From Streptomyces palmae (GTDB taxonomy: Bacteria > Actinomycetota > Actinomycetes > Streptomycetales > Streptomycetaceae): a stretch of DNA of 43,805 nt. How positions within the stretch are numbered: position 1 is the stretch's first letter; every line of letters begins with the position of its first letter. A program made the position numbers and the translations under genes. The notes beneath the pieces were generated by a model. The model did not search any database. It worked only from the letters and a program-made list of their open reading frames with translations, and was not told the origin of the DNA. This document shows positions 1 through 43,805 of the stretch, in pieces. The stretch spans positions 1 to 43,805 of the forward strand of contig NZ_SRID01000015.1 in assembly GCF_004684805.1 (NCBI RefSeq), in the 5' to 3' direction.

Positions 1-300
1 TCCTCGCTGTGTTTTTTCTTCAAAGGAACCTCGTCCCAGACCATCAGGCCCGGAGACGGGGTATCAACTAATCTGGCGTTGACTTTTGGCACGCTGTTGA
101 GTTCTCAAGGAACGGACGCTTCCTTCGTACTCACCCTCTCGGGCTTTCCTCCGGGCGCTTCCCTTCGGTGTTTCCAACCTTACCAGATCCGATTTTCGTT
201 CTTTCCGCTTCTCGAAAGTCGCGGTCGGTCCGAAATTTCATTTCCGGTGGCCGTTGGAGGGCCTTAGCCTTTCGGCTTTGCCGACTTTATCAGAATTCTC
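1..300 (-). promoter_or_regulatory. rRNA operon leader and tandem promoter region
   Basis: Read on the minus strand, 1-118 matches the conserved leader that precedes 16S rRNA in Streptomyces. It has the GAGAACTCAACAGCGTGCC block near 90-112, the GATACCCCGTC block near 54-64, and the GGTTCCTTTGAAGAAAA and CACAGCGAGGA segments at the edge. The 16S gene should therefore begin roughly 100 nt to the left of position 1. Further upstream, TCTGRTAARGTYGG occurs twice on the minus strand, at 281-294 and 174-187. These 107-nt-spaced copies look like -10 regions of tandem rrn promoters. The identification rests on remembered leader sequence; promoter assignment is inference. No protein gene is credible in 1-447. 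Confidence 0.75.
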
Positions 301-386
301 TGAGCCGGTTTACCACCCGATCCGCGGGTCGCACAGAGGCACTGAAGCGCCGCGTGTTCCCCATCAGGTGGAGCCGTAAACGTACT

Positions 387-424
387 GGAGCGGGGCGCCC
401 GATGCAAATCGAGCGCCCCGCTCC
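387..424 (-). terminator. Intrinsic terminator of rnj
   Basis: A perfect 12-bp GC-rich stem (GGAGCGGGGCGC at 387-398, its complement at 413-424) closes a 14-nt loop. It starts 23 nt after the rnj stop codon. There is no strong U-tract, as is usual in Streptomyces. It separates rnj from the rRNA promoters. Confidence 0.8.
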
Positions 425-447
425 TGAGTCCTTGTCAGAACCCTTGG

Positions 448-2133
448 TCAGACCTCGACCACGACCGGGAGGATCATCGGCCGGCGGCGGTAGGTGTCGG
501 AGACCCACTTGCCGATCGTGCGACGCATCAGCTGCTGCAGCTGGTGGGGGTCGGCGACGCCGTCGGAAGCGGACTTGGCCAGGGCCTCGTCGATCTTCGG
601 CAGCACCTCGTTGAAGGAGGCGTCATCGATGCCGGAGCCCCGTGCCTGGATGTGCGGGCCACCCACGATCTTGCCGGTGGTGCTGTCGACCACCACGAAG
701 ACCGAGACGATGCCCTCCTCACCGAGGATGCGCCGGTCCTTGAGCGAGGTCTCGGTGACATCGCCGACCGAGAGCCCGTCCACGTAGACATAGCCGGCCT
801 GCACCTTGCCGCTGATCTTGGCGATGCCGTCGACCAGGTCCACCACGACGCCGTCCTCGGCGATCACGCAGCGGTTCTTGGGGATGCCGGTCAGCGCGCC
901 CAGTTCCGCGTTGGCGCGCAGATGGCGCCATTCGCCGTGCACCGGCATCAGGTTCCGCGGCTTGCAGATGTTGTAGAAGTACAGCAGCTCACCCGCGGAG
1001 GCGTGTCCGGAGACATGCACCTTGGCGTTGCCCTTGTGGACGACGTTGGCGCCCCACCGGGTGAGGCCGTTGATCACGCGGTAGACGGCGGTCTCGTTCC
1101 CCGGGATCAGGGAGGACGCCAGGATCACGGTGTCGCCCTGGACGATCCGGATCTGGTGGTCCCGGTTCGCCATCCTCGACAGCGCGGCCATCGGCTCGCC
1201 CTGGGAGCCCGTGCACACCAGCACGATCTCGTCGTCGGGCAGGTCGTCGAGGGTCTTCACATCCACCACGAGACCGGCCGGGACCCTCAGATAGCCCAGG
1301 TCCCGGGCGATGCCCATGTTGCGCACCATGGAGCGGCCGACGAAGGCCACCCGGCGGCCGTACTCGTGGGCGGCGTCCAGGATCTGCTGGATCCGGTGCA
1401 CATGGCTGGCGAAGCTGGCCACGATGATGCGCTTCTGCGCGCTCGCGAAGACCTGCCGCAGCACATTGGAGATATCCCGCTCCGGCGGGACGAAGCCGGG
1501 TACCTCGGCGTTGGTGGAGTCCACCAGCAGCAGGTCGATGCCCTCCTCGCCGAGCCGGGCGAAGGCCGGCAGGTCGGTGAGGCGGCCGTCCAGCGGCAGC
1601 TGGTCCATCTTGAAGTCGCCGGTGTGCACCGCCATGCCGGCGGGGGTGCGGATGGCGACCGCGAGGGCGTCCGGGATGGAGTGGTTGACCGCCACGAACT
1701 CGCAGTCGAAGGGGCCGATGCGCTCGCGGTGCCCCTCCACCACCTCGAGGGTGTACGGGCGGATGCGGTGCTCCTGCAGCTTGGCCTCGATCAGGGCGAG
1801 GGTCAGCTTGGAGCCGATCAGCGGGATGTCCGGCTTCTCGCGCAGCAGGAACGGAACGCCGCCGATGTGGTCCTCGTGCCCATGGGTGAGCACGATGCCT
1901 TCGATGTCGTCGAGGCGGTCCCGGATGGAGGTGAAGTCCGGCAGGATCAGGTCGACTCCGGGCTGCTCCTCCTCGGGGAAAAGCACTCCGCAGTCGACGA
2001 TCAGCAGCCGGCCGTCGTACTCGAAGACCGTCATGTTGCGGCCGATCTCGCCCAGGCCGCCGAGCGGGGTGACGCGCAGGCCGCCCTTGGGGAGCTTCGG
2101 CGGGGGGCCGAGTTCGGGATGCGGATGACTCAA
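448..2133 (-). CDS. rnj: Ribonuclease J
   Basis: This metallo-beta-lactamase-fold RNase acts as a 5'-3' exonuclease and endonuclease in mRNA decay and rRNA maturation. The product is 561 aa, the usual length for Streptomyces. The zinc motif HGHEDH lies at residues 84-89, beta-lactamase and beta-CASP domains follow to about residue 450, and the C-terminal domain ends in VVVEV. I chose the TTG start at 2133 because GAGGAG sits 6 nt upstream and MSHPHPELG is the typical N-terminus; a GTG seven codons earlier would place that ribosome site inside the gene. It ends with its own terminator and lies 101 nt downstream of dapA, so some cotranscription with dapA is possible. Confidence 0.95.
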   Translation of the reverse strand: MSHPHPELGPPPKLPKGGLRVTPLGGLGEIGRNMTVFEYDGRLLIVDCGVLFPEEEQPGVDLILPDFTSIRDRLDDIEGIVLTHGHEDHIGGVPFLLREKPDIPLIGSKLTLALIEAKLQEHRIRPYTLEVVEGHRERIGPFDCEFVAVNHSIPDALAVAIRTPAGMAVHTGDFKMDQLPLDGRLTDLPAFARLGEEGIDLLLVDSTNAEVPGFVPPERDISNVLRQVFASAQKRIIVASFASHVHRIQQILDAAHEYGRRVAFVGRSMVRNMGIARDLGYLRVPAGLVVDVKTLDDLPDDEIVLVCTGSQGEPMAALSRMANRDHQIRIVQGDTVILASSLIPGNETAVYRVINGLTRWGANVVHKGNAKVHVSGHASAGELLYFYNICKPRNLMPVHGEWRHLRANAELGALTGIPKNRCVIAEDGVVVDLVDGIAKISGKVQAGYVYVDGLSVGDVTETSLKDRRILGEEGIVSVFVVVDSTTGKIVGGPHIQARGSGIDDASFNEVLPKIDEALAKSASDGVADPHQLQQLMRRTIGKWVSDTYRRRPMILPVVVEV

Positions 2134-2234
2134 AAGACTCTCCTCACCACACACGCCACATGCCCGGGGGCATATGGCGCGCGTGACATTCGTGCACTTG
2201 CTTGATCTTCGGTATTCAGTTGTGAAGTCCGTGA

Positions 2235-3134
2235 TTACAGCTGTACCCCGCCCGCGGCAAGATCGCGCTTGAGCTGCTCGGTCTCCTCCGGGCTCAGCTC
2301 GACCAGCGGCAGCCGCAGCGGGCCGGCGGGCAGACCCAGCAGGGCGAGTGCCGCCTTGGTGGTGATCACGCCCTGGGTGCGGAACATGCCGGTGAAGACG
2401 GGCAGCAGCTTCTGGTGGATCTCGGTGGCCTTGACGACGTCGCCCGACTGGTGGGCTTCGAGCAGGGCGCGCAGATCGGCGCTGACCAGATGGCCGACAA
2501 CGGAGACGAAGCCGACGGCGCCGACCGAGAGCAGCGGCAGGTTGAGCATGTCGTCGCCGGAGTACCAGGCCAGTCGCGAGCGGGCGATGGCCCAGCTGGC
2601 GCGGCCGAGGTCGCCCTTGGCGTCCTTGTTGGCGATGATCCGCGGGTGCTCGGCCAGCCGCACGATGGTCTCGGTGCTGATCGGCACGCCGCTGCGGCCC
2701 GGGATGTCGTACAGCATGACCGGCAGGCCGGTGGCGTCCGCGATAGCGGTGAAGTGCCGGAAGAGCCCCTCCTGCGGGGGCTTGCTGTAGTACGGGGTGA
2801 CCGCGAGGAGGCCGTGGGCGCCGGCCTGCTCGGCGGAGCGGGCGAGCTCGATGCTGTGCCGGGTGTCGTTGGTGCTCGCGCCGGCGACCACATGGGCGCG
2901 GTCTCCGACCGCCTCGACCACAGCTCGTACGAGCTGTGCTTTCTCCGCGTCAGTGGTGGTGGGGGACTCGCCGGTGGTGCCGTTGACGATCAGGCCGTCG
3001 TTGCCGGCGTCCACCAGATGAGCGGCGAGCCGCTGGGCGCCGTCGAGGTCGAGGGCGCCGTCGGCGGTGAATGGCGTGACCATGGCGGTCAGCACCCGCC
3101 CGAAGGGGGCTTGCGGAGTGGATGTCGGAGCCAT
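2235..3134 (-). CDS. dapA: 4-hydroxy-tetrahydrodipicolinate synthase
   Basis: The enzyme condenses pyruvate with aspartate semialdehyde, the first committed step to diaminopimelate and lysine. The 299-residue TIM barrel shows the NGTTGES motif (51-57), the catalytic Tyr in LYDIPGR (Y142) and the Schiff-base Lys in IIANKDAK (K170). The ATG at 3134 gives the standard length; earlier in-frame starts would add a low-complexity Ser/Pro N-terminus. The ribosome site before this ATG is weak. A promoter (3242-3271) and a leader hairpin (3194-3229) lie upstream. The next pathway gene, dapB, is only 2.4 kb away but not adjacent. Confidence 0.95.
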   Translation of the reverse strand: MAPTSTPQAPFGRVLTAMVTPFTADGALDLDGAQRLAAHLVDAGNDGLIVNGTTGESPTTTDAEKAQLVRAVVEAVGDRAHVVAGASTNDTRHSIELARSAEQAGAHGLLAVTPYYSKPPQEGLFRHFTAIADATGLPVMLYDIPGRSGVPISTETIVRLAEHPRIIANKDAKGDLGRASWAIARSRLAWYSGDDMLNLPLLSVGAVGFVSVVGHLVSADLRALLEAHQSGDVVKATEIHQKLLPVFTGMFRTQGVITTKAALALLGLPAGPLRLPLVELSPEETEQLKRDLAAGGVQL

Positions 3135-3193
3135 GGGTCCAACGCTACTCGTAGCCGGCCCCGAGGTGCTCCTTCGGGGCGCCGAGATGGAGC

Positions 3194-3229
3194 CCGGCAC
3201 TGCCTGCTCGGGGGTTCAAGCAGTGCCGG
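3194..3229 (-). promoter_or_regulatory. Hairpin in the dapA 5' leader
   Basis: CCGGCACTGC (3194-3203) pairs perfectly with GCAGTGCCGG (3220-3229) around a 16-nt loop. With the predicted promoter just upstream, the hairpin would form within the first few nucleotides of the dapA transcript. It could protect the 5' end, attenuate transcription, or simply be the terminator of thyX, whose stop is 116 nt upstream. I cannot separate these from sequence. Confidence 0.5.
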
Positions 3230-3241
3230 ACCCGTGTGGCC

Positions 3242-3271
3242 AGCCTAAAGGAATGCCACGAAATGCCGCAA
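3242..3271 (-). promoter_or_regulatory. Promoter of dapA
   Basis: On the minus strand TTGCGG (3266-3271) is followed after 18 nt by TAGGCT (3242-3247). Both are good matches to Streptomyces housekeeping (HrdB-type) promoters. The predicted start point near 3235 gives a leader of about 100 nt before the dapA ATG. Confidence 0.55.
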
Positions 3272-3345
3272 TGCGAACAATACGGACAGGTTTTGCCGTT
3301 GCCCCGTATGCCCGCCGGCCCGGCCGCTCCGGCGCACCGCCGCGG

Positions 3346-4089
3346 TCACGGCGCGACGCGGCCGTTGGTGTTGAAGGCCGCGTAGGTGAGGGGCATCAGC
3401 TTCGCCCACTCGGCCTCCATCAGTTCGCCCACCATCTCGATCTCGCGCTGCGGGAAGGACGGCACCCTGGCCTGCTCGTGCTGGGTGCGCAGCCCCAGGA
3501 AGTGCATCAGCGAGCGGGCGTTGCAGGTGGCGTACATGGAGGAGAACAGGCCGACCGGCAGCACCGAGCGGGCCACCTCCCGGGCCACCCCCGCGGCCAG
3601 CATCTCCTGGTAGGCCTCGTAGGCGTGGCGGTAGGCATCCTCCATCACCCGACCGGTGAGCTCCTGCTGCGCCTGGGTGCCCTCCACGAACTCGTACTTG
3701 CCCGGGCGCCCCTGCTGGACCAGCTTGCGGGCCTCCCCCGGCACGTAGAAGACCGGCTGCAGCTCGCGGTAGCGGCCGGACTCCTCGTTGTACGACCAGC
3801 CGACCCGGTGCCGCATGAACTCCCGGAAGACGAAGATCGGGGCGCTGATGAAGAAGGTCATCGAGTTGTGCTCGAAGGGGCTGCCGTGCCGGTCCCGCAT
3901 CAGGTAGTTGATCAGGCCCTTGGAGCGCTCGGGGTCCTTGCCGATCTCGTCCAGGGACTGCTCACCCGCGGTGGAGACTCGGGCAGCCCACAGCACATCG
4001 GTGTCGGAGGCGCTGTGCTTGACCAGCTCCACGGTCACATCACTGCGGAAGCTGGCCTGCTGCACGCTGTCGCTCAGGGTTTCGGTCAC
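3346..4089 (-). CDS. thyX: Flavin-dependent thymidylate synthase
   Basis: ThyX methylates dUMP to dTMP using methylene-tetrahydrofolate and FAD/NADPH. The protein is 247 aa with the family signature around RHR (93-95) and NEESGRY (101-107). The spacing RHR to Ser is eight residues here, one more than the RHR-x7-S form I remember for the family. The GTG start at 4089 has GGAAGGA upstream. In actinomycetes thyX commonly neighbours dapA and dapB, as here. A 210-nt gap with a dapA promoter separates it from dapA. Confidence 0.95.
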   Translation of the reverse strand: MTETLSDSVQQASFRSDVTVELVKHSASDTDVLWAARVSTAGEQSLDEIGKDPERSKGLINYLMRDRHGSPFEHNSMTFFISAPIFVFREFMRHRVGWSYNEESGRYRELQPVFYVPGEARKLVQQGRPGKYEFVEGTQAQQELTGRVMEDAYRHAYEAYQEMLAAGVAREVARSVLPVGLFSSMYATCNARSLMHFLGLRTQHEQARVPSFPQREIEMVGELMEAEWAKLMPLTYAAFNTNGRVAP

Positions 4090-4429
4090 CGGCGGGGTCC
4101 TTCCAATCGCATCGCACGGGCGCCGCCCAGCTTACGGGCCACCACCGACAGCGCCCCGGTCACCCGGCGAAACCGGGTGCGGTCGGGAGAAGAGGGGTGC
4201 CCACTGACAAGTTTCCCCGAAGTCTCCGAAACCCGGCATCAAGCGGGGCTTTCTTCCGTCTTGTCGGGCGGCAGAACCCGTCCCCGCCGTTCAGGAGTGC
4301 CGTCCGGTGTTCCTGACGATCGTCCTCTCACCAGGTGCGGCGCTCGGAGGCGTCGGACGGCCGCTGAGGGGGCTGGGATAGCCTCACGCGCACAGCCCGC
4401 CGTCCGTGCGCGTGAGTGAGGACCCAGTC
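4090..4429. other. Intergenic region between divergent thyX and PH-like gene
   Basis: No gene is credible here. Two short inverted repeats are visible: CACCCGG/CCGGGTG around 4163-4181 and TCAGGA/TCCTGA around 4291-4316. TAAGCT on the minus strand (4129-4134) could be a -10 element for thyX, and GGGATAGCCT near 4375 could serve the rightward gene, but neither has a convincing -35 box. Confidence 0.35.
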
Positions 4430-5005
4430 TTGCCCCTGCCGTTCCTGACCTCAGACCGCTACGCCGACGACTCGGCGGCCGATGCCGAGCCGCTGCCGTA
4501 CGAGGAGCAGGAGCGCTGGCGCCGTCCCTACCGCCCGGGTCCGTGGCGGGTCGGCGGCGCCGCGCTGCTGCTCCTACTGGCCTCGTACGTGCTGTTCTCC
4601 TCGCTGATCATCGCGATGGCGGGCGCCCTGGCCGGCGCCGGGGTGTGCGTGGCCGCCGCCACCCTGATCATCGTGGCCGCGGTGCGGCTGGTGCGGGTGG
4701 GGCTGTGGGTGAGCGAGGAGGGGCTGCGGCAGATAGGGCTCTTCGGCACCACCACCGTCCTGTGGAGCCGGGTGGCTTCCGTCCGCACGGTGCAGCAGCC
4801 GGTGCGGTTCCTCGGCCTGCCGCGCACCGTGCAGGGGCAGGCGGTGGTGGTGGAGCTGACCCGCACCGAGCCGCTGCGAGTGATCATCACCGACCGGAAC
4901 GCGGACTTCCTCGGTCGCGGTGAGGCCTTCGACATGGCCGCGGACGCGATCGAGGGCTGGGCCGCGCCCCGGGGACGTGCCCGGGGCGCGGCCCAGCCCT
5001 CCTAG
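4430..5005 (+). CDS. Membrane protein with PH-like domain
   Basis: The product is about 191 aa with two closely spaced hydrophobic segments (about residues 42-62 and 64-84), an N-terminal charged stretch, and a C-terminal beta-rich region (GLWVSEEGLRQIGLFGTTT onward) typical of bacterial PH-like (bPH) domains. The function is unknown; a role at the inner membrane is likely. The start is uncertain: TTG at 4430 has GAGG about 9 nt upstream, while GTG at 4406 would add eight residues. The gene is the only plus-strand one among its neighbours and converges with the minus-strand dapB group. A perfect hairpin occupies its last codons. Confidence 0.75.
   Translation: MPLPFLTSDRYADDSAADAEPLPYEEQERWRRPYRPGPWRVGGAALLLLLASYVLFSSLIIAMAGALAGAGVCVAAATLIIVAAVRLVRVGLWVSEEGLRQIGLFGTTTVLWSRVASVRTVQQPVRFLGLPRTVQGQAVVVELTRTEPLRVIITDRNADFLGRGEAFDMAADAIEGWAAPRGRARGAAQPS
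4954..4999 (+). terminator. Terminator embedded in the 3' end of the PH-like gene
   Basis: A perfect 20-bp stem (GGGCTGGGCCGCGCCCCGGG at 4954-4973, complement at 4980-4999) with a 6-nt loop ends 3 nt before the TAG stop. The stem is coding sequence for the last residues. By symmetry it could also stop transcripts coming from the left-reading strand, but those genes read away from it after 5041. Confidence 0.8.
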
Positions 5006-5040
5006 GAGCGGCGCGGCGCGCCTGGTGAACCCGCGGACCG

Positions 5041-5505
5041 CTACCGGCCCGGGCTGCTCCTGACCGCTCGCTGGTCGTGCAGCGCGATGGCGCGCTGCAT
5101 CGCCTTGCGGGCGCGCGGGGTGTCCCGGGCGTCGTGGTAGGCGACCGCGAGCCGGAACCAGGAGCGCCAGTCGTCCGGCGCCGCCTCGGCCTCGGCGCGC
5201 CGCCTGGCGAACACCGCGTCCGCGGAATCCCGGTCGATCCGGCCGCCGGGGGTGCGCACCAGCTCGTCCACCGGCAGGCCGCCCTCCGCCTCCAGCTCGC
5301 GGGCGAGCCGGTTGGCGTCGCGGGCGAACCGTGTGGTCTGCCAGAGGAACCAGGCCCCGATGAACGGCATCACCAGCACCGCCACCCCGTAGGCGACGGT
5401 GACCACGGAGCCCTGCCGGATCAGCAGCACGCCGCGGCTGCCGACCAGGACGAAGTAGACGACCAGGACGGCCGCGAGAACGAAATATGTGATCTTCGCG
5501 CGCAT
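5041..5505 (-). CDS. Membrane protein with C-terminal TPR-like segment
   Basis: The product is 154 aa. Two transmembrane segments lie at about residues 5-23 and 34-55. A soluble tail follows, with a helical stretch (DWRSWFRLAVAYHDARDTPRARKAMQRA, in part) that resembles one tetratricopeptide repeat. I do not know its function. The ATG at 5505 lies 5 bp after the dapB stop, so it is translated from the same mRNA as dapB and the M16 protease. Genes like this are a regular neighbour of dapB in Streptomyces. Confidence 0.8.
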   Translation of the reverse strand: MRAKITYFVLAAVLVVYFVLVGSRGVLLIRQGSVVTVAYGVAVLVMPFIGAWFLWQTTRFARDANRLARELEAEGGLPVDELVRTPGGRIDRDSADAVFARRRAEAEAAPDDWRSWFRLAVAYHDARDTPRARKAMQRAIALHDQRAVRSSPGR

Positions 5506-5510
5506 GGCCC

Positions 5511-6281
<771 letters not shown>

Positions 6282-7661
6282 TTAGGAAACCGCTTCGTGC
6301 AGGCGGGCTGCCTGCTTGTCCTTGAGCGGGCCGATGACGGACAGCGAGGGTCGCCGGCCCAGCACCTCGGCGGCCACCTCGCGCACCTCGTCCGGGGTGA
6401 CGGCGGCTATCCGGGCCAGCATGTCGTCCACCGACATCTGCTCGCCCCAGCACAGCTCGCTCTTGCCGATGCGGTTCATCAGCGCGCCGGTGTCCTCCAG
6501 GCCCAGCACGGTGGAGCCGGAGAGCTGGCCGATGGCCCGCCGCAGCTCCTCGTCGGACAGCCCGTGCTGCGCCACCTGGTCCAGCTCGTCGCGGCAGATC
6601 CGCAGGACGTCGTGGACCTGGCTGGGGCGGCAGCCGGCGTAGACCCCGAAGAGGCCGCAGTCGGCGAAGGAGGAGGTGTACGAGTAGACGCTGTAGGCCA
6701 GTCCGCGCTTCTCCCGGACCTCCTGGAAGAGGCGGGAGCTCATGCCGCCGCCGAGCGCGGTGTTGAGTACGCCCAGCGCCCAGCGCCGGTCGTCGGTGCG
6801 CGCGATGCCCGGCATGCCGAGCACCACGTGCGCCTGCTCGGTCTTGCGGCCCAGCAGTTCGACGCGGCCCGCGGTGCGGATGGTGCGGGTGCCGTCGCGC
6901 GGGCCGACCGGGACGGCGTCGGTGCGCTCCAGGGCCCCGGCCCGGTCGAAGGCGCGGCGCACCAGCCGGACCACCTTGGCGTGGTCCACGTTGCCCGCGG
7001 CGGCGACCACCAGGTGGGTGGGGTCGTAGTGCTTGCGGTAGAAGCGGCGGACCCGGTCGGCGGTGAGCGCGTTGACCGTGTCCTCGGTGCCCAGTACCGG
7101 TCGTCCCAGGGGGGTGTCGCCGAACATGGTGTGCGCGAACAGGTCGTGCACGCAGTCGCCCGGGTCGTCCTCGGTCATCGCGATCTCTTCGAGGATGACC
7201 CCGCGCTCCGCGTCCACGTCCGCCGGTTCGATCAGCGAGCCGGTCAGCATGTCGCAGACCACGTCGATGGCGAGCGGCAGATCGGTGTCGAGCACCCGTG
7301 CGTAGTAGCAGGTGTACTCCTTGGCGGTGAAGGCGTTCATCTCGCCGCCGACCGCGTCGATGGCGGCGGAGATGTCCAGCGCGCTGCGCCGCCCGGTGCC
7401 CTTGAAGAGCAGGTGCTCCAGGTAGTGGGTGGCGCCGCCGAGCGCGGGGGTCTCGTCGCGGGAGCCGACGTGCGCCCAGATGCCGAAGGTGGCGGAGCGG
7501 ACCGAGGGCAGGGTCTCGGTGACCACCCGGAGCCCGCCGGGCAGGGTCGTCTTACGCACCGTGCCGATGCCGTTCTCGCCCTGGAGAAGGGTTTGGGTAC
7601 GGGCGACGGCCCGCCCCTTGGTGGAGGGGCGGGCCGTCGCCTGGTGCCGGAGGGACGTCAC
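6282..7661 (-). CDS. M16-family zinc metallopeptidase
   Basis: The 459-aa protein is a pitrilysin/processing-peptidase type protease. The inverted zinc motif HYLEH lies at 79-83 and the third ligand Glu at 159, exactly 76 residues on. A second, inactive M16 lobe follows. The substrate is unknown. The GTG start overlaps the pnp stop by 4 nt (GTGA), suggesting translational coupling, and pnp-M16-dapB is a conserved order. The first ~20 codons (Ala/Arg-rich) also encode a perfect 16-bp hairpin, so those codons look constrained by RNA structure; an internal GTG near residue 35 is a weaker alternative start. Confidence 0.9.
7602..7641 (-). terminator. Hairpin after pnp, inside the M16 gene start
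   Basis: GGCGACGGCCCGCCCC (7602-7617) pairs perfectly with 7626-7641 around an 8-nt loop. It begins 17 nt after the pnp stop codon, where an intrinsic terminator or a 3'-end processing hairpin would be expected, yet it lies within the reading frame of the downstream protease. It probably makes readthrough into the protease/dapB genes partial. Confidence 0.65.
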
Positions 7662-9874
7662 TTGGCGGCTTCGTCCTTCTCGTCTTCGGCGCCCTCGCCC
7701 TCGATCACCGGGATGAGGGAGAGCTTGCCGCGCTGGTCGATCTCGGCGATCTCGACCTGCACCTTGGAACCGACCGCGAGGACGTCGTCGACGTTCTCCA
7801 CGCGCTTGCCGCCGGCCAGCTTGCGGATCTGCGAGATGTGCAGCAGGCCGTCCTTGCCGGGCAGCAGCGAGACGAAGGCACCGAAGGTGGTGGTCTTCAC
7901 GACGGTGCCCAGGTAGCGCTCGCCGACCTCGGGCATCGTCGGGTTGGCGATGCTGTTGATGGTCGCGCGGGCGGCCTCGGCGGCCGGGCCGTCGGCGGCA
8001 CCGATGTAGATGGTGCCGTCGTCCTCGATGGTGATGTCGGCGCCGGTGTCCTCCTGGATCTGGTTGATCATCTTGCCCTTGGGGCCGATGACCTCGCCGA
8101 TCTTGTCCACCGGGATCTTGACGGTGATGATCCGCGGCGCGTTCGGGGACATCTCGTCCGGAACGTCGATGGCCTCGTTCATCACGTCGAGGATGTGCAG
8201 TCGCGCGTCGCGGGCCTGCTTGAGGGCCGCGGCCAGCACCGACGCCGGGATGCCGTCCAGCTTGGTGTCCAGCTGGAGGGCGGTCACGAAGGCCCGGGTG
8301 CCGGCGACCTTGAAGTCCATGTCGCCGAAGGCGTCCTCCGCACCGAGGATGTCGGTGAGGGTGACGTAGTGGGTCTCACCGTCGATCTCCTGGGAGATCA
8401 GGCCCATGGCGATGCCGGCGACCGGGGCCTTCAGCGGCACACCGGCGTTCATCAGCGACATCGTCGAGGCGCAGACCGAACCCATGGAGGTGGAGCCGTT
8501 GGAGCCGAGCGCCTCGGAGACCTGGCGGATGGCGTACGGGAACTCCTCGCGGGTCGGCAGCACCGGGATCAGCGCCCGCTCGGCCAGCGCGCCGTGGCCG
8601 ATCTCGCGGCGCTTGGGGGAGCCGACGCGGCCGGTCTCGCCGGTGGAGTACGGCGGGAAGTTGTAGTTGTGCATGTAGCGCTTGCGCGTCTCGGGCGACA
8701 GCGTGTCCAGCTGCTGCTCCATGCGAAGCATGTTCAGCGTGGTGATGCCCAGGATCTGGGTCTCGCCGCGCTCGAACAGCGCCGAGCCGTGCACCCGCGG
8801 GATGGCCTCGACCTCGGCGGCCAGCGTACGGATGTCCGTGACGCCGCGGCCGTCGATCCGCTTCTTCTCCTTGATCACGCGCTCGCGGACCAGGGACTTG
8901 GTCAGCGAGCGGTAGGCGGCGGAGATCTCCTTCTCGCGGCCCTCGAACTGCGGCAGCAGCTTCTCGGCGGCGACGCCCTTGATCCGGTCCAGCTCGGACT
9001 CGCGCTCCTGCTTGCCCGCGATGGTGAGGGCCTGGGCCAGCTCGTCGCGGATGGCGGCGGTCAGCGCCTCCAGGACGTCGTCCTGGTAGTCCAGGAAGAT
9101 CGGGAACTCGGCGGTCGGCTTGGCGGCCTTGGCGGCGAGGTCGGACTGGGCCTTGCACAGCACCTTGATGAAGGGCTTGGAGGCGTCCAGGCCGGCGGCC
9201 ACGATCTCCTCGGTCGGCGCCTCGGCGCCGTCCTTGACCAGCTGGATGGTCTTCTCGGTGGCCTCGGCCTCGACCATCATGATCGCGACGTCGCCGTCCT
9301 CCAGGACGCGACCGGCGACGACCATGTCGAAGACGGCGTCCGCGAGCTCGGTGTGGGTGGGGAAGGCCACCCACTGGCCCTTGATCAGCGCGACGCGCAC
9401 ACCGCCGATCGGGCCCGAGAACGGCAGGCCGGCCAGCTGGGTGGAGGCGGAGGCGGCGTTGATCGCCACCACGTCGTACAGGTGGTCCGGGTTGAGCGCC
9501 ATGATCGTGGCGACCACCTGGATCTCGTTGCGCAGACCCTTCTTGAAGGAGGGGCGCAGCGGGCGGTCGATCAGCCGGCAGGTGAGGATGGCGTCCTCGG
9601 AGGGACGGCCCTCACGGCGGAAGAACGAGCCGGGGATGCGGCCGGCGGCGTACATCCGCTCCTCGACGTCCACCGTCAGCGGGAAGAAGTCGAGCTGGTC
9701 CTTGGGGTTCTTGGAGGCGGTGGTGGCCGACAGCACCATGGTGTCGTCGTCCAGGTAGGCCACCGCGGAACCGGCGGCCTGGCGGGCCAGGCGGCCCGTC
9801 TCGAAGCGAATGGTGCGGGTGCCGAAGGCGCCGTTGTCGATGACTGCCTCGGCGTAGTGGGTCTCGTTCTCCAC
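7658..9874 (-). CDS. pnp: Polynucleotide phosphorylase / guanosine pentaphosphate synthetase
   Basis: PNPase degrades RNA 3'-5' by phosphorolysis and adds heteropolymeric 3' tails; the Streptomyces enzyme was also described as GpsI, making pppGpp. The 738-aa protein has two RNase PH-like domains (about 15-235 and 330-560) separated by an alpha-helical segment, a KH domain with [13 protein letters not shown] (near 600), and an S1 domain (about 650-720). A Glu/Asp-rich tail ends it. The GTG start has GAGGAG upstream. rpsO-pnp order is typical and the pair is usually cotranscribed and processed. Confidence 0.97.
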
Positions 9875-10216
9875 CAGGGGTTTCTCCTCGTCTGCGTCCC
9901 TCGTCCGTGTGACGGGGACGGTGGCGGCGGAGCGCCCCTGCCCGGTTCTGGCGACCGGGCCGGTCTTCGATCGAAGCCACCGGAACTATTGATTCCGGGA
10001 GCCACTACCGAGGACCGGCGCCTGCGGCGCCGACGGCGGGAATGAGGCGCTCAGCCTCGTTCGTTATGGCGTTGTCTGGGTCCAGATTACAAAGCTTCGG
10101 CCGACCTCACGACGGCGGAAGCCTCCGGATCCACGCGGTGCCGGGCACCGCGGCCGGGTGTCGCCTCGGGTCGGCGGCACCCTGGTACGGGCCCGTGCGG
10201 GTCCGTACGTACGGCA
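9875..10216 (-). promoter_or_regulatory. pnp leader with candidate promoter and palindromes
   Basis: This gene-free stretch precedes pnp. On the minus strand TAATCT (10084-10089) is a good -10 hexamer without a clear -35, and may be the pnp promoter. Downstream in the leader lie CCGGAA/TTCCGG arms (9980-9985, 9993-9998) and the self-complementary CTTCGATCGAAG (9965-9976). PNPase autoregulates through leader hairpins in other bacteria, so these are reasonable control elements, but that is inference. Confidence 0.4.
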
Positions 10217-10251
10217 AAGGGAGCGGCCCCCGAGGTGGGAACCGCTCCCTT
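10217..10251 (-). terminator. rpsO-pnp intergenic hairpin
   Basis: AAGGGAGCGG (10217-10226) and CCGCTCCCTT (10242-10251) form a perfect 10-bp stem with a 15-nt loop, 9 nt after the rpsO stop. It can act as the rpsO terminator and as an RNase III-type processing site for readthrough rpsO-pnp transcripts, as described for Streptomyces. Confidence 0.8.
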
Positions 10252-10260
10252 CACGACGTC

Positions 10261-10548
10261 TTACTTGGCGCCCGCCGCGCCGCGGCGGATGCCCAGGCGC
10301 TCGACCAGCGCGCGGAAGCGCGTGATGTCCTTCTTCGCCAGGTACTGCAGCAGGCGACGGCGCTGGCCGACGAGCAGCAGCAGACCACGGCGGGAGTGGT
10401 GGTCGTGCTTGTGCATCTTCAGGTGCTCGGTCAGGTCCGAGATGCGGCGGGTGAGCAGCGCGACCTGAACCTCGGGGGAGCCGGTGTCGCCCTCCTTGGT
10501 GGCGAACTCGGCCATGATCTGCTTCTTCGTGGCGGCGTCGAGCGACAC
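10261..10548 (-). CDS. rpsO: 30S ribosomal protein S15
   Basis: S15 binds the central domain of 16S rRNA early in 30S assembly. The 95-aa product is the usual length, with the conserved [14 protein letters not shown] (20-33), [12 protein letters not shown] (46-57) and RRRLLQYL (63-70) segments. The GTG start at 10548 is fixed by AAGGAG 6 nt upstream; in-frame codons further upstream would add an unrelated sequence. A hairpin follows the stop and pnp lies downstream. Confidence 0.97.
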
Positions 10549-10719
10549 GCGGTACTCCTTGAATACTTGTTTCAGCCACCGAGTGCCCCTGGTCTTGGTC
10601 TCAGGGGAGCTTCCGTTACTCGGGAGGCGGGGCACGCTGGGCGCTGTCTCCAGAGCTCTCTGCTGTCTCCAGATGGAGGACTCCGGGGGCGCGTACACAA
10701 ACGGCCGTCACACAGCGTA
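10549..10719 (-). promoter_or_regulatory. rpsO promoter and structured leader
   Basis: TACGCT on the minus strand (10714-10719) is a good -10 element; the -35 is not recognisable. It predicts a leader of about 160 nt. The leader contains a perfect 12-bp direct repeat, GCTGTCTCCAGA in plus-strand orientation, at 10643-10654 and 10662-10673. S15 represses its own mRNA through different leader folds in several phyla, so an autoregulatory RNA here is plausible but unproven. Confidence 0.4.
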
Positions 10720-10740
10720 CCAGGCTCGCGCTCGGGCTCG

Positions 10741-10765
10741 GGGCGGGGCCGTGTTCACCCCGCCC
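10741..10765 (-). terminator. Terminator after the beta-propeller gene
   Basis: GGGCGGGG (10741-10748) pairs with CCCCGCCC (10758-10765) over a 9-nt loop, starting 9 nt beyond the stop of the propeller gene. It would end the eccD-propeller transcript before the rpsO promoter. Confidence 0.6.
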
Positions 10766-10774
10766 GGAGGCCGG

Positions 10775-12109
10775 TCACGGCCCGAAGGCCAGCAGCAGGG
10801 TCTCCTGCGCCCCGGCCCCCGTCAGACGGTCGGAGGCAAGGTAGAAGCGGCCGTCCCGGTAGGCGTACCGAGCCGAGTAGAAACCGCTCTCGATGTGTCG
10901 GGCGAGCGCCGGGTGCCGCAGCACGGTGCGGGGCGGGCCGCCCTCGGGGCCGATACGGACCACCGCGCCGGGGTGGTCGTACCCGGCGGCCTGGTACGCC
11001 AGCAGGCTGCGGCCCTCGGCGCGCAGCGGGTACAGCAGCCGGCCCGGGGCGCGCAGCGTCCACCGCCGGCGACCGGTCCGCAGGTCGAAGGCGTGGATCC
11101 GGTTGGACAGGCCGTCGCCGTGCCGGTCCATGGCGGTGGGCAGGAAGCAGGTGTCCGCGGTGGCGGCCACCCCCTGGCAGCCGTCGATGTCGGAGCCGAA
11201 GAGGTCCATGGGGCAGCGCGGCAGGTACACGGTGCGGCCCAGGTCGAGGGTGGCGCGCCGGGTGCCCCGCTCGGTGAGGGAGAGCACCTCGGTCCGTCGG
11301 GTCCGTTCGTCCCGCACGGCGATGACCACCGGGCGGGTCGAGTAGACCTGGTCGACCGTGAAGCCCTGGCGCAGCGGGTACGTCCACGCCACGGCGCCGG
11401 TGGCGGTGTCCAGCCGCTGGAGCCCCGCGGTGCCGTCCCCGCAGGTGTAGCCGCGCAGCAGGGCCGCGCCGCCGGCGAAGCCCTGGATCGAGCAGACGGG
11501 GCCCGGGTCCTCGGCCGGCAGCCAGGCGCCGTCGCCGAGCCGGACCAGGCCCGAGCCGCCCAGCCAGGCCAGGCCGACCAGCCCGCCGCTCTGCGCCAGG
11601 CGCAGCGACGGGTGGGCACCGCCGGGACCGGGGACGGGGCGGTCCCAGAGCCGGACGCCCCTGGCGATGTCGATCAGGGTGATCCGGTCGCAGTCGGCCT
11701 CGACGCGGCTCTGGTAGGCGATGACGACCTTGCCGCCGGTCTCGGTGCGGGGGGCCGCGCAGACCCGGTGCGGCAGCGGGACGCGCCACCGTTCGCGGCC
11801 GTCGTCGGCATAGGCGATGACGGCGGCCTGGACGGCCTTGACCAGATAGCCGTCGCGGACCCAGAAGCCGGGGATGTCCACGCCGGAGCGGGGCACCTGG
11901 GGCGCGGGGATCCGGTAGAGCACCCGCGCCTCGCCGCTCCGGGGCGGTACGTCCGGGTGCCTCGGCGGGTCCGGGACGGTGCCGCCAGACGCGGTCGGCG
12001 CGCCGCCCTGGCGGCCGGCGGCCAGCACGCCGGCCACCAGGGCGGCCGCTCCGAGTAACGCGGCCACCGCGGCGAGCACCGCCCACCGCACGGGCCGGGG
12101 CCACGACAT
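10775..12109 (-). CDS. Membrane-anchored PQQ-like beta-propeller protein of the ESX locus
   Basis: The product is 444 aa. A hydrophobic segment at about residues 9-31 acts as an anchor or uncleaved signal. The rest is an extracytoplasmic domain with PQQ/WD-like blades (repeated W-x-x-x-L/P-turn patterns such as GRERWRVPL, VAWTYPL and RRRWTLRAP). Several cysteine pairs are spread through it. The ATG at 12109 has AAGG 9 nt upstream and is 23 nt after the eccD stop, so it is cotranscribed with eccD. A propeller gene beside eccD is a regular feature of Streptomyces type VII loci; a role as an exported accessory or scaffold is inference. Confidence 0.75.
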   Translation of the reverse strand: MSWPRPVRWAVLAAVAALLGAAALVAGVLAAGRQGGAPTASGGTVPDPPRHPDVPPRSGEARVLYRIPAPQVPRSGVDIPGFWVRDGYLVKAVQAAVIAYADDGRERWRVPLPHRVCAAPRTETGGKVVIAYQSRVEADCDRITLIDIARGVRLWDRPVPGPGGAHPSLRLAQSGGLVGLAWLGGSGLVRLGDGAWLPAEDPGPVCSIQGFAGGAALLRGYTCGDGTAGLQRLDTATGAVAWTYPLRQGFTVDQVYSTRPVVIAVRDERTRRTEVLSLTERGTRRATLDLGRTVYLPRCPMDLFGSDIDGCQGVAATADTCFLPTAMDRHGDGLSNRIHAFDLRTGRRRWTLRAPGRLLYPLRAEGRSLLAYQAAGYDHPGAVVRIGPEGGPPRTVLRHPALARHIESGFYSARYAYRDGRFYLASDRLTGAGAQETLLLAFGP

Positions 12110-12132
12110 CGGCGTACGCCTTGGGGGCCGGA

Positions 12133-13590
12133 TCAGCTGGTCAGGCTCCGTACCGAGGTGTACAGGTCCAGCACCGCGAAGCACAGCGGCACCAGGGACA
12201 GCAGCAGGGCGCCCTCGGCGAGGTCCGAGACCCGGCCCCAGAAGGGGGTCAGCCCCTTCTTCGGCACGATGAGCCCGATCGCGGTGAACAGCGCCCCGCC
12301 GCCGGCCACGGCGGCCGACAGCCACAGGGTGCGCACGTCCATGTCCTTGCCGTGGCCCTGCAGCATGTCGATGACCTGGTCGATCGGCGGGTTGAGGGCC
12401 AGGCCCAGGATCAGCATGCCGAGCGCCAGGACGCCGGCCACCAGCAGGCAGACCACCTGCGCGGTGTAGCGGAACAGCCGGGCGCGCAGCAGCGCCGCCA
12501 GGCCGCCCGTCAGCGCCAGCACCTGGGCCCAGGTGGAGCCGGAGAAGCCGAGCACGATGGCCGAGGCCACCACCACGGCGGCGCAGCCTGCCAGCAGGCC
12601 GAGCAGCAGTTCGTGGCCGCGCCGCGCCTGTGCGGCGATGCGCTCGGCCTCGTCGGGCCCGGGGGCGCGGGAAGCGGCGGGGGCGTCGGTGTCGCCGGTG
12701 GAGCTGGGCGCGGCGTAGCCGATGGGCAGGCGGGCCACCCGGGTGGAGAGTCCGGGCAGGAAGCCGATGACGCCGATGGCCACCACCAGGCACACGGCCG
12801 CCGTCTCGGTGGGGCGGGCCTCCTTCACGGTGGCTCCGTACATGGCCAGGACGCCGACCGCGGAGGCGAACGCGGCCGCGACGAACGGGGCGTCACCGGT
12901 GGGCATCAGCGCCACCAGCACGATGGAGACCAGCAGGACGGCGGCGCAGCCGAGCATGAACTGGAGCCGGCCGATGCCCTCGCCGTCGTCCAGCGGGAGC
13001 GCCCCGGAGCCGGCGATCATCACATGCGGCAGTGCGGCCAGGCCGAGCGCCGCGGCGGAGGCCCGGTCCTCGTACACCCGCGCCCGGGCGGCGGCCAGGG
13101 CGGTCAGCAGCAGGCCCAGGACGCCCGCGACGATGCCCGGCAGACCGTGCATGTCGTGCCTGACCGGGTCCGCGTACCACAGCACCAGGCCCAGCAGCAC
13201 CAGCAGCAGCGCGCCGCCGATCAGGCCGCCGACGCGCAGGAACCGGTCGGACCACAGGGTGCGGTCGCGGGTCACGGCGGAGGCGATGGCGTCCGAGACG
13301 TCGTCGTGCACGGCGGGCGGCAGCGAGGCGGCGAAGGGCCGCAGGGAGAGCAGCTCGCCGTCGTGGATCTGCTGCGCGATCAGCGAGCGGTTGCCGTCCA
13401 GCACGGTGCCGTCCATGCGCACCAGGTGGTAGCCGGTGGGTGCGCCCGCCGGCTGGGTCTGGCCGGCCAGCCGGAGGATCTCGGGGTAGACGTCGGCGAC
13501 GGCGATGTCCTCCGGGAGGGCTACATCGATACGGCTGTCAGGCGCGACGATGGTCACCCTGCAAAAGCCGGTCGTAGCGGACGTAGTCAC
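12133..13590 (-). CDS. eccD: Type VII secretion integral membrane protein EccD
   Basis: EccD forms the membrane channel framework of the ESX translocon. The 485-aa protein has an N-terminal ubiquitin-like (YukD) domain of about 85 residues (VTIVAPDSRIDVALPEDIAV) followed by about eleven transmembrane helices, as expected for the family. The GTG at 13590 is preferred because AGGGGG lies 8 nt upstream; a TTG two codons earlier is too close to that site. It is divergent from eccC with a 176-bp promoter region between. Confidence 0.9.
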   Translation of the reverse strand: MTTSATTGFCRVTIVAPDSRIDVALPEDIAVADVYPEILRLAGQTQPAGAPTGYHLVRMDGTVLDGNRSLIAQQIHDGELLSLRPFAASLPPAVHDDVSDAIASAVTRDRTLWSDRFLRVGGLIGGALLLVLLGLVLWYADPVRHDMHGLPGIVAGVLGLLLTALAAARARVYEDRASAAALGLAALPHVMIAGSGALPLDDGEGIGRLQFMLGCAAVLLVSIVLVALMPTGDAPFVAAAFASAVGVLAMYGATVKEARPTETAAVCLVVAIGVIGFLPGLSTRVARLPIGYAAPSSTGDTDAPAASRAPGPDEAERIAAQARRGHELLLGLLAGCAAVVVASAIVLGFSGSTWAQVLALTGGLAALLRARLFRYTAQVVCLLVAGVLALGMLILGLALNPPIDQVIDMLQGHGKDMDVRTLWLSAAVAGGGALFTAIGLIVPKKGLTPFWGRVSDLAEGALLLSLVPLCFAVLDLYTSVRSLTS

Positions 13591-13766
13591 CTTCAAGGCC
13601 CCCTGTTTCGCGGTACTGCTGGGTGTGCGTCATGCACGTGGCGGCCACCCTACCCAGGTCCGCGGCGCCGTACGTCGGTAGGATCGCCGTCTCGCGGAGG
13701 GAGGCCGTCGCCACGGGGGCGTCGGAGCGGACACATCCCTGTCGTGCGGAGGGGTTGAAGCATCCG
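13591..13766. promoter_or_regulatory. Divergent eccD/eccC promoter region
   Basis: Rightward, TAGGAT (13679-13684) is a classical Streptomyces -10 hexamer. Leftward, TAGGGT (plus-strand ACCCTA at 13647-13652) could serve eccD. The -35 regions are poor on both strands. GGAGGGG at 13748-13754 is the ribosome site of eccC. Confidence 0.45.
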
Positions 13767-16700
13767 GTGAGCCAGATCGTCGTCAAGCGCCCGCCGCGGG
13801 CGCTCCCGCCGGAGGTGCCCAGCGAGGAACTCGCCCTGCAGCCGCCACCGGAGCTGCCGAGGGGGCGTCAGGAGAGCGTCCTGATGCAGCTGCTGCCCAC
13901 GCTGGGCATGGGCTCCTCGATGGTCTACTTCTTCATGCCGGGCGCCGCTCCGATGATGAAGATCATGGGCGTCATGATGATGTTCTCGACGGTGGGCATG
14001 ACCATCGCGATGTTCATCCGGCACCGCCAGGGTTCGCAGGGGCAGATGGCGGACACCCGCCGCGACTATCTCAAGTACCTGGCGCAGACCCGCCGTACGG
14101 TCCGCAAGACCGCCCGGTTGCAGCGTGACGCGCAGTTCTATCTGAACCCCGCCCCCGACCAGCTGTGGGCCATCGTGGCCGAGGGCAGCCGGGTGTGGGA
14201 GCGGCGGACCACCGACGGGGACTTCGCACAGGCGCGCATCGGGCTGGGACTCCAGCAGTTGGCCACTCCCCTGGTGGCTCCGGAGACCGCTCCGGTGGAC
14301 GAGCTGGAGCCGCTCACCGCCGGGGCCATGCAGCGGTTCCTGGACACCCACGGCTCGTTGGACGGACTGCCGGTGGCGGTGTCGCTGCGCGCCTTCTACC
14401 ACGTGGCCATGGGGGGCGATCCGGAGACGGTGCGCGGTTCGGCCCGCGCCCTGGTGGCGCAGTTGGCGACCCTGCACTCGCCGGACGACCTGGTGCTCGC
14501 GGTGGTCACCGCGCGCGGCGGGACGGCGCAGTGGGAGTGGGCCAAGTGGCTGCCGCACGTACAGCGTCCGGAGGCGGTGGACGGGGCCGGCTACCGGCGT
14601 CTGATCGGCGATGACCTGACCGAGATCGAGGACCTGATCCGGCCGCTGGTGGACGGGCGTACGCGGTTCAGCCGCGACGCGCAGCCGCTGCTGGACCAGC
14701 CGCACGTGGTCGTGGTGCTGGACGGTGCGCTGGTGCCGCCGGACTCGATGTTCGCCGCCCCCGAGGGCCTCCAGGGCGTGACCCTGGTCGAGATCGTCCC
14801 CGGTGAGCTGGACGAGCTGCGCGGCGGCCTGTCCGTCCTGGTGGAACCCGGCAGGCTGCAGCTGCTGTCGCAGGTGGCCGGTTACGACGGGGTGCCCGAC
14901 GTGCTGTCCCTGGAGGCGGCCGAGGCGCTCGCCCGGCGGCTGGCGCCGCTGCGGCTGGGCGGCGGTGGCGATGACGACGAGCCGCTGCTGGCCAACCTGG
15001 AGTTCACCGATCTGCTGGGCCTGGGCGACGCCGGCTCGGTGGACGTGGCGCGCACCTGGCGGCCCCGGTCGCTGCCGGAGCGCCTGCGGGTGCCGATCGG
15101 TGTCGGGGAGAACGGCGCCCCGGTGATGCTGGACCTCAAGGAGGCGGCGCAGGACGGCATGGGCCCGCACGGGCTGTGCGTGGGCGCCACCGGTTCCGGA
15201 AAGTCGGAACTGCTGCGCACCCTGGTGCTGGGGCTCGCGGTCACCCACTCCTCGGAGACGCTCAACTTCGTCCTCGCGGACTTCAAGGGCGGCGCGACCT
15301 TCGCCGGCATGTCGGGGCTGCCGCACGTCGCGGCGGTCATCACCAACCTCGCCGACGACCTCACGCTGGTCGACCGCATGCGCGACTCGATCACCGGTGA
15401 ACTCCAGCGGCGGCAGGAGCTGCTGAAGTCGGCGGGCAACTACGCCAACATCCACGACTACGAGAAGGCGCGCGCGGCCGGTGCCCCGCTGGAGCCGGTC
15501 GCCTCGCTGGTGCTGGTGATCGACGAGTTCAGCGAGTTGCTGACCGCGAAGCCCGACTTCATCGACATGTTCATCCAGATCGGCCGCATCGGCCGGTCGC
15601 TGGGCGTGCATCTGCTGCTGGCCTCGCAGCGGCTGGAAGAGGGCCGGCTGCGCGGTCTGGAGACCTACCTCTCGTACCGCATCGGCCTGCGGACCTTCTC
15701 CGCCGCCGAGTCGCGCACCGCGCTGGGCGTGCCGGACGCGTACCACCTGCCCTCGGTCCCGGGCTCGGGCTATCTGAAGTTCGGCACCGACGAGATGGTG
15801 CGCTTCAAGGCCGCGTACGTCTCGGGGACCTACCGCACCGGGACCACCACCGACCTGGGCAGCGGGCCGCTGCCGATCGAGCGCCGGCCGGTGCTGTTCA
15901 CGGCGGCCCCGGTGCCGGTGACCTACACCGCGCCGGACCCGGAGGCGCTGCTGGCGGCGGTCCGTCCGGAGGACGACGCGCTGGCCGACACCGTGCTGGA
16001 CGTCATCGTCCGCCGGTTGGAGGGGCAGGGGCAGCCGGCCCACCAGGTGTGGCTGCCTCCGCTGAACGAGGCCCCGTCGCTGGACCAGATCCTCTCCCCG
16101 CTGGCGGTCTCCCCCGAACGCGGTCTGCATGTGGCCGGCTATGCGCGCAGCGGGGCGCTGGTGGTGCCGCTCGGCATCATCGACAAGCCCTTCGAGCAGC
16201 GCCGCGACATCCTCTACCGCGACTTCTCCGGCGCCGCCGGCCACATGCTGATCGTGGGTGGCCCGCGGTCCGGCAAGTCGACACTGCTGCGCACCCTGGT
16301 GAGTTCCTTCGCGCTCACCCACACCCCGTCCGAGGTGCAGTTCTACGGGCTGGACTTCGGTGGCGGCGGTATGAGCGCGATCTCCGACCTGCCGCACGTG
16401 GGCGGGGTGGCGTCCCGCCTGGACCCGGAGCGGGTGCGGCGTACGGTGGCCGAGGTCGCCGGCGTACTGGGGCGCCGCGAGGAGTACTTCCGCGCCCGCA
16501 ACATCGACTCCATCGACACCTACCGGCGGCAGCGGGCCGCCGGCGAGCACGCCGACCAGCAGTGGGGCGACGTCTTCCTGCTGATCGACGGCTGGGGCAA
16601 CTTCCGGCAGGACTACGACATCCTGGAAGGCATCGTCACCGACATCGCCGGGCGCGGTCTGGGGTACGGCGTCCATGTCGTCATCACCGCCTCCCGCAAC

Positions 16701-17723
16701 ATGGAGGTCCGGCCGGCCCTCAAGGACCAGCTGCTGGGCCGGCTGGAGCTGCGGCTCGCCGACGCGATGGACTCCGAGTTCGACCGCAAGGTCGCCGCGA
16801 ACGTGCCGGCCGGCGTGCCGGGCCGCGGCCAGCTCCCGGAGAAGCTGCACTTCATGGGCGCCCAGCCGCGCATCGACTCGGGCAGCAACCCGGAGACGAT
16901 GACCGAGGCGACCACCGAGATGGTTCGCGCGATCAACGAGGCGCTGGTCGGCCCGCCGGCGCCGCGGGTCCGGCTGCTGCCGCGCAAGCTGCGCGCCGAG
17001 GACCTGCCCAAGGGCTCGGAGTTCCGCCAGCAGGGCGTCGCCATCGGCATCGACGAGACCAACCTGGAACCGGTCTTCGTCGACTTCGAGACCGATCCGT
17101 TCTTCCTGATCTTCGGTGAGAGCGAATCGGGCAAGACCTCCCTCATCCGGCTGCTGGTCAAGCAGATCACCGAGCGGTACGGGCCGGAGGAGGCGAAGAT
17201 CGTCGTCGGCGACTACCGGCGCTCCCTGCTGGGCGTCATCCCGGACTCGCACCTGCTGGAGTACGCGCCGATCGCGCAGTCCCTGACAGTGCACACGGGG
17301 GCGCTCAACGCCCTGATGGAGCGGCGCGCTCCGCAGCCGGACATCACACCGCAGCAGCTGCGCGACCGCAGTTGGTGGTCCGGTCCGCGGTTCTTCGTCA
17401 TCATCGACGACTACGACCTGGTCTCCACCAGCAGCGGCAATCCGCTCGCGGTGCTGACCGAGAGCCTGCCCTTCGCCCGCGATGTGGGCGTGCGTTTCAT
17501 CATCGCCCGGAACTCCGCCGGTGCCTCGCGGTCGATGTTCGAGACCTTCATGCAGCGCATCAAGGAGCTGGGCGCCCAGGGTGTGGTGCTCTCCGGCGAC
17601 CCCAGCGAGGGCGATCTGCTCGGCGGCGTCCGGCCCCGCCCGATGCCCCAGGGCCGCGGCTTCTTCGTCTCCCGCAGGCGGGGCGCTCCGCTGGTCCAGC
17701 TGGGGTGGCTGCCGGAGCAGTAG
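13767..17723 (+). CDS. eccC: Type VII secretion ATPase EccC (single-chain)
   Basis: EccC is the FtsK/SpoIIIE-type motor that recognises and drives ESX substrates. The 1318-aa protein joins what some mycobacterial systems split as EccCa and EccCb. Two transmembrane segments lie at about residues 45-85. Three nucleotide-binding domains follow with Walker A motifs GATGSGKS (about 473-480), GGPRSGKS (about 831-838) and GESESGKT (about 1117-1124), and Walker B motifs VLVIDEF, FLLIDGW and FVIIDDY. The GTG at 13767 follows GGAGGGG; earlier in-frame starts lie in the promoter region. A perfect terminator follows the stop. Confidence 0.97.
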   Translation: MSQIVVKRPPRALPPEVPSEELALQPPPELPRGRQESVLMQLLPTLGMGSSMVYFFMPGAAPMMKIMGVMMMFSTVGMTIAMFIRHRQGSQGQMADTRRDYLKYLAQTRRTVRKTARLQRDAQFYLNPAPDQLWAIVAEGSRVWERRTTDGDFAQARIGLGLQQLATPLVAPETAPVDELEPLTAGAMQRFLDTHGSLDGLPVAVSLRAFYHVAMGGDPETVRGSARALVAQLATLHSPDDLVLAVVTARGGTAQWEWAKWLPHVQRPEAVDGAGYRRLIGDDLTEIEDLIRPLVDGRTRFSRDAQPLLDQPHVVVVLDGALVPPDSMFAAPEGLQGVTLVEIVPGELDELRGGLSVLVEPGRLQLLSQVAGYDGVPDVLSLEAAEALARRLAPLRLGGGGDDDEPLLANLEFTDLLGLGDAGSVDVARTWRPRSLPERLRVPIGVGENGAPVMLDLKEAAQDGMGPHGLCVGATGSGKSELLRTLVLGLAVTHSSETLNFVLADFKGGATFAGMSGLPHVAAVITNLADDLTLVDRMRDSITGELQRRQELLKSAGNYANIHDYEKARAAGAPLEPVASLVLVIDEFSELLTAKPDFIDMFIQIGRIGRSLGVHLLLASQRLEEGRLRGLETYLSYRIGLRTFSAAESRTALGVPDAYHLPSVPGSGYLKFGTDEMVRFKAAYVSGTYRTGTTTDLGSGPLPIERRPVLFTAAPVPVTYTAPDPEALLAAVRPEDDALADTVLDVIVRRLEGQGQPAHQVWLPPLNEAPSLDQILSPLAVSPERGLHVAGYARSGALVVPLGIIDKPFEQRRDILYRDFSGAAGHMLIVGGPRSGKSTLLRTLVSSFALTHTPSEVQFYGLDFGGGGMSAISDLPHVGGVASRLDPERVRRTVAEVAGVLGRREEYFRARNIDSIDTYRRQRAAGEHADQQWGDVFLLIDGWGNFRQDYDILEGIVTDIAGRGLGYGVHVVITASRNMEVRPALKDQLLGRLELRLADAMDSEFDRKVAANVPAGVPGRGQLPEKLHFMGAQPRIDSGSNPETMTEATTEMVRAINEALVGPPAPRVRLLPRKLRAEDLPKGSEFRQQGVAIGIDETNLEPVFVDFETDPFFLIFGESESGKTSLIRLLVKQITERYGPEEAKIVVGDYRRSLLGVIPDSHLLEYAPIAQSLTVHTGALNALMERRAPQPDITPQQLRDRSWWSGPRFFVIIDDYDLVSTSSGNPLAVLTESLPFARDVGVRFIIARNSAGASRSMFETFMQRIKELGAQGVVLSGDPSEGDLLGGVRPRPMPQGRGFFVSRRRGAPLVQLGWLPEQ

Positions 17724-17738
17724 AGCCGCGCCGGAACC

Positions 17739-17788
17739 CCGGAGCCGTACGGTCCGCGATCAACCCGCCACGGACCGTACGGCTCCGG
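17739..17788 (+). terminator. Terminator of eccC
   Basis: A perfect 18-bp stem, CCGGAGCCGTACGGTCCG (17739-17756) with its complement at 17771-17788, closes a 14-nt loop 16 nt after the eccC stop. It separates eccC from the two downstream ESX-like genes, which therefore need their own promoter. Confidence 0.85.
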
Positions 17789-17893
17789 CGTATCCCCGTA
17801 CGCCCCAGGTCAGGGCCACTCTCCCGGCTTGTCCCGGCCCGCGTAACAGGTCTGTCATCGCCCCTTCGCAAGGTCGCACAGCAGTGCGCCTCC

Positions 17894-17923
17894 TTGACAC
17901 TTTCTTGGTACCTTCCGGTGGAT
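17894..17923 (+). promoter_or_regulatory. Candidate promoter of the 153-aa/722-aa gene pair
   Basis: TTGACA at 17894-17899 is a perfect -35 hexamer. The best -10 is GTGGAT (17918-17923) after an 18-nt spacer, which is weak. The location between a strong terminator and the next gene supports it. Confidence 0.4.
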
Positions 17924-17968
17924 CAAAGGTTTCCTGAAGTCAACTCGGTGGCAAACACGGGGGTTTCT

Positions 17969-18430
17969 GTGACATTCGAGGATGAGTGGGGAAAGCTGCG
18001 TTCCGATGCCGCGCAGCGCCTGGCCGGAGGTACCCAGCTGGACCGCGTTCCGGACGACCCGCCCGGCGGCGGCTCGACCGACCTGTCTTCCTCTCCAGCC
18101 CGCAAGGCCGCCGCGGTGACGGCCCTGACCGAGCATGTGCGGCCGGACGTCTCGGACGGCGGCAAGGCGCCGCACGAGACCACCACGGCGGCGGGCACGG
18201 ACTTCAAGGACTGGGCCACCGGCAAGGCCATCACGGAGATGCTCACCGCGTGGGAGACGTCCGTCTCCGTCCTGCAGTCCCGTCTGGGCGCCGAGTCGGA
18301 GTCGTTCAACGGCACCAAGAAGCTGTTCACGACCAATGACAACAAGCAGTGGAACCAGTTCACCCTGCTGAACCCGCCGAACACCACAGTGCCGTACGGG
18401 CCCGGCCTGTCGGACTACAACCTTCACTGA
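17969..18430 (+). CDS. Conserved small ESX-locus protein, likely partner of the downstream WxG protein
   Basis: The product is about 153 aa, acidic, Gly/Pro/Ser-rich in the first third and helical in the middle (KDWATGKAITEMLTAWETSV). No WxG or YxxxD motif is clear, and I do not recognise a family. The GTG at 17969 has GGGGG 6 nt upstream; a GTG seven codons earlier has a poorer site. It lies 9 bp before the 722-aa WxG protein and is certainly cotranscribed, which suggests a chaperone or heterodimer partner role. Confidence 0.7.
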   Translation: MTFEDEWGKLRSDAAQRLAGGTQLDRVPDDPPGGGSTDLSSSPARKAAAVTALTEHVRPDVSDGGKAPHETTTAAGTDFKDWATGKAITEMLTAWETSVSVLQSRLGAESESFNGTKKLFTTNDNKQWNQFTLLNPPNTTVPYGPGLSDYNLH

Positions 18431-18439
18431 GGGAGAGCC

Positions 18440-20608
18440 GTGCTCACCTACCAGCAGGTCATGGACGCCAACCTCCCCGCGCTCACCACTGCGGCGAAGG
18501 AGTGGGACAACGCGGCGAAGAAGTTCGACAGCGCCAAGACCACCTATGACGCCCAGGTCAAAAGCGTCACCACGGACGGTTTCTGGACCGGCGAGGCGAA
18601 CCTGTTCGCCCAGCCCCAGACCAACGTCAGCTCTCAGCAGCTCCAGGCCGCCGCGCACGAGGCGCGGGCCATCGCCTCCCTGCTGCGGGACGCGCACACG
18701 CAGCTCACGGAGTTGGTGAAAAAGGTGAAGGCCGCGGTGGCCGACGCCCAGGACGCCAACATGAAGGTCAACGAGTACGGCGTGTGCAGTTGGAACGGCG
18801 ATCCCGGCGCCCGCAACGACCCTGAGCTCCCCGGCATCGTGGCGAAGTGGACCGCGCACATCGACGACGCCGTACGCGCCGTCGACGATGCCGACCAGGG
18901 CGTCAAGCTCGCCCTGACGGCGGCCGTGAAGAGCCCCGACCCCACGCTGCCCCACGGTTTCAACGGCAAGGCGGTCGACGACATCGAGAAGGTCGAGGCC
19001 CAGCGCGCCTCCGATCTGAAGACCAAGCTCGACAACGGCAAGCTCACGCCCGAGGAACTCGCCGAGATGCAGCGGCTGTTCCGGGACAACAAGGGCGACC
19101 AGGCGTTCACCCAGACCTTCCTGACCAGTGTCGGCCCCCAGGGCACGCTGGAGTTCAACAAGCACCTGCGCGACCTGATGGGCGACGACAAGAACAACAA
19201 GGACGCCTACCAGTACCTCCGCGACTCGCTGGCCACCACGCTGGCCACCGCCACCCAGGACACCAAGTCGCCGTTCTACGACACCTGGCGCAAGGGCCTG
19301 CGCGAAGCGGGCGTGAAGAACTTCGCCGACAAGGGCGATCAGACCGCCCTGCGCGGCTACCAGCTGCTGGTCGACCTGATGGGTCAGGGCAAGGGCTACA
19401 ACAAGCAGTTCCTCTCCGACCTCGGCGACGACATGATCGCGGCGGAGAAGAAGAAGGACGACCTCTGGCTCAAGTGGGGCAACGGCCACCCCGACTACGT
19501 CCAGGACCCGGTGGACGGCCTGCTCGCCATCATGAGCAAGCAGCCCGACGCCGCCACCTACTTCCTGGACGCCGGCGCGGACGGCAAGGCCAACGACCAC
19601 CTGCGGTACCTGCTCAACGACCGCAAGTGGCCCAAGGAGTTCACCACCACCCCGTACGGGATGTACGAGAGCGGCAAACCGCTCTACGACTTCTTCGGCA
19701 GGGCGGGGCTGGGGGCCGCCATGGAGGCGGCGGCCACCGGCGAGATACCGGGCACCAAGCACGAGGTGGGCGGGCACACCGAGGCCCAGGCCCGGGTCAT
19801 GCGGGACACCATCAACGTGCTCAACGAGCAGAAGCACCCCGACAAGCTGCACGCCCAGCTCCGCGGCCCGCTGGGCAACATGCTCGCCGACTACACCGCG
19901 GACACGCACCACATCCTCGCCCGCGACTTCACCGACTACAACAAGTGGAACAACACCAACGGCCAGGTGTGGACCGACGAGAACGGCACCCACATGGCGG
20001 TGGACAAGTTCAAGCTCGCCAAGATCATGCGCGGGGTGGCCGACGACCCCGCGGCCTTCGCCACCATGTACGGCGCCGAGCGCCAGTACGCGGCCAACGT
20101 CATGGGCATCACGGACTTCAACAACAAGGAGGCGCGCGCCGCCGTCATCGGGGAGGCATCCTCCGCTCTCGGCTTCTACGACGGCGTCCGGGCCGATGTG
20201 ATCCTGGACAAGCGCGACGCGGCGGTCCAGTGGGCCACCGACGTCCGCCACCATGTCACCACCTCCTCCGGCGTCCTGCTCAACTTCATCCCGGGCGAGG
20301 TCGCGCCCGGAGTGGACATGCCCAAGGGCGTCAAGGTGGGCGCCGACGTGCTCAACCGCCTGGTCGACTTCGCCATGTACGACTGGGCCAACGGCCAGAT
20401 AGCCGAGGCGAAGTACGAGGGGGGCGAGGACAACGCCAAGACCTTCCTCAGCGGGCAGAAGGAGGTCGACCTGATGGCCACCGAGTGGGCCAAGAAGAAC
20501 GGTGTCAGCGAGTCCGACGACTACGCCCTGCGGAACCTGCTCCAAGCGGCCCACGGGGAGCACATAGACGCCCGCGACGAGGTGTTCGTGGCCGTGCGCC
20601 GCGAGTAG
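18440..20608 (+). CDS. Large WxG-containing protein, putative type VII substrate
   Basis: The product is 722 aa. The N-terminal ~110 residues form an ESX-like helical hairpin with WTG at 49-51. The long remainder is hydrophilic and helical with many Asp/Lys residues and no transmembrane segments or signal peptide. This layout (WxG hairpin plus large C-terminal domain) resembles LXG-type or other large ESX substrates. I think it belongs to a family listed in Streptomyces as DUF6571, but I am not sure. No toxin active site is recognisable and no obvious immunity gene follows. The GTG start has GAGGGAGAG upstream. A secreted effector or structural role is inference. Confidence 0.75.
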   Translation: MLTYQQVMDANLPALTTAAKEWDNAAKKFDSAKTTYDAQVKSVTTDGFWTGEANLFAQPQTNVSSQQLQAAAHEARAIASLLRDAHTQLTELVKKVKAAVADAQDANMKVNEYGVCSWNGDPGARNDPELPGIVAKWTAHIDDAVRAVDDADQGVKLALTAAVKSPDPTLPHGFNGKAVDDIEKVEAQRASDLKTKLDNGKLTPEELAEMQRLFRDNKGDQAFTQTFLTSVGPQGTLEFNKHLRDLMGDDKNNKDAYQYLRDSLATTLATATQDTKSPFYDTWRKGLREAGVKNFADKGDQTALRGYQLLVDLMGQGKGYNKQFLSDLGDDMIAAEKKKDDLWLKWGNGHPDYVQDPVDGLLAIMSKQPDAATYFLDAGADGKANDHLRYLLNDRKWPKEFTTTPYGMYESGKPLYDFFGRAGLGAAMEAAATGEIPGTKHEVGGHTEAQARVMRDTINVLNEQKHPDKLHAQLRGPLGNMLADYTADTHHILARDFTDYNKWNNTNGQVWTDENGTHMAVDKFKLAKIMRGVADDPAAFATMYGAERQYAANVMGITDFNNKEARAAVIGEASSALGFYDGVRADVILDKRDAAVQWATDVRHHVTTSSGVLLNFIPGEVAPGVDMPKGVKVGADVLNRLVDFAMYDWANGQIAEAKYEGGEDNAKTFLSGQKEVDLMATEWAKKNGVSESDDYALRNLLQAAHGEHIDARDEVFVAVRRE

Positions 20609-20629
20609 TCCCACCGGCACGACCCCGCC

Positions 20630-21450
20630 CTGTGGGCAATGCCCGCCGACGCCGGTTCGCCGTCGGATCCGTGGCTGCCGCGGGCTTGCCGGTGGCCGCC
20701 GGTGAAGTCTTCCACTTCACCGGCGGCCACGACTTCTGGCGCGACACCGCCTCCTTCCGCGACGCCTGCCAGGGGCTGCTCGACCGGGCGCCGCGCTCGG
20801 CCCTGTCCAGTGCCGCCGTCCGCGCCCAGGCCGGTGACGACCTCTCCTCCCGTCGAACACGGCCGAGGCGGGTCACCTCACGCACTGCGAGGTGAAGGAC
20901 CGCCATGGCGAGGACGTCGTTCACGGCGGACATTTACTGGGCGTCGAAGCCCCCCGAGCCGGATGCCATCCGGCAGCGGGATCTCTGTGCCGCGGAAAGC
21001 CCCACCGCCCCGGACACCATCGCCGAGGGCTGCTACCTTGCCGAGCCCGAAGGCGGCGACCCGAAGGGCGACCCCGTCTTGCGGCTCACCGCCCTGTACG
21101 GAAGCTACGCCGGACAAGCGCGGCGCGGCTCACACACCTTCCCGGGCGGGACCGAGGACGCGGGCCAGGACGACCGGGACACCTGGCGAGCCCGAATGCC
21201 CTGGCGCCCCGCGCGGGCTCCACACCATCACCACCGTGCCGCACGCGGAACCGAAGGCCCCGGGCGAGGTGCGGAAGTTCGAGCGTGCCGCCGTGAACGC
21301 GTTTGCCGAGCAGTCGGCGCGAGGCGGCACGGATGCGGCACCCTGCGGACGCCCTGACGGCGCCGGCGCCGCCACCCCGGTAGTCCTCACGAAGGCGGAC
21401 GGGTCCCCTGCGGCCTCAGCCGCCTTCTCTCGCATCCGGCCCCGCGGCAG
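20630..21450 (+). pseudogene. Frameshifted remnant of a membrane-anchored protein
   Basis: Pieces of one protein are spread over three frames. 20630-20850 gives a basic start, a transmembrane segment (FAVGSVAAAGLPVAAG) and FTGGHDFWRDTASFRDAC. 20868-20930 in the next frame gives HCEVKDRHGEDVV. 20925-21145 in the first frame gives IYWASKPPEP and LRLTALYGSYAGQ. 21210-21450 in the third frame gives LHTITTVPHAEPKAPGEVRK and FERAAVNAFAEQSARG. The order and spacing match a typical Streptomyces protein with one membrane segment and conserved cysteines, broken by at least three frameshifts. Sequencing error is possible but would need to recur. Confidence 0.5.
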
Positions 21451-21544
21451 AGCCGATCACCTGGCGCACGCTGTCCGGCCAGTCCATTGGGGACAACGGG
21501 ATCCGCCTCCCCCCTCCCCCGCTCCCGCTCCGTCCGGGAACGCC

Positions 21545-21586
21545 GATGGGGGTGTGCGGTCCCCGCAGGGACCACCCACCCCCATC
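21545..21586 (-). terminator. Terminator of esxB-esxA
   Basis: A 19-bp stem with two mismatches (21545-21563 against 21568-21586) and a 4-nt loop lies 29 nt after the esxA stop. Being symmetric, it could also stop transcripts from the pseudogene side. Confidence 0.75.
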
Positions 21587-21615
21587 ACATCTGGCGACCG
21601 GTGACGGCAACCGGC

Positions 21616-21924
21616 TCAGTAGGCGATGTCGAAGAGTCGAGAGGCCTTCTGGTCGGTGTGCTTGTAGTCCGCGCTACCCGTCTCGATCTTCTGCGCGATC
21701 TCGAGCAGGATCTTGTGGATGTGGGTACCGCGGGCGTCGAACTGCGCCTTGGCGGAGAGCATCATCTGGTGGGCCTCACCGTCCCAGCCGTCGGTGACCT
21801 TCTTCACCGCGGCCCAGATGTCGTCCAGCTGCTTCTGGACCACACCGGCGGCGCCCCGGATGTCGCCGGCGGTCTGCTCCAGCGAGCTGTATGTGACCTT
21901 GATGTCATCGCCGTTTCCGGACAT
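21616..21924 (-). CDS. esxA: WXG100 protein EsxA-like
   Basis: The 102-aa product is a classic WXG100 ESX substrate: two helices with the turn motif WDG at 47-49, and the C-terminal export motif YxxxD (YKHTD, 87-91). It should pair with the EsxB-like protein encoded just upstream and leave through EccC. The ATG has GAGGAG 9 nt upstream. It is second in the esxB-esxA operon (87-nt gap) and ends at a strong hairpin. EsxA/EsxB secretion affects sporulation in Streptomyces coelicolor. Confidence 0.93.
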   Translation of the reverse strand: MSGNGDDIKVTYSSLEQTAGDIRGAAGVVQKQLDDIWAAVKKVTDGWDGEAHQMMLSAKAQFDARGTHIHKILLEIAQKIETGSADYKHTDQKASRLFDIAY

Positions 21925-22011
21925 GTGTCCCCCACTCCTCGTAAGTCTGTTTGGTGGTTGGCAGTCGCCTCACGGGCCGGTCGGCGCCGGGAAGCGGCTC
22001 TCGGAATTGAC

Positions 22012-22407
22012 TCAGTACGAGTTGATCTTGCTGCCGGCCTCGAGGCCCGAGTGCAGCCCGGTCCCCGTGCTGCCGGGCGCGAGGTGACCGCCCGCGGCGG
22101 CACCGTTGACGTCGATGCTGCGGAACTGCGACAGGATGTCGTCGTCGTTCGCGCGGCTGGACTTGCGGGTGAGGGCCACGGCGTCGTGGATGCCGTCGAT
22201 CAGCCGACGCAGCGCGTCGTGGTCATCGTTCAGGGCCCGCTGCGCGGTGACGAACGCGCTCGCACCACCACCGGTCCAGACACCCTGCACCGTGGCAATG
22301 GCGTCCGCGAGCTTCTTCAGGTTCGTGGACAGCTGGGTGCTGGTCTCCTGAATGCTGCCCTCGAACGCGATGAATGCTGCATCGCTAATCTTCTGAGTGT
22401 CCGACAT
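22012..22407 (-). CDS. esxB: WXG100 protein EsxB-like
   Basis: The 131-aa product has the two-helix WXG100 fold with WTG at 44-46 and a longer, Gly/Ser-rich C-terminal tail without YxxxD. The partner EsxA carries that motif, as usual for ESX heterodimers where one member holds the export signal. The ATG at 22407 has GGAAGGTGG 4 nt upstream; an upstream in-frame GTG would add 23 basic residues and is unlikely. It is the first gene of the esxBA operon. Confidence 0.88.
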   Translation of the reverse strand: MSDTQKISDAAFIAFEGSIQETSTQLSTNLKKLADAIATVQGVWTGGGASAFVTAQRALNDDHDALRRLIDGIHDAVALTRKSSRANDDDILSQFRSIDVNGAAAGGHLAPGSTGTGLHSGLEAGSKINSY

Positions 22408-22512
22408 GTTCCACCTTCCCCGTTGAAATTTCGACCGGCCGGACCGAGGTTTCTCCCCTCGGCCTCTCACCGTCACTGACCGCGAATCCGACTTGCGGAC
22501 TCACGCTTCTGG

Positions 22513-22532
22513 GATTGCCTACTGTGGCAATC
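22513..22532. promoter_or_regulatory. Operator-like inverted repeat upstream of esxBA
   Basis: GATTGCC (22513-22519), a 6-nt spacer TACTGT and GGCAATC (22526-22532) form a perfect palindromic site 106 bp upstream of the esxB start. The 20-bp size and 13-bp centre spacing fit a dimeric regulator or a -10 region (CAGTAGG on the minus strand). The regulator is unknown. Confidence 0.45.
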
Positions 22533-22574
22533 GATCCGGGCGACCGCAACCGCCTTCGTACGCCCCGTACATGG

Positions 22575-22597
22575 CTCACCGCACCGAGGGTGGTGAG
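22575..22597 (-). terminator. Possible terminator after the third mycosin gene
   Basis: CTCACC(G)CACC and GGTGGTGAG form an imperfect ~9-bp stem, 15 nt beyond the mycosin stop codon. It may separate the mycosin from esxBA. Confidence 0.35.
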
Positions 22598-22611
22598 GCT
22601 TGAGAGGGAGG

Positions 22612-23868
22612 TCATAGGGCCCTGCCTCGCCGTCGAACGAAGAGGACACCGCCCACCACCGCGGCCAGCGTCGCGGCACCTGCCCCGACCCCGATCCACA
22701 GGCCGCTACCCTCACCATCCCCGCCCGAACCGGACTTCGCTTCGGCCTTGTCACCGCTGGGCGCCTCGGCCGGCTTCGCCGACTTCGACGCCTTCTCCTT
22801 CGCCTCGGCACTCGGTGACGGAGACGCACCGACCGAAGGATTCGGTTCCGTCGCACCCTCCCGAGCGAGAAGCGGATTCACATCCGGGGGGCCAGGGTTG
22901 CCTTTGCCTTCCAAGAGAGGCAAGCGCGGGCGGACATTACCGTAGCCAATGTATCGGCTCGGCACGATACCGTCTGGCGTACCAGCGGTCTGCATCATTA
23001 CACGCAGAACCTGATGGTTCGTCCAATTTGGATGCTTTGCCCAGATGAGGGCGGCAGAGCCGGAAGCAATGGCAGTGGCTTGGCTCGTACCACCGGAATT
23101 ACACCTTCCCGTGAGCTCGGGACATCGCCACGGAATGTCGTCACCGGGGGCCGCCAATGCGACCTGCTCTCCATTGCCGGAATAGCTGGCGACCTTGAGA
23201 GAGCGATCCACGGCAGACACCCCAACAACGCCCGGCAGCGCCGCAGGATAGACAACCGGATTACCCTTCTTTCCACCATTTCCCACGCTGGCAAAAACGA
23301 GGCTACCTTTCGCCAATGCCTCATTCACAGCCTTCTGCGTCTTCCTGTAATAGAACTCCTCACCTTCGGCACCGAGCGAGATATTGATGATCTTGGCGCC
23401 GCGCGAGACAGCGTAGCGAATACCACGCGATACGACCCCGTCGACGGAGTCCTCGGGCGGATGCGTAACCGCCTTTACAGGAAGAATTTTCGCCTCAGGG
23501 GCGATTCCCTGGATCCCGCCCCCAGCTCCCGTACCGGCAATGAGAGCAGCCATGTTGGTGCCGTGATTATCTTTGTCTCGCATCGAACCGGTAGGGGCGT
23601 TGGACACTTCCTTGCCCGGAAGTACCCTGCCCCGCAGTTCCGGGACCTCACTTATGCCGCTGTCGAGGACTGCCACGGTGACGCCTCGGCCCTTGCTTAC
23701 CTTCCAGATCTCAGGCATGCGCAGGCTGTCGAGATACCACTGGTGGGAGCGGAAATCATCGGCCCCGGCTTCGGGCGCGACCCCACTCATCATCAGGAGC
23801 GTGCCACCGAGAACCGCTGCAGCTCTCCTCACGCCTCGTTGCCTGAAGTGAAGATGCCCTCGAAGCAT
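22612..23868 (-). CDS. Mycosin-type subtilisin protease of cassette B
   Basis: This 418-aa S8 peptidase is a mycosin: signal-like segment (about 13-35), catalytic Asp69 (VAVLDSGI), His102 (NHGTNMA), oxyanion Asn197 and Ser262 (GGTSQATA), then a Pro/Ser/Ala/Lys linker and a C-terminal transmembrane helix (about 392-412). All catalytic residues are present. It lacks the long Pro/Lys loop of the main MycP. It follows the Pro-rich WxG protein of its cassette by 43 bp. Its middle part uses more A/T-ending codons than the ecc genes. A dedicated role with the cassette substrates is inference. Confidence 0.88.
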   Translation of the reverse strand: MLRGHLHFRQRGVRRAAAVLGGTLLMMSGVAPEAGADDFRSHQWYLDSLRMPEIWKVSKGRGVTVAVLDSGISEVPELRGRVLPGKEVSNAPTGSMRDKDNHGTNMAALIAGTGAGGGIQGIAPEAKILPVKAVTHPPEDSVDGVVSRGIRYAVSRGAKIINISLGAEGEEFYYRKTQKAVNEALAKGSLVFASVGNGGKKGNPVVYPAALPGVVGVSAVDRSLKVASYSGNGEQVALAAPGDDIPWRCPELTGRCNSGGTSQATAIASGSAALIWAKHPNWTNHQVLRVMMQTAGTPDGIVPSRYIGYGNVRPRLPLLEGKGNPGPPDVNPLLAREGATEPNPSVGASPSPSAEAKEKASKSAKPAEAPSGDKAEAKSGSGGDGEGSGLWIGVGAGAATLAAVVGGVLFVRRRGRAL

Positions 23869-23911
23869 GTGGCCGTGATCTCCCCTACTGTCTTACGGCT
23901 CGGTGTGCCGG

Positions 23912-25858
23912 CTAACCGATGACCGGCGGGGTGGCGTTCTTGCCCCCACCCACATGGGCGCTTCCCTCGGCCGTCTGTTCCCCGAGTCCAGCCGTCGTGC
24001 GCGCTCCGTTCCCGCGCACCAGCCCGGAGCCGCCCGTCGTGAACTCGGACCGCCCTTCTCGTGGAGGGTGGTACCCGGCAACCGTCCCACCCGGCTCAAC
24101 AGCCAGACGTCGTCCGGAGGTGCTGCGCACCGTTGCAGGTGCAGCGGTCCGTCCATTGGCGCCCGCGGGCCCGTGAGTCACGCCTTTCGTTTCCTCGCCG
24201 ATCACCGTTCCTCGGGGGAGACGCTGGCCGGCGGCAGGACCGGCCGTGCGCGGGTTGCCAATGACCATCCCCGATTCCGACGCCAGCCTCCGACCCGCGG
24301 TAGGAGTCCTCGACGAGCCATCGGCCGGACGGTGACCGCCCGTCGTCCCCACGGGGCCCACAGGTCCGCGGCCGGCGTGGTTCTCCTCTCCAAAGACTGC
24401 GCCCTGGGGCAGTCGGGTGGGGTTCAGCTGCCCCGACGCCCGGTTCGGGTTGCGCTGACCCCCGCTTACCCCATCAGTTGATGGTTGAGCCAACGACTGG
24501 GCGCGTGGCGGAGGAAGAGAACCTACTCGTTCACCAACGGCCGGAGCGCGTGGCGGCAGGCCGTTAGAGGTCGCCGGCGGCGTGCCGGGAATCGGAGCGC
24601 CGGGCCGTGCAGGCGGCACCCTGGGAGCGGGATTGACGGGCCCGGGCGAGCCAGGCCCCGAACGCGCCGGCCCAGGGGTGAACGGGGCAGGCCGCATTGG
24701 CCCGGGTACACCAGGATTCGACCGAGGGGGTGGCATCATCGGCCCCGGCCTCGAAGGCCCGGGCAGACCAGGGCCCGAACGTGCCGGCCCCGGCGGCATC
24801 GCGCCCGGCCTCATCGGGCCAGGGAGCCCCGGATTCGACCGAGTGGGCCCTGGCGGCATCGGGCCGGGACCCGACTTGGCGGGGCTAGGCCCGATGGGTC
24901 CTGGCCTGGCCGGTCCGGTGGGCGGCCCGCCACTGGGCTTGATCGGGCTTGGCAATCTGTTGACAGGGGGAATGGGTGCCGGTGGCGTGACCGGCACTGG
25001 CGATGGACGCCCAGGATCAGGGAGTCCGGGACCAGTCGGCCGCGTCGGCGTCTCCGGGGCAGGGGGAAGGGTGGCTGTCGAGTCGATGTTCGTTCCCGTG
25101 GCCTGTCCCGGGTTCGCCGGGCTGCCGGAGTGGCTGCTGGGCGGATCCAGCGCAGGAACAGGCGGAAGCGACTCGACGTCGCCATGGGGGGTCTTCACCC
25201 CGTCGGTGTAATGAACCTGCGCGCTGGGGAGCGTAGAACGGGGCGCCGGAGCGGAAACCGCGAAATTTCGCACGCCGGGCGTGACAGTTCCCGAACTCGA
25301 ACCCGACCCCGTCGGCGTCACATAACTGTCGGACGCCTGCGTCACGACATCAGGAGCCTTGGGAAATCTCGGTTCTTCGAGCTTGTCGAGCCATGTCGAC
25401 TGAGCCACATTGTAGTAGGACTCGATCTTACGCAGGGCTGCGCGGGCCGCGTTGTCTCGCAGAGTCTGCGTCTTGTCGATCTGCTCCTGCGTCAGAGGAG
25501 TGCCCGGCCCAGGCATTTCTCCCTTGCCTTCCGCAAGACCGAACTTGGCGTGGTCCAGCGCTGAATGCACCATCTCGGCGTACTTGGCAAGTGCGACGGT
25601 CTGCTTGCCCATCGCTTCGACCCAGTCCTTGAAGGACTGGGCACCCTCGCCCTCCCACTGCACGTTGTCAGCGTGCTCAATGAGCTCCTCGCCGATGCCG
25701 CCAATGACGGTGTGCGCCCCCTCGAGTGCCTTCAGCAGGCCGTCAAACTTCTCCGGTGTCGCAGACTCGATCATGGCGTTGAGCTGTTTGTAGTTCAGAC
25801 CTTCGAAGTTTTGACCTCCGCTCGCGCAGGCCGGCGGTGTCTTGACGCCCTCTCCCAT
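23912..25858 (-). CDS. PPE-like WxG protein with long Pro-rich repeat tail (cassette B)
   Basis: The product is 648 aa. An N-terminal helical domain of about 180 residues contains WEG at 68-70 (VQWEGEGAQSFKDWV), as in WXG100/PPE proteins. A ~300-residue Pro/Gly/Arg-rich region follows, with repeated PGPMRPG/PGPARSGPG units. The C-terminus has two copies of a repeat starting RLPxG...GEE and ending RRLAxE. There is no signal peptide. The ATG has GGGAGGGGGAGAG upstream and follows the YxxxD partner gene by 18 bp. The layout suggests a heterodimer exported by the ESX system, with the tail reaching the cell wall. Confidence 0.8.
   Translation of the reverse strand: MGEGVKTPPACASGGQNFEGLNYKQLNAMIESATPEKFDGLLKALEGAHTVIGGIGEELIEHADNVQWEGEGAQSFKDWVEAMGKQTVALAKYAEMVHSALDHAKFGLAEGKGEMPGPGTPLTQEQIDKTQTLRDNAARAALRKIESYYNVAQSTWLDKLEEPRFPKAPDVVTQASDSYVTPTGSGSSSGTVTPGVRNFAVSAPAPRSTLPSAQVHYTDGVKTPHGDVESLPPVPALDPPSSHSGSPANPGQATGTNIDSTATLPPAPETPTRPTGPGLPDPGRPSPVPVTPPAPIPPVNRLPSPIKPSGGPPTGPARPGPIGPSPAKSGPGPMPPGPTRSNPGLPGPMRPGAMPPGPARSGPGLPGPSRPGPMMPPPRSNPGVPGPMRPAPFTPGPARSGPGSPGPVNPAPRVPPARPGAPIPGTPPATSNGLPPRAPAVGERVGSLPPPRAQSLAQPSTDGVSGGQRNPNRASGQLNPTRLPQGAVFGEENHAGRGPVGPVGTTGGHRPADGSSRTPTAGRRLASESGMVIGNPRTAGPAAGQRLPRGTVIGEETKGVTHGPAGANGRTAAPATVRSTSGRRLAVEPGGTVAGYHPPREGRSEFTTGGSGLVRGNGARTTAGLGEQTAEGSAHVGGGKNATPPVIG
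24630..24890 (-). repeat. Pro/Gly-rich coding repeats of the cassette B WxG protein
   Basis: This stretch encodes about five degenerate 18-20-residue units built from PGPxRPGxMPPGPxRSxPGxP. The DNA repeats GGGCCCGGG-like blocks, prone to slippage. The cassette A paralogue has a much shorter version, so copy number differs between paralogues. Confidence 0.6.
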
Positions 25859-25876
25859 ATCTCTCCCCCCTCCCGC

Positions 25877-26362
25877 TCATTCCTTGCCGTCGGTGTCGTT
25901 ACCCGTCGCTGGGCTCTCGCCTGACTTACCCTGATCACTCGGGCTGCAGATCGGGTTGTCGGGCGTCACGGCAGCAGGATTGTCACGATGTCCCTGGTAA
26001 TATCTTTCGGCCCGTTCCTGAATCGCTTTGAGCCGAGCGGACTGCTCTGCGTCCACGCCCTCGTAGTTGTTCTCAGCGATCACGGCAGCGATGCCCAGTG
26101 CTTCGATCTGATCGCCCAAGATCTGGGAGAGCTCGGATAGGCGTGCGTGCGCCTTCTCCACATGACCAGCCAGAATGCCGGCGGCATTGAAGGAACTACT
26201 ACCAAAGGCGGTCGTCGGAACGCCGTGACTATCGAGATTCTTCTTGGCGCCCGGTGAATCGGCGAACTTCAAGAGCACGTCGTCGATGCGACTCTTGAAG
26301 CCCTTGAGGGTCTTGACCTCCTTGGCGAAGCCCTTCCCGAACTGTGTCTTCCCGTCCCCCAC
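25877..26362 (-). CDS. PE-like helical protein with YxxxD motif (cassette B)
   Basis: The product is 161 aa, mostly helical up to about residue 125, with a disordered Pro/Ser/Asp tail. YEGVD at 100-104 matches the YxxxD export signal and sits just after a long helix (HARLSELSQILGDQIEALGI). It has no WxG. It is homologous to the cassette A protein at 29877-30353 (shared LSQxLGDxIEAxGIAAxIAE). The start codon lies inside the duplicated 178-bp segment with GGGGAGGG upstream. By position and motif it should pair with the WxG protein encoded 18 bp downstream. I know no family name. Confidence 0.75.
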   Translation of the reverse strand: MGDGKTQFGKGFAKEVKTLKGFKSRIDDVLLKFADSPGAKKNLDSHGVPTTAFGSSSFNAAGILAGHVEKAHARLSELSQILGDQIEALGIAAVIAENNYEGVDAEQSARLKAIQERAERYYQGHRDNPAAVTPDNPICSPSDQGKSGESPATGNDTDGKE

Positions 26363-26384
26363 TCTTGGCCCTCCCCGTGTAGCG

Positions 26385-26433
26385 CACCCGCGCCTGCGGG
26401 TGTCACTGTACCCACCACTCTTTCACGCCCCAA
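26385..26433 (-). promoter_or_regulatory. Promoter and palindrome of cassette B
   Basis: On the minus strand TTGGGG (26428-26433), a 17-nt spacer and TACAGT (26405-26410) make a good promoter. Immediately downstream CACCCGC-GCCT-GCGGGTG (26385-26402) is a perfect 18-bp palindrome over the predicted start point, suited to a repressor or a 5'-end hairpin. The same arrangement occurs at cassette A. Confidence 0.6.
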
Positions 26434-26450
26434 CCACAGGATTGCCAGGG

Positions 26451-26478
26451 CTTGTTGACAGGTCTGTAACAAGACCTG
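26451..26478. repeat. Overlapping inverted repeats, copy 1
   Basis: CTTGTT/AACAAG and CAGGTCT/AGACCTG interleave so that only one stem can form at a time. They lie just past the TAG of the mycP remnant and match the copy at 30442-30469. Confidence 0.55.
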
Positions 26479-26481
26479 CCG

Positions 26482-26660
26482 CTACGGAACGTCTCGCCGT
26501 GCGCGTCTGCGGCGGCCGTCTTGGGCCACCAGGGGGTGGGCACGCTCGTTGTTGCGGTGGGAGGCGGCGACGGCCAGGACCTCGGGCATGGGAGCGGGGT
26601 AGATGCACTCGCCGTCGCTGTCGACCTTGCCGTTGCCGTCGAGTCGCGGGCGGGTACGTG
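26482..26660 (-). pseudogene. Internally deleted mycP remnant
   Basis: Three short blocks of the main MycP are fused in one frame: RLDGNGKVDSDGECIYP from its mature N-terminus, PEVLAVAASHRNNERA from the middle of its protease domain, and LVAQDGRRRRARRDVP, its C-terminus, ending at the equivalent TAG. Two deletions removed the Asp, His and Ser active-site regions. The first junction coincides with a 10-nt sequence (GCACCTACCC) present at both places in the intact gene. No start codon or function is likely. Positions 26661-26801 hold nothing I recognise. Confidence 0.75.
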
Positions 26661-26801
26661 ATCGGTGCGCAGCACCGGGAGTTGGCAGAGTCTTCCCCGC
26701 GCACGGCTGAAGGCAGTGAAACTCCCGAGACATACGGGCATGCTCACCTCAGAAGTGCAGTAGCGCGGACCACCGACAGATCCAGGTCGCTCGATCGCCA
26801 A

Positions 26802-28034
26802 TCAATGGCGGCGCCGCCGTGCGAGCATCAGGCCCACCGCCCCGATCGACACCACGGCAGCCACACCGACCCCTATCCAGACAGCCTTGCCGTCACCATC
26901 CGAATCGTCTTTGGCGGCGGCGTGACTCGGTGCGGGCGCGGGAGACTTCGGCTGCGGGCTCGAAGTGGGCTGAGCGCTTTCACCAGTCGACGCACTCGCC
27001 GACGGCGCCGGGTGGTTCGCTCCCTCTCGGGCCAGGAGCGGGTTGACGTCGGCGGGGCCGGGATCGCCCTTGCCCTCAAGGAGAGCCAAACGCGGGCGGA
27101 CGGCGCCATAGCCGACGTAGTCGCTCGGCACGTCGCCCCAGTCCGGCCTGCCCGCCGTCTGCATCATGACCCGAAGCACCTGGTAGTTGGTCCACTTCGG
27201 GTGCTTGGCCCAGATGAGAGCCGCGGATGCGGATGCGAGAGCGGTGGCTTGACTGGTCCCCCAGGCGATGCAGTTCCCTTGTGTCTTCGTGCAGTATTCC
27301 GGGATGTCTTGTCCAGGAGCTGCCAGTGCGACCTGGTCTCCGTGATTAGAAAACTTCGAAACCTGCACAGAACGGTCGACTGAGGCAACCCCAACGACTC
27401 CCGGGAGAGCGGCAGGAAATTCTATCGGGTTCCCCTTCTCTCCGTCATTTCCCACACCTGCGAAGATAAGCACACCTTTACGTAGCGCATAGTCCACGGC
27501 ACGTTGTGTCGCGGGAAAAGAGGACGGAGTGCCAGCAGAAGCGACAGAGATGTTGATCACCTTCGCCCCACCATCGACAGCGTATCGAATGGCACGAGAA
27601 ATATTGGAATCTCCGAACCCTACGCCTTTATCTACCGGAATCTTAATCGGCAGAATGCTGGCTTCGGGCGCCAGCCCCTGAATGCCCCCGCCCTCCCCTG
27701 AACCAGCGACAAGAGCTGCCATGTTGGTGCCATGGCCGGAAGTGTCCCGATGTGCACCCGTTGGTGCCTCCGTAAAGTCTTTACCCGGCAACACCTTGCC
27801 TCGGAGTTCGGGAAGCGAGTCCCTAACCCCGGTATCCACCACCGCAACAGTGACGCCTTGACCTTTGCTTACTTTCCACATTTGGGGAGCTTGCATGGTT
27901 TCGAGGTACCACTGATGTGATCGGATATCCTCTGCTGATGCCTCGGGGGCCAATCCACCGAAGATCAGGGATGTTGCGCCGAGAACAGCAATACCCGCCC
28001 CAACTCCCCACCCAAGACGACCCGCACGAGGCAT
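26802..28034 (-). CDS. Mycosin-type subtilisin protease of cassette A
   Basis: This 410-aa S8 peptidase has a signal-like hydrophobic segment (about 9-29), Asp67 (VAVVDTGV), His101 (GHGTNMA), oxyanion Asn196 and Ser261 (GTSQATA), a Pro/Ser linker and a C-terminal transmembrane helix followed by basic residues. It is closest to the cassette B mycosin (shared SHQWYL, WKVSKG and HPxWTNxQVLRVMMQTAG) and clearly more distant from the main MycP. The ATG has AAGGAG 12 nt upstream and lies 28 bp after the WxG protein. Parts of the gene (27400-27700) are noticeably A/T-richer than the ecc genes. Confidence 0.88.
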   Translation of the reverse strand: MPRAGRLGWGVGAGIAVLGATSLIFGGLAPEASAEDIRSHQWYLETMQAPQMWKVSKGQGVTVAVVDTGVRDSLPELRGKVLPGKDFTEAPTGAHRDTSGHGTNMAALVAGSGEGGGIQGLAPEASILPIKIPVDKGVGFGDSNISRAIRYAVDGGAKVINISVASAGTPSSFPATQRAVDYALRKGVLIFAGVGNDGEKGNPIEFPAALPGVVGVASVDRSVQVSKFSNHGDQVALAAPGQDIPEYCTKTQGNCIAWGTSQATALASASAALIWAKHPKWTNYQVLRVMMQTAGRPDWGDVPSDYVGYGAVRPRLALLEGKGDPGPADVNPLLAREGANHPAPSASASTGESAQPTSSPQPKSPAPAPSHAAAKDDSDGDGKAVWIGVGVAAVVSIGAVGLMLARRRRH

Positions 28035-28062
28035 AAGACAGCAGACTCCTTAGATATCCTAG

Positions 28063-29862
28063 TTATTGGATGGTGGGCGGAATGGTGTTCCTCTCACCGC
28101 CGTCACCCACTTTCCCCTCGCCCTCCGACGCCTGACAACGCGAAAGAGCGTCGTTCCCTCGCGTGAGCCCTGTACCACCCGGTGTGAATTCAGCCCTCCC
28201 GCCACGCGGGGTACGAAGCCCACCTGTCACCCCGCCAGGTTCCGAGCTCAGGCGTCTCCCCACTGTGGCGTCAGGGGATGCCTTCGGACCAGAACCGATA
28301 ACGTTCGCCCCAGGCGTGGCCGCGCTGCGCGGCGAAGTCGCTGGCTCTTCGCCCACCACGGTTCCCTGAGGAAGGCGCGGTTGGGACACCGGCGCAGCAC
28401 TGGATGGAGCACCGAATACATGGCGCGGTTCTGAAGACAGCCGCCCAGCAGTCGCATGGGGACCCTGACCAGGAGGACGGACACCAGGAGTGTGCTGCAT
28501 GGGCCCCACAGGACCCCGCCCCGGACCAGCCACAGGCCGTTCCTCGCCGAACGCTCTCCCTTGAGGAAGACGCTGATCGGATACCGGCCCGGTGTCCCGC
28601 GGAGCCCCGATGGTGCGGCGGGGTTCCGATACCAGCCGCCTGGCAGCCATATTGGGGCTCTGGCCGGGAGGACGGACACCAGGAGCATGCTGCATGGGCC
28701 CCATAGGACCTCGCCCCGGACCAGCCACAGGCCGCTCTTCACCAACCACCCTCCCTTGCGGGATTCGCGGTGTGGCAGGTTGTCCGTTCGGCCGGGCACG
28801 CTGAGGCCCGTAGATTCCATCGCTTGGGCTGACCCGAGGAGGGTTCATCCCTGTTCGCGGCGGAAGCGCAGGGCCTTGAGGGCTTCCCACGACAGGCCCC
28901 TGACTCGGCCCGCTGGGCCTGTTGGTCGGCATGCCGGGCAGAGGGGTGCCGGGCCTCATCGGCCCAGGCTCACCAGGACGCTTGGCGGGACCGGAGCCAG
29001 GCGCGGTCGGCAAGGGTCCAACCGGACCAACTGGGACTGGCGCCTGGGGCACACGTGAGGTATCAGGCAGCCCCGGAGGCATCGGCCTGGTCTCTGTGGG
29101 TGGTGCCGGCGGAAGCGTGACTGTGGAGTCGAGGTCGGTTCCCCTGGCCTGCTCGGGCGCAGAGGGAACGCTGCCTACATGACCAGGCGTGCCGGGGTCG
29201 AACGGGGGAATGTCGTCCATTTGTGGAAGGCTGACAGATCCTGCGTGGGCAGGATTTCCACTTGGACCGGCAGTGGGGGTTACGGCATGAGAAACGATGG
29301 TCGGTGCTGCCAGACCTGAGTTGGTGCCGCCACCAGAAGATGTAGAACTACCGTACGATTGCTCGCCGCCTGCGATTGAATTCCCGATTTCCGGCAGCGG
29401 AGGGAAGTTCGGCTCCTTGAGTTTGGCGATATCTCCCTGTGCAGTGGCATAGGAGGAACTAACCGTCTCGAGAGCAGCGATTGCTTGCTGGTTCCCTCCT
29501 GGCTTCGTCCGTTTCGCGTCCTCTTCCGGGTCGACCATGCACAGGGCTGGTGGCATTTGAGACTTACCTTTTGCCAGCCCGTCTCCGGCCACACCCAGTG
29601 CATTGCACACACCGGTCGTATATTCGGCTAGGACCAGAGTCTGCTTAGCCATCTCTCCGACCCACCCACGAAATGCTTCAGCGCCTTGCCCTTCCCAACG
29701 GGCTTTGTCGGCATGGGCTTTCATTTCTTCGCTGATGCTCTGGATGTCGCCGGCCGCTAGAGTCAGTGCGGCACAGGCGGCAACGATTGATCCTGGGTCT
29801 GCCCCCGCAATCATCTCGTAGAGTTTTTCGTGGGACATCTGGTCGAACTGACCGTCTCCCAT
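28063..29862 (-). CDS. PPE-like WxG protein with 65-residue C-terminal repeats (cassette A)
   Basis: The product is 599 aa. The N-terminal helical domain contains WEG at 56-58 (ARWEGQGAEAFRGWV). A Pro/Ser/Gly linker follows (about 170-360). From residue 366 a 65-residue unit occurs twice almost unchanged and a third time in diverged form, ending in a tail shared with the cassette B paralogue (GRxEFTxGGxGLxRGN). There is no signal peptide or membrane segment. GAGGGGAGGG precedes the ATG. The gene lies 14 bp after its YxxxD partner and 28 bp before its mycosin. Export as a pair is inference from motifs and order. Confidence 0.8.
   Translation of the reverse strand: MGDGQFDQMSHEKLYEMIAGADPGSIVAACAALTLAAGDIQSISEEMKAHADKARWEGQGAEAFRGWVGEMAKQTLVLAEYTTGVCNALGVAGDGLAKGKSQMPPALCMVDPEEDAKRTKPGGNQQAIAALETVSSSYATAQGDIAKLKEPNFPPLPEIGNSIAGGEQSYGSSTSSGGGTNSGLAAPTIVSHAVTPTAGPSGNPAHAGSVSLPQMDDIPPFDPGTPGHVGSVPSAPEQARGTDLDSTVTLPPAPPTETRPMPPGLPDTSRVPQAPVPVGPVGPLPTAPGSGPAKRPGEPGPMRPGTPLPGMPTNRPSGPSQGPVVGSPQGPALPPRTGMNPPRVSPSDGIYGPQRARPNGQPATPRIPQGRVVGEERPVAGPGRGPMGPMQHAPGVRPPGQSPNMAARRLVSEPRRTIGAPRDTGPVSDQRLPQGRAFGEERPVAGPGRGPVGPMQHTPGVRPPGQGPHATAGRLSSEPRHVFGAPSSAAPVSQPRLPQGTVVGEEPATSPRSAATPGANVIGSGPKASPDATVGRRLSSEPGGVTGGLRTPRGGRAEFTPGGTGLTRGNDALSRCQASEGEGKVGDGGERNTIPPTIQ
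28195..28767 (-). repeat. 195-bp coding tandem repeat
   Basis: Units at 28573-28767 and 28378-28572 are close copies with 195-bp period; 28195-28377 is a diverged, shortened third unit. Each encodes R[IL]PQGxxxGEE near the start and a GRLxSEP-like block near residue 44. The high similarity of the first two units indicates a recent duplication inside the gene. Confidence 0.8.
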
Positions 29863-29876
29863 TTTTCCCTCCCCTC

Positions 29877-30353
29877 TCAGAGTTGGCTGCCGCCGGAGTT
29901 GTTGCCGCTACCCTTGCCTCGCTCAGGGGAATCCTGCCCGTGACTGTTTCCCTCGTCCTCGGGCTTGCGGTAGTGCTCCCGGGCGCGCTTCTCAAGTTCG
30001 CGAAGTCGCGCAGCCAGGTCGTCGTCGATGGAGTCGTAGCCCCGCTCGGCGATCTTGGCGGCAATGCCCATGGCCTCGATCCGGTCACCCAGGAACTGAG
30101 ACAATTCCTCCAGGCGCAGGCGCACCTTGTCGTAGTGCTCGGCCATGCTCTTTGCCGCGGCGAAGTCCTTGCCGTACGCATGCTGTGGAATCGTCTGATG
30201 GCTGATGTTCTTCTTTGACGCCGCAGACTCCTGAAGCGCCGTCAGGACCGTATCGATACGCCCCTTGAACTTACTCAGCGTCTCGGCTTCCTTGACCAGG
30301 CTGCTTCCGAAAGTGGGTGGCGTAGAACCTGCGTCGTCTTTCGGCTGCCCCAC
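29877..30353 (-). CDS. PE-like helical protein with YxxxD motif (cassette A)
   Basis: The product is 158 aa, helical to about residue 130, with a hydrophilic Ser/Gly/Asn tail. YDSID at 106-110 fits YxxxD and follows the helix LEELSQFLGDRIEAMGIAAK. It is a paralogue of the protein at 25877-26362. The GTG start has GGGAGGG 6 nt upstream and lies within the second copy of the 178-bp repeat. The WxG partner begins 14 bp after its stop. No family name is known to me. Confidence 0.75.
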   Translation of the reverse strand: MGQPKDDAGSTPPTFGSSLVKEAETLSKFKGRIDTVLTALQESAASKKNISHQTIPQHAYGKDFAAAKSMAEHYDKVRLRLEELSQFLGDRIEAMGIAAKIAERGYDSIDDDLAARLRELEKRAREHYRKPEDEGNSHGQDSPERGKGSGNNSGGSQL

Positions 30354-30375
30354 TCTTAGCCCTCCCCGTGTAGCG

Positions 30376-30424
30376 CACCCGCGCCTGCGGGTGTCACTGT
30401 ACCCACCACTCTTTCACGCCCCAA
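30376..30424 (-). promoter_or_regulatory. Promoter and palindrome of cassette A
   Basis: TTGGGG (30419-30424), 17 nt, TACAGT (30396-30401) on the minus strand, with CACCCGC-GCCT-GCGGGTG (30376-30393) over the predicted start point. It is identical in these elements to the cassette B promoter, so both cassettes are probably controlled together. Confidence 0.6.
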
Positions 30425-30441
30425 CCACAAAGTGGCCAGGG

Positions 30442-30469
30442 CTTGTTGACAGGTCTGTAACAAGACCTG
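30442..30469. repeat. Overlapping inverted repeats after mycP
   Basis: CTTGTT (30442-30447)/AACAAG (30459-30464) and CAGGTCT (30450-30456)/AGACCTG (30463-30469) overlap and exclude each other. They sit 3 nt after the mycP stop and may form a weak terminator or a binding site. Confidence 0.5.
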
Positions 30470-30472
30470 CCG

Positions 30473-31858
30473 CTACGGAACGTCTCGTCGTGCGCGTCTG
30501 CGGCGGCCGTCTCGGGCCACCAGGGTCGTGCCCGTGATGACGGCGGCGGTGGCGATCACCCCGCCCAGAGCGTAGGTCGCATAGCGCTCTCGGCGCTGCT
30601 GGGGAGTCTCGCCGATGATCAGGGGCTGGGCCGCGGGAGCGGCGATGTCGCGGTGTGCTGTGCCGGCGGTGGGCTTGTCGATGGGGTGGTCGTCCTCGGT
30701 CATGGCGCGGACCGGGTCCACCACGCCCCATCCGACGTAGCGATCGCGGCCGTTCACACCGCGTTCGGCGGTCTGCTCGATCTGGGCGACGACCTGGTGC
30801 TGCTTCCAGTCGGGGTGCTTGGCCCGGATGAGGGCCGCGAGGCCGGCGACGTAGGGGGTCGAGAAGCTGGTCCCGTTGTCCACGCACTGGCCGTACTTGG
30901 GCACCGTGGAGACCATTTCGACACCGGGCGCCGCCACTCCGACGAAGTCACCGCTCTGCGAGAAGTAGGCGCGTTCGTTGTTGCGGTCGGAGGCGGCGAC
31001 GGCCAGGACCCCGGGGATGGAGGCGGGGTAGGTGCGCTTGGACTTGCCGTCCGCCCCATCGTTGCCGGCCGCGGCCACCACCACGACATCGTGGTCGAGG
31101 GCGTACCGGACGGCGGCTTCCAGGACGACCGAGGGGCGGGCGCCCACCGTGTCCTGGGAGATGTTGATGACCTTGGCACCCTCCTCGACGGCCTTGTGGA
31201 TGGCCTGGGCCATGGTCTGGGGCGTGCCGTTGCCCTTGTCGTCGCTCTGCTTGAGCGGAATGATCTGCGCCTCGGGGGCCAGGCCGACGAACCCGGTGCC
31301 AGGGTTGGGGCGGGCGGCGATGATGCCGGCGACCTTGGTGCCGTGGCCCACGGTGTCGTCCGTACCGTCCCTGGGCGGGGGCGGCGGAGGGGGCGGCTGC
31401 TGCTTCTCCTTCTTGCCCTTCTGGTCCTTCTCGTCCTTGGCGTCCGCCTCACCGGTGTCCTGCGGCGGAGGCTGGTCGGACTTGTCGGCGGGCAGGTAGT
31501 CCATTCCACTGGAGGCGTCGACAGCCGACTTGAGCTGCGGGTTGTCGTTGTCCACCCCGCTGTCGATGACCGCGACCCGCACCGGGCGGCCCTGGGGGTC
31601 GCGCCCCTTGGTGTCCCGCCACAGCTGGTCGAGCACCAGGCGTTGAAGCGCCCACGGGGTGCCCTTGATCTGCTTTTTCATCGGGTAGGTGCACTCGCCG
31701 TTGCCGTCGATCTCGCCGTCGCCGTCGAGTCGCGGGCCGGGGTGCGTGAGGTCGGGGCCGGCGGGCGCGGCGTGGGCGGCTTGGCCGGCACCCGCTGTCG
31801 CGGTCAGGGCGAGGAGGGCGGCCGCCGCCAGCCCGCCGCCCAGCTTGGTACGCGGCAC
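30473..31858 (-). CDS. mycP: Type VII secretion mycosin protease (core)
   Basis: MycP is the membrane-anchored subtilisin that stabilises the ESX complex and can cleave substrates. The product is 461 aa: signal peptide (cleavage near AHA-AP, residue 30), an N-terminal extension with ECTYP, Asp99 (VAVIDSGVD), a Lys/Pro loop (about 122-166, including eight prolines), His172, Asn266, Ser331 (GTSFSTP) and a C-terminal transmembrane helix. I prefer the GTG at 31858, with GGGGGAAGG upstream and a proper signal peptide; an ATG at 31951 would add 31 residues. It follows eccB closely, forming the eccB-mycP unit. Confidence 0.93.
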   Translation of the reverse strand: MPRTKLGGGLAAAALLALTATAGAGQAAHAAPAGPDLTHPGPRLDGDGEIDGNGECTYPMKKQIKGTPWALQRLVLDQLWRDTKGRDPQGRPVRVAVIDSGVDNDNPQLKSAVDASSGMDYLPADKSDQPPPQDTGEADAKDEKDQKGKKEKQQPPPPPPPPRDGTDDTVGHGTKVAGIIAARPNPGTGFVGLAPEAQIIPLKQSDDKGNGTPQTMAQAIHKAVEEGAKVINISQDTVGARPSVVLEAAVRYALDHDVVVVAAAGNDGADGKSKRTYPASIPGVLAVAASDRNNERAYFSQSGDFVGVAAPGVEMVSTVPKYGQCVDNGTSFSTPYVAGLAALIRAKHPDWKQHQVVAQIEQTAERGVNGRDRYVGWGVVDPVRAMTEDDHPIDKPTAGTAHRDIAAPAAQPLIIGETPQQRRERYATYALGGVIATAAVITGTTLVARDGRRRRARRDVP

Positions 31859-31969
31859 TGCCTTCCCCCGCTTCGTGGTCCGTTGGATCCGTTGCTGCGT
31901 CGTCGTCGGTTCCGGCGCGAATGCCGGCGGCCCTACCGTCCCCCGTGTCATGGTCGTCTCGTCCCGGCT

Positions 31970-33520
31970 CTAGGAGCCCTGCGGCTGCCGGGCGCTGTTG
32001 GTGTCCAGTCGCGGTCCGATCGGCAGGAACTGGGACCAGTTGGCCGGGATGGGCGCCAGGGGCACACCGTCGTAGCCCAGCCGCTTCTGGGCCTTGTTGG
32101 CCTCCTGTCCGCCCTGCTGCTTCTTGTCCTCGTCCCCACCGATCTTCGACTTGTCGGTGCTGCTGTCGTTGTTGGCCTGGACCTGGTAGCGCAGGCCGGT
32201 GTCGGTGACCAGGAACACCAGACCGGTCTTGGTCGAGCTGCCGGTGATCTGGCGGTAGAGCAGACCGCTGCCGGGGGTGACGTACGCGCTGGTGGCGCCG
32301 TCCACGATGGTGGCCGGGTAGTCGCGGCCGGCCCAGGTGCCCAGTTTGGGCGTGCCGTCGCCGCTGACCCCGTCGAGGATGCTGCAGACGGTGTCCTTGG
32401 CGGCGCTGTCCTGGGTGGTCTCCACGGAGTTGGCCTGCCGCGGGGCCTGGGTGGGCCAGTTCCGGTCGCCGTAGAAGTCCTTGCTGTCCGGGGTGAAGTC
32501 CGCGTTGTGCACCCGCTCGGGCCTGTTGTTCTGGCCGAGGTCGGCCAACTGGGGGCTGCTGAGCAAGAGTTCCGCGACGAAGTCGGAGACCCGGGCGACC
32601 TTGTGGGGGAGCACGACGTAGTGCTGGGTGCTGGTGCCGGCGGCCGCCACCAGCACCATGCCGACCTTGTTGGCCTTGCCGAGCGCGGGCAGTCCGGCGT
32701 CCGCTCCGATGGTGCCGGGCACCTGCGGGAACTGGACGTCCGTGCCTTCGCGGAGGGTGTTGAGCCAGTCGTCGGTGACGCTTTGCGGCTTGGCCCCGTC
32801 GGCGAAGAGGGTGCGCAGCAGGAGGTTGTACTCGGCTCCGTCCGGCTTGTTCCGGCCGGTGCCGCCGATGCGGTAGCGGGAGCCGTACGGGTCCACGAGG
32901 TAGCGGTCGTCGTGCTTGCCCTGGACGTACAGCACCTGGCTGCCGCGGAGCCGCTCCTTGCCCTGGACCTTGCCGACCTCTCGGTCGGCGAAGAGGAAGA
33001 CGGCCTTCTGGGTGGTCTTGTTGTTGCCGCCGGGCTGTTCGCAGACCGCCCACTTCTTCTTCTTGCCGGCCTCCTCCGCGGAGGGCATGCGGTCCGGGGC
33101 GTAGGGGATGCCCACGGTCGGTCCGCGGGGGATGTCGCCGTTGTCGATCGCCGATTCCTTGACGGTGACCACGCTGGACTTGCTCGGTTCCAGGAGCAGC
33201 TTGGCGGAGGCCAGGTTGAGGACGGGGTGCAGCTGCTTCTTGCCGTCGGTGACGAGCACGACATAGCGGGTGGTGGAGGCGCTGCCCACGATCACATGGG
33301 CCCCGGGCTCGTCCCAGCCCTTGGGTGCGGTCGGGTCGATCATGCCCCAGGCGCCGAATCCGGCGAGCACCAGCGCGCCCACGATCAGACCGGGCAGTAC
33401 GGCGCGGATCGGGCGCGGCGGCCCCTCCTCCGTGTTGGTGGCCGAGGGCTGCAGAAAGGCCGTGACCGTACGCCTCTTCGCGAAGGTGTAGGCGTTGAGC
33501 TCGTCCCTGCGAGATGCCAT
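31970..33520 (-). CDS. eccB: Type VII secretion protein EccB
   Basis: EccB is a core component with one transmembrane helix and a large extracytoplasmic domain. The 516-aa product starts with the family-typical MASRRDELNAYTFAKRR, has its membrane helix at about residues 41-60, and carries a Cys pair (CEQP and CSIL) in the outer domain. GGAGAAG lies 9 nt before the ATG. It heads the minus-strand run eccB-mycP-cassette A-cassette B and is divergent from eccE. Confidence 0.95.
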   Translation of the reverse strand: MASRRDELNAYTFAKRRTVTAFLQPSATNTEEGPPRPIRAVLPGLIVGALVLAGFGAWGMIDPTAPKGWDEPGAHVIVGSASTTRYVVLVTDGKKQLHPVLNLASAKLLLEPSKSSVVTVKESAIDNGDIPRGPTVGIPYAPDRMPSAEEAGKKKKWAVCEQPGGNNKTTQKAVFLFADREVGKVQGKERLRGSQVLYVQGKHDDRYLVDPYGSRYRIGGTGRNKPDGAEYNLLLRTLFADGAKPQSVTDDWLNTLREGTDVQFPQVPGTIGADAGLPALGKANKVGMVLVAAAGTSTQHYVVLPHKVARVSDFVAELLLSSPQLADLGQNNRPERVHNADFTPDSKDFYGDRNWPTQAPRQANSVETTQDSAAKDTVCSILDGVSGDGTPKLGTWAGRDYPATIVDGATSAYVTPGSGLLYRQITGSSTKTGLVFLVTDTGLRYQVQANNDSSTDKSKIGGDEDKKQQGGQEANKAQKRLGYDGVPLAPIPANWSQFLPIGPRLDTNSARQPQGS

Positions 33521-33829
33521 GTGTGAGCCGCTTCTCCCCGTAACTCAGCGTCAACCGTTCGGGCACCGCCGCCCTGGGGCCGACGTCGGCCTGATTATCT
33601 ACTATGCCTCTCACCCGCGTGGTCCATGTGGCGGGGGTACGGGGACGGGGCGGGAGTAAATCCGGCTCTTCAGGGCGAGTTCGCCCACTTTCGGGCACCG
33701 ACCGGAGACGCACCGCCGTCCGATAACGTGACAGCGCGATCAGCTGACCCGTTGCGGCGGGTCGTCGCGGATGACGGGGAGACGCGCGGAAGCGCGGACA
33801 GTCGCGAGAAAAGGACAAGGTGGTCACCG
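33521..33829. promoter_or_regulatory. Divergent eccB/eccE intergenic region
   Basis: No gene is credible here. Leftward, TGGACC and TAGTAG on the minus strand (near 33601-33626, 16-nt spacer) may be the eccB promoter. Rightward, GATAAC near 33722 could be a -10 element. GACCCG/CGGGTC (33746-33751, 33758-33763) is a small perfect hairpin in the eccE leader. All assignments are tentative. Confidence 0.35.
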
Positions 33830-35092
33830 ATGGGCTCTGCCACCCGCGCACGCGGTCCCGAGCGTGCCGTATCGCGGCAGCCGTCGCTCACCAGGGGATT
33901 CGGACCGGTGCGGCTCCAGCAGTTGGTGTTGGTGGAGGTCGCGGCGGCGGTGGTCTGCGTCGGCTGGATCATCTCGCCGCTGCTGCTCGCGCCCGCCGGC
34001 GTCATCGCCCTCGTGCTGATCGCGCTCGCCCTGCCGCGGCGCAGGCAGCAGCAGATGACCGACTGGCTGGCCACGGCGGCGGCGCTGCGGCGCCGTCAGA
34101 AGCACGCCAAGGAGCCGGTGGCGCCCGGTACCGACCCGGCACTGGCGCCGGTGGTGGAGTGCGACCCGGCACTGCGTACGTACTCCTACGCCGCGCGGGA
34201 CCGCCGGCAGGTGGGCATGGTGGGCGACGGTACGTTCCTGACCGCGGTGATCCAGGTGCAGGGCACGGATGTGCCGCTGCGGCCGGTGGGCGTCGGTCGG
34301 CCGCTGCCTCTGGGGCTGCTGCACGACGCCCTGCGGGTGGACGACATCCGGTTGGAGTCCGTGCAGGTCGTCCAGCACACCCAGCCGGCGCCGGCGCCTC
34401 ATCTGCCCCCGCAGTCGGTGGCCGCCCGCAGTTACGCGCCCCTGCAGGAGCAGAGCGGTGCGCCGGCGGTGCGGATGACCTGGGTGGCGCTGAAGCTCCA
34501 TCCGGAGCTGTGCGCGGAGGCGGTGGAGGCGCGCGGTGGCGGACTGGAGGGCGCGCAGCGCTGTCTGCTGCGCGCCGTCGACCAGTTGGCCAGTCGGCTG
34601 ACCGGAGCCGGGTTCGCGGCCAAGCCGCTGGAGGAGGGCGAGTTGACAGCGGCCATCGCCACCTCGGCGTGCGCCAATCCGCTGGCGACGGCGCAGGCGG
34701 GGCGCGGGAACGCGCCCACTCGCCGGACCGTCGAGTCCTCCCGCGCCTGGCGCTGCGACGATCGCTGGCACACCAGCTACTGGGTGTCCCGCTGGCCGCA
34801 GTTGGGGCCGGGCACCACCCCGCTCTCGCAGGTCGTGGCGCTGCTCACCGGGGTGCCCGCGCTGGCCACCACCTTCAGCCTGACGCTGAGTCCGGGGCAG
34901 GGCCCGGCGGGCCGTGCCGACGCCCGGATCAGCGGCTATCTGCGGCTCACCGGCCGCAGCGACACGGAGTTGGTGGACGGACGCAAGGCGATGGAACGCG
35001 CCGCACGGAGCATGAAGGTGGCCCTGGTGCGCCTGGACCGCGAGCAGGTGCCCGGGGTGCTCGCGACTCTGCCCTTGGGAGGCACGCGCTGA
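33830..35092 (+). CDS. eccE: Type VII secretion protein EccE
   Basis: EccE lies at the periphery of the ESX membrane complex. The 420-aa product has a short basic N-terminus, two adjacent transmembrane helices (about 30-46 and 50-68) and a large soluble domain, as in the family. The ATG at 33830 is chosen because AAGGTGG lies 6 nt upstream and it gives a normal N-terminus. The stop overlaps the start of the next gene (TGATG), indicating translational coupling. Confidence 0.88.
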   Translation: MGSATRARGPERAVSRQPSLTRGFGPVRLQQLVLVEVAAAVVCVGWIISPLLLAPAGVIALVLIALALPRRRQQQMTDWLATAAALRRRQKHAKEPVAPGTDPALAPVVECDPALRTYSYAARDRRQVGMVGDGTFLTAVIQVQGTDVPLRPVGVGRPLPLGLLHDALRVDDIRLESVQVVQHTQPAPAPHLPPQSVAARSYAPLQEQSGAPAVRMTWVALKLHPELCAEAVEARGGGLEGAQRCLLRAVDQLASRLTGAGFAAKPLEEGELTAAIATSACANPLATAQAGRGNAPTRRTVESSRAWRCDDRWHTSYWVSRWPQLGPGTTPLSQVVALLTGVPALATTFSLTLSPGQGPAGRADARISGYLRLTGRSDTELVDGRKAMERAARSMKVALVRLDREQVPGVLATLPLGGTR

Positions 35093-35961
35093 TGAGCACG
35101 ACAGACATCGGTGGCCCGACCGCCGCCACCCCGGCCCCCCAGGGGGAACCGGTTCAGGTCGGTTTTCCGCACCAGACGGGTGTTCCGAGCCAGCCCGGGT
35201 CCAGGGCCCGGGGCGGCTCCGTACGGGGCGACGGCGCGCCCGCCGGTGGCGCGGGAGGCGTCCGGCGCCCCGGCTTCGGGCTCATAGGTCCGCGCCGCGC
35301 CCGGCACGCCCTGCCGCTGGAGCAACTGGGCGACCTGGGGCTGCCGGTCGGCGATGACGGGGTGACCATCGGCGTGGACCCCCAGGGGGCACCCGCGGTG
35401 CTGGGCTTCAGTCGGCCGGAACCCTTCGACGCGGTGCTCATCGGCGGGCTGTGGACGGCGCAGGCGCTGGCGCTGCGGACCGCCGGCACCGGCGCCCGGA
35501 TCGCGGTGGAGACCGGTCGCCCGCATCTGTGGTCGCACGTGGTCCAGGCCGCGGGCGGCGGGCAGCAGTGCATGACGGTGTTCGAGGTGGGGCGCGTTCC
35601 TCCGCAGGGTCCCTCGGTCAACAGCCCGGTGCTGGTGGTGCGGGACTGCGGAATGCGCCCGCCGCGCGGGCGGGTCTCCGCGCTGCCCTGGCAGGCGGTG
35701 CTGACCCTGCTGCCGTACCTGAGCCCGGTGGCGCCCAGGCTGCTGGAGAACGCCGATCTGGTGGGCGTCCAGCGGGTGTCACCGGACGAGGCCCAGCAGG
35801 TCGGCCGGATCATGGCGCTGCCCGAGGAGGAGGTGGCGGCGCTGCCGACGCTGGGCGACGGGGTCACCCTGTGGTGCGACAGGACCTCTCGGCGGTACGT
35901 CATGACCCAGCCGACGGAGGCCGAGTCGGGGCTGCTGGGCACCCCGCGTCGCGTCGACTGA
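35092..35961 (+). CDS. Conserved protein coupled to EccE
   Basis: The product is 289 aa. The first ~60 residues are Pro/Gly-rich and disordered; the rest is a compact alpha/beta domain without membrane segments (GVTIGVDPQGAPAVLGF, FDAVLIGGLWTAQALALRT, VLVVRDCG). I do not recognise a family. The start overlaps the eccE stop by one base, so the two are made together, and the pair is a regular feature of Streptomyces ESX loci. A cytoplasmic accessory role at the EccE side is inference. Confidence 0.75.
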   Translation: MSTTDIGGPTAATPAPQGEPVQVGFPHQTGVPSQPGSRARGGSVRGDGAPAGGAGGVRRPGFGLIGPRRARHALPLEQLGDLGLPVGDDGVTIGVDPQGAPAVLGFSRPEPFDAVLIGGLWTAQALALRTAGTGARIAVETGRPHLWSHVVQAAGGGQQCMTVFEVGRVPPQGPSVNSPVLVVRDCGMRPPRGRVSALPWQAVLTLLPYLSPVAPRLLENADLVGVQRVSPDEAQQVGRIMALPEEEVAALPTLGDGVTLWCDRTSRRYVMTQPTEAESGLLGTPRRVD

Positions 35962-36241
35962 CACTGCCTCATGCCCGAGTTGCGGCATATGCCCGCACAG
36001 TGGGATGGTGCACCTCCTGTCGCGGTGCGCGGGCGTATGCACGGTGCGTCAGTTTTCTGATGCCCGGGGCACGGCGGGCCTGCCCCCACGGCGCACGGCA
36101 TGACTAGTCTTGTGTGGGCGGTGGCGAACCCGGGCACCGGGTCGCCGCGTCCCACAAGGGGAAAGCCGAGCAGTCGGACGCGCGACGGTAGCGATCGGCC
36201 TCGCCGGACACGCAAGGTGCTCGACCACACCAGGAGGCATT
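35962..36241 (+). promoter_or_regulatory. Promoter region of the EspI-like gene
   Basis: TAGTCT at 36105-36110 is a plausible -10 hexamer with a poor -35, giving a leader of about 125 nt. AGGAGG ends 4 nt before the GTG at 36242 and is a near-perfect ribosome site. Nothing else is recognisable. Confidence 0.4.
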
Positions 36242-39200
36242 GTGAGCAGCGATCGGGACGAGATCCGCACGGGCGGAACCTCACCCGGCGATGATCGGAC
36301 CGACGCGGATCCCGAGCACACCGGCGAGTTCACCATCGACTACAGCACGCCCTCCTGGTACACCCAGGACGCCGCGCCGGCCTCGGGTACCTCCTCCACC
36401 GGTTCGCCCGCCGCCGCGGACGAATCCGGCGGCAAGGACGGCGGCCAGGCGCCGGTTTCGGGCTCCGGGCTGATCCCGCCCCCGCCGCCGACCGGCAGTC
36501 CGGTCCTGGTGCCGGAGGGGTACGGATCCGGTGCCACCACCGACACGCCGACCGCTGAACCCCCCTCCCCGGCGGCTCCGTCCACCGGCGGTGCGGGGAG
36601 CGGCGCCGACGACACCGACGGCGACTTCGTCCTGGCACCCAGCGGCGCCCGGCCGGAGGCGACCGCGGCCACCCCCGGCGCGGCGGAAGCCGAGCGGGGC
36701 GACGAACGGGACGGCGCGGACGGTGCCGGCACCGGCACCACCGATGACGGGGCGGGCACGGCTGCCGCTGAGGACCGTGCCGAGGATGACCGGTCGGCGG
36801 GCGGCGAGCCCGGCAGGACGGACTCAGAGACCACGGACGGCACCGGCGGAGCGGCTGACGCGGCCCCGTCGGGTGTGTCGGGCTCCTCCGGCGCGGGCGC
36901 GGACTCCCCAACGGACACCGCCGAGGAGGCGCCCGCGGCCCTGAAGGACGATGGCGCGGCAGGCGGCACTCCGGCCGATGGCGCCGCGGCGGGCGGCGGT
37001 GCCGTGGGGAGTCCGGCCACCATGCGCTTCTCCAGCGCCGCACTGCGCAGGGAGGTGGCGGAGCGCGCCGCGGCCCAGACCGGGCAAGAGGCCGACGCCC
37101 AGCCGGAGTTCCTGTCCGAATCCGACGCGGTCTCCGACCCCGATGCCTTCGAGGGCATGGTGCGCAGCGAGGGCACGATGCAGTTCTCCGGTGCGGCGCT
37201 GCGCCGCAAGGTCGCGGGCGACGCCGCGCAGGCCGCTCCGTCCGCCGCGCCGCAGGCCGCCGCCGGCGGCGACTGGGCGCCGCAACCCGTTCCGCAGGGC
37301 GGACTCCCGCCGCTGCCCCCGGACTTCGAGCCGGCCGCGCCGCCGGCGCCCACCGGTGGCGGGGAGGCCGGAGCGGTGCCCGCCGCCGGCGCGGGGACTG
37401 CCGCGGAGCCGGGCTCCGGCGCCGTACCGGGTTCCGACTCCACAGCGGACTCCGGCTACGGAAAGACCTTCGCGCGGCTGTCCGCCGACTGGCGGCCGCC
37501 GGTTCCCGGTACGCAGGGGCAGCCCGCTCCTGCCGCCCAGGCCCCCGGCTCCGCCGTCCCGGCCGCGCCCACCGGCGGTGCCGCGCCCGGTGGTTACGGA
37601 TATCCGCGTCCCGAGCCGACGGACGCCGTTCCGCCGGGCCACGGTGTGCCCGGTGGGTACGGGTACCCGCGGCCCGAGCCCACCGACGCCATCCCGGCCG
37701 ATGCGGCGCCGGCCGCGCAGGCTCCGTCCGCCCCCGTACAGCAGACGCCGCCCGTGATGGGGCACGCTCCGGTCCAGCCAGGCCCGAGCGGTCCGGCTCC
37801 GGCCGCCGCCGGCGTGGGCGGTTACGGCTTCCCGCAGCCCACGGCCGGGGCACAGCCGGGCGTCGCGGCCCAGCCGGGGGCCACGGGGCAGCCCGGAGCC
37901 GGGGCCCAGCCGGGCGTCGGGGCCCAGCCGGGCGTCGGGGCCCAGCCAGGGGTCGGCGGGCAGCCGGCTGCCGGGTACATCCCCGGTCAGCAGGGCGCCC
38001 CGCAGCACGGGGCCCCCGGGCAGGGCGGCGCGCAGCCCGGCCCCGCCCCGGCACCGGGCGGTTACGGCTTCCCGCAGCCGGCGGCGGATGCCCGCCCGCA
38101 GGGCGCCCAGCTGCCCGGCCAGACAGGTCCGGCCCAGGCGCAGGCCGGTTACGGCTATCCGCAGCACGGCGGCCCGGTCGCCCCCGGCCCGCAGGGAGCG
38201 CCGGGTACCGATGCCCAGGCCGGCTACGGCTACCCGCAGGACTCGGGGGCCGCCGGGGCGCAGAACGCCGGCCCCGCCGACCCGCGTACCGGCGGCTGGC
38301 CCACCATCTCGCCCGAGCAGCGCCAGCGACCGGGGCACGGAGCGGGCGCCCCGTTGGGCTACACGGCAGCGGTGGAGCTGTCCTCGGACCGGCTGCTGCG
38401 CAACAAGCCCAAGCCCCGCAAGCAGGGCAGTCCGGGTGGCCGGTTCAAGATCGGCGGCAAGAAGGAGGAGGCCGAGCGGCAGCGGAAGCTGGAGCTGATC
38501 CGCACGCCGGTGCTGTCCTGCTACCGGATCGCCGTGATCAGCCTCAAGGGCGGTGTCGGCAAGACCACCACCACGACCGCGCTGGGCGCCACTCTCGCCA
38601 GCGAGCGCCAGGACAAGGTCATCGCGATCGACGCCAACCCGGACGCGGGCACCCTGGGCCGCCGGGTGCGGCGCGAGACCGGGGCGACCATCCGCGACCT
38701 GGTGACGGCCATCCCGTACCTCAACAGCTACATGGACATCCGACGGTTCACCTCGCAGGCGCCGTCCGGCCTGGAGATCCTCGCCAACGACGTGGACCCG
38801 GCCGTCTCGACGACCTTCAATGACGAGGACTACCGCAGGGTCATCGGCGTGCTGGGCAAGCAGTACCCGATCATCCTCACCGACTCGGGCACCGGTCTGC
38901 TGTACAGCGCCATGCGGGGCGTGCTCGACCTCGCCGACCAGCTGATCATCATCTCCACCCCCTCGGTGGACGGGGCCAGCAGTGCCAGCACCACCTTGGA
39001 CTGGCTCTCCGCGCACGGTTACGCCGATCTCGTCTCGCGGAGCATCACCGTGATCTCCGGAGTCCGCGAGACCGGGAAGATGATCAAGGTGGAGGACATC
39101 GTCTCCCACTTCGAGACGCGTTGCCGCGGTGTCGTCGTGGTGCCGTTCGACGAGCACCTGTCCGCCGGTGCCGAGGTGGACCTGGAGATGATGCGGCCGA

Positions 39201-39766
39201 AGACCCGGGAGGCGTACTTCAACCTCTCCGCGATGGTGGCCGAGGACTTCACCCGGGCCCAGCAGGCGCAGGGGCTGTGGACGGGCGACGGCAGCTCCCA
39301 GCCCCCGCCGCACCTGGCCCCGCCGATCCCGGGCCAGGGCGTACCGGCCGGCCCGCTGCCGGGGCAGGCCCAGCCGGGCGGTTACGCCCCCGGGCAGCCG
39401 CAGCCGGGCGGCTACCCGGCCCAGGCCCAGCCGGGGCAGCCGCAGCCGGGCCAGTTCGTACCGCAGCCCCAACCGGGGGCTCAGCAGTACCCGCAGCAGT
39501 ACCCGGGGCAGCCCGGGCAGCCGCAGGCCGGCGCGCCCGTCCAGCAGGGCCAGGCGTGGGTCCAGCCCGGCCAGCAGGCCGCTGCGCAGGGCGGTTGGCA
39601 GCAGCCGGGAGCGGCGGCACCGGCCGCGGGGCAGGCGCCGGTCCCGGGACAGCCCTACGCCCCGCAGCCGGGCCAGGTCTGGCCGCAGCAAGGGGGGCAG
39701 GTTCAGCCGCAGCCCGGGCAGCCGGGCGTGCCTGACGGGCAGCAGCCGCCCGCGCCCCAGCAGTAG
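36242..39766 (+). CDS. EspI-like MinD/ParA-type ATPase (SCO5717-like)
   Basis: The product is 1174 aa. Residues 1-720 are an acidic then Pro/Gly/Gln-rich disordered region with two copies of MxFSxAALRRxVA (about 261 and 313), [13 protein letters not shown] repeats and a GAQPGV tandem array. The ATPase domain follows, with the deviant Walker [11 protein letters not shown] (about 769), DANPDAG and a MinD-like core to about 1010. A second Pro/Gln-rich tail ends the protein. M. tuberculosis EspI has the same Pro-rich plus SIMIBI-ATPase layout and modulates ESX-1. Streptomyces relatives are named SCO5717-type growth-regulating ATPases. A strong terminator follows. Confidence 0.88.
37847..37972 (+). 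repeat. 18-bp coding tandem array (GAQPGV)n
   Basis: Seven 18-bp units encode GAQPGV or close variants ([18 protein letters not shown]). Three central units are nearly identical in DNA, consistent with recent slippage. Copy number probably varies among strains. Confidence 0.85.
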
Positions 39767-39781
39767 GCGACAGACCTGCGG

Positions 39782-39826
39782 CCCGCCGCGGCCCCCGCGC
39801 CGATCGCGCGCGGGGGCCGCGGCGGG
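39782..39826 (+). terminator. Terminator of the EspI-like gene
   Basis: A perfect 19-bp GC stem (39782-39800 and 39808-39826) with a 7-nt loop begins 15 nt after the stop codon. Confidence 0.85.
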
Positions 39827-39832
39827 ACACAG

Positions 39833-39879
39833 CGACAGGGAGAGGCCCCGGGCTTGGTGCCCGGGGCCTCTCCCTGTCG
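39833..39879 (-). terminator. Terminator of ribF
   Basis: A perfect 20-bp stem, CGACAGGGAGAGGCCCCGGG (39833-39852) with its complement at 39860-39879, and a 7-nt loop lie 34 nt after the ribF stop. With the adjacent hairpin it insulates the two convergent genes. Confidence 0.85.
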
Positions 39880-39913
39880 TATGGCGCGGCGCGTCCGGTG
39901 GCGGGTGCGCCGC

Positions 39914-40897
39914 TCAGTCCTCGGCGCCGCCGACCGCGCCCGAGGCGCCCGCGGTGTGCTCCGCGACCAGGTCGCGAGCCCGCTTCACATCGATCGCCAT
40001 CCGCTCCAGCAGCGCCTCGATGGAGTCGAACTTCTCCTGGCCGCGCAGATACGCCAGGAAGTCCACCTCCACATGGAGGCCGTAGAGGTCGAGCCCGACG
40101 CGGTCGATGGCATACGCCTCCACCGTCCGCTCGGTGCCGTCGAACTGCGGGTTGGTGCCCACCGAGATCGCCGCCGGCATCCGCTCGCCGGCCGCGGTCA
40201 GCCACCCCGCGTACACGCCGTCGACGGGGACCGCGGTGTGCGGCACGGTCTCGACGTTCGCGGTCGGATAGCCGAGCTCCCGGCCGCGCTGGGCGCCCCG
40301 GACCACCAGGCCCTCGACACGGTGCGGACGGCCCAGCACCTCCATCGCGCCCTCGACGTCGCCCGCCGCGACCAGCCTGCGGGCCAGGGTGGAGGAGAAC
40401 GGCTCGCCGCCGCCCGCCGTCCCGCGCTCGCACAGGTCGATGACCTCGACCTCGTAGTCGTAGGTGGCGCCCAGCTCCCGCAGGAAGGCGACGTCTCCGG
40501 CGGCCCGGTGCCCGAAACGGAAGTTGGGGCCCTCCACCACGAGCCGTGCCCGCAGCTTGTCGACCAGCACCTTGACGACGAAGTCGCCGGGGGTGAGCTG
40601 CGAGAACTCGGTGGTGAAGGGCAGGATCAGCATCGCGTCCACGCCCAGCTCGGCCATCAGCTCCGCGCGCCGGTGGTGCGGGGACAGCAGCGGCGGATGG
40701 CTGCCGGGGCGCACCACCTCACTGGGGTGGGGGTCGAAGGTGACCACCACCGCGGGCACGCCGAGCTCTCGCGCACGTGCCACGGTGCGGCCGATGATCA
40801 GCTGGTGCCCACGGTGCACCCCGTCGTAGGAGCCGATGGTGACGACGCTGCGCCCCCAGTCCTCGGGGATGTCCTCCAAGCCACGCCAGCGCTGCAC
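39914..40897 (-). CDS. ribF: Bifunctional riboflavin kinase / FAD synthetase
   Basis: RibF phosphorylates riboflavin to FMN and adenylylates FMN to FAD. The 327-aa protein has an N-terminal nucleotidyltransferase domain with GSYDGVHRGHQ (22-32), and a C-terminal kinase domain with RGRELGYPTANV (about 204-215). Length is normal. The GTG start has GAGGAG about 9 nt upstream. In actinomycetes ribF normally lies beside truB; here the next gene upstream is a large unknown protein with a 159-bp gap. Confidence 0.95.
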   Translation of the reverse strand: MQRWRGLEDIPEDWGRSVVTIGSYDGVHRGHQLIIGRTVARARELGVPAVVVTFDPHPSEVVRPGSHPPLLSPHHRRAELMAELGVDAMLILPFTTEFSQLTPGDFVVKVLVDKLRARLVVEGPNFRFGHRAAGDVAFLRELGATYDYEVEVIDLCERGTAGGGEPFSSTLARRLVAAGDVEGAMEVLGRPHRVEGLVVRGAQRGRELGYPTANVETVPHTAVPVDGVYAGWLTAAGERMPAAISVGTNPQFDGTERTVEAYAIDRVGLDLYGLHVEVDFLAYLRGQEKFDSIEALLERMAIDVKRARDLVAEHTAGASGAVGGAED

Positions 40898-41056
40898 TGT
40901 GCCCGCTCCTCGCCCGAACTCTTGTCTGTCGACTTCGCAGGTCTAAGACTGCCATGCCCGAGCGTGATGCCCAGCATCGGCCAGCCCAGCGGCACTGCGA
41001 CGCATGTCTCACTCGCCGACCACCGCCGCGGCTCCCTGCCCGAGACCGGCCCCCGA

Positions 41057-43805
41057 TCAGCCGTGGGCCGGGTGCGCGTCGGCCGACCACTCCTCGATCC
41101 GCGGGCCGTCGAGCCGGCACAGCGGCACGCCTGCCTCGACCACGCGCTCCCGCGGTCCCACGGAGCCGTTGCGCGCCAGCAGCTCGCACTCGCGCCGGGC
41201 GGCCGGGCCCGGCACCGTCGCCCACTCCTCCGGCGCCGACTCCAGCCAGCCGCGCACCAGCCGGGCGAAGCCGGGCACCTCGCGGGCCAGCCGCACCAGC
41301 CGGCGGTCGAAGCAGGCCGCGCCCTCCGGGGTGCGCGCCAGGAGCATGGCGGTGCGGTGCACCAGTTCCCGGGTGCGTGCCTCGCCGCGGGCCGCCGCGC
41401 CCTCGGCCGCGGCGCGCAGCAGGGCCTCCAGGACCGCGGCGTTGCCGCAGCCGGTCTCCGGCTGCCCGGCGGAGCCGTACCGCTCCCGCTCCAGCAGCAC
41501 CTCCAGGAGTTCGGCGCGGAGCGGGCGGGAGGCGGGGGTACCGGGAGAGGCCAGCACCGGTGCCAAGGCCCGCCGCACCTGGGGCGGGTGTGCCCGCAGC
41601 ATCTCCAGGACCAGCGGGAAGAGCACGGCCCGGGCGGCGGGCCCCTGCTCGAGCCGGCGGTCGACGAACCCGGCGGCGTACCGCGCCCCGTGCGCCCGCC
41701 GTTCGACCAACTCGCGCACCAGTCGGGCGGCGCGAGTGGCCAGTTCCGGATCGGTCAGCTCCGCGAGCACCCGCAGCACCTCGCCGGTCGCCGGGCCCGG
41801 CTCCCGCACGCGCTCCCGGAACGCCTCCAGGACCGCGTCGGCATGGGTGTCCAGGGCCGGGACCAGGGCCTGCGGCGGCAGTTGCGGATCACCGGCCGCG
41901 AAGTGCTCCAGTGCGCGCGGCAGATACGCGCCGCGTGTCACCGGATCGCGGACGAGCAGGCCGAGCGCGGCCCCGTGCGGGGAACCGTCGGTGGGCCGGT
42001 CGAGCAGGGCCAGCGCGGCGCGGCGGAGCAGGCGGTGGTCGTCCTCGGTGCGCGCCGACTCCGCCGCGAGCCGCCCGTAGGTCACCGCCGCCGTCCACCG
42101 CTCGGGGCGCTCGCCGTGCGCCCAGCGGTCCACCGCCCGGCACAGGGCGGCGGGCTCCTCCTCGGCGAGTGCCCCCAGCAACTCGGCGGCCCGCGGGTGG
42201 GCCGTGTCCGCCAGCGCCTCGGTCAACTCGTCCAGCGCTCGACGGCGGTGCGTGTAGAGCAGGGCCTGTGCGGCGGCGGCCACCGTGGCCCGTGGCTGCG
42301 GGGTGGGTGCCGCGGCGGGCCGCGGAAGAGGGCGCTCATCGTCGAACCAGCCGCACAGCAAGGGCTGTACGGTGCCGGGCTCGGCGCTGAGCAGGGCACC
42401 GACGGCCGCCAGAAAGCGGTCCGGCGGGCAGGCGCTCTCGGACGGACGGGGCGGAGACCCGGTGCCGGGTGCGGGGGTTGTCGCCGGCCGCGGCGGAGGG
42501 GGCTGGTCCGCGAAGATCAGGCAGCGCAGCAGCTCCAGGCGGTCGGCGGTGGCCAGGGGCAGCCGCAGCCAGAACCAGGGGCCGAACTCGCCCAGGGCGG
42601 CCAGCGGCCCGAGGGTGCCCAGGCCGGCCGAGGCCCCGGACCGGGCACCGGCCGACCCCCACCCGGGGCGTTCGGCACCCGGGTCGCCCGGCATCGCCGC
42701 CTGCTCGTCACGGCGGTCCGGTCCCCCGCCGGCACCGTAGCCGCCCGGCGCCGCCGCCTTCCCCCGGTCGGGGGTCGGCACCCGGCGCGGGGACGGCACC
42801 CTCGCGGCGTCGAGCGCCGCGTACGGGGCCGGAGACGGGGCTCCGTCGGACGGGGAGCCCGGCACCGTCCCGTCCATGGCGCGATCCGCCGGAGGGTCGG
42901 TACGGCGGCCCCCGGAGCAGAAGCCCCCGCGCTCCACGGCCCGTGCCGTGATCCGCTCGGCGAGCTCGGTCAGCACCGGAAGGTACGGGGTGGCGTCCGG
43001 TACCCGGAGCAGCACCTCACCGAGGAGATGGGCCGCCCACCAGGCCGCCTCGGCGCGCTGTCCGCGCTCCCGTGGGGGGCCGGTGCGGACCGGGGCGGCC
43101 GAGCGGTCCGCCACCGCCACCAGATCCGCCAGATACCGGGCGAGTTCGTCCGGCCCCCGCCGCCTGCCGAGCAGCAGCAGCGCCTGGAGCACCGGGCCGA
43201 TCCGGTGCCGGGGCACCGGCAGCGAACGAGGACGGGCCGCGGGCCCCACGCCGGTGGCGGCGGCATCGGAGGGAACGGACTCGACCACCGCGCCATCCTG
43301 GTCGGCCGGTGCCGCCCAGGAGGGGACCGCGCCCGGCTCGTCCGCCGGCGCACGCCCGGGTCCCTCCCCCGCCTCCTGGAACCGGCGGTGGACCAAGGCG
43401 TACAGCGCCGCGTCCAGATCCAGGTGGAGGCCCTGGAGCCAGTCCGCCAACTCCTCGTGGGCGAAGCGGTATCCGCACCCCGCGGGCACCAGCAGACCCT
43501 CGGTGAGGACGGCCGACGCCCAGCCGGTGCGCCAGGGGAAGACCTCCTCGAAGGACTCGCGGTCCAGTTCACCCTGGCCCGGCCCCAGGCAGCGCCGCGC
43601 CGCCTCGTGCACCCGCCCCGCCGCCCTGGCCGCCAGCCGGCGGACGGCACGGGGGCGCGGGGGCGGATTCTCGGCGGCGGACAGCCGGATCGCGATGCGC
43701 AGACACGCCAGGTCCAGATAGGCGGCGAAGATCTCCCAGCGGTCCGGGGGCTCCGGGGGCGCTCCGGGAACCCCACCCGGCCCGTCCTCCGGCGCCCGGC
43801 CGCCC
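41057..43805 (-). CDS. C-terminal part of a large STAND/helical-repeat protein (partial)
   Basis: At least 916 residues are visible and the frame is open to the window edge, so the N-terminus is missing. The visible part begins with helices (WEIFAAYLDLACLRIAIRLS), then a winged-helix-like block (YRFAHEELADWLQGLHLDLD) that resembles the end of a STAND/NACHT-type ATPase module. A long Arg/Ala/Leu-rich region with helical repeats follows, interrupted by a Pro/Gly-rich insert (about 42640-42920). No catalytic motif is visible here. I vaguely associate such genes near ribF with a trypsin-like protease N-terminus, but this cannot be checked in the window. Confidence 0.6.
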   Translation of the reverse strand, partial: GGRAPEDGPGGVPGAPPEPPDRWEIFAAYLDLACLRIAIRLSAAENPPPRPRAVRRLAARAAGRVHEAARRCLGPGQGELDRESFEEVFPWRTGWASAVLTEGLLVPAGCGYRFAHEELADWLQGLHLDLDAALYALVHRRFQEAGEGPGRAPADEPGAVPSWAAPADQDGAVVESVPSDAAATGVGPAARPRSLPVPRHRIGPVLQALLLLGRRRGPDELARYLADLVAVADRSAAPVRTGPPRERGQRAEAAWWAAHLLGEVLLRVPDATPYLPVLTELAERITARAVERGGFCSGGRRTDPPADRAMDGTVPGSPSDGAPSPAPYAALDAARVPSPRRVPTPDRGKAAAPGGYGAGGGPDRRDEQAAMPGDPGAERPGWGSAGARSGASAGLGTLGPLAALGEFGPWFWLRLPLATADRLELLRCLIFADQPPPPRPATTPAPGTGSPPRPSESACPPDRFLAAVGALLSAEPGTVQPLLCGWFDDERPLPRPAAAPTPQPRATVAAAAQALLYTHRRRALDELTEALADTAHPRAAELLGALAEEEPAALCRAVDRWAHGERPERWTAAVTYGRLAAESARTEDDHRLLRRAALALLDRPTDGSPHGAALGLLVRDPVTRGAYLPRALEHFAAGDPQLPPQALVPALDTHADAVLEAFRERVREPGPATGEVLRVLAELTDPELATRAARLVRELVERRAHGARYAAGFVDRRLEQGPAARAVLFPLVLEMLRAHPPQVRRALAPVLASPGTPASRPLRAELLEVLLERERYGSAGQPETGCGNAAVLEALLRAAAEGAAARGEARTRELVHRTAMLLARTPEGAACFDRRLVRLAREVPGFARLVRGWLESAPEEWATVPGPAARRECELLARNGSVGPRERVVEAGVPLCRLDGPRIEEWSADAHPAHG

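What the first reader, a model, noticed from the sequence alone, without database searches (positions are those of the whole stretch)
17969..20608. A 722-residue WxG protein with its small partner behind eccC
The large protein has a WxG hairpin followed by about 600 residues of unknown, soluble sequence. It is coupled to a small gene and has its own promoter after the eccC terminator. The layout is that of a large ESX effector with a chaperone-like partner, yet no toxin motif or immunity gene is apparent, so a structural or developmental role is also possible.
Basis: partly seen in the sequence, partly recalled or inferred. Interest (0 to 1): 0.55.

Follow-up and report, generated by a model that had tools for sequence, protein, structure and literature searches.

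The report
Secreted effector cassette beside Streptomyces eccC
The two genes look like a secreted, weapon-type protein and the small helper that takes it to the type VII secretion machine; most long relatives in Streptomyces are followed by a third gene for a membrane-anchored protein that probably protects the producer, and in this genome that third gene is broken.

Summary
In detail: a 153-aa gene (17969-18430) and a 722-aa gene (18440-20608), 9 nt apart, follow a strong hairpin behind eccC. The 722-aa protein's WTG sits in the turn of a predicted helical hairpin. "Chaperone-like" needs changing: the small protein's family has a conserved Trp and, 29 residues later in 72 of 72 homologues, a phi-xxx-D/E motif near the end of a hairpin, as in PE and Lap1 targeting partners.

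The pair belongs to a multicopy Streptomyces family. Members occur in 101 of 139 genomes with EccC over cut-off and 1 of 11 below it; that one lacks the hairpin. The hairpin carries several unrelated C-termini, one an alpha/beta-hydrolase. In 73 of 82 long members a membrane- or lipid-anchored gene family follows. The small partner co-varies with the hairpin, the third gene with the C-terminal half.

Best reading: a polymorphic T7SS effector with its targeting partner and a probable immunity protein. In the window the third gene is decayed while the effector is intact, which speaks against a strict immunity role unless something else protects. Secretion and toxicity are untested. New variant of a known kind.

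The parts
13623..17723 (+). eccC, the T7SS ATPase (EccCa + EccCb); the true start may lie inside this ORF
   Evidence: TIGR03924 947.6 bits and TIGR03925 890 bits
17739..17789 (+). long G+C-rich hairpin behind eccC, terminator-like without a T-run
   Evidence: -47.2 kcal/mol for 17725-17800, 0 of 200 shuffles as low
17969..18430 (+). small partner, 153 aa: N-terminal helix 3-19, disordered 20-42, helical hairpin 43-78/83-134
   Evidence: family HMM hit just upstream of 76 of 95 large-gene N-domains
18326..18340 (+). F120-xxx-D124, export-arm-like motif of the small partner
   Evidence: D/E 29 residues after the conserved Trp in 72 of 72 homologues of 90 aa or more
18440..20608 (+). large protein, 722 aa, effector candidate; weak member of Pfam DUF6571
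   Evidence: DUF6571 29.6 bits against a cut-off of 27, not listed by hmmscan
18440..18964 (+). WxG helical-hairpin targeting region, residues 1-175
   Evidence: model; co-varies with the small partner
18584..18592 (+). W49-T50-G51 in the hairpin turn
19565..20605 (+). C-terminal half, residues 376-722: co-varies with the third gene; residues 422-714 are what membrane-anchored third genes of some relatives copy
20611..21357 (+). decayed third gene: remnant of a single-TM extracytoplasmic protein (family TMb), broken by frame changes and lacking its middle
   Evidence: TMb profile matches in three different frames, E 1.8e-12, 5.5e-8 and 1.3e-4; 8.2e-9 and 2.0e-5; intact in S. lilacinus L041
21616..21924 (-). 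WXG100 protein (WDG; YKHTD)
   Evidence: TIGR03930 58.8 bits, over cut-off; motifs
22012..22476 (-). second WXG100-like gene (WTG)
   Evidence: PF06013 31 bits, over the Pfam cut-off of 27.3
25877..26362 (-). small gene of a second small/large pair (YEGVD)
23912..25858 (-). large gene of that pair, WEG hairpin region and Pro-rich tail
29877..30353 (-). small gene of a third small/large pair (YDSID)
28063..29862 (-). large gene of that pair (WEG)

Best explanation
The two genes are the first two of a three-gene cassette: small targeting partner, effector, and an envelope-anchored cognate partner. The 153-aa protein pairs with the N-terminal hairpin of the 722-aa protein (inferred from the PE-PPE and LXG-Lap systems and from co-variation). 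The complex shows EccC a two-part signal, WxG on the large and F/L-xxx-D on the small protein, and is exported by the ESX machine next door (inferred; EccC dependence is supported only by co-occurrence). Outside, the C-terminal half (about residues 376-722) of the effector acts on the envelope of neighbouring cells (inferred). In most relatives a TM- or lipid-anchored extracytoplasmic protein encoded just downstream co-varies with that half and is most likely the immunity protein (inferred). In the window this third gene is decayed while the effector stays intact. Shown by computation: the pair, the motifs, the predicted hairpins, the module boundaries, the co-variation, the co-occurrence with EccC and the decay. 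Not shown: binding, export, toxicity, immunity.
For: Small family member just upstream of 76 of 95 N-domains. phi-xxx-D/E 29 residues after a Trp in 72 of 72 partners of 90 aa or more, 2 fragments dropped before. WxG in the hairpin turn (49 of 52 W, 52 of 52 G). In 150 genomes of the genus, family members in 101 of 139 with EccCa over cut-off and 1 of 11 below it (Fisher p 4.6e-5); the exception has no hairpin. Eight C-terminal clusters on one N-domain, two of them short remnants, one cluster an alpha/beta-hydrolase (PF06259, 4e-35 for L092). Anchored third-gene family behind 73 of 82 long genes, the decayed window copy counted; LpqN-like gene behind 12 of 13 Gly/Ala-type ones and 0 of 87 DUF6571-like ones. 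Third-gene type needs 7 changes on the C-terminal tree and 21 on the N-terminal one (by block 21, 18, 7, 6). Partial rank correlation: small partner with hairpin 0.885, with C-terminus 0.069; third gene with C-terminus 0.534, with hairpin -0.022. At 40-75% C-half identity 74 of 132 locus pairs share the third gene, but 7 of 132 the next genes downstream and 5 of 132 those upstream.
Against: No enzymatic or toxin family in the 722-aa protein and no significant fold match. P0002 has no membrane-like stretch (peak hydropathy 0.78). The presumed immunity gene is decayed in the window beside an intact effector, which a strict toxin-immunity pair should not tolerate unless another gene protects; an intact relative exists at G000:C263 with no effector found within the 15 kb fetched. 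Physical adjacency alone makes the small gene follow the N-terminus and the third gene the C-terminus. 19 of 95 N-domain hits had no small gene found in place, 9 of 82 long genes no anchored family (several of these 9 have other lipoproteins), 1 of 13 Gly/Ala-type no LpqN-like gene. The DUF6571-like C-terminus is one broad family (91 of 113), not a wide array of toxins. The N tree rests on fewer columns than the whole-C tree, and the equal-sized block 200-375 also needs 18 changes.
Confidence: 0.6

Rival explanations
1. Developmental or structural role: the pair is exported by the ESX system and works at the hyphal surface in aerial growth or sporulation; the anchored third protein is its surface receptor or dock.
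For: The Streptomyces ESX system is linked to sporulation and development in S. coelicolor and S. scabies (as cited in PMC8401907, passages). No toxin motif. The effector outlives its decayed third gene in the window. The C-terminus is one broad alpha-helical family in 91 of 113 cases.
Against: Patchy and multicopy: 102 of 150 genomes of the genus, 7 further genes in the window's genome. A developmental part would hardly have its C-terminus exchanged for a hydrolase or a Gly/Ala domain with a different third gene, or move between genomic sites as a unit.
Confidence: 0.2
2. Kin-recognition or self-assembly rather than killing: the exported C-terminal half meets its anchored partner (in some relatives an anchored copy of itself) on sister hyphae and signals identity.
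For: Membrane-anchored copies of residues 422-714 form the third gene in 12 of 72 labelled long cassettes. Strong diversification with co-variation. No toxic motif.
Against: Most third genes are not copies of the effector (60 of 72 labelled). The same cassette format also carries an alpha/beta-hydrolase with a lipoprotein behind it.
Confidence: 0.1
3. One reading: cytoplasmic chaperone plus effector, the small protein staying inside.
For: Gene order and coupling; the AlphaFold2 fold of the small protein has no significant PDB match. [quoted passage not shown]
Against: Hairpin with a phi-xxx-D/E motif at the export-arm position in 72 of 72 homologues tested, which a plain chaperone does not need.
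Confidence: 0.1

Closest known systems
PE-PPE heterodimers of mycobacterial ESX systems (and EspB)
   Same: Small gene first, large gene second; helical hairpin with WxG on the large partner and a phi-xxx-D motif near the end of helix 2 on the small one; gene beside eccC.
   Different: No PE or PPE N-terminal motif; P0002 scores 12.3 bits for Pfam PPE (cut-off 26); F or L mostly replaces Y in the small partner's motif; the small partner has an N-terminal helix and a disordered linker before the hairpin; the C-terminus is a large helical body followed by an anchored third gene.
LXG effectors with Lap1/Lap2 targeting partners (T7SSb, Bacillota)
   Same: Constant N-terminal domain, variable C-terminus, small helical partner with an FxxxD-type motif, gene for a cognate protein downstream (PMC9600955, passages).
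   Different: Actinobacterial T7SSa; one small partner seen, not two; no LXG, DUF3130 or DUF3958 family listed in the Pfam scans; different sequence families.
TspA/TsaI of Staphylococcus aureus
   Same: T7SS effector whose immunity protein sits in the membrane because the toxin acts from outside the cytoplasm (PMC7456083, abstract and passages).
   Different: TsaI is a polytopic DUF443 protein; here the third gene has a single N-terminal TM or lipobox and an extracytoplasmic domain. No hydrophobic toxin segment in P0002.
T7SS-linked exported alarmone synthetases of Streptomyces (cluster B) and AaEAS of Amycolatopsis
   Same: T7SS-targeted polymorphic effectors of Actinomycetota with a targeting factor upstream and a putative immunity gene downstream (PMC12691689, passages).
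   Different: That C-terminus is a SYNTH enzyme; here it is a DUF6571-like helical body. Whether their N-domains are related to this one was not tested.

Membership tests
T7SS (ESX) substrate pair, WxG + YxxxD/E type | WxG in the turn of an N-terminal helix-turn-helix of one partner | tested here: met
   model; 49 of 52 W, 52 of 52 G
T7SS (ESX) substrate pair, WxG + YxxxD/E type | YxxxD/E after helix 2 of a hairpin partner | tested here: inconclusive
   D/E in 72 of 72, but position -4 is L 39, F 27, H 4, M 1, Q 1 and never Y; the Lap1 FxxxD precedent makes it plausible
T7SS (ESX) substrate pair, WxG + YxxxD/E type | Export depends on EccC | tested here: inconclusive
   co-occurrence only: 101 of 139 against 1 of 11 genomes; export not testable here
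PE/PPE families | Pfam PPE profile over cut-off; PE/PPE N-terminal motifs | tested here: not met
   12.3 bits against 26; N-termini MTFEDEW and MLTYQQV
LXG/Lap (T7SSb) system | LXG, DUF3130 or DUF3958 profile match | tested here: not met
   none listed in the Pfam scans of 23 large (E up to 0.01) and 47 small proteins (E up to 0.05)
Pfam DUF6571 (PF20211) | score over the curated cut-off of 27 bits | tested here: met
   29.6 bits over profile 269-580; but hmmscan listed no match for P0002 at E up to 0.01 or 1; 7 of 23 relatives matched
Polymorphic effector-immunity system | Constant trafficking domain with exchanged C-terminal domains | tested here: met
   8 C-terminal clusters among 113 proteins, two of the eight being short remnants
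Polymorphic effector-immunity system | Cognate downstream gene that co-varies with the C-terminus | tested here: met
   for the family; in the window itself the gene is decayed
Polymorphic effector-immunity system | C-terminus toxic, downstream protein protects | not testable with these tools
   needs experiment

The most novel reading that the evidence does not exclude
Streptomyces ESX systems export a genus-wide arsenal of PE/Lap1-paired polymorphic effectors whose diversifying C-terminal half is neutralised outside the cell by an anchored partner, in some cassettes by a membrane-tethered copy of the effector's own C-terminal half. That would be immunity, or kin recognition, by a tethered self-copy, and would give the supposedly developmental Streptomyces ESX a role in competition between colonies.
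Probability: 0.3. Interest if true: 0.82.

Novelty: new variant of a known kind. Interest (0 to 1): 0.6.

Why it matters
The Streptomyces ESX system is known mainly for its link to sporulation. A multicopy family of paired, modular effectors with co-varying anchored partners would give it a second purpose, supply candidate substrates, put a function on DUF6571, and show the two-part WxG + phi-xxx-D signal as a general format for large T7SS cargo in Actinomycetota. A third gene that is a tethered copy of the effector's own C-terminus would be an unusual form of immunity or recognition. The window's genome, with an intact effector and a decayed third gene, is a natural test of whether the third gene is needed.

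Tried and rejected
Fold searches led nowhere: P0002 has no PDB match with Foldseek E <= 0.001 (best 1.5e-3, TM 0.14, long helical proteins), a best VIA Z of 7.9, within the tool's stated background for helical models, and no viral match at E <= 0.001. P0001 had Foldseek matches only at E 9.2 and a best VIA Z of 3.3. ESX folds absent from these lists are not thereby excluded. Sequence and profile searches of the PDB gave nothing convincing.

A pore-forming reading from the hydrophobic segment between the last long helices was dropped for P0002: 8 of 23 relatives in alignment A1 reach hydropathy 1.6 there, but P0002 reaches 0.78 and 0 of the 52 rows of A5 reach 1.6.

A sigma-70-like promoter before the small gene was not found. 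Kinship of the small partner with the window's other small genes is not supported (family HMM E 0.22 and 0.98); the large N-domain hits the window's WXG100 gene and one PPE-like gene only weakly (E 3.3e-4 and 3.8e-4 in an 8-sequence set).

The module split could follow from adjacency alone; one search was run as a control for that and favours a unit of three genes, but it is no proof.
Full report
What is there. The window is a Streptomyces T7SS (ESX) locus: eccC (TIGR03924/TIGR03925), eccD, two WXG100-type genes and mycosin-like proteases (the name mycosin for 22612-23868 rests on 261 bits for TIGR03921, below its cut-off of 278.75). The genus is inferred from the named records and from contig NZ_BNBD01000028.1 of S. 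mashuensis (36,649 bases), which has the length of contig C28 of G035, listed as same genus. Behind eccC comes a strong hairpin, then a 153-aa and a 722-aa gene, 9 nt apart. No sigma-70-like promoter was found between.

The large protein. No Pfam or NCBIfam family passes its cut-off with hmmscan. In the whole-genome search the DUF6571 profile scores 29.6 bits over a cut-off of 27, and 7 of 23 relatives match DUF6571, 5 PPE and 6 WXG100 at E up to 0.01. AlphaFold2 with 52 sequences gives mean pLDDT 84.4 and pTM 0.81: helix 13-45, W49-T-G51 in the loop, helix 52-105, then a mostly helical body and long C-terminal helices with a low-confidence stretch 608-638. Of 52 relatives 49 keep W and 52 keep G. 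Fold searches found no significant match.

The small protein. No family passes. Its model (mean pLDDT 76.1, pTM 0.42) has a short N-terminal helix, a disordered linker and a hairpin 43-78/83-134. In the 80 loci, 76 of 95 N-domain hits have a member of its family ending -60 to 400 nt upstream; 19 do not. Of 74 small proteins extracted, two fragments under 90 aa were dropped; all 72 others have D or E exactly 29 residues after a Trp, preceded at -4 by L 39, F 27, H 4, M 1 or Q 1. [quoted passage not shown] The test takes the last Trp with D/E at that spacing; in the alignment of 47 the Trp is invariant and the acidic residue D in 46 and E in 1. [quoted passage not shown]

The same format nearby. 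The window holds two more small/large pairs in the same order on the other strand: 25877-26362 (YEGVD) with 23912-25858 (WEG), and 29877-30353 (YDSID) with 28063-29862 (WEG).

Distribution. The window's genome has seven further genes with a match to P0002 and 11 places matching the small family, the window's included. In 150 genomes of the genus, 102 have the family and 139 have EccCa over cut-off. Of the 139, 101 have the family; of the 11 below cut-off, one does (Fisher p 4.6e-5), and its match covers query residues 186-656 with no trace of the hairpin domain. The 11 were read from the E-values; all 150 genomes had some weaker EccC-profile match. Across 246 genomes of the phylum, 6 have the family, all in the window's genus (1 of 170 genera); among 61 relatives 2 of 14 genera had matches. 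Only 12 of 80 loci have eccC within the fetched flanks, so most copies do not sit beside the machine.

Exchanged C-termini. Behind the N-domain, 113 of 115 distinct proteins have a C-terminus over 40 aa; BLAST groups them into 8 clusters: 91 DUF6571-like, 13 Gly/Ala-rich, 3 with an alpha/beta-hydrolase (PF06259, E 4.3e-35 in L092, the one tested), 2 and four single ones, of which two are short remnants.

The third gene. Of 82 long members with downstream sequence, 73 have a gene of four families (TMa, TMb, TMcopy, Lipo) within 1.8 kb, 70 starting within 200 nt; the decayed window copy is counted among them. The families have a single N-terminal TM segment (22 of 24 TMa, 18 of 20 TMb, 13 of 14 TMcopy) or, for Lipo, a lipobox-like motif in 8 of 16 as extracted. 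TMa and TMb are related (hhalign 97.8%), both more remotely to Lipo (92-93%). TMcopy is a tethered copy of the effector's own C-terminus: E 3.5e-39 to P0002, best stretch 422-608, profile-profile 99.9%. Several of the 9 long members without these families have other lipoproteins behind them. With a cruder, family-free test, 57 of 80 called downstream ORFs (95 regions) look TM- or lipid-anchored at the N-terminus, against 110 of 775 background ORFs of the same loci. The Gly/Ala type instead has an LpqN-like, apparently soluble gene (12 of 13; 0 of 87 in the DUF6571-like cluster).

Which part goes with which. On 86 long proteins, third-gene type (72 labelled; the window labelled by its decayed gene) needs 7 changes on the tree of residues 200-end and 21 on the tree of the hairpin. 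Equal blocks give 21 (1-175), 18 (200-375), 7 (376-550) and 6 (546-720), so the boundary lies near residue 375 and not right behind the hairpin. Partial rank correlations of identity: small partner with hairpin 0.885 (0 of 300 permutations), with C-terminus 0.069 (50 of 300); third gene with C-terminus 0.534 (0 of 300), with hairpin -0.022 (198 of 300). Adjacency alone could produce this. As a control, in 44 loci with both flanks, pairs of 40-75% C-half identity share a third gene in 74 of 132, the next genes downstream in 7 of 132 and those upstream in 5 of 132: the three genes travel as a unit and the unit ends at the third gene.

The window's copy is incomplete. Behind the 722-aa gene, TMb profile pieces lie in different frames (20611-20892, E 1.8e-12, profile 10-77; 20896-21354, E 5.5e-8, profile 246-370; a piece of the frame 20609-21601, E 1.3e-4), with most of profile 95-245 unmatched. 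Missing middle plus frame changes point to a real pseudogene rather than a single sequencing error. The closest relative, S. lilacinus L041 (53% identity), has this gene open, 358 aa. The window's genome has an intact TMb relative elsewhere (C263:17748-18827, E 5.3e-46), next to a weaker one, with no effector or small-partner hit within the 15 kb fetched. Either this protects, or the third gene is not essential, or the effector is no longer expressed.

How it probably works, and how sure. Export as a WxG/phi-xxx-D pair by the neighbouring ESX machine: about 0.85, inferred. A polymorphic effector used against neighbouring cells with the third protein as immunity: about 0.6. A developmental or surface-structural role: about 0.2. 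Target and chemistry of the C-terminal half are unknown; the anchored, extracytoplasmic place of the third protein suggests an envelope target.

Compared with the literature. The paper library holds no paper with the word DUF6571. Searches on Streptomyces type VII secretion and effectors (listings only, open-access papers only) showed no title or abstract start describing this family. The nearest report is of exported alarmone synthetases: Streptomyces cluster B homologues lie beside T7SS and putative immunity genes, and AaEAS has a targeting factor upstream and a putative immunity gene downstream (PMC12691689, passages). Streptomyces ESX is described as developmental in two species (PMC8401907, passages; the original papers were not read). 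TspA/TsaI gives the precedent for a membrane-bound immunity protein against a T7SS toxin acting from outside the cytoplasm (PMC7456083, abstract and passages). EspG as a cytoplasmic chaperone is recalled.

Verdict. Real, well-formed and more interesting than the two genes alone suggest; a new variant of a known kind (T7SS polymorphic effectors with targeting partners), in a lineage where such effectors are little described.

Noticed in passing
L062, L065, L069, L073, L055, L056 and others, directly behind the large gene: The third gene is a membrane-anchored copy of the effector's own C-terminal half (family TMcopy, 12 of 72 labelled long cassettes).
   Followed up: partly
G000:C263:16489-18827 (L125 7412-9846): Two tandem genes of the third-gene family TMb, one strong and one weak match, beside a gene that reads like 6-phosphofructokinase (by eye), without any effector or small-partner hit in the 15 kb fetched.
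   Followed up: partly
window 23912-26362 and 28063-30353, minus strand: Two paralogous small/large pairs (43% and 37% identical) with YxxxD on the small and WEG on the large partner and long Pro-rich tails; PPE/EspB-like in layout.
   Followed up: partly
L092 3487-5328, L088 7576-9501, L096 13447-15336: The same N-domain carries another C-terminus, an alpha/beta-hydrolase (PF06259, tested in L092); the first downstream ORF of L092 and L088 begins like a lipoprotein.
   Followed up: partly
L006, L031, L032, L035, L108-L115: Gly/Ala-rich C-termini of about 225-245 aa with an LpqN-like gene behind (12 of 13 in the cluster) and often a second conserved small gene.
   Followed up: partly
G000:C113:11045-13078: A second EccCa over cut-off (862 bits) in the window's genome, in a 995-aa open frame.
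   Followed up: no
L029 (G010:C2:2582444-2583898): A DUF6571-like body without the WxG hairpin, in a genome whose best EccC match is below cut-off.
   Followed up: partly
L017-L021, L023, L026, L036: These eight distant relatives have a strongly hydrophobic segment (hydropathy 1.8-2.2) between the last long helices, which could insert into a membrane; P0002 lacks it.
   Followed up: partly
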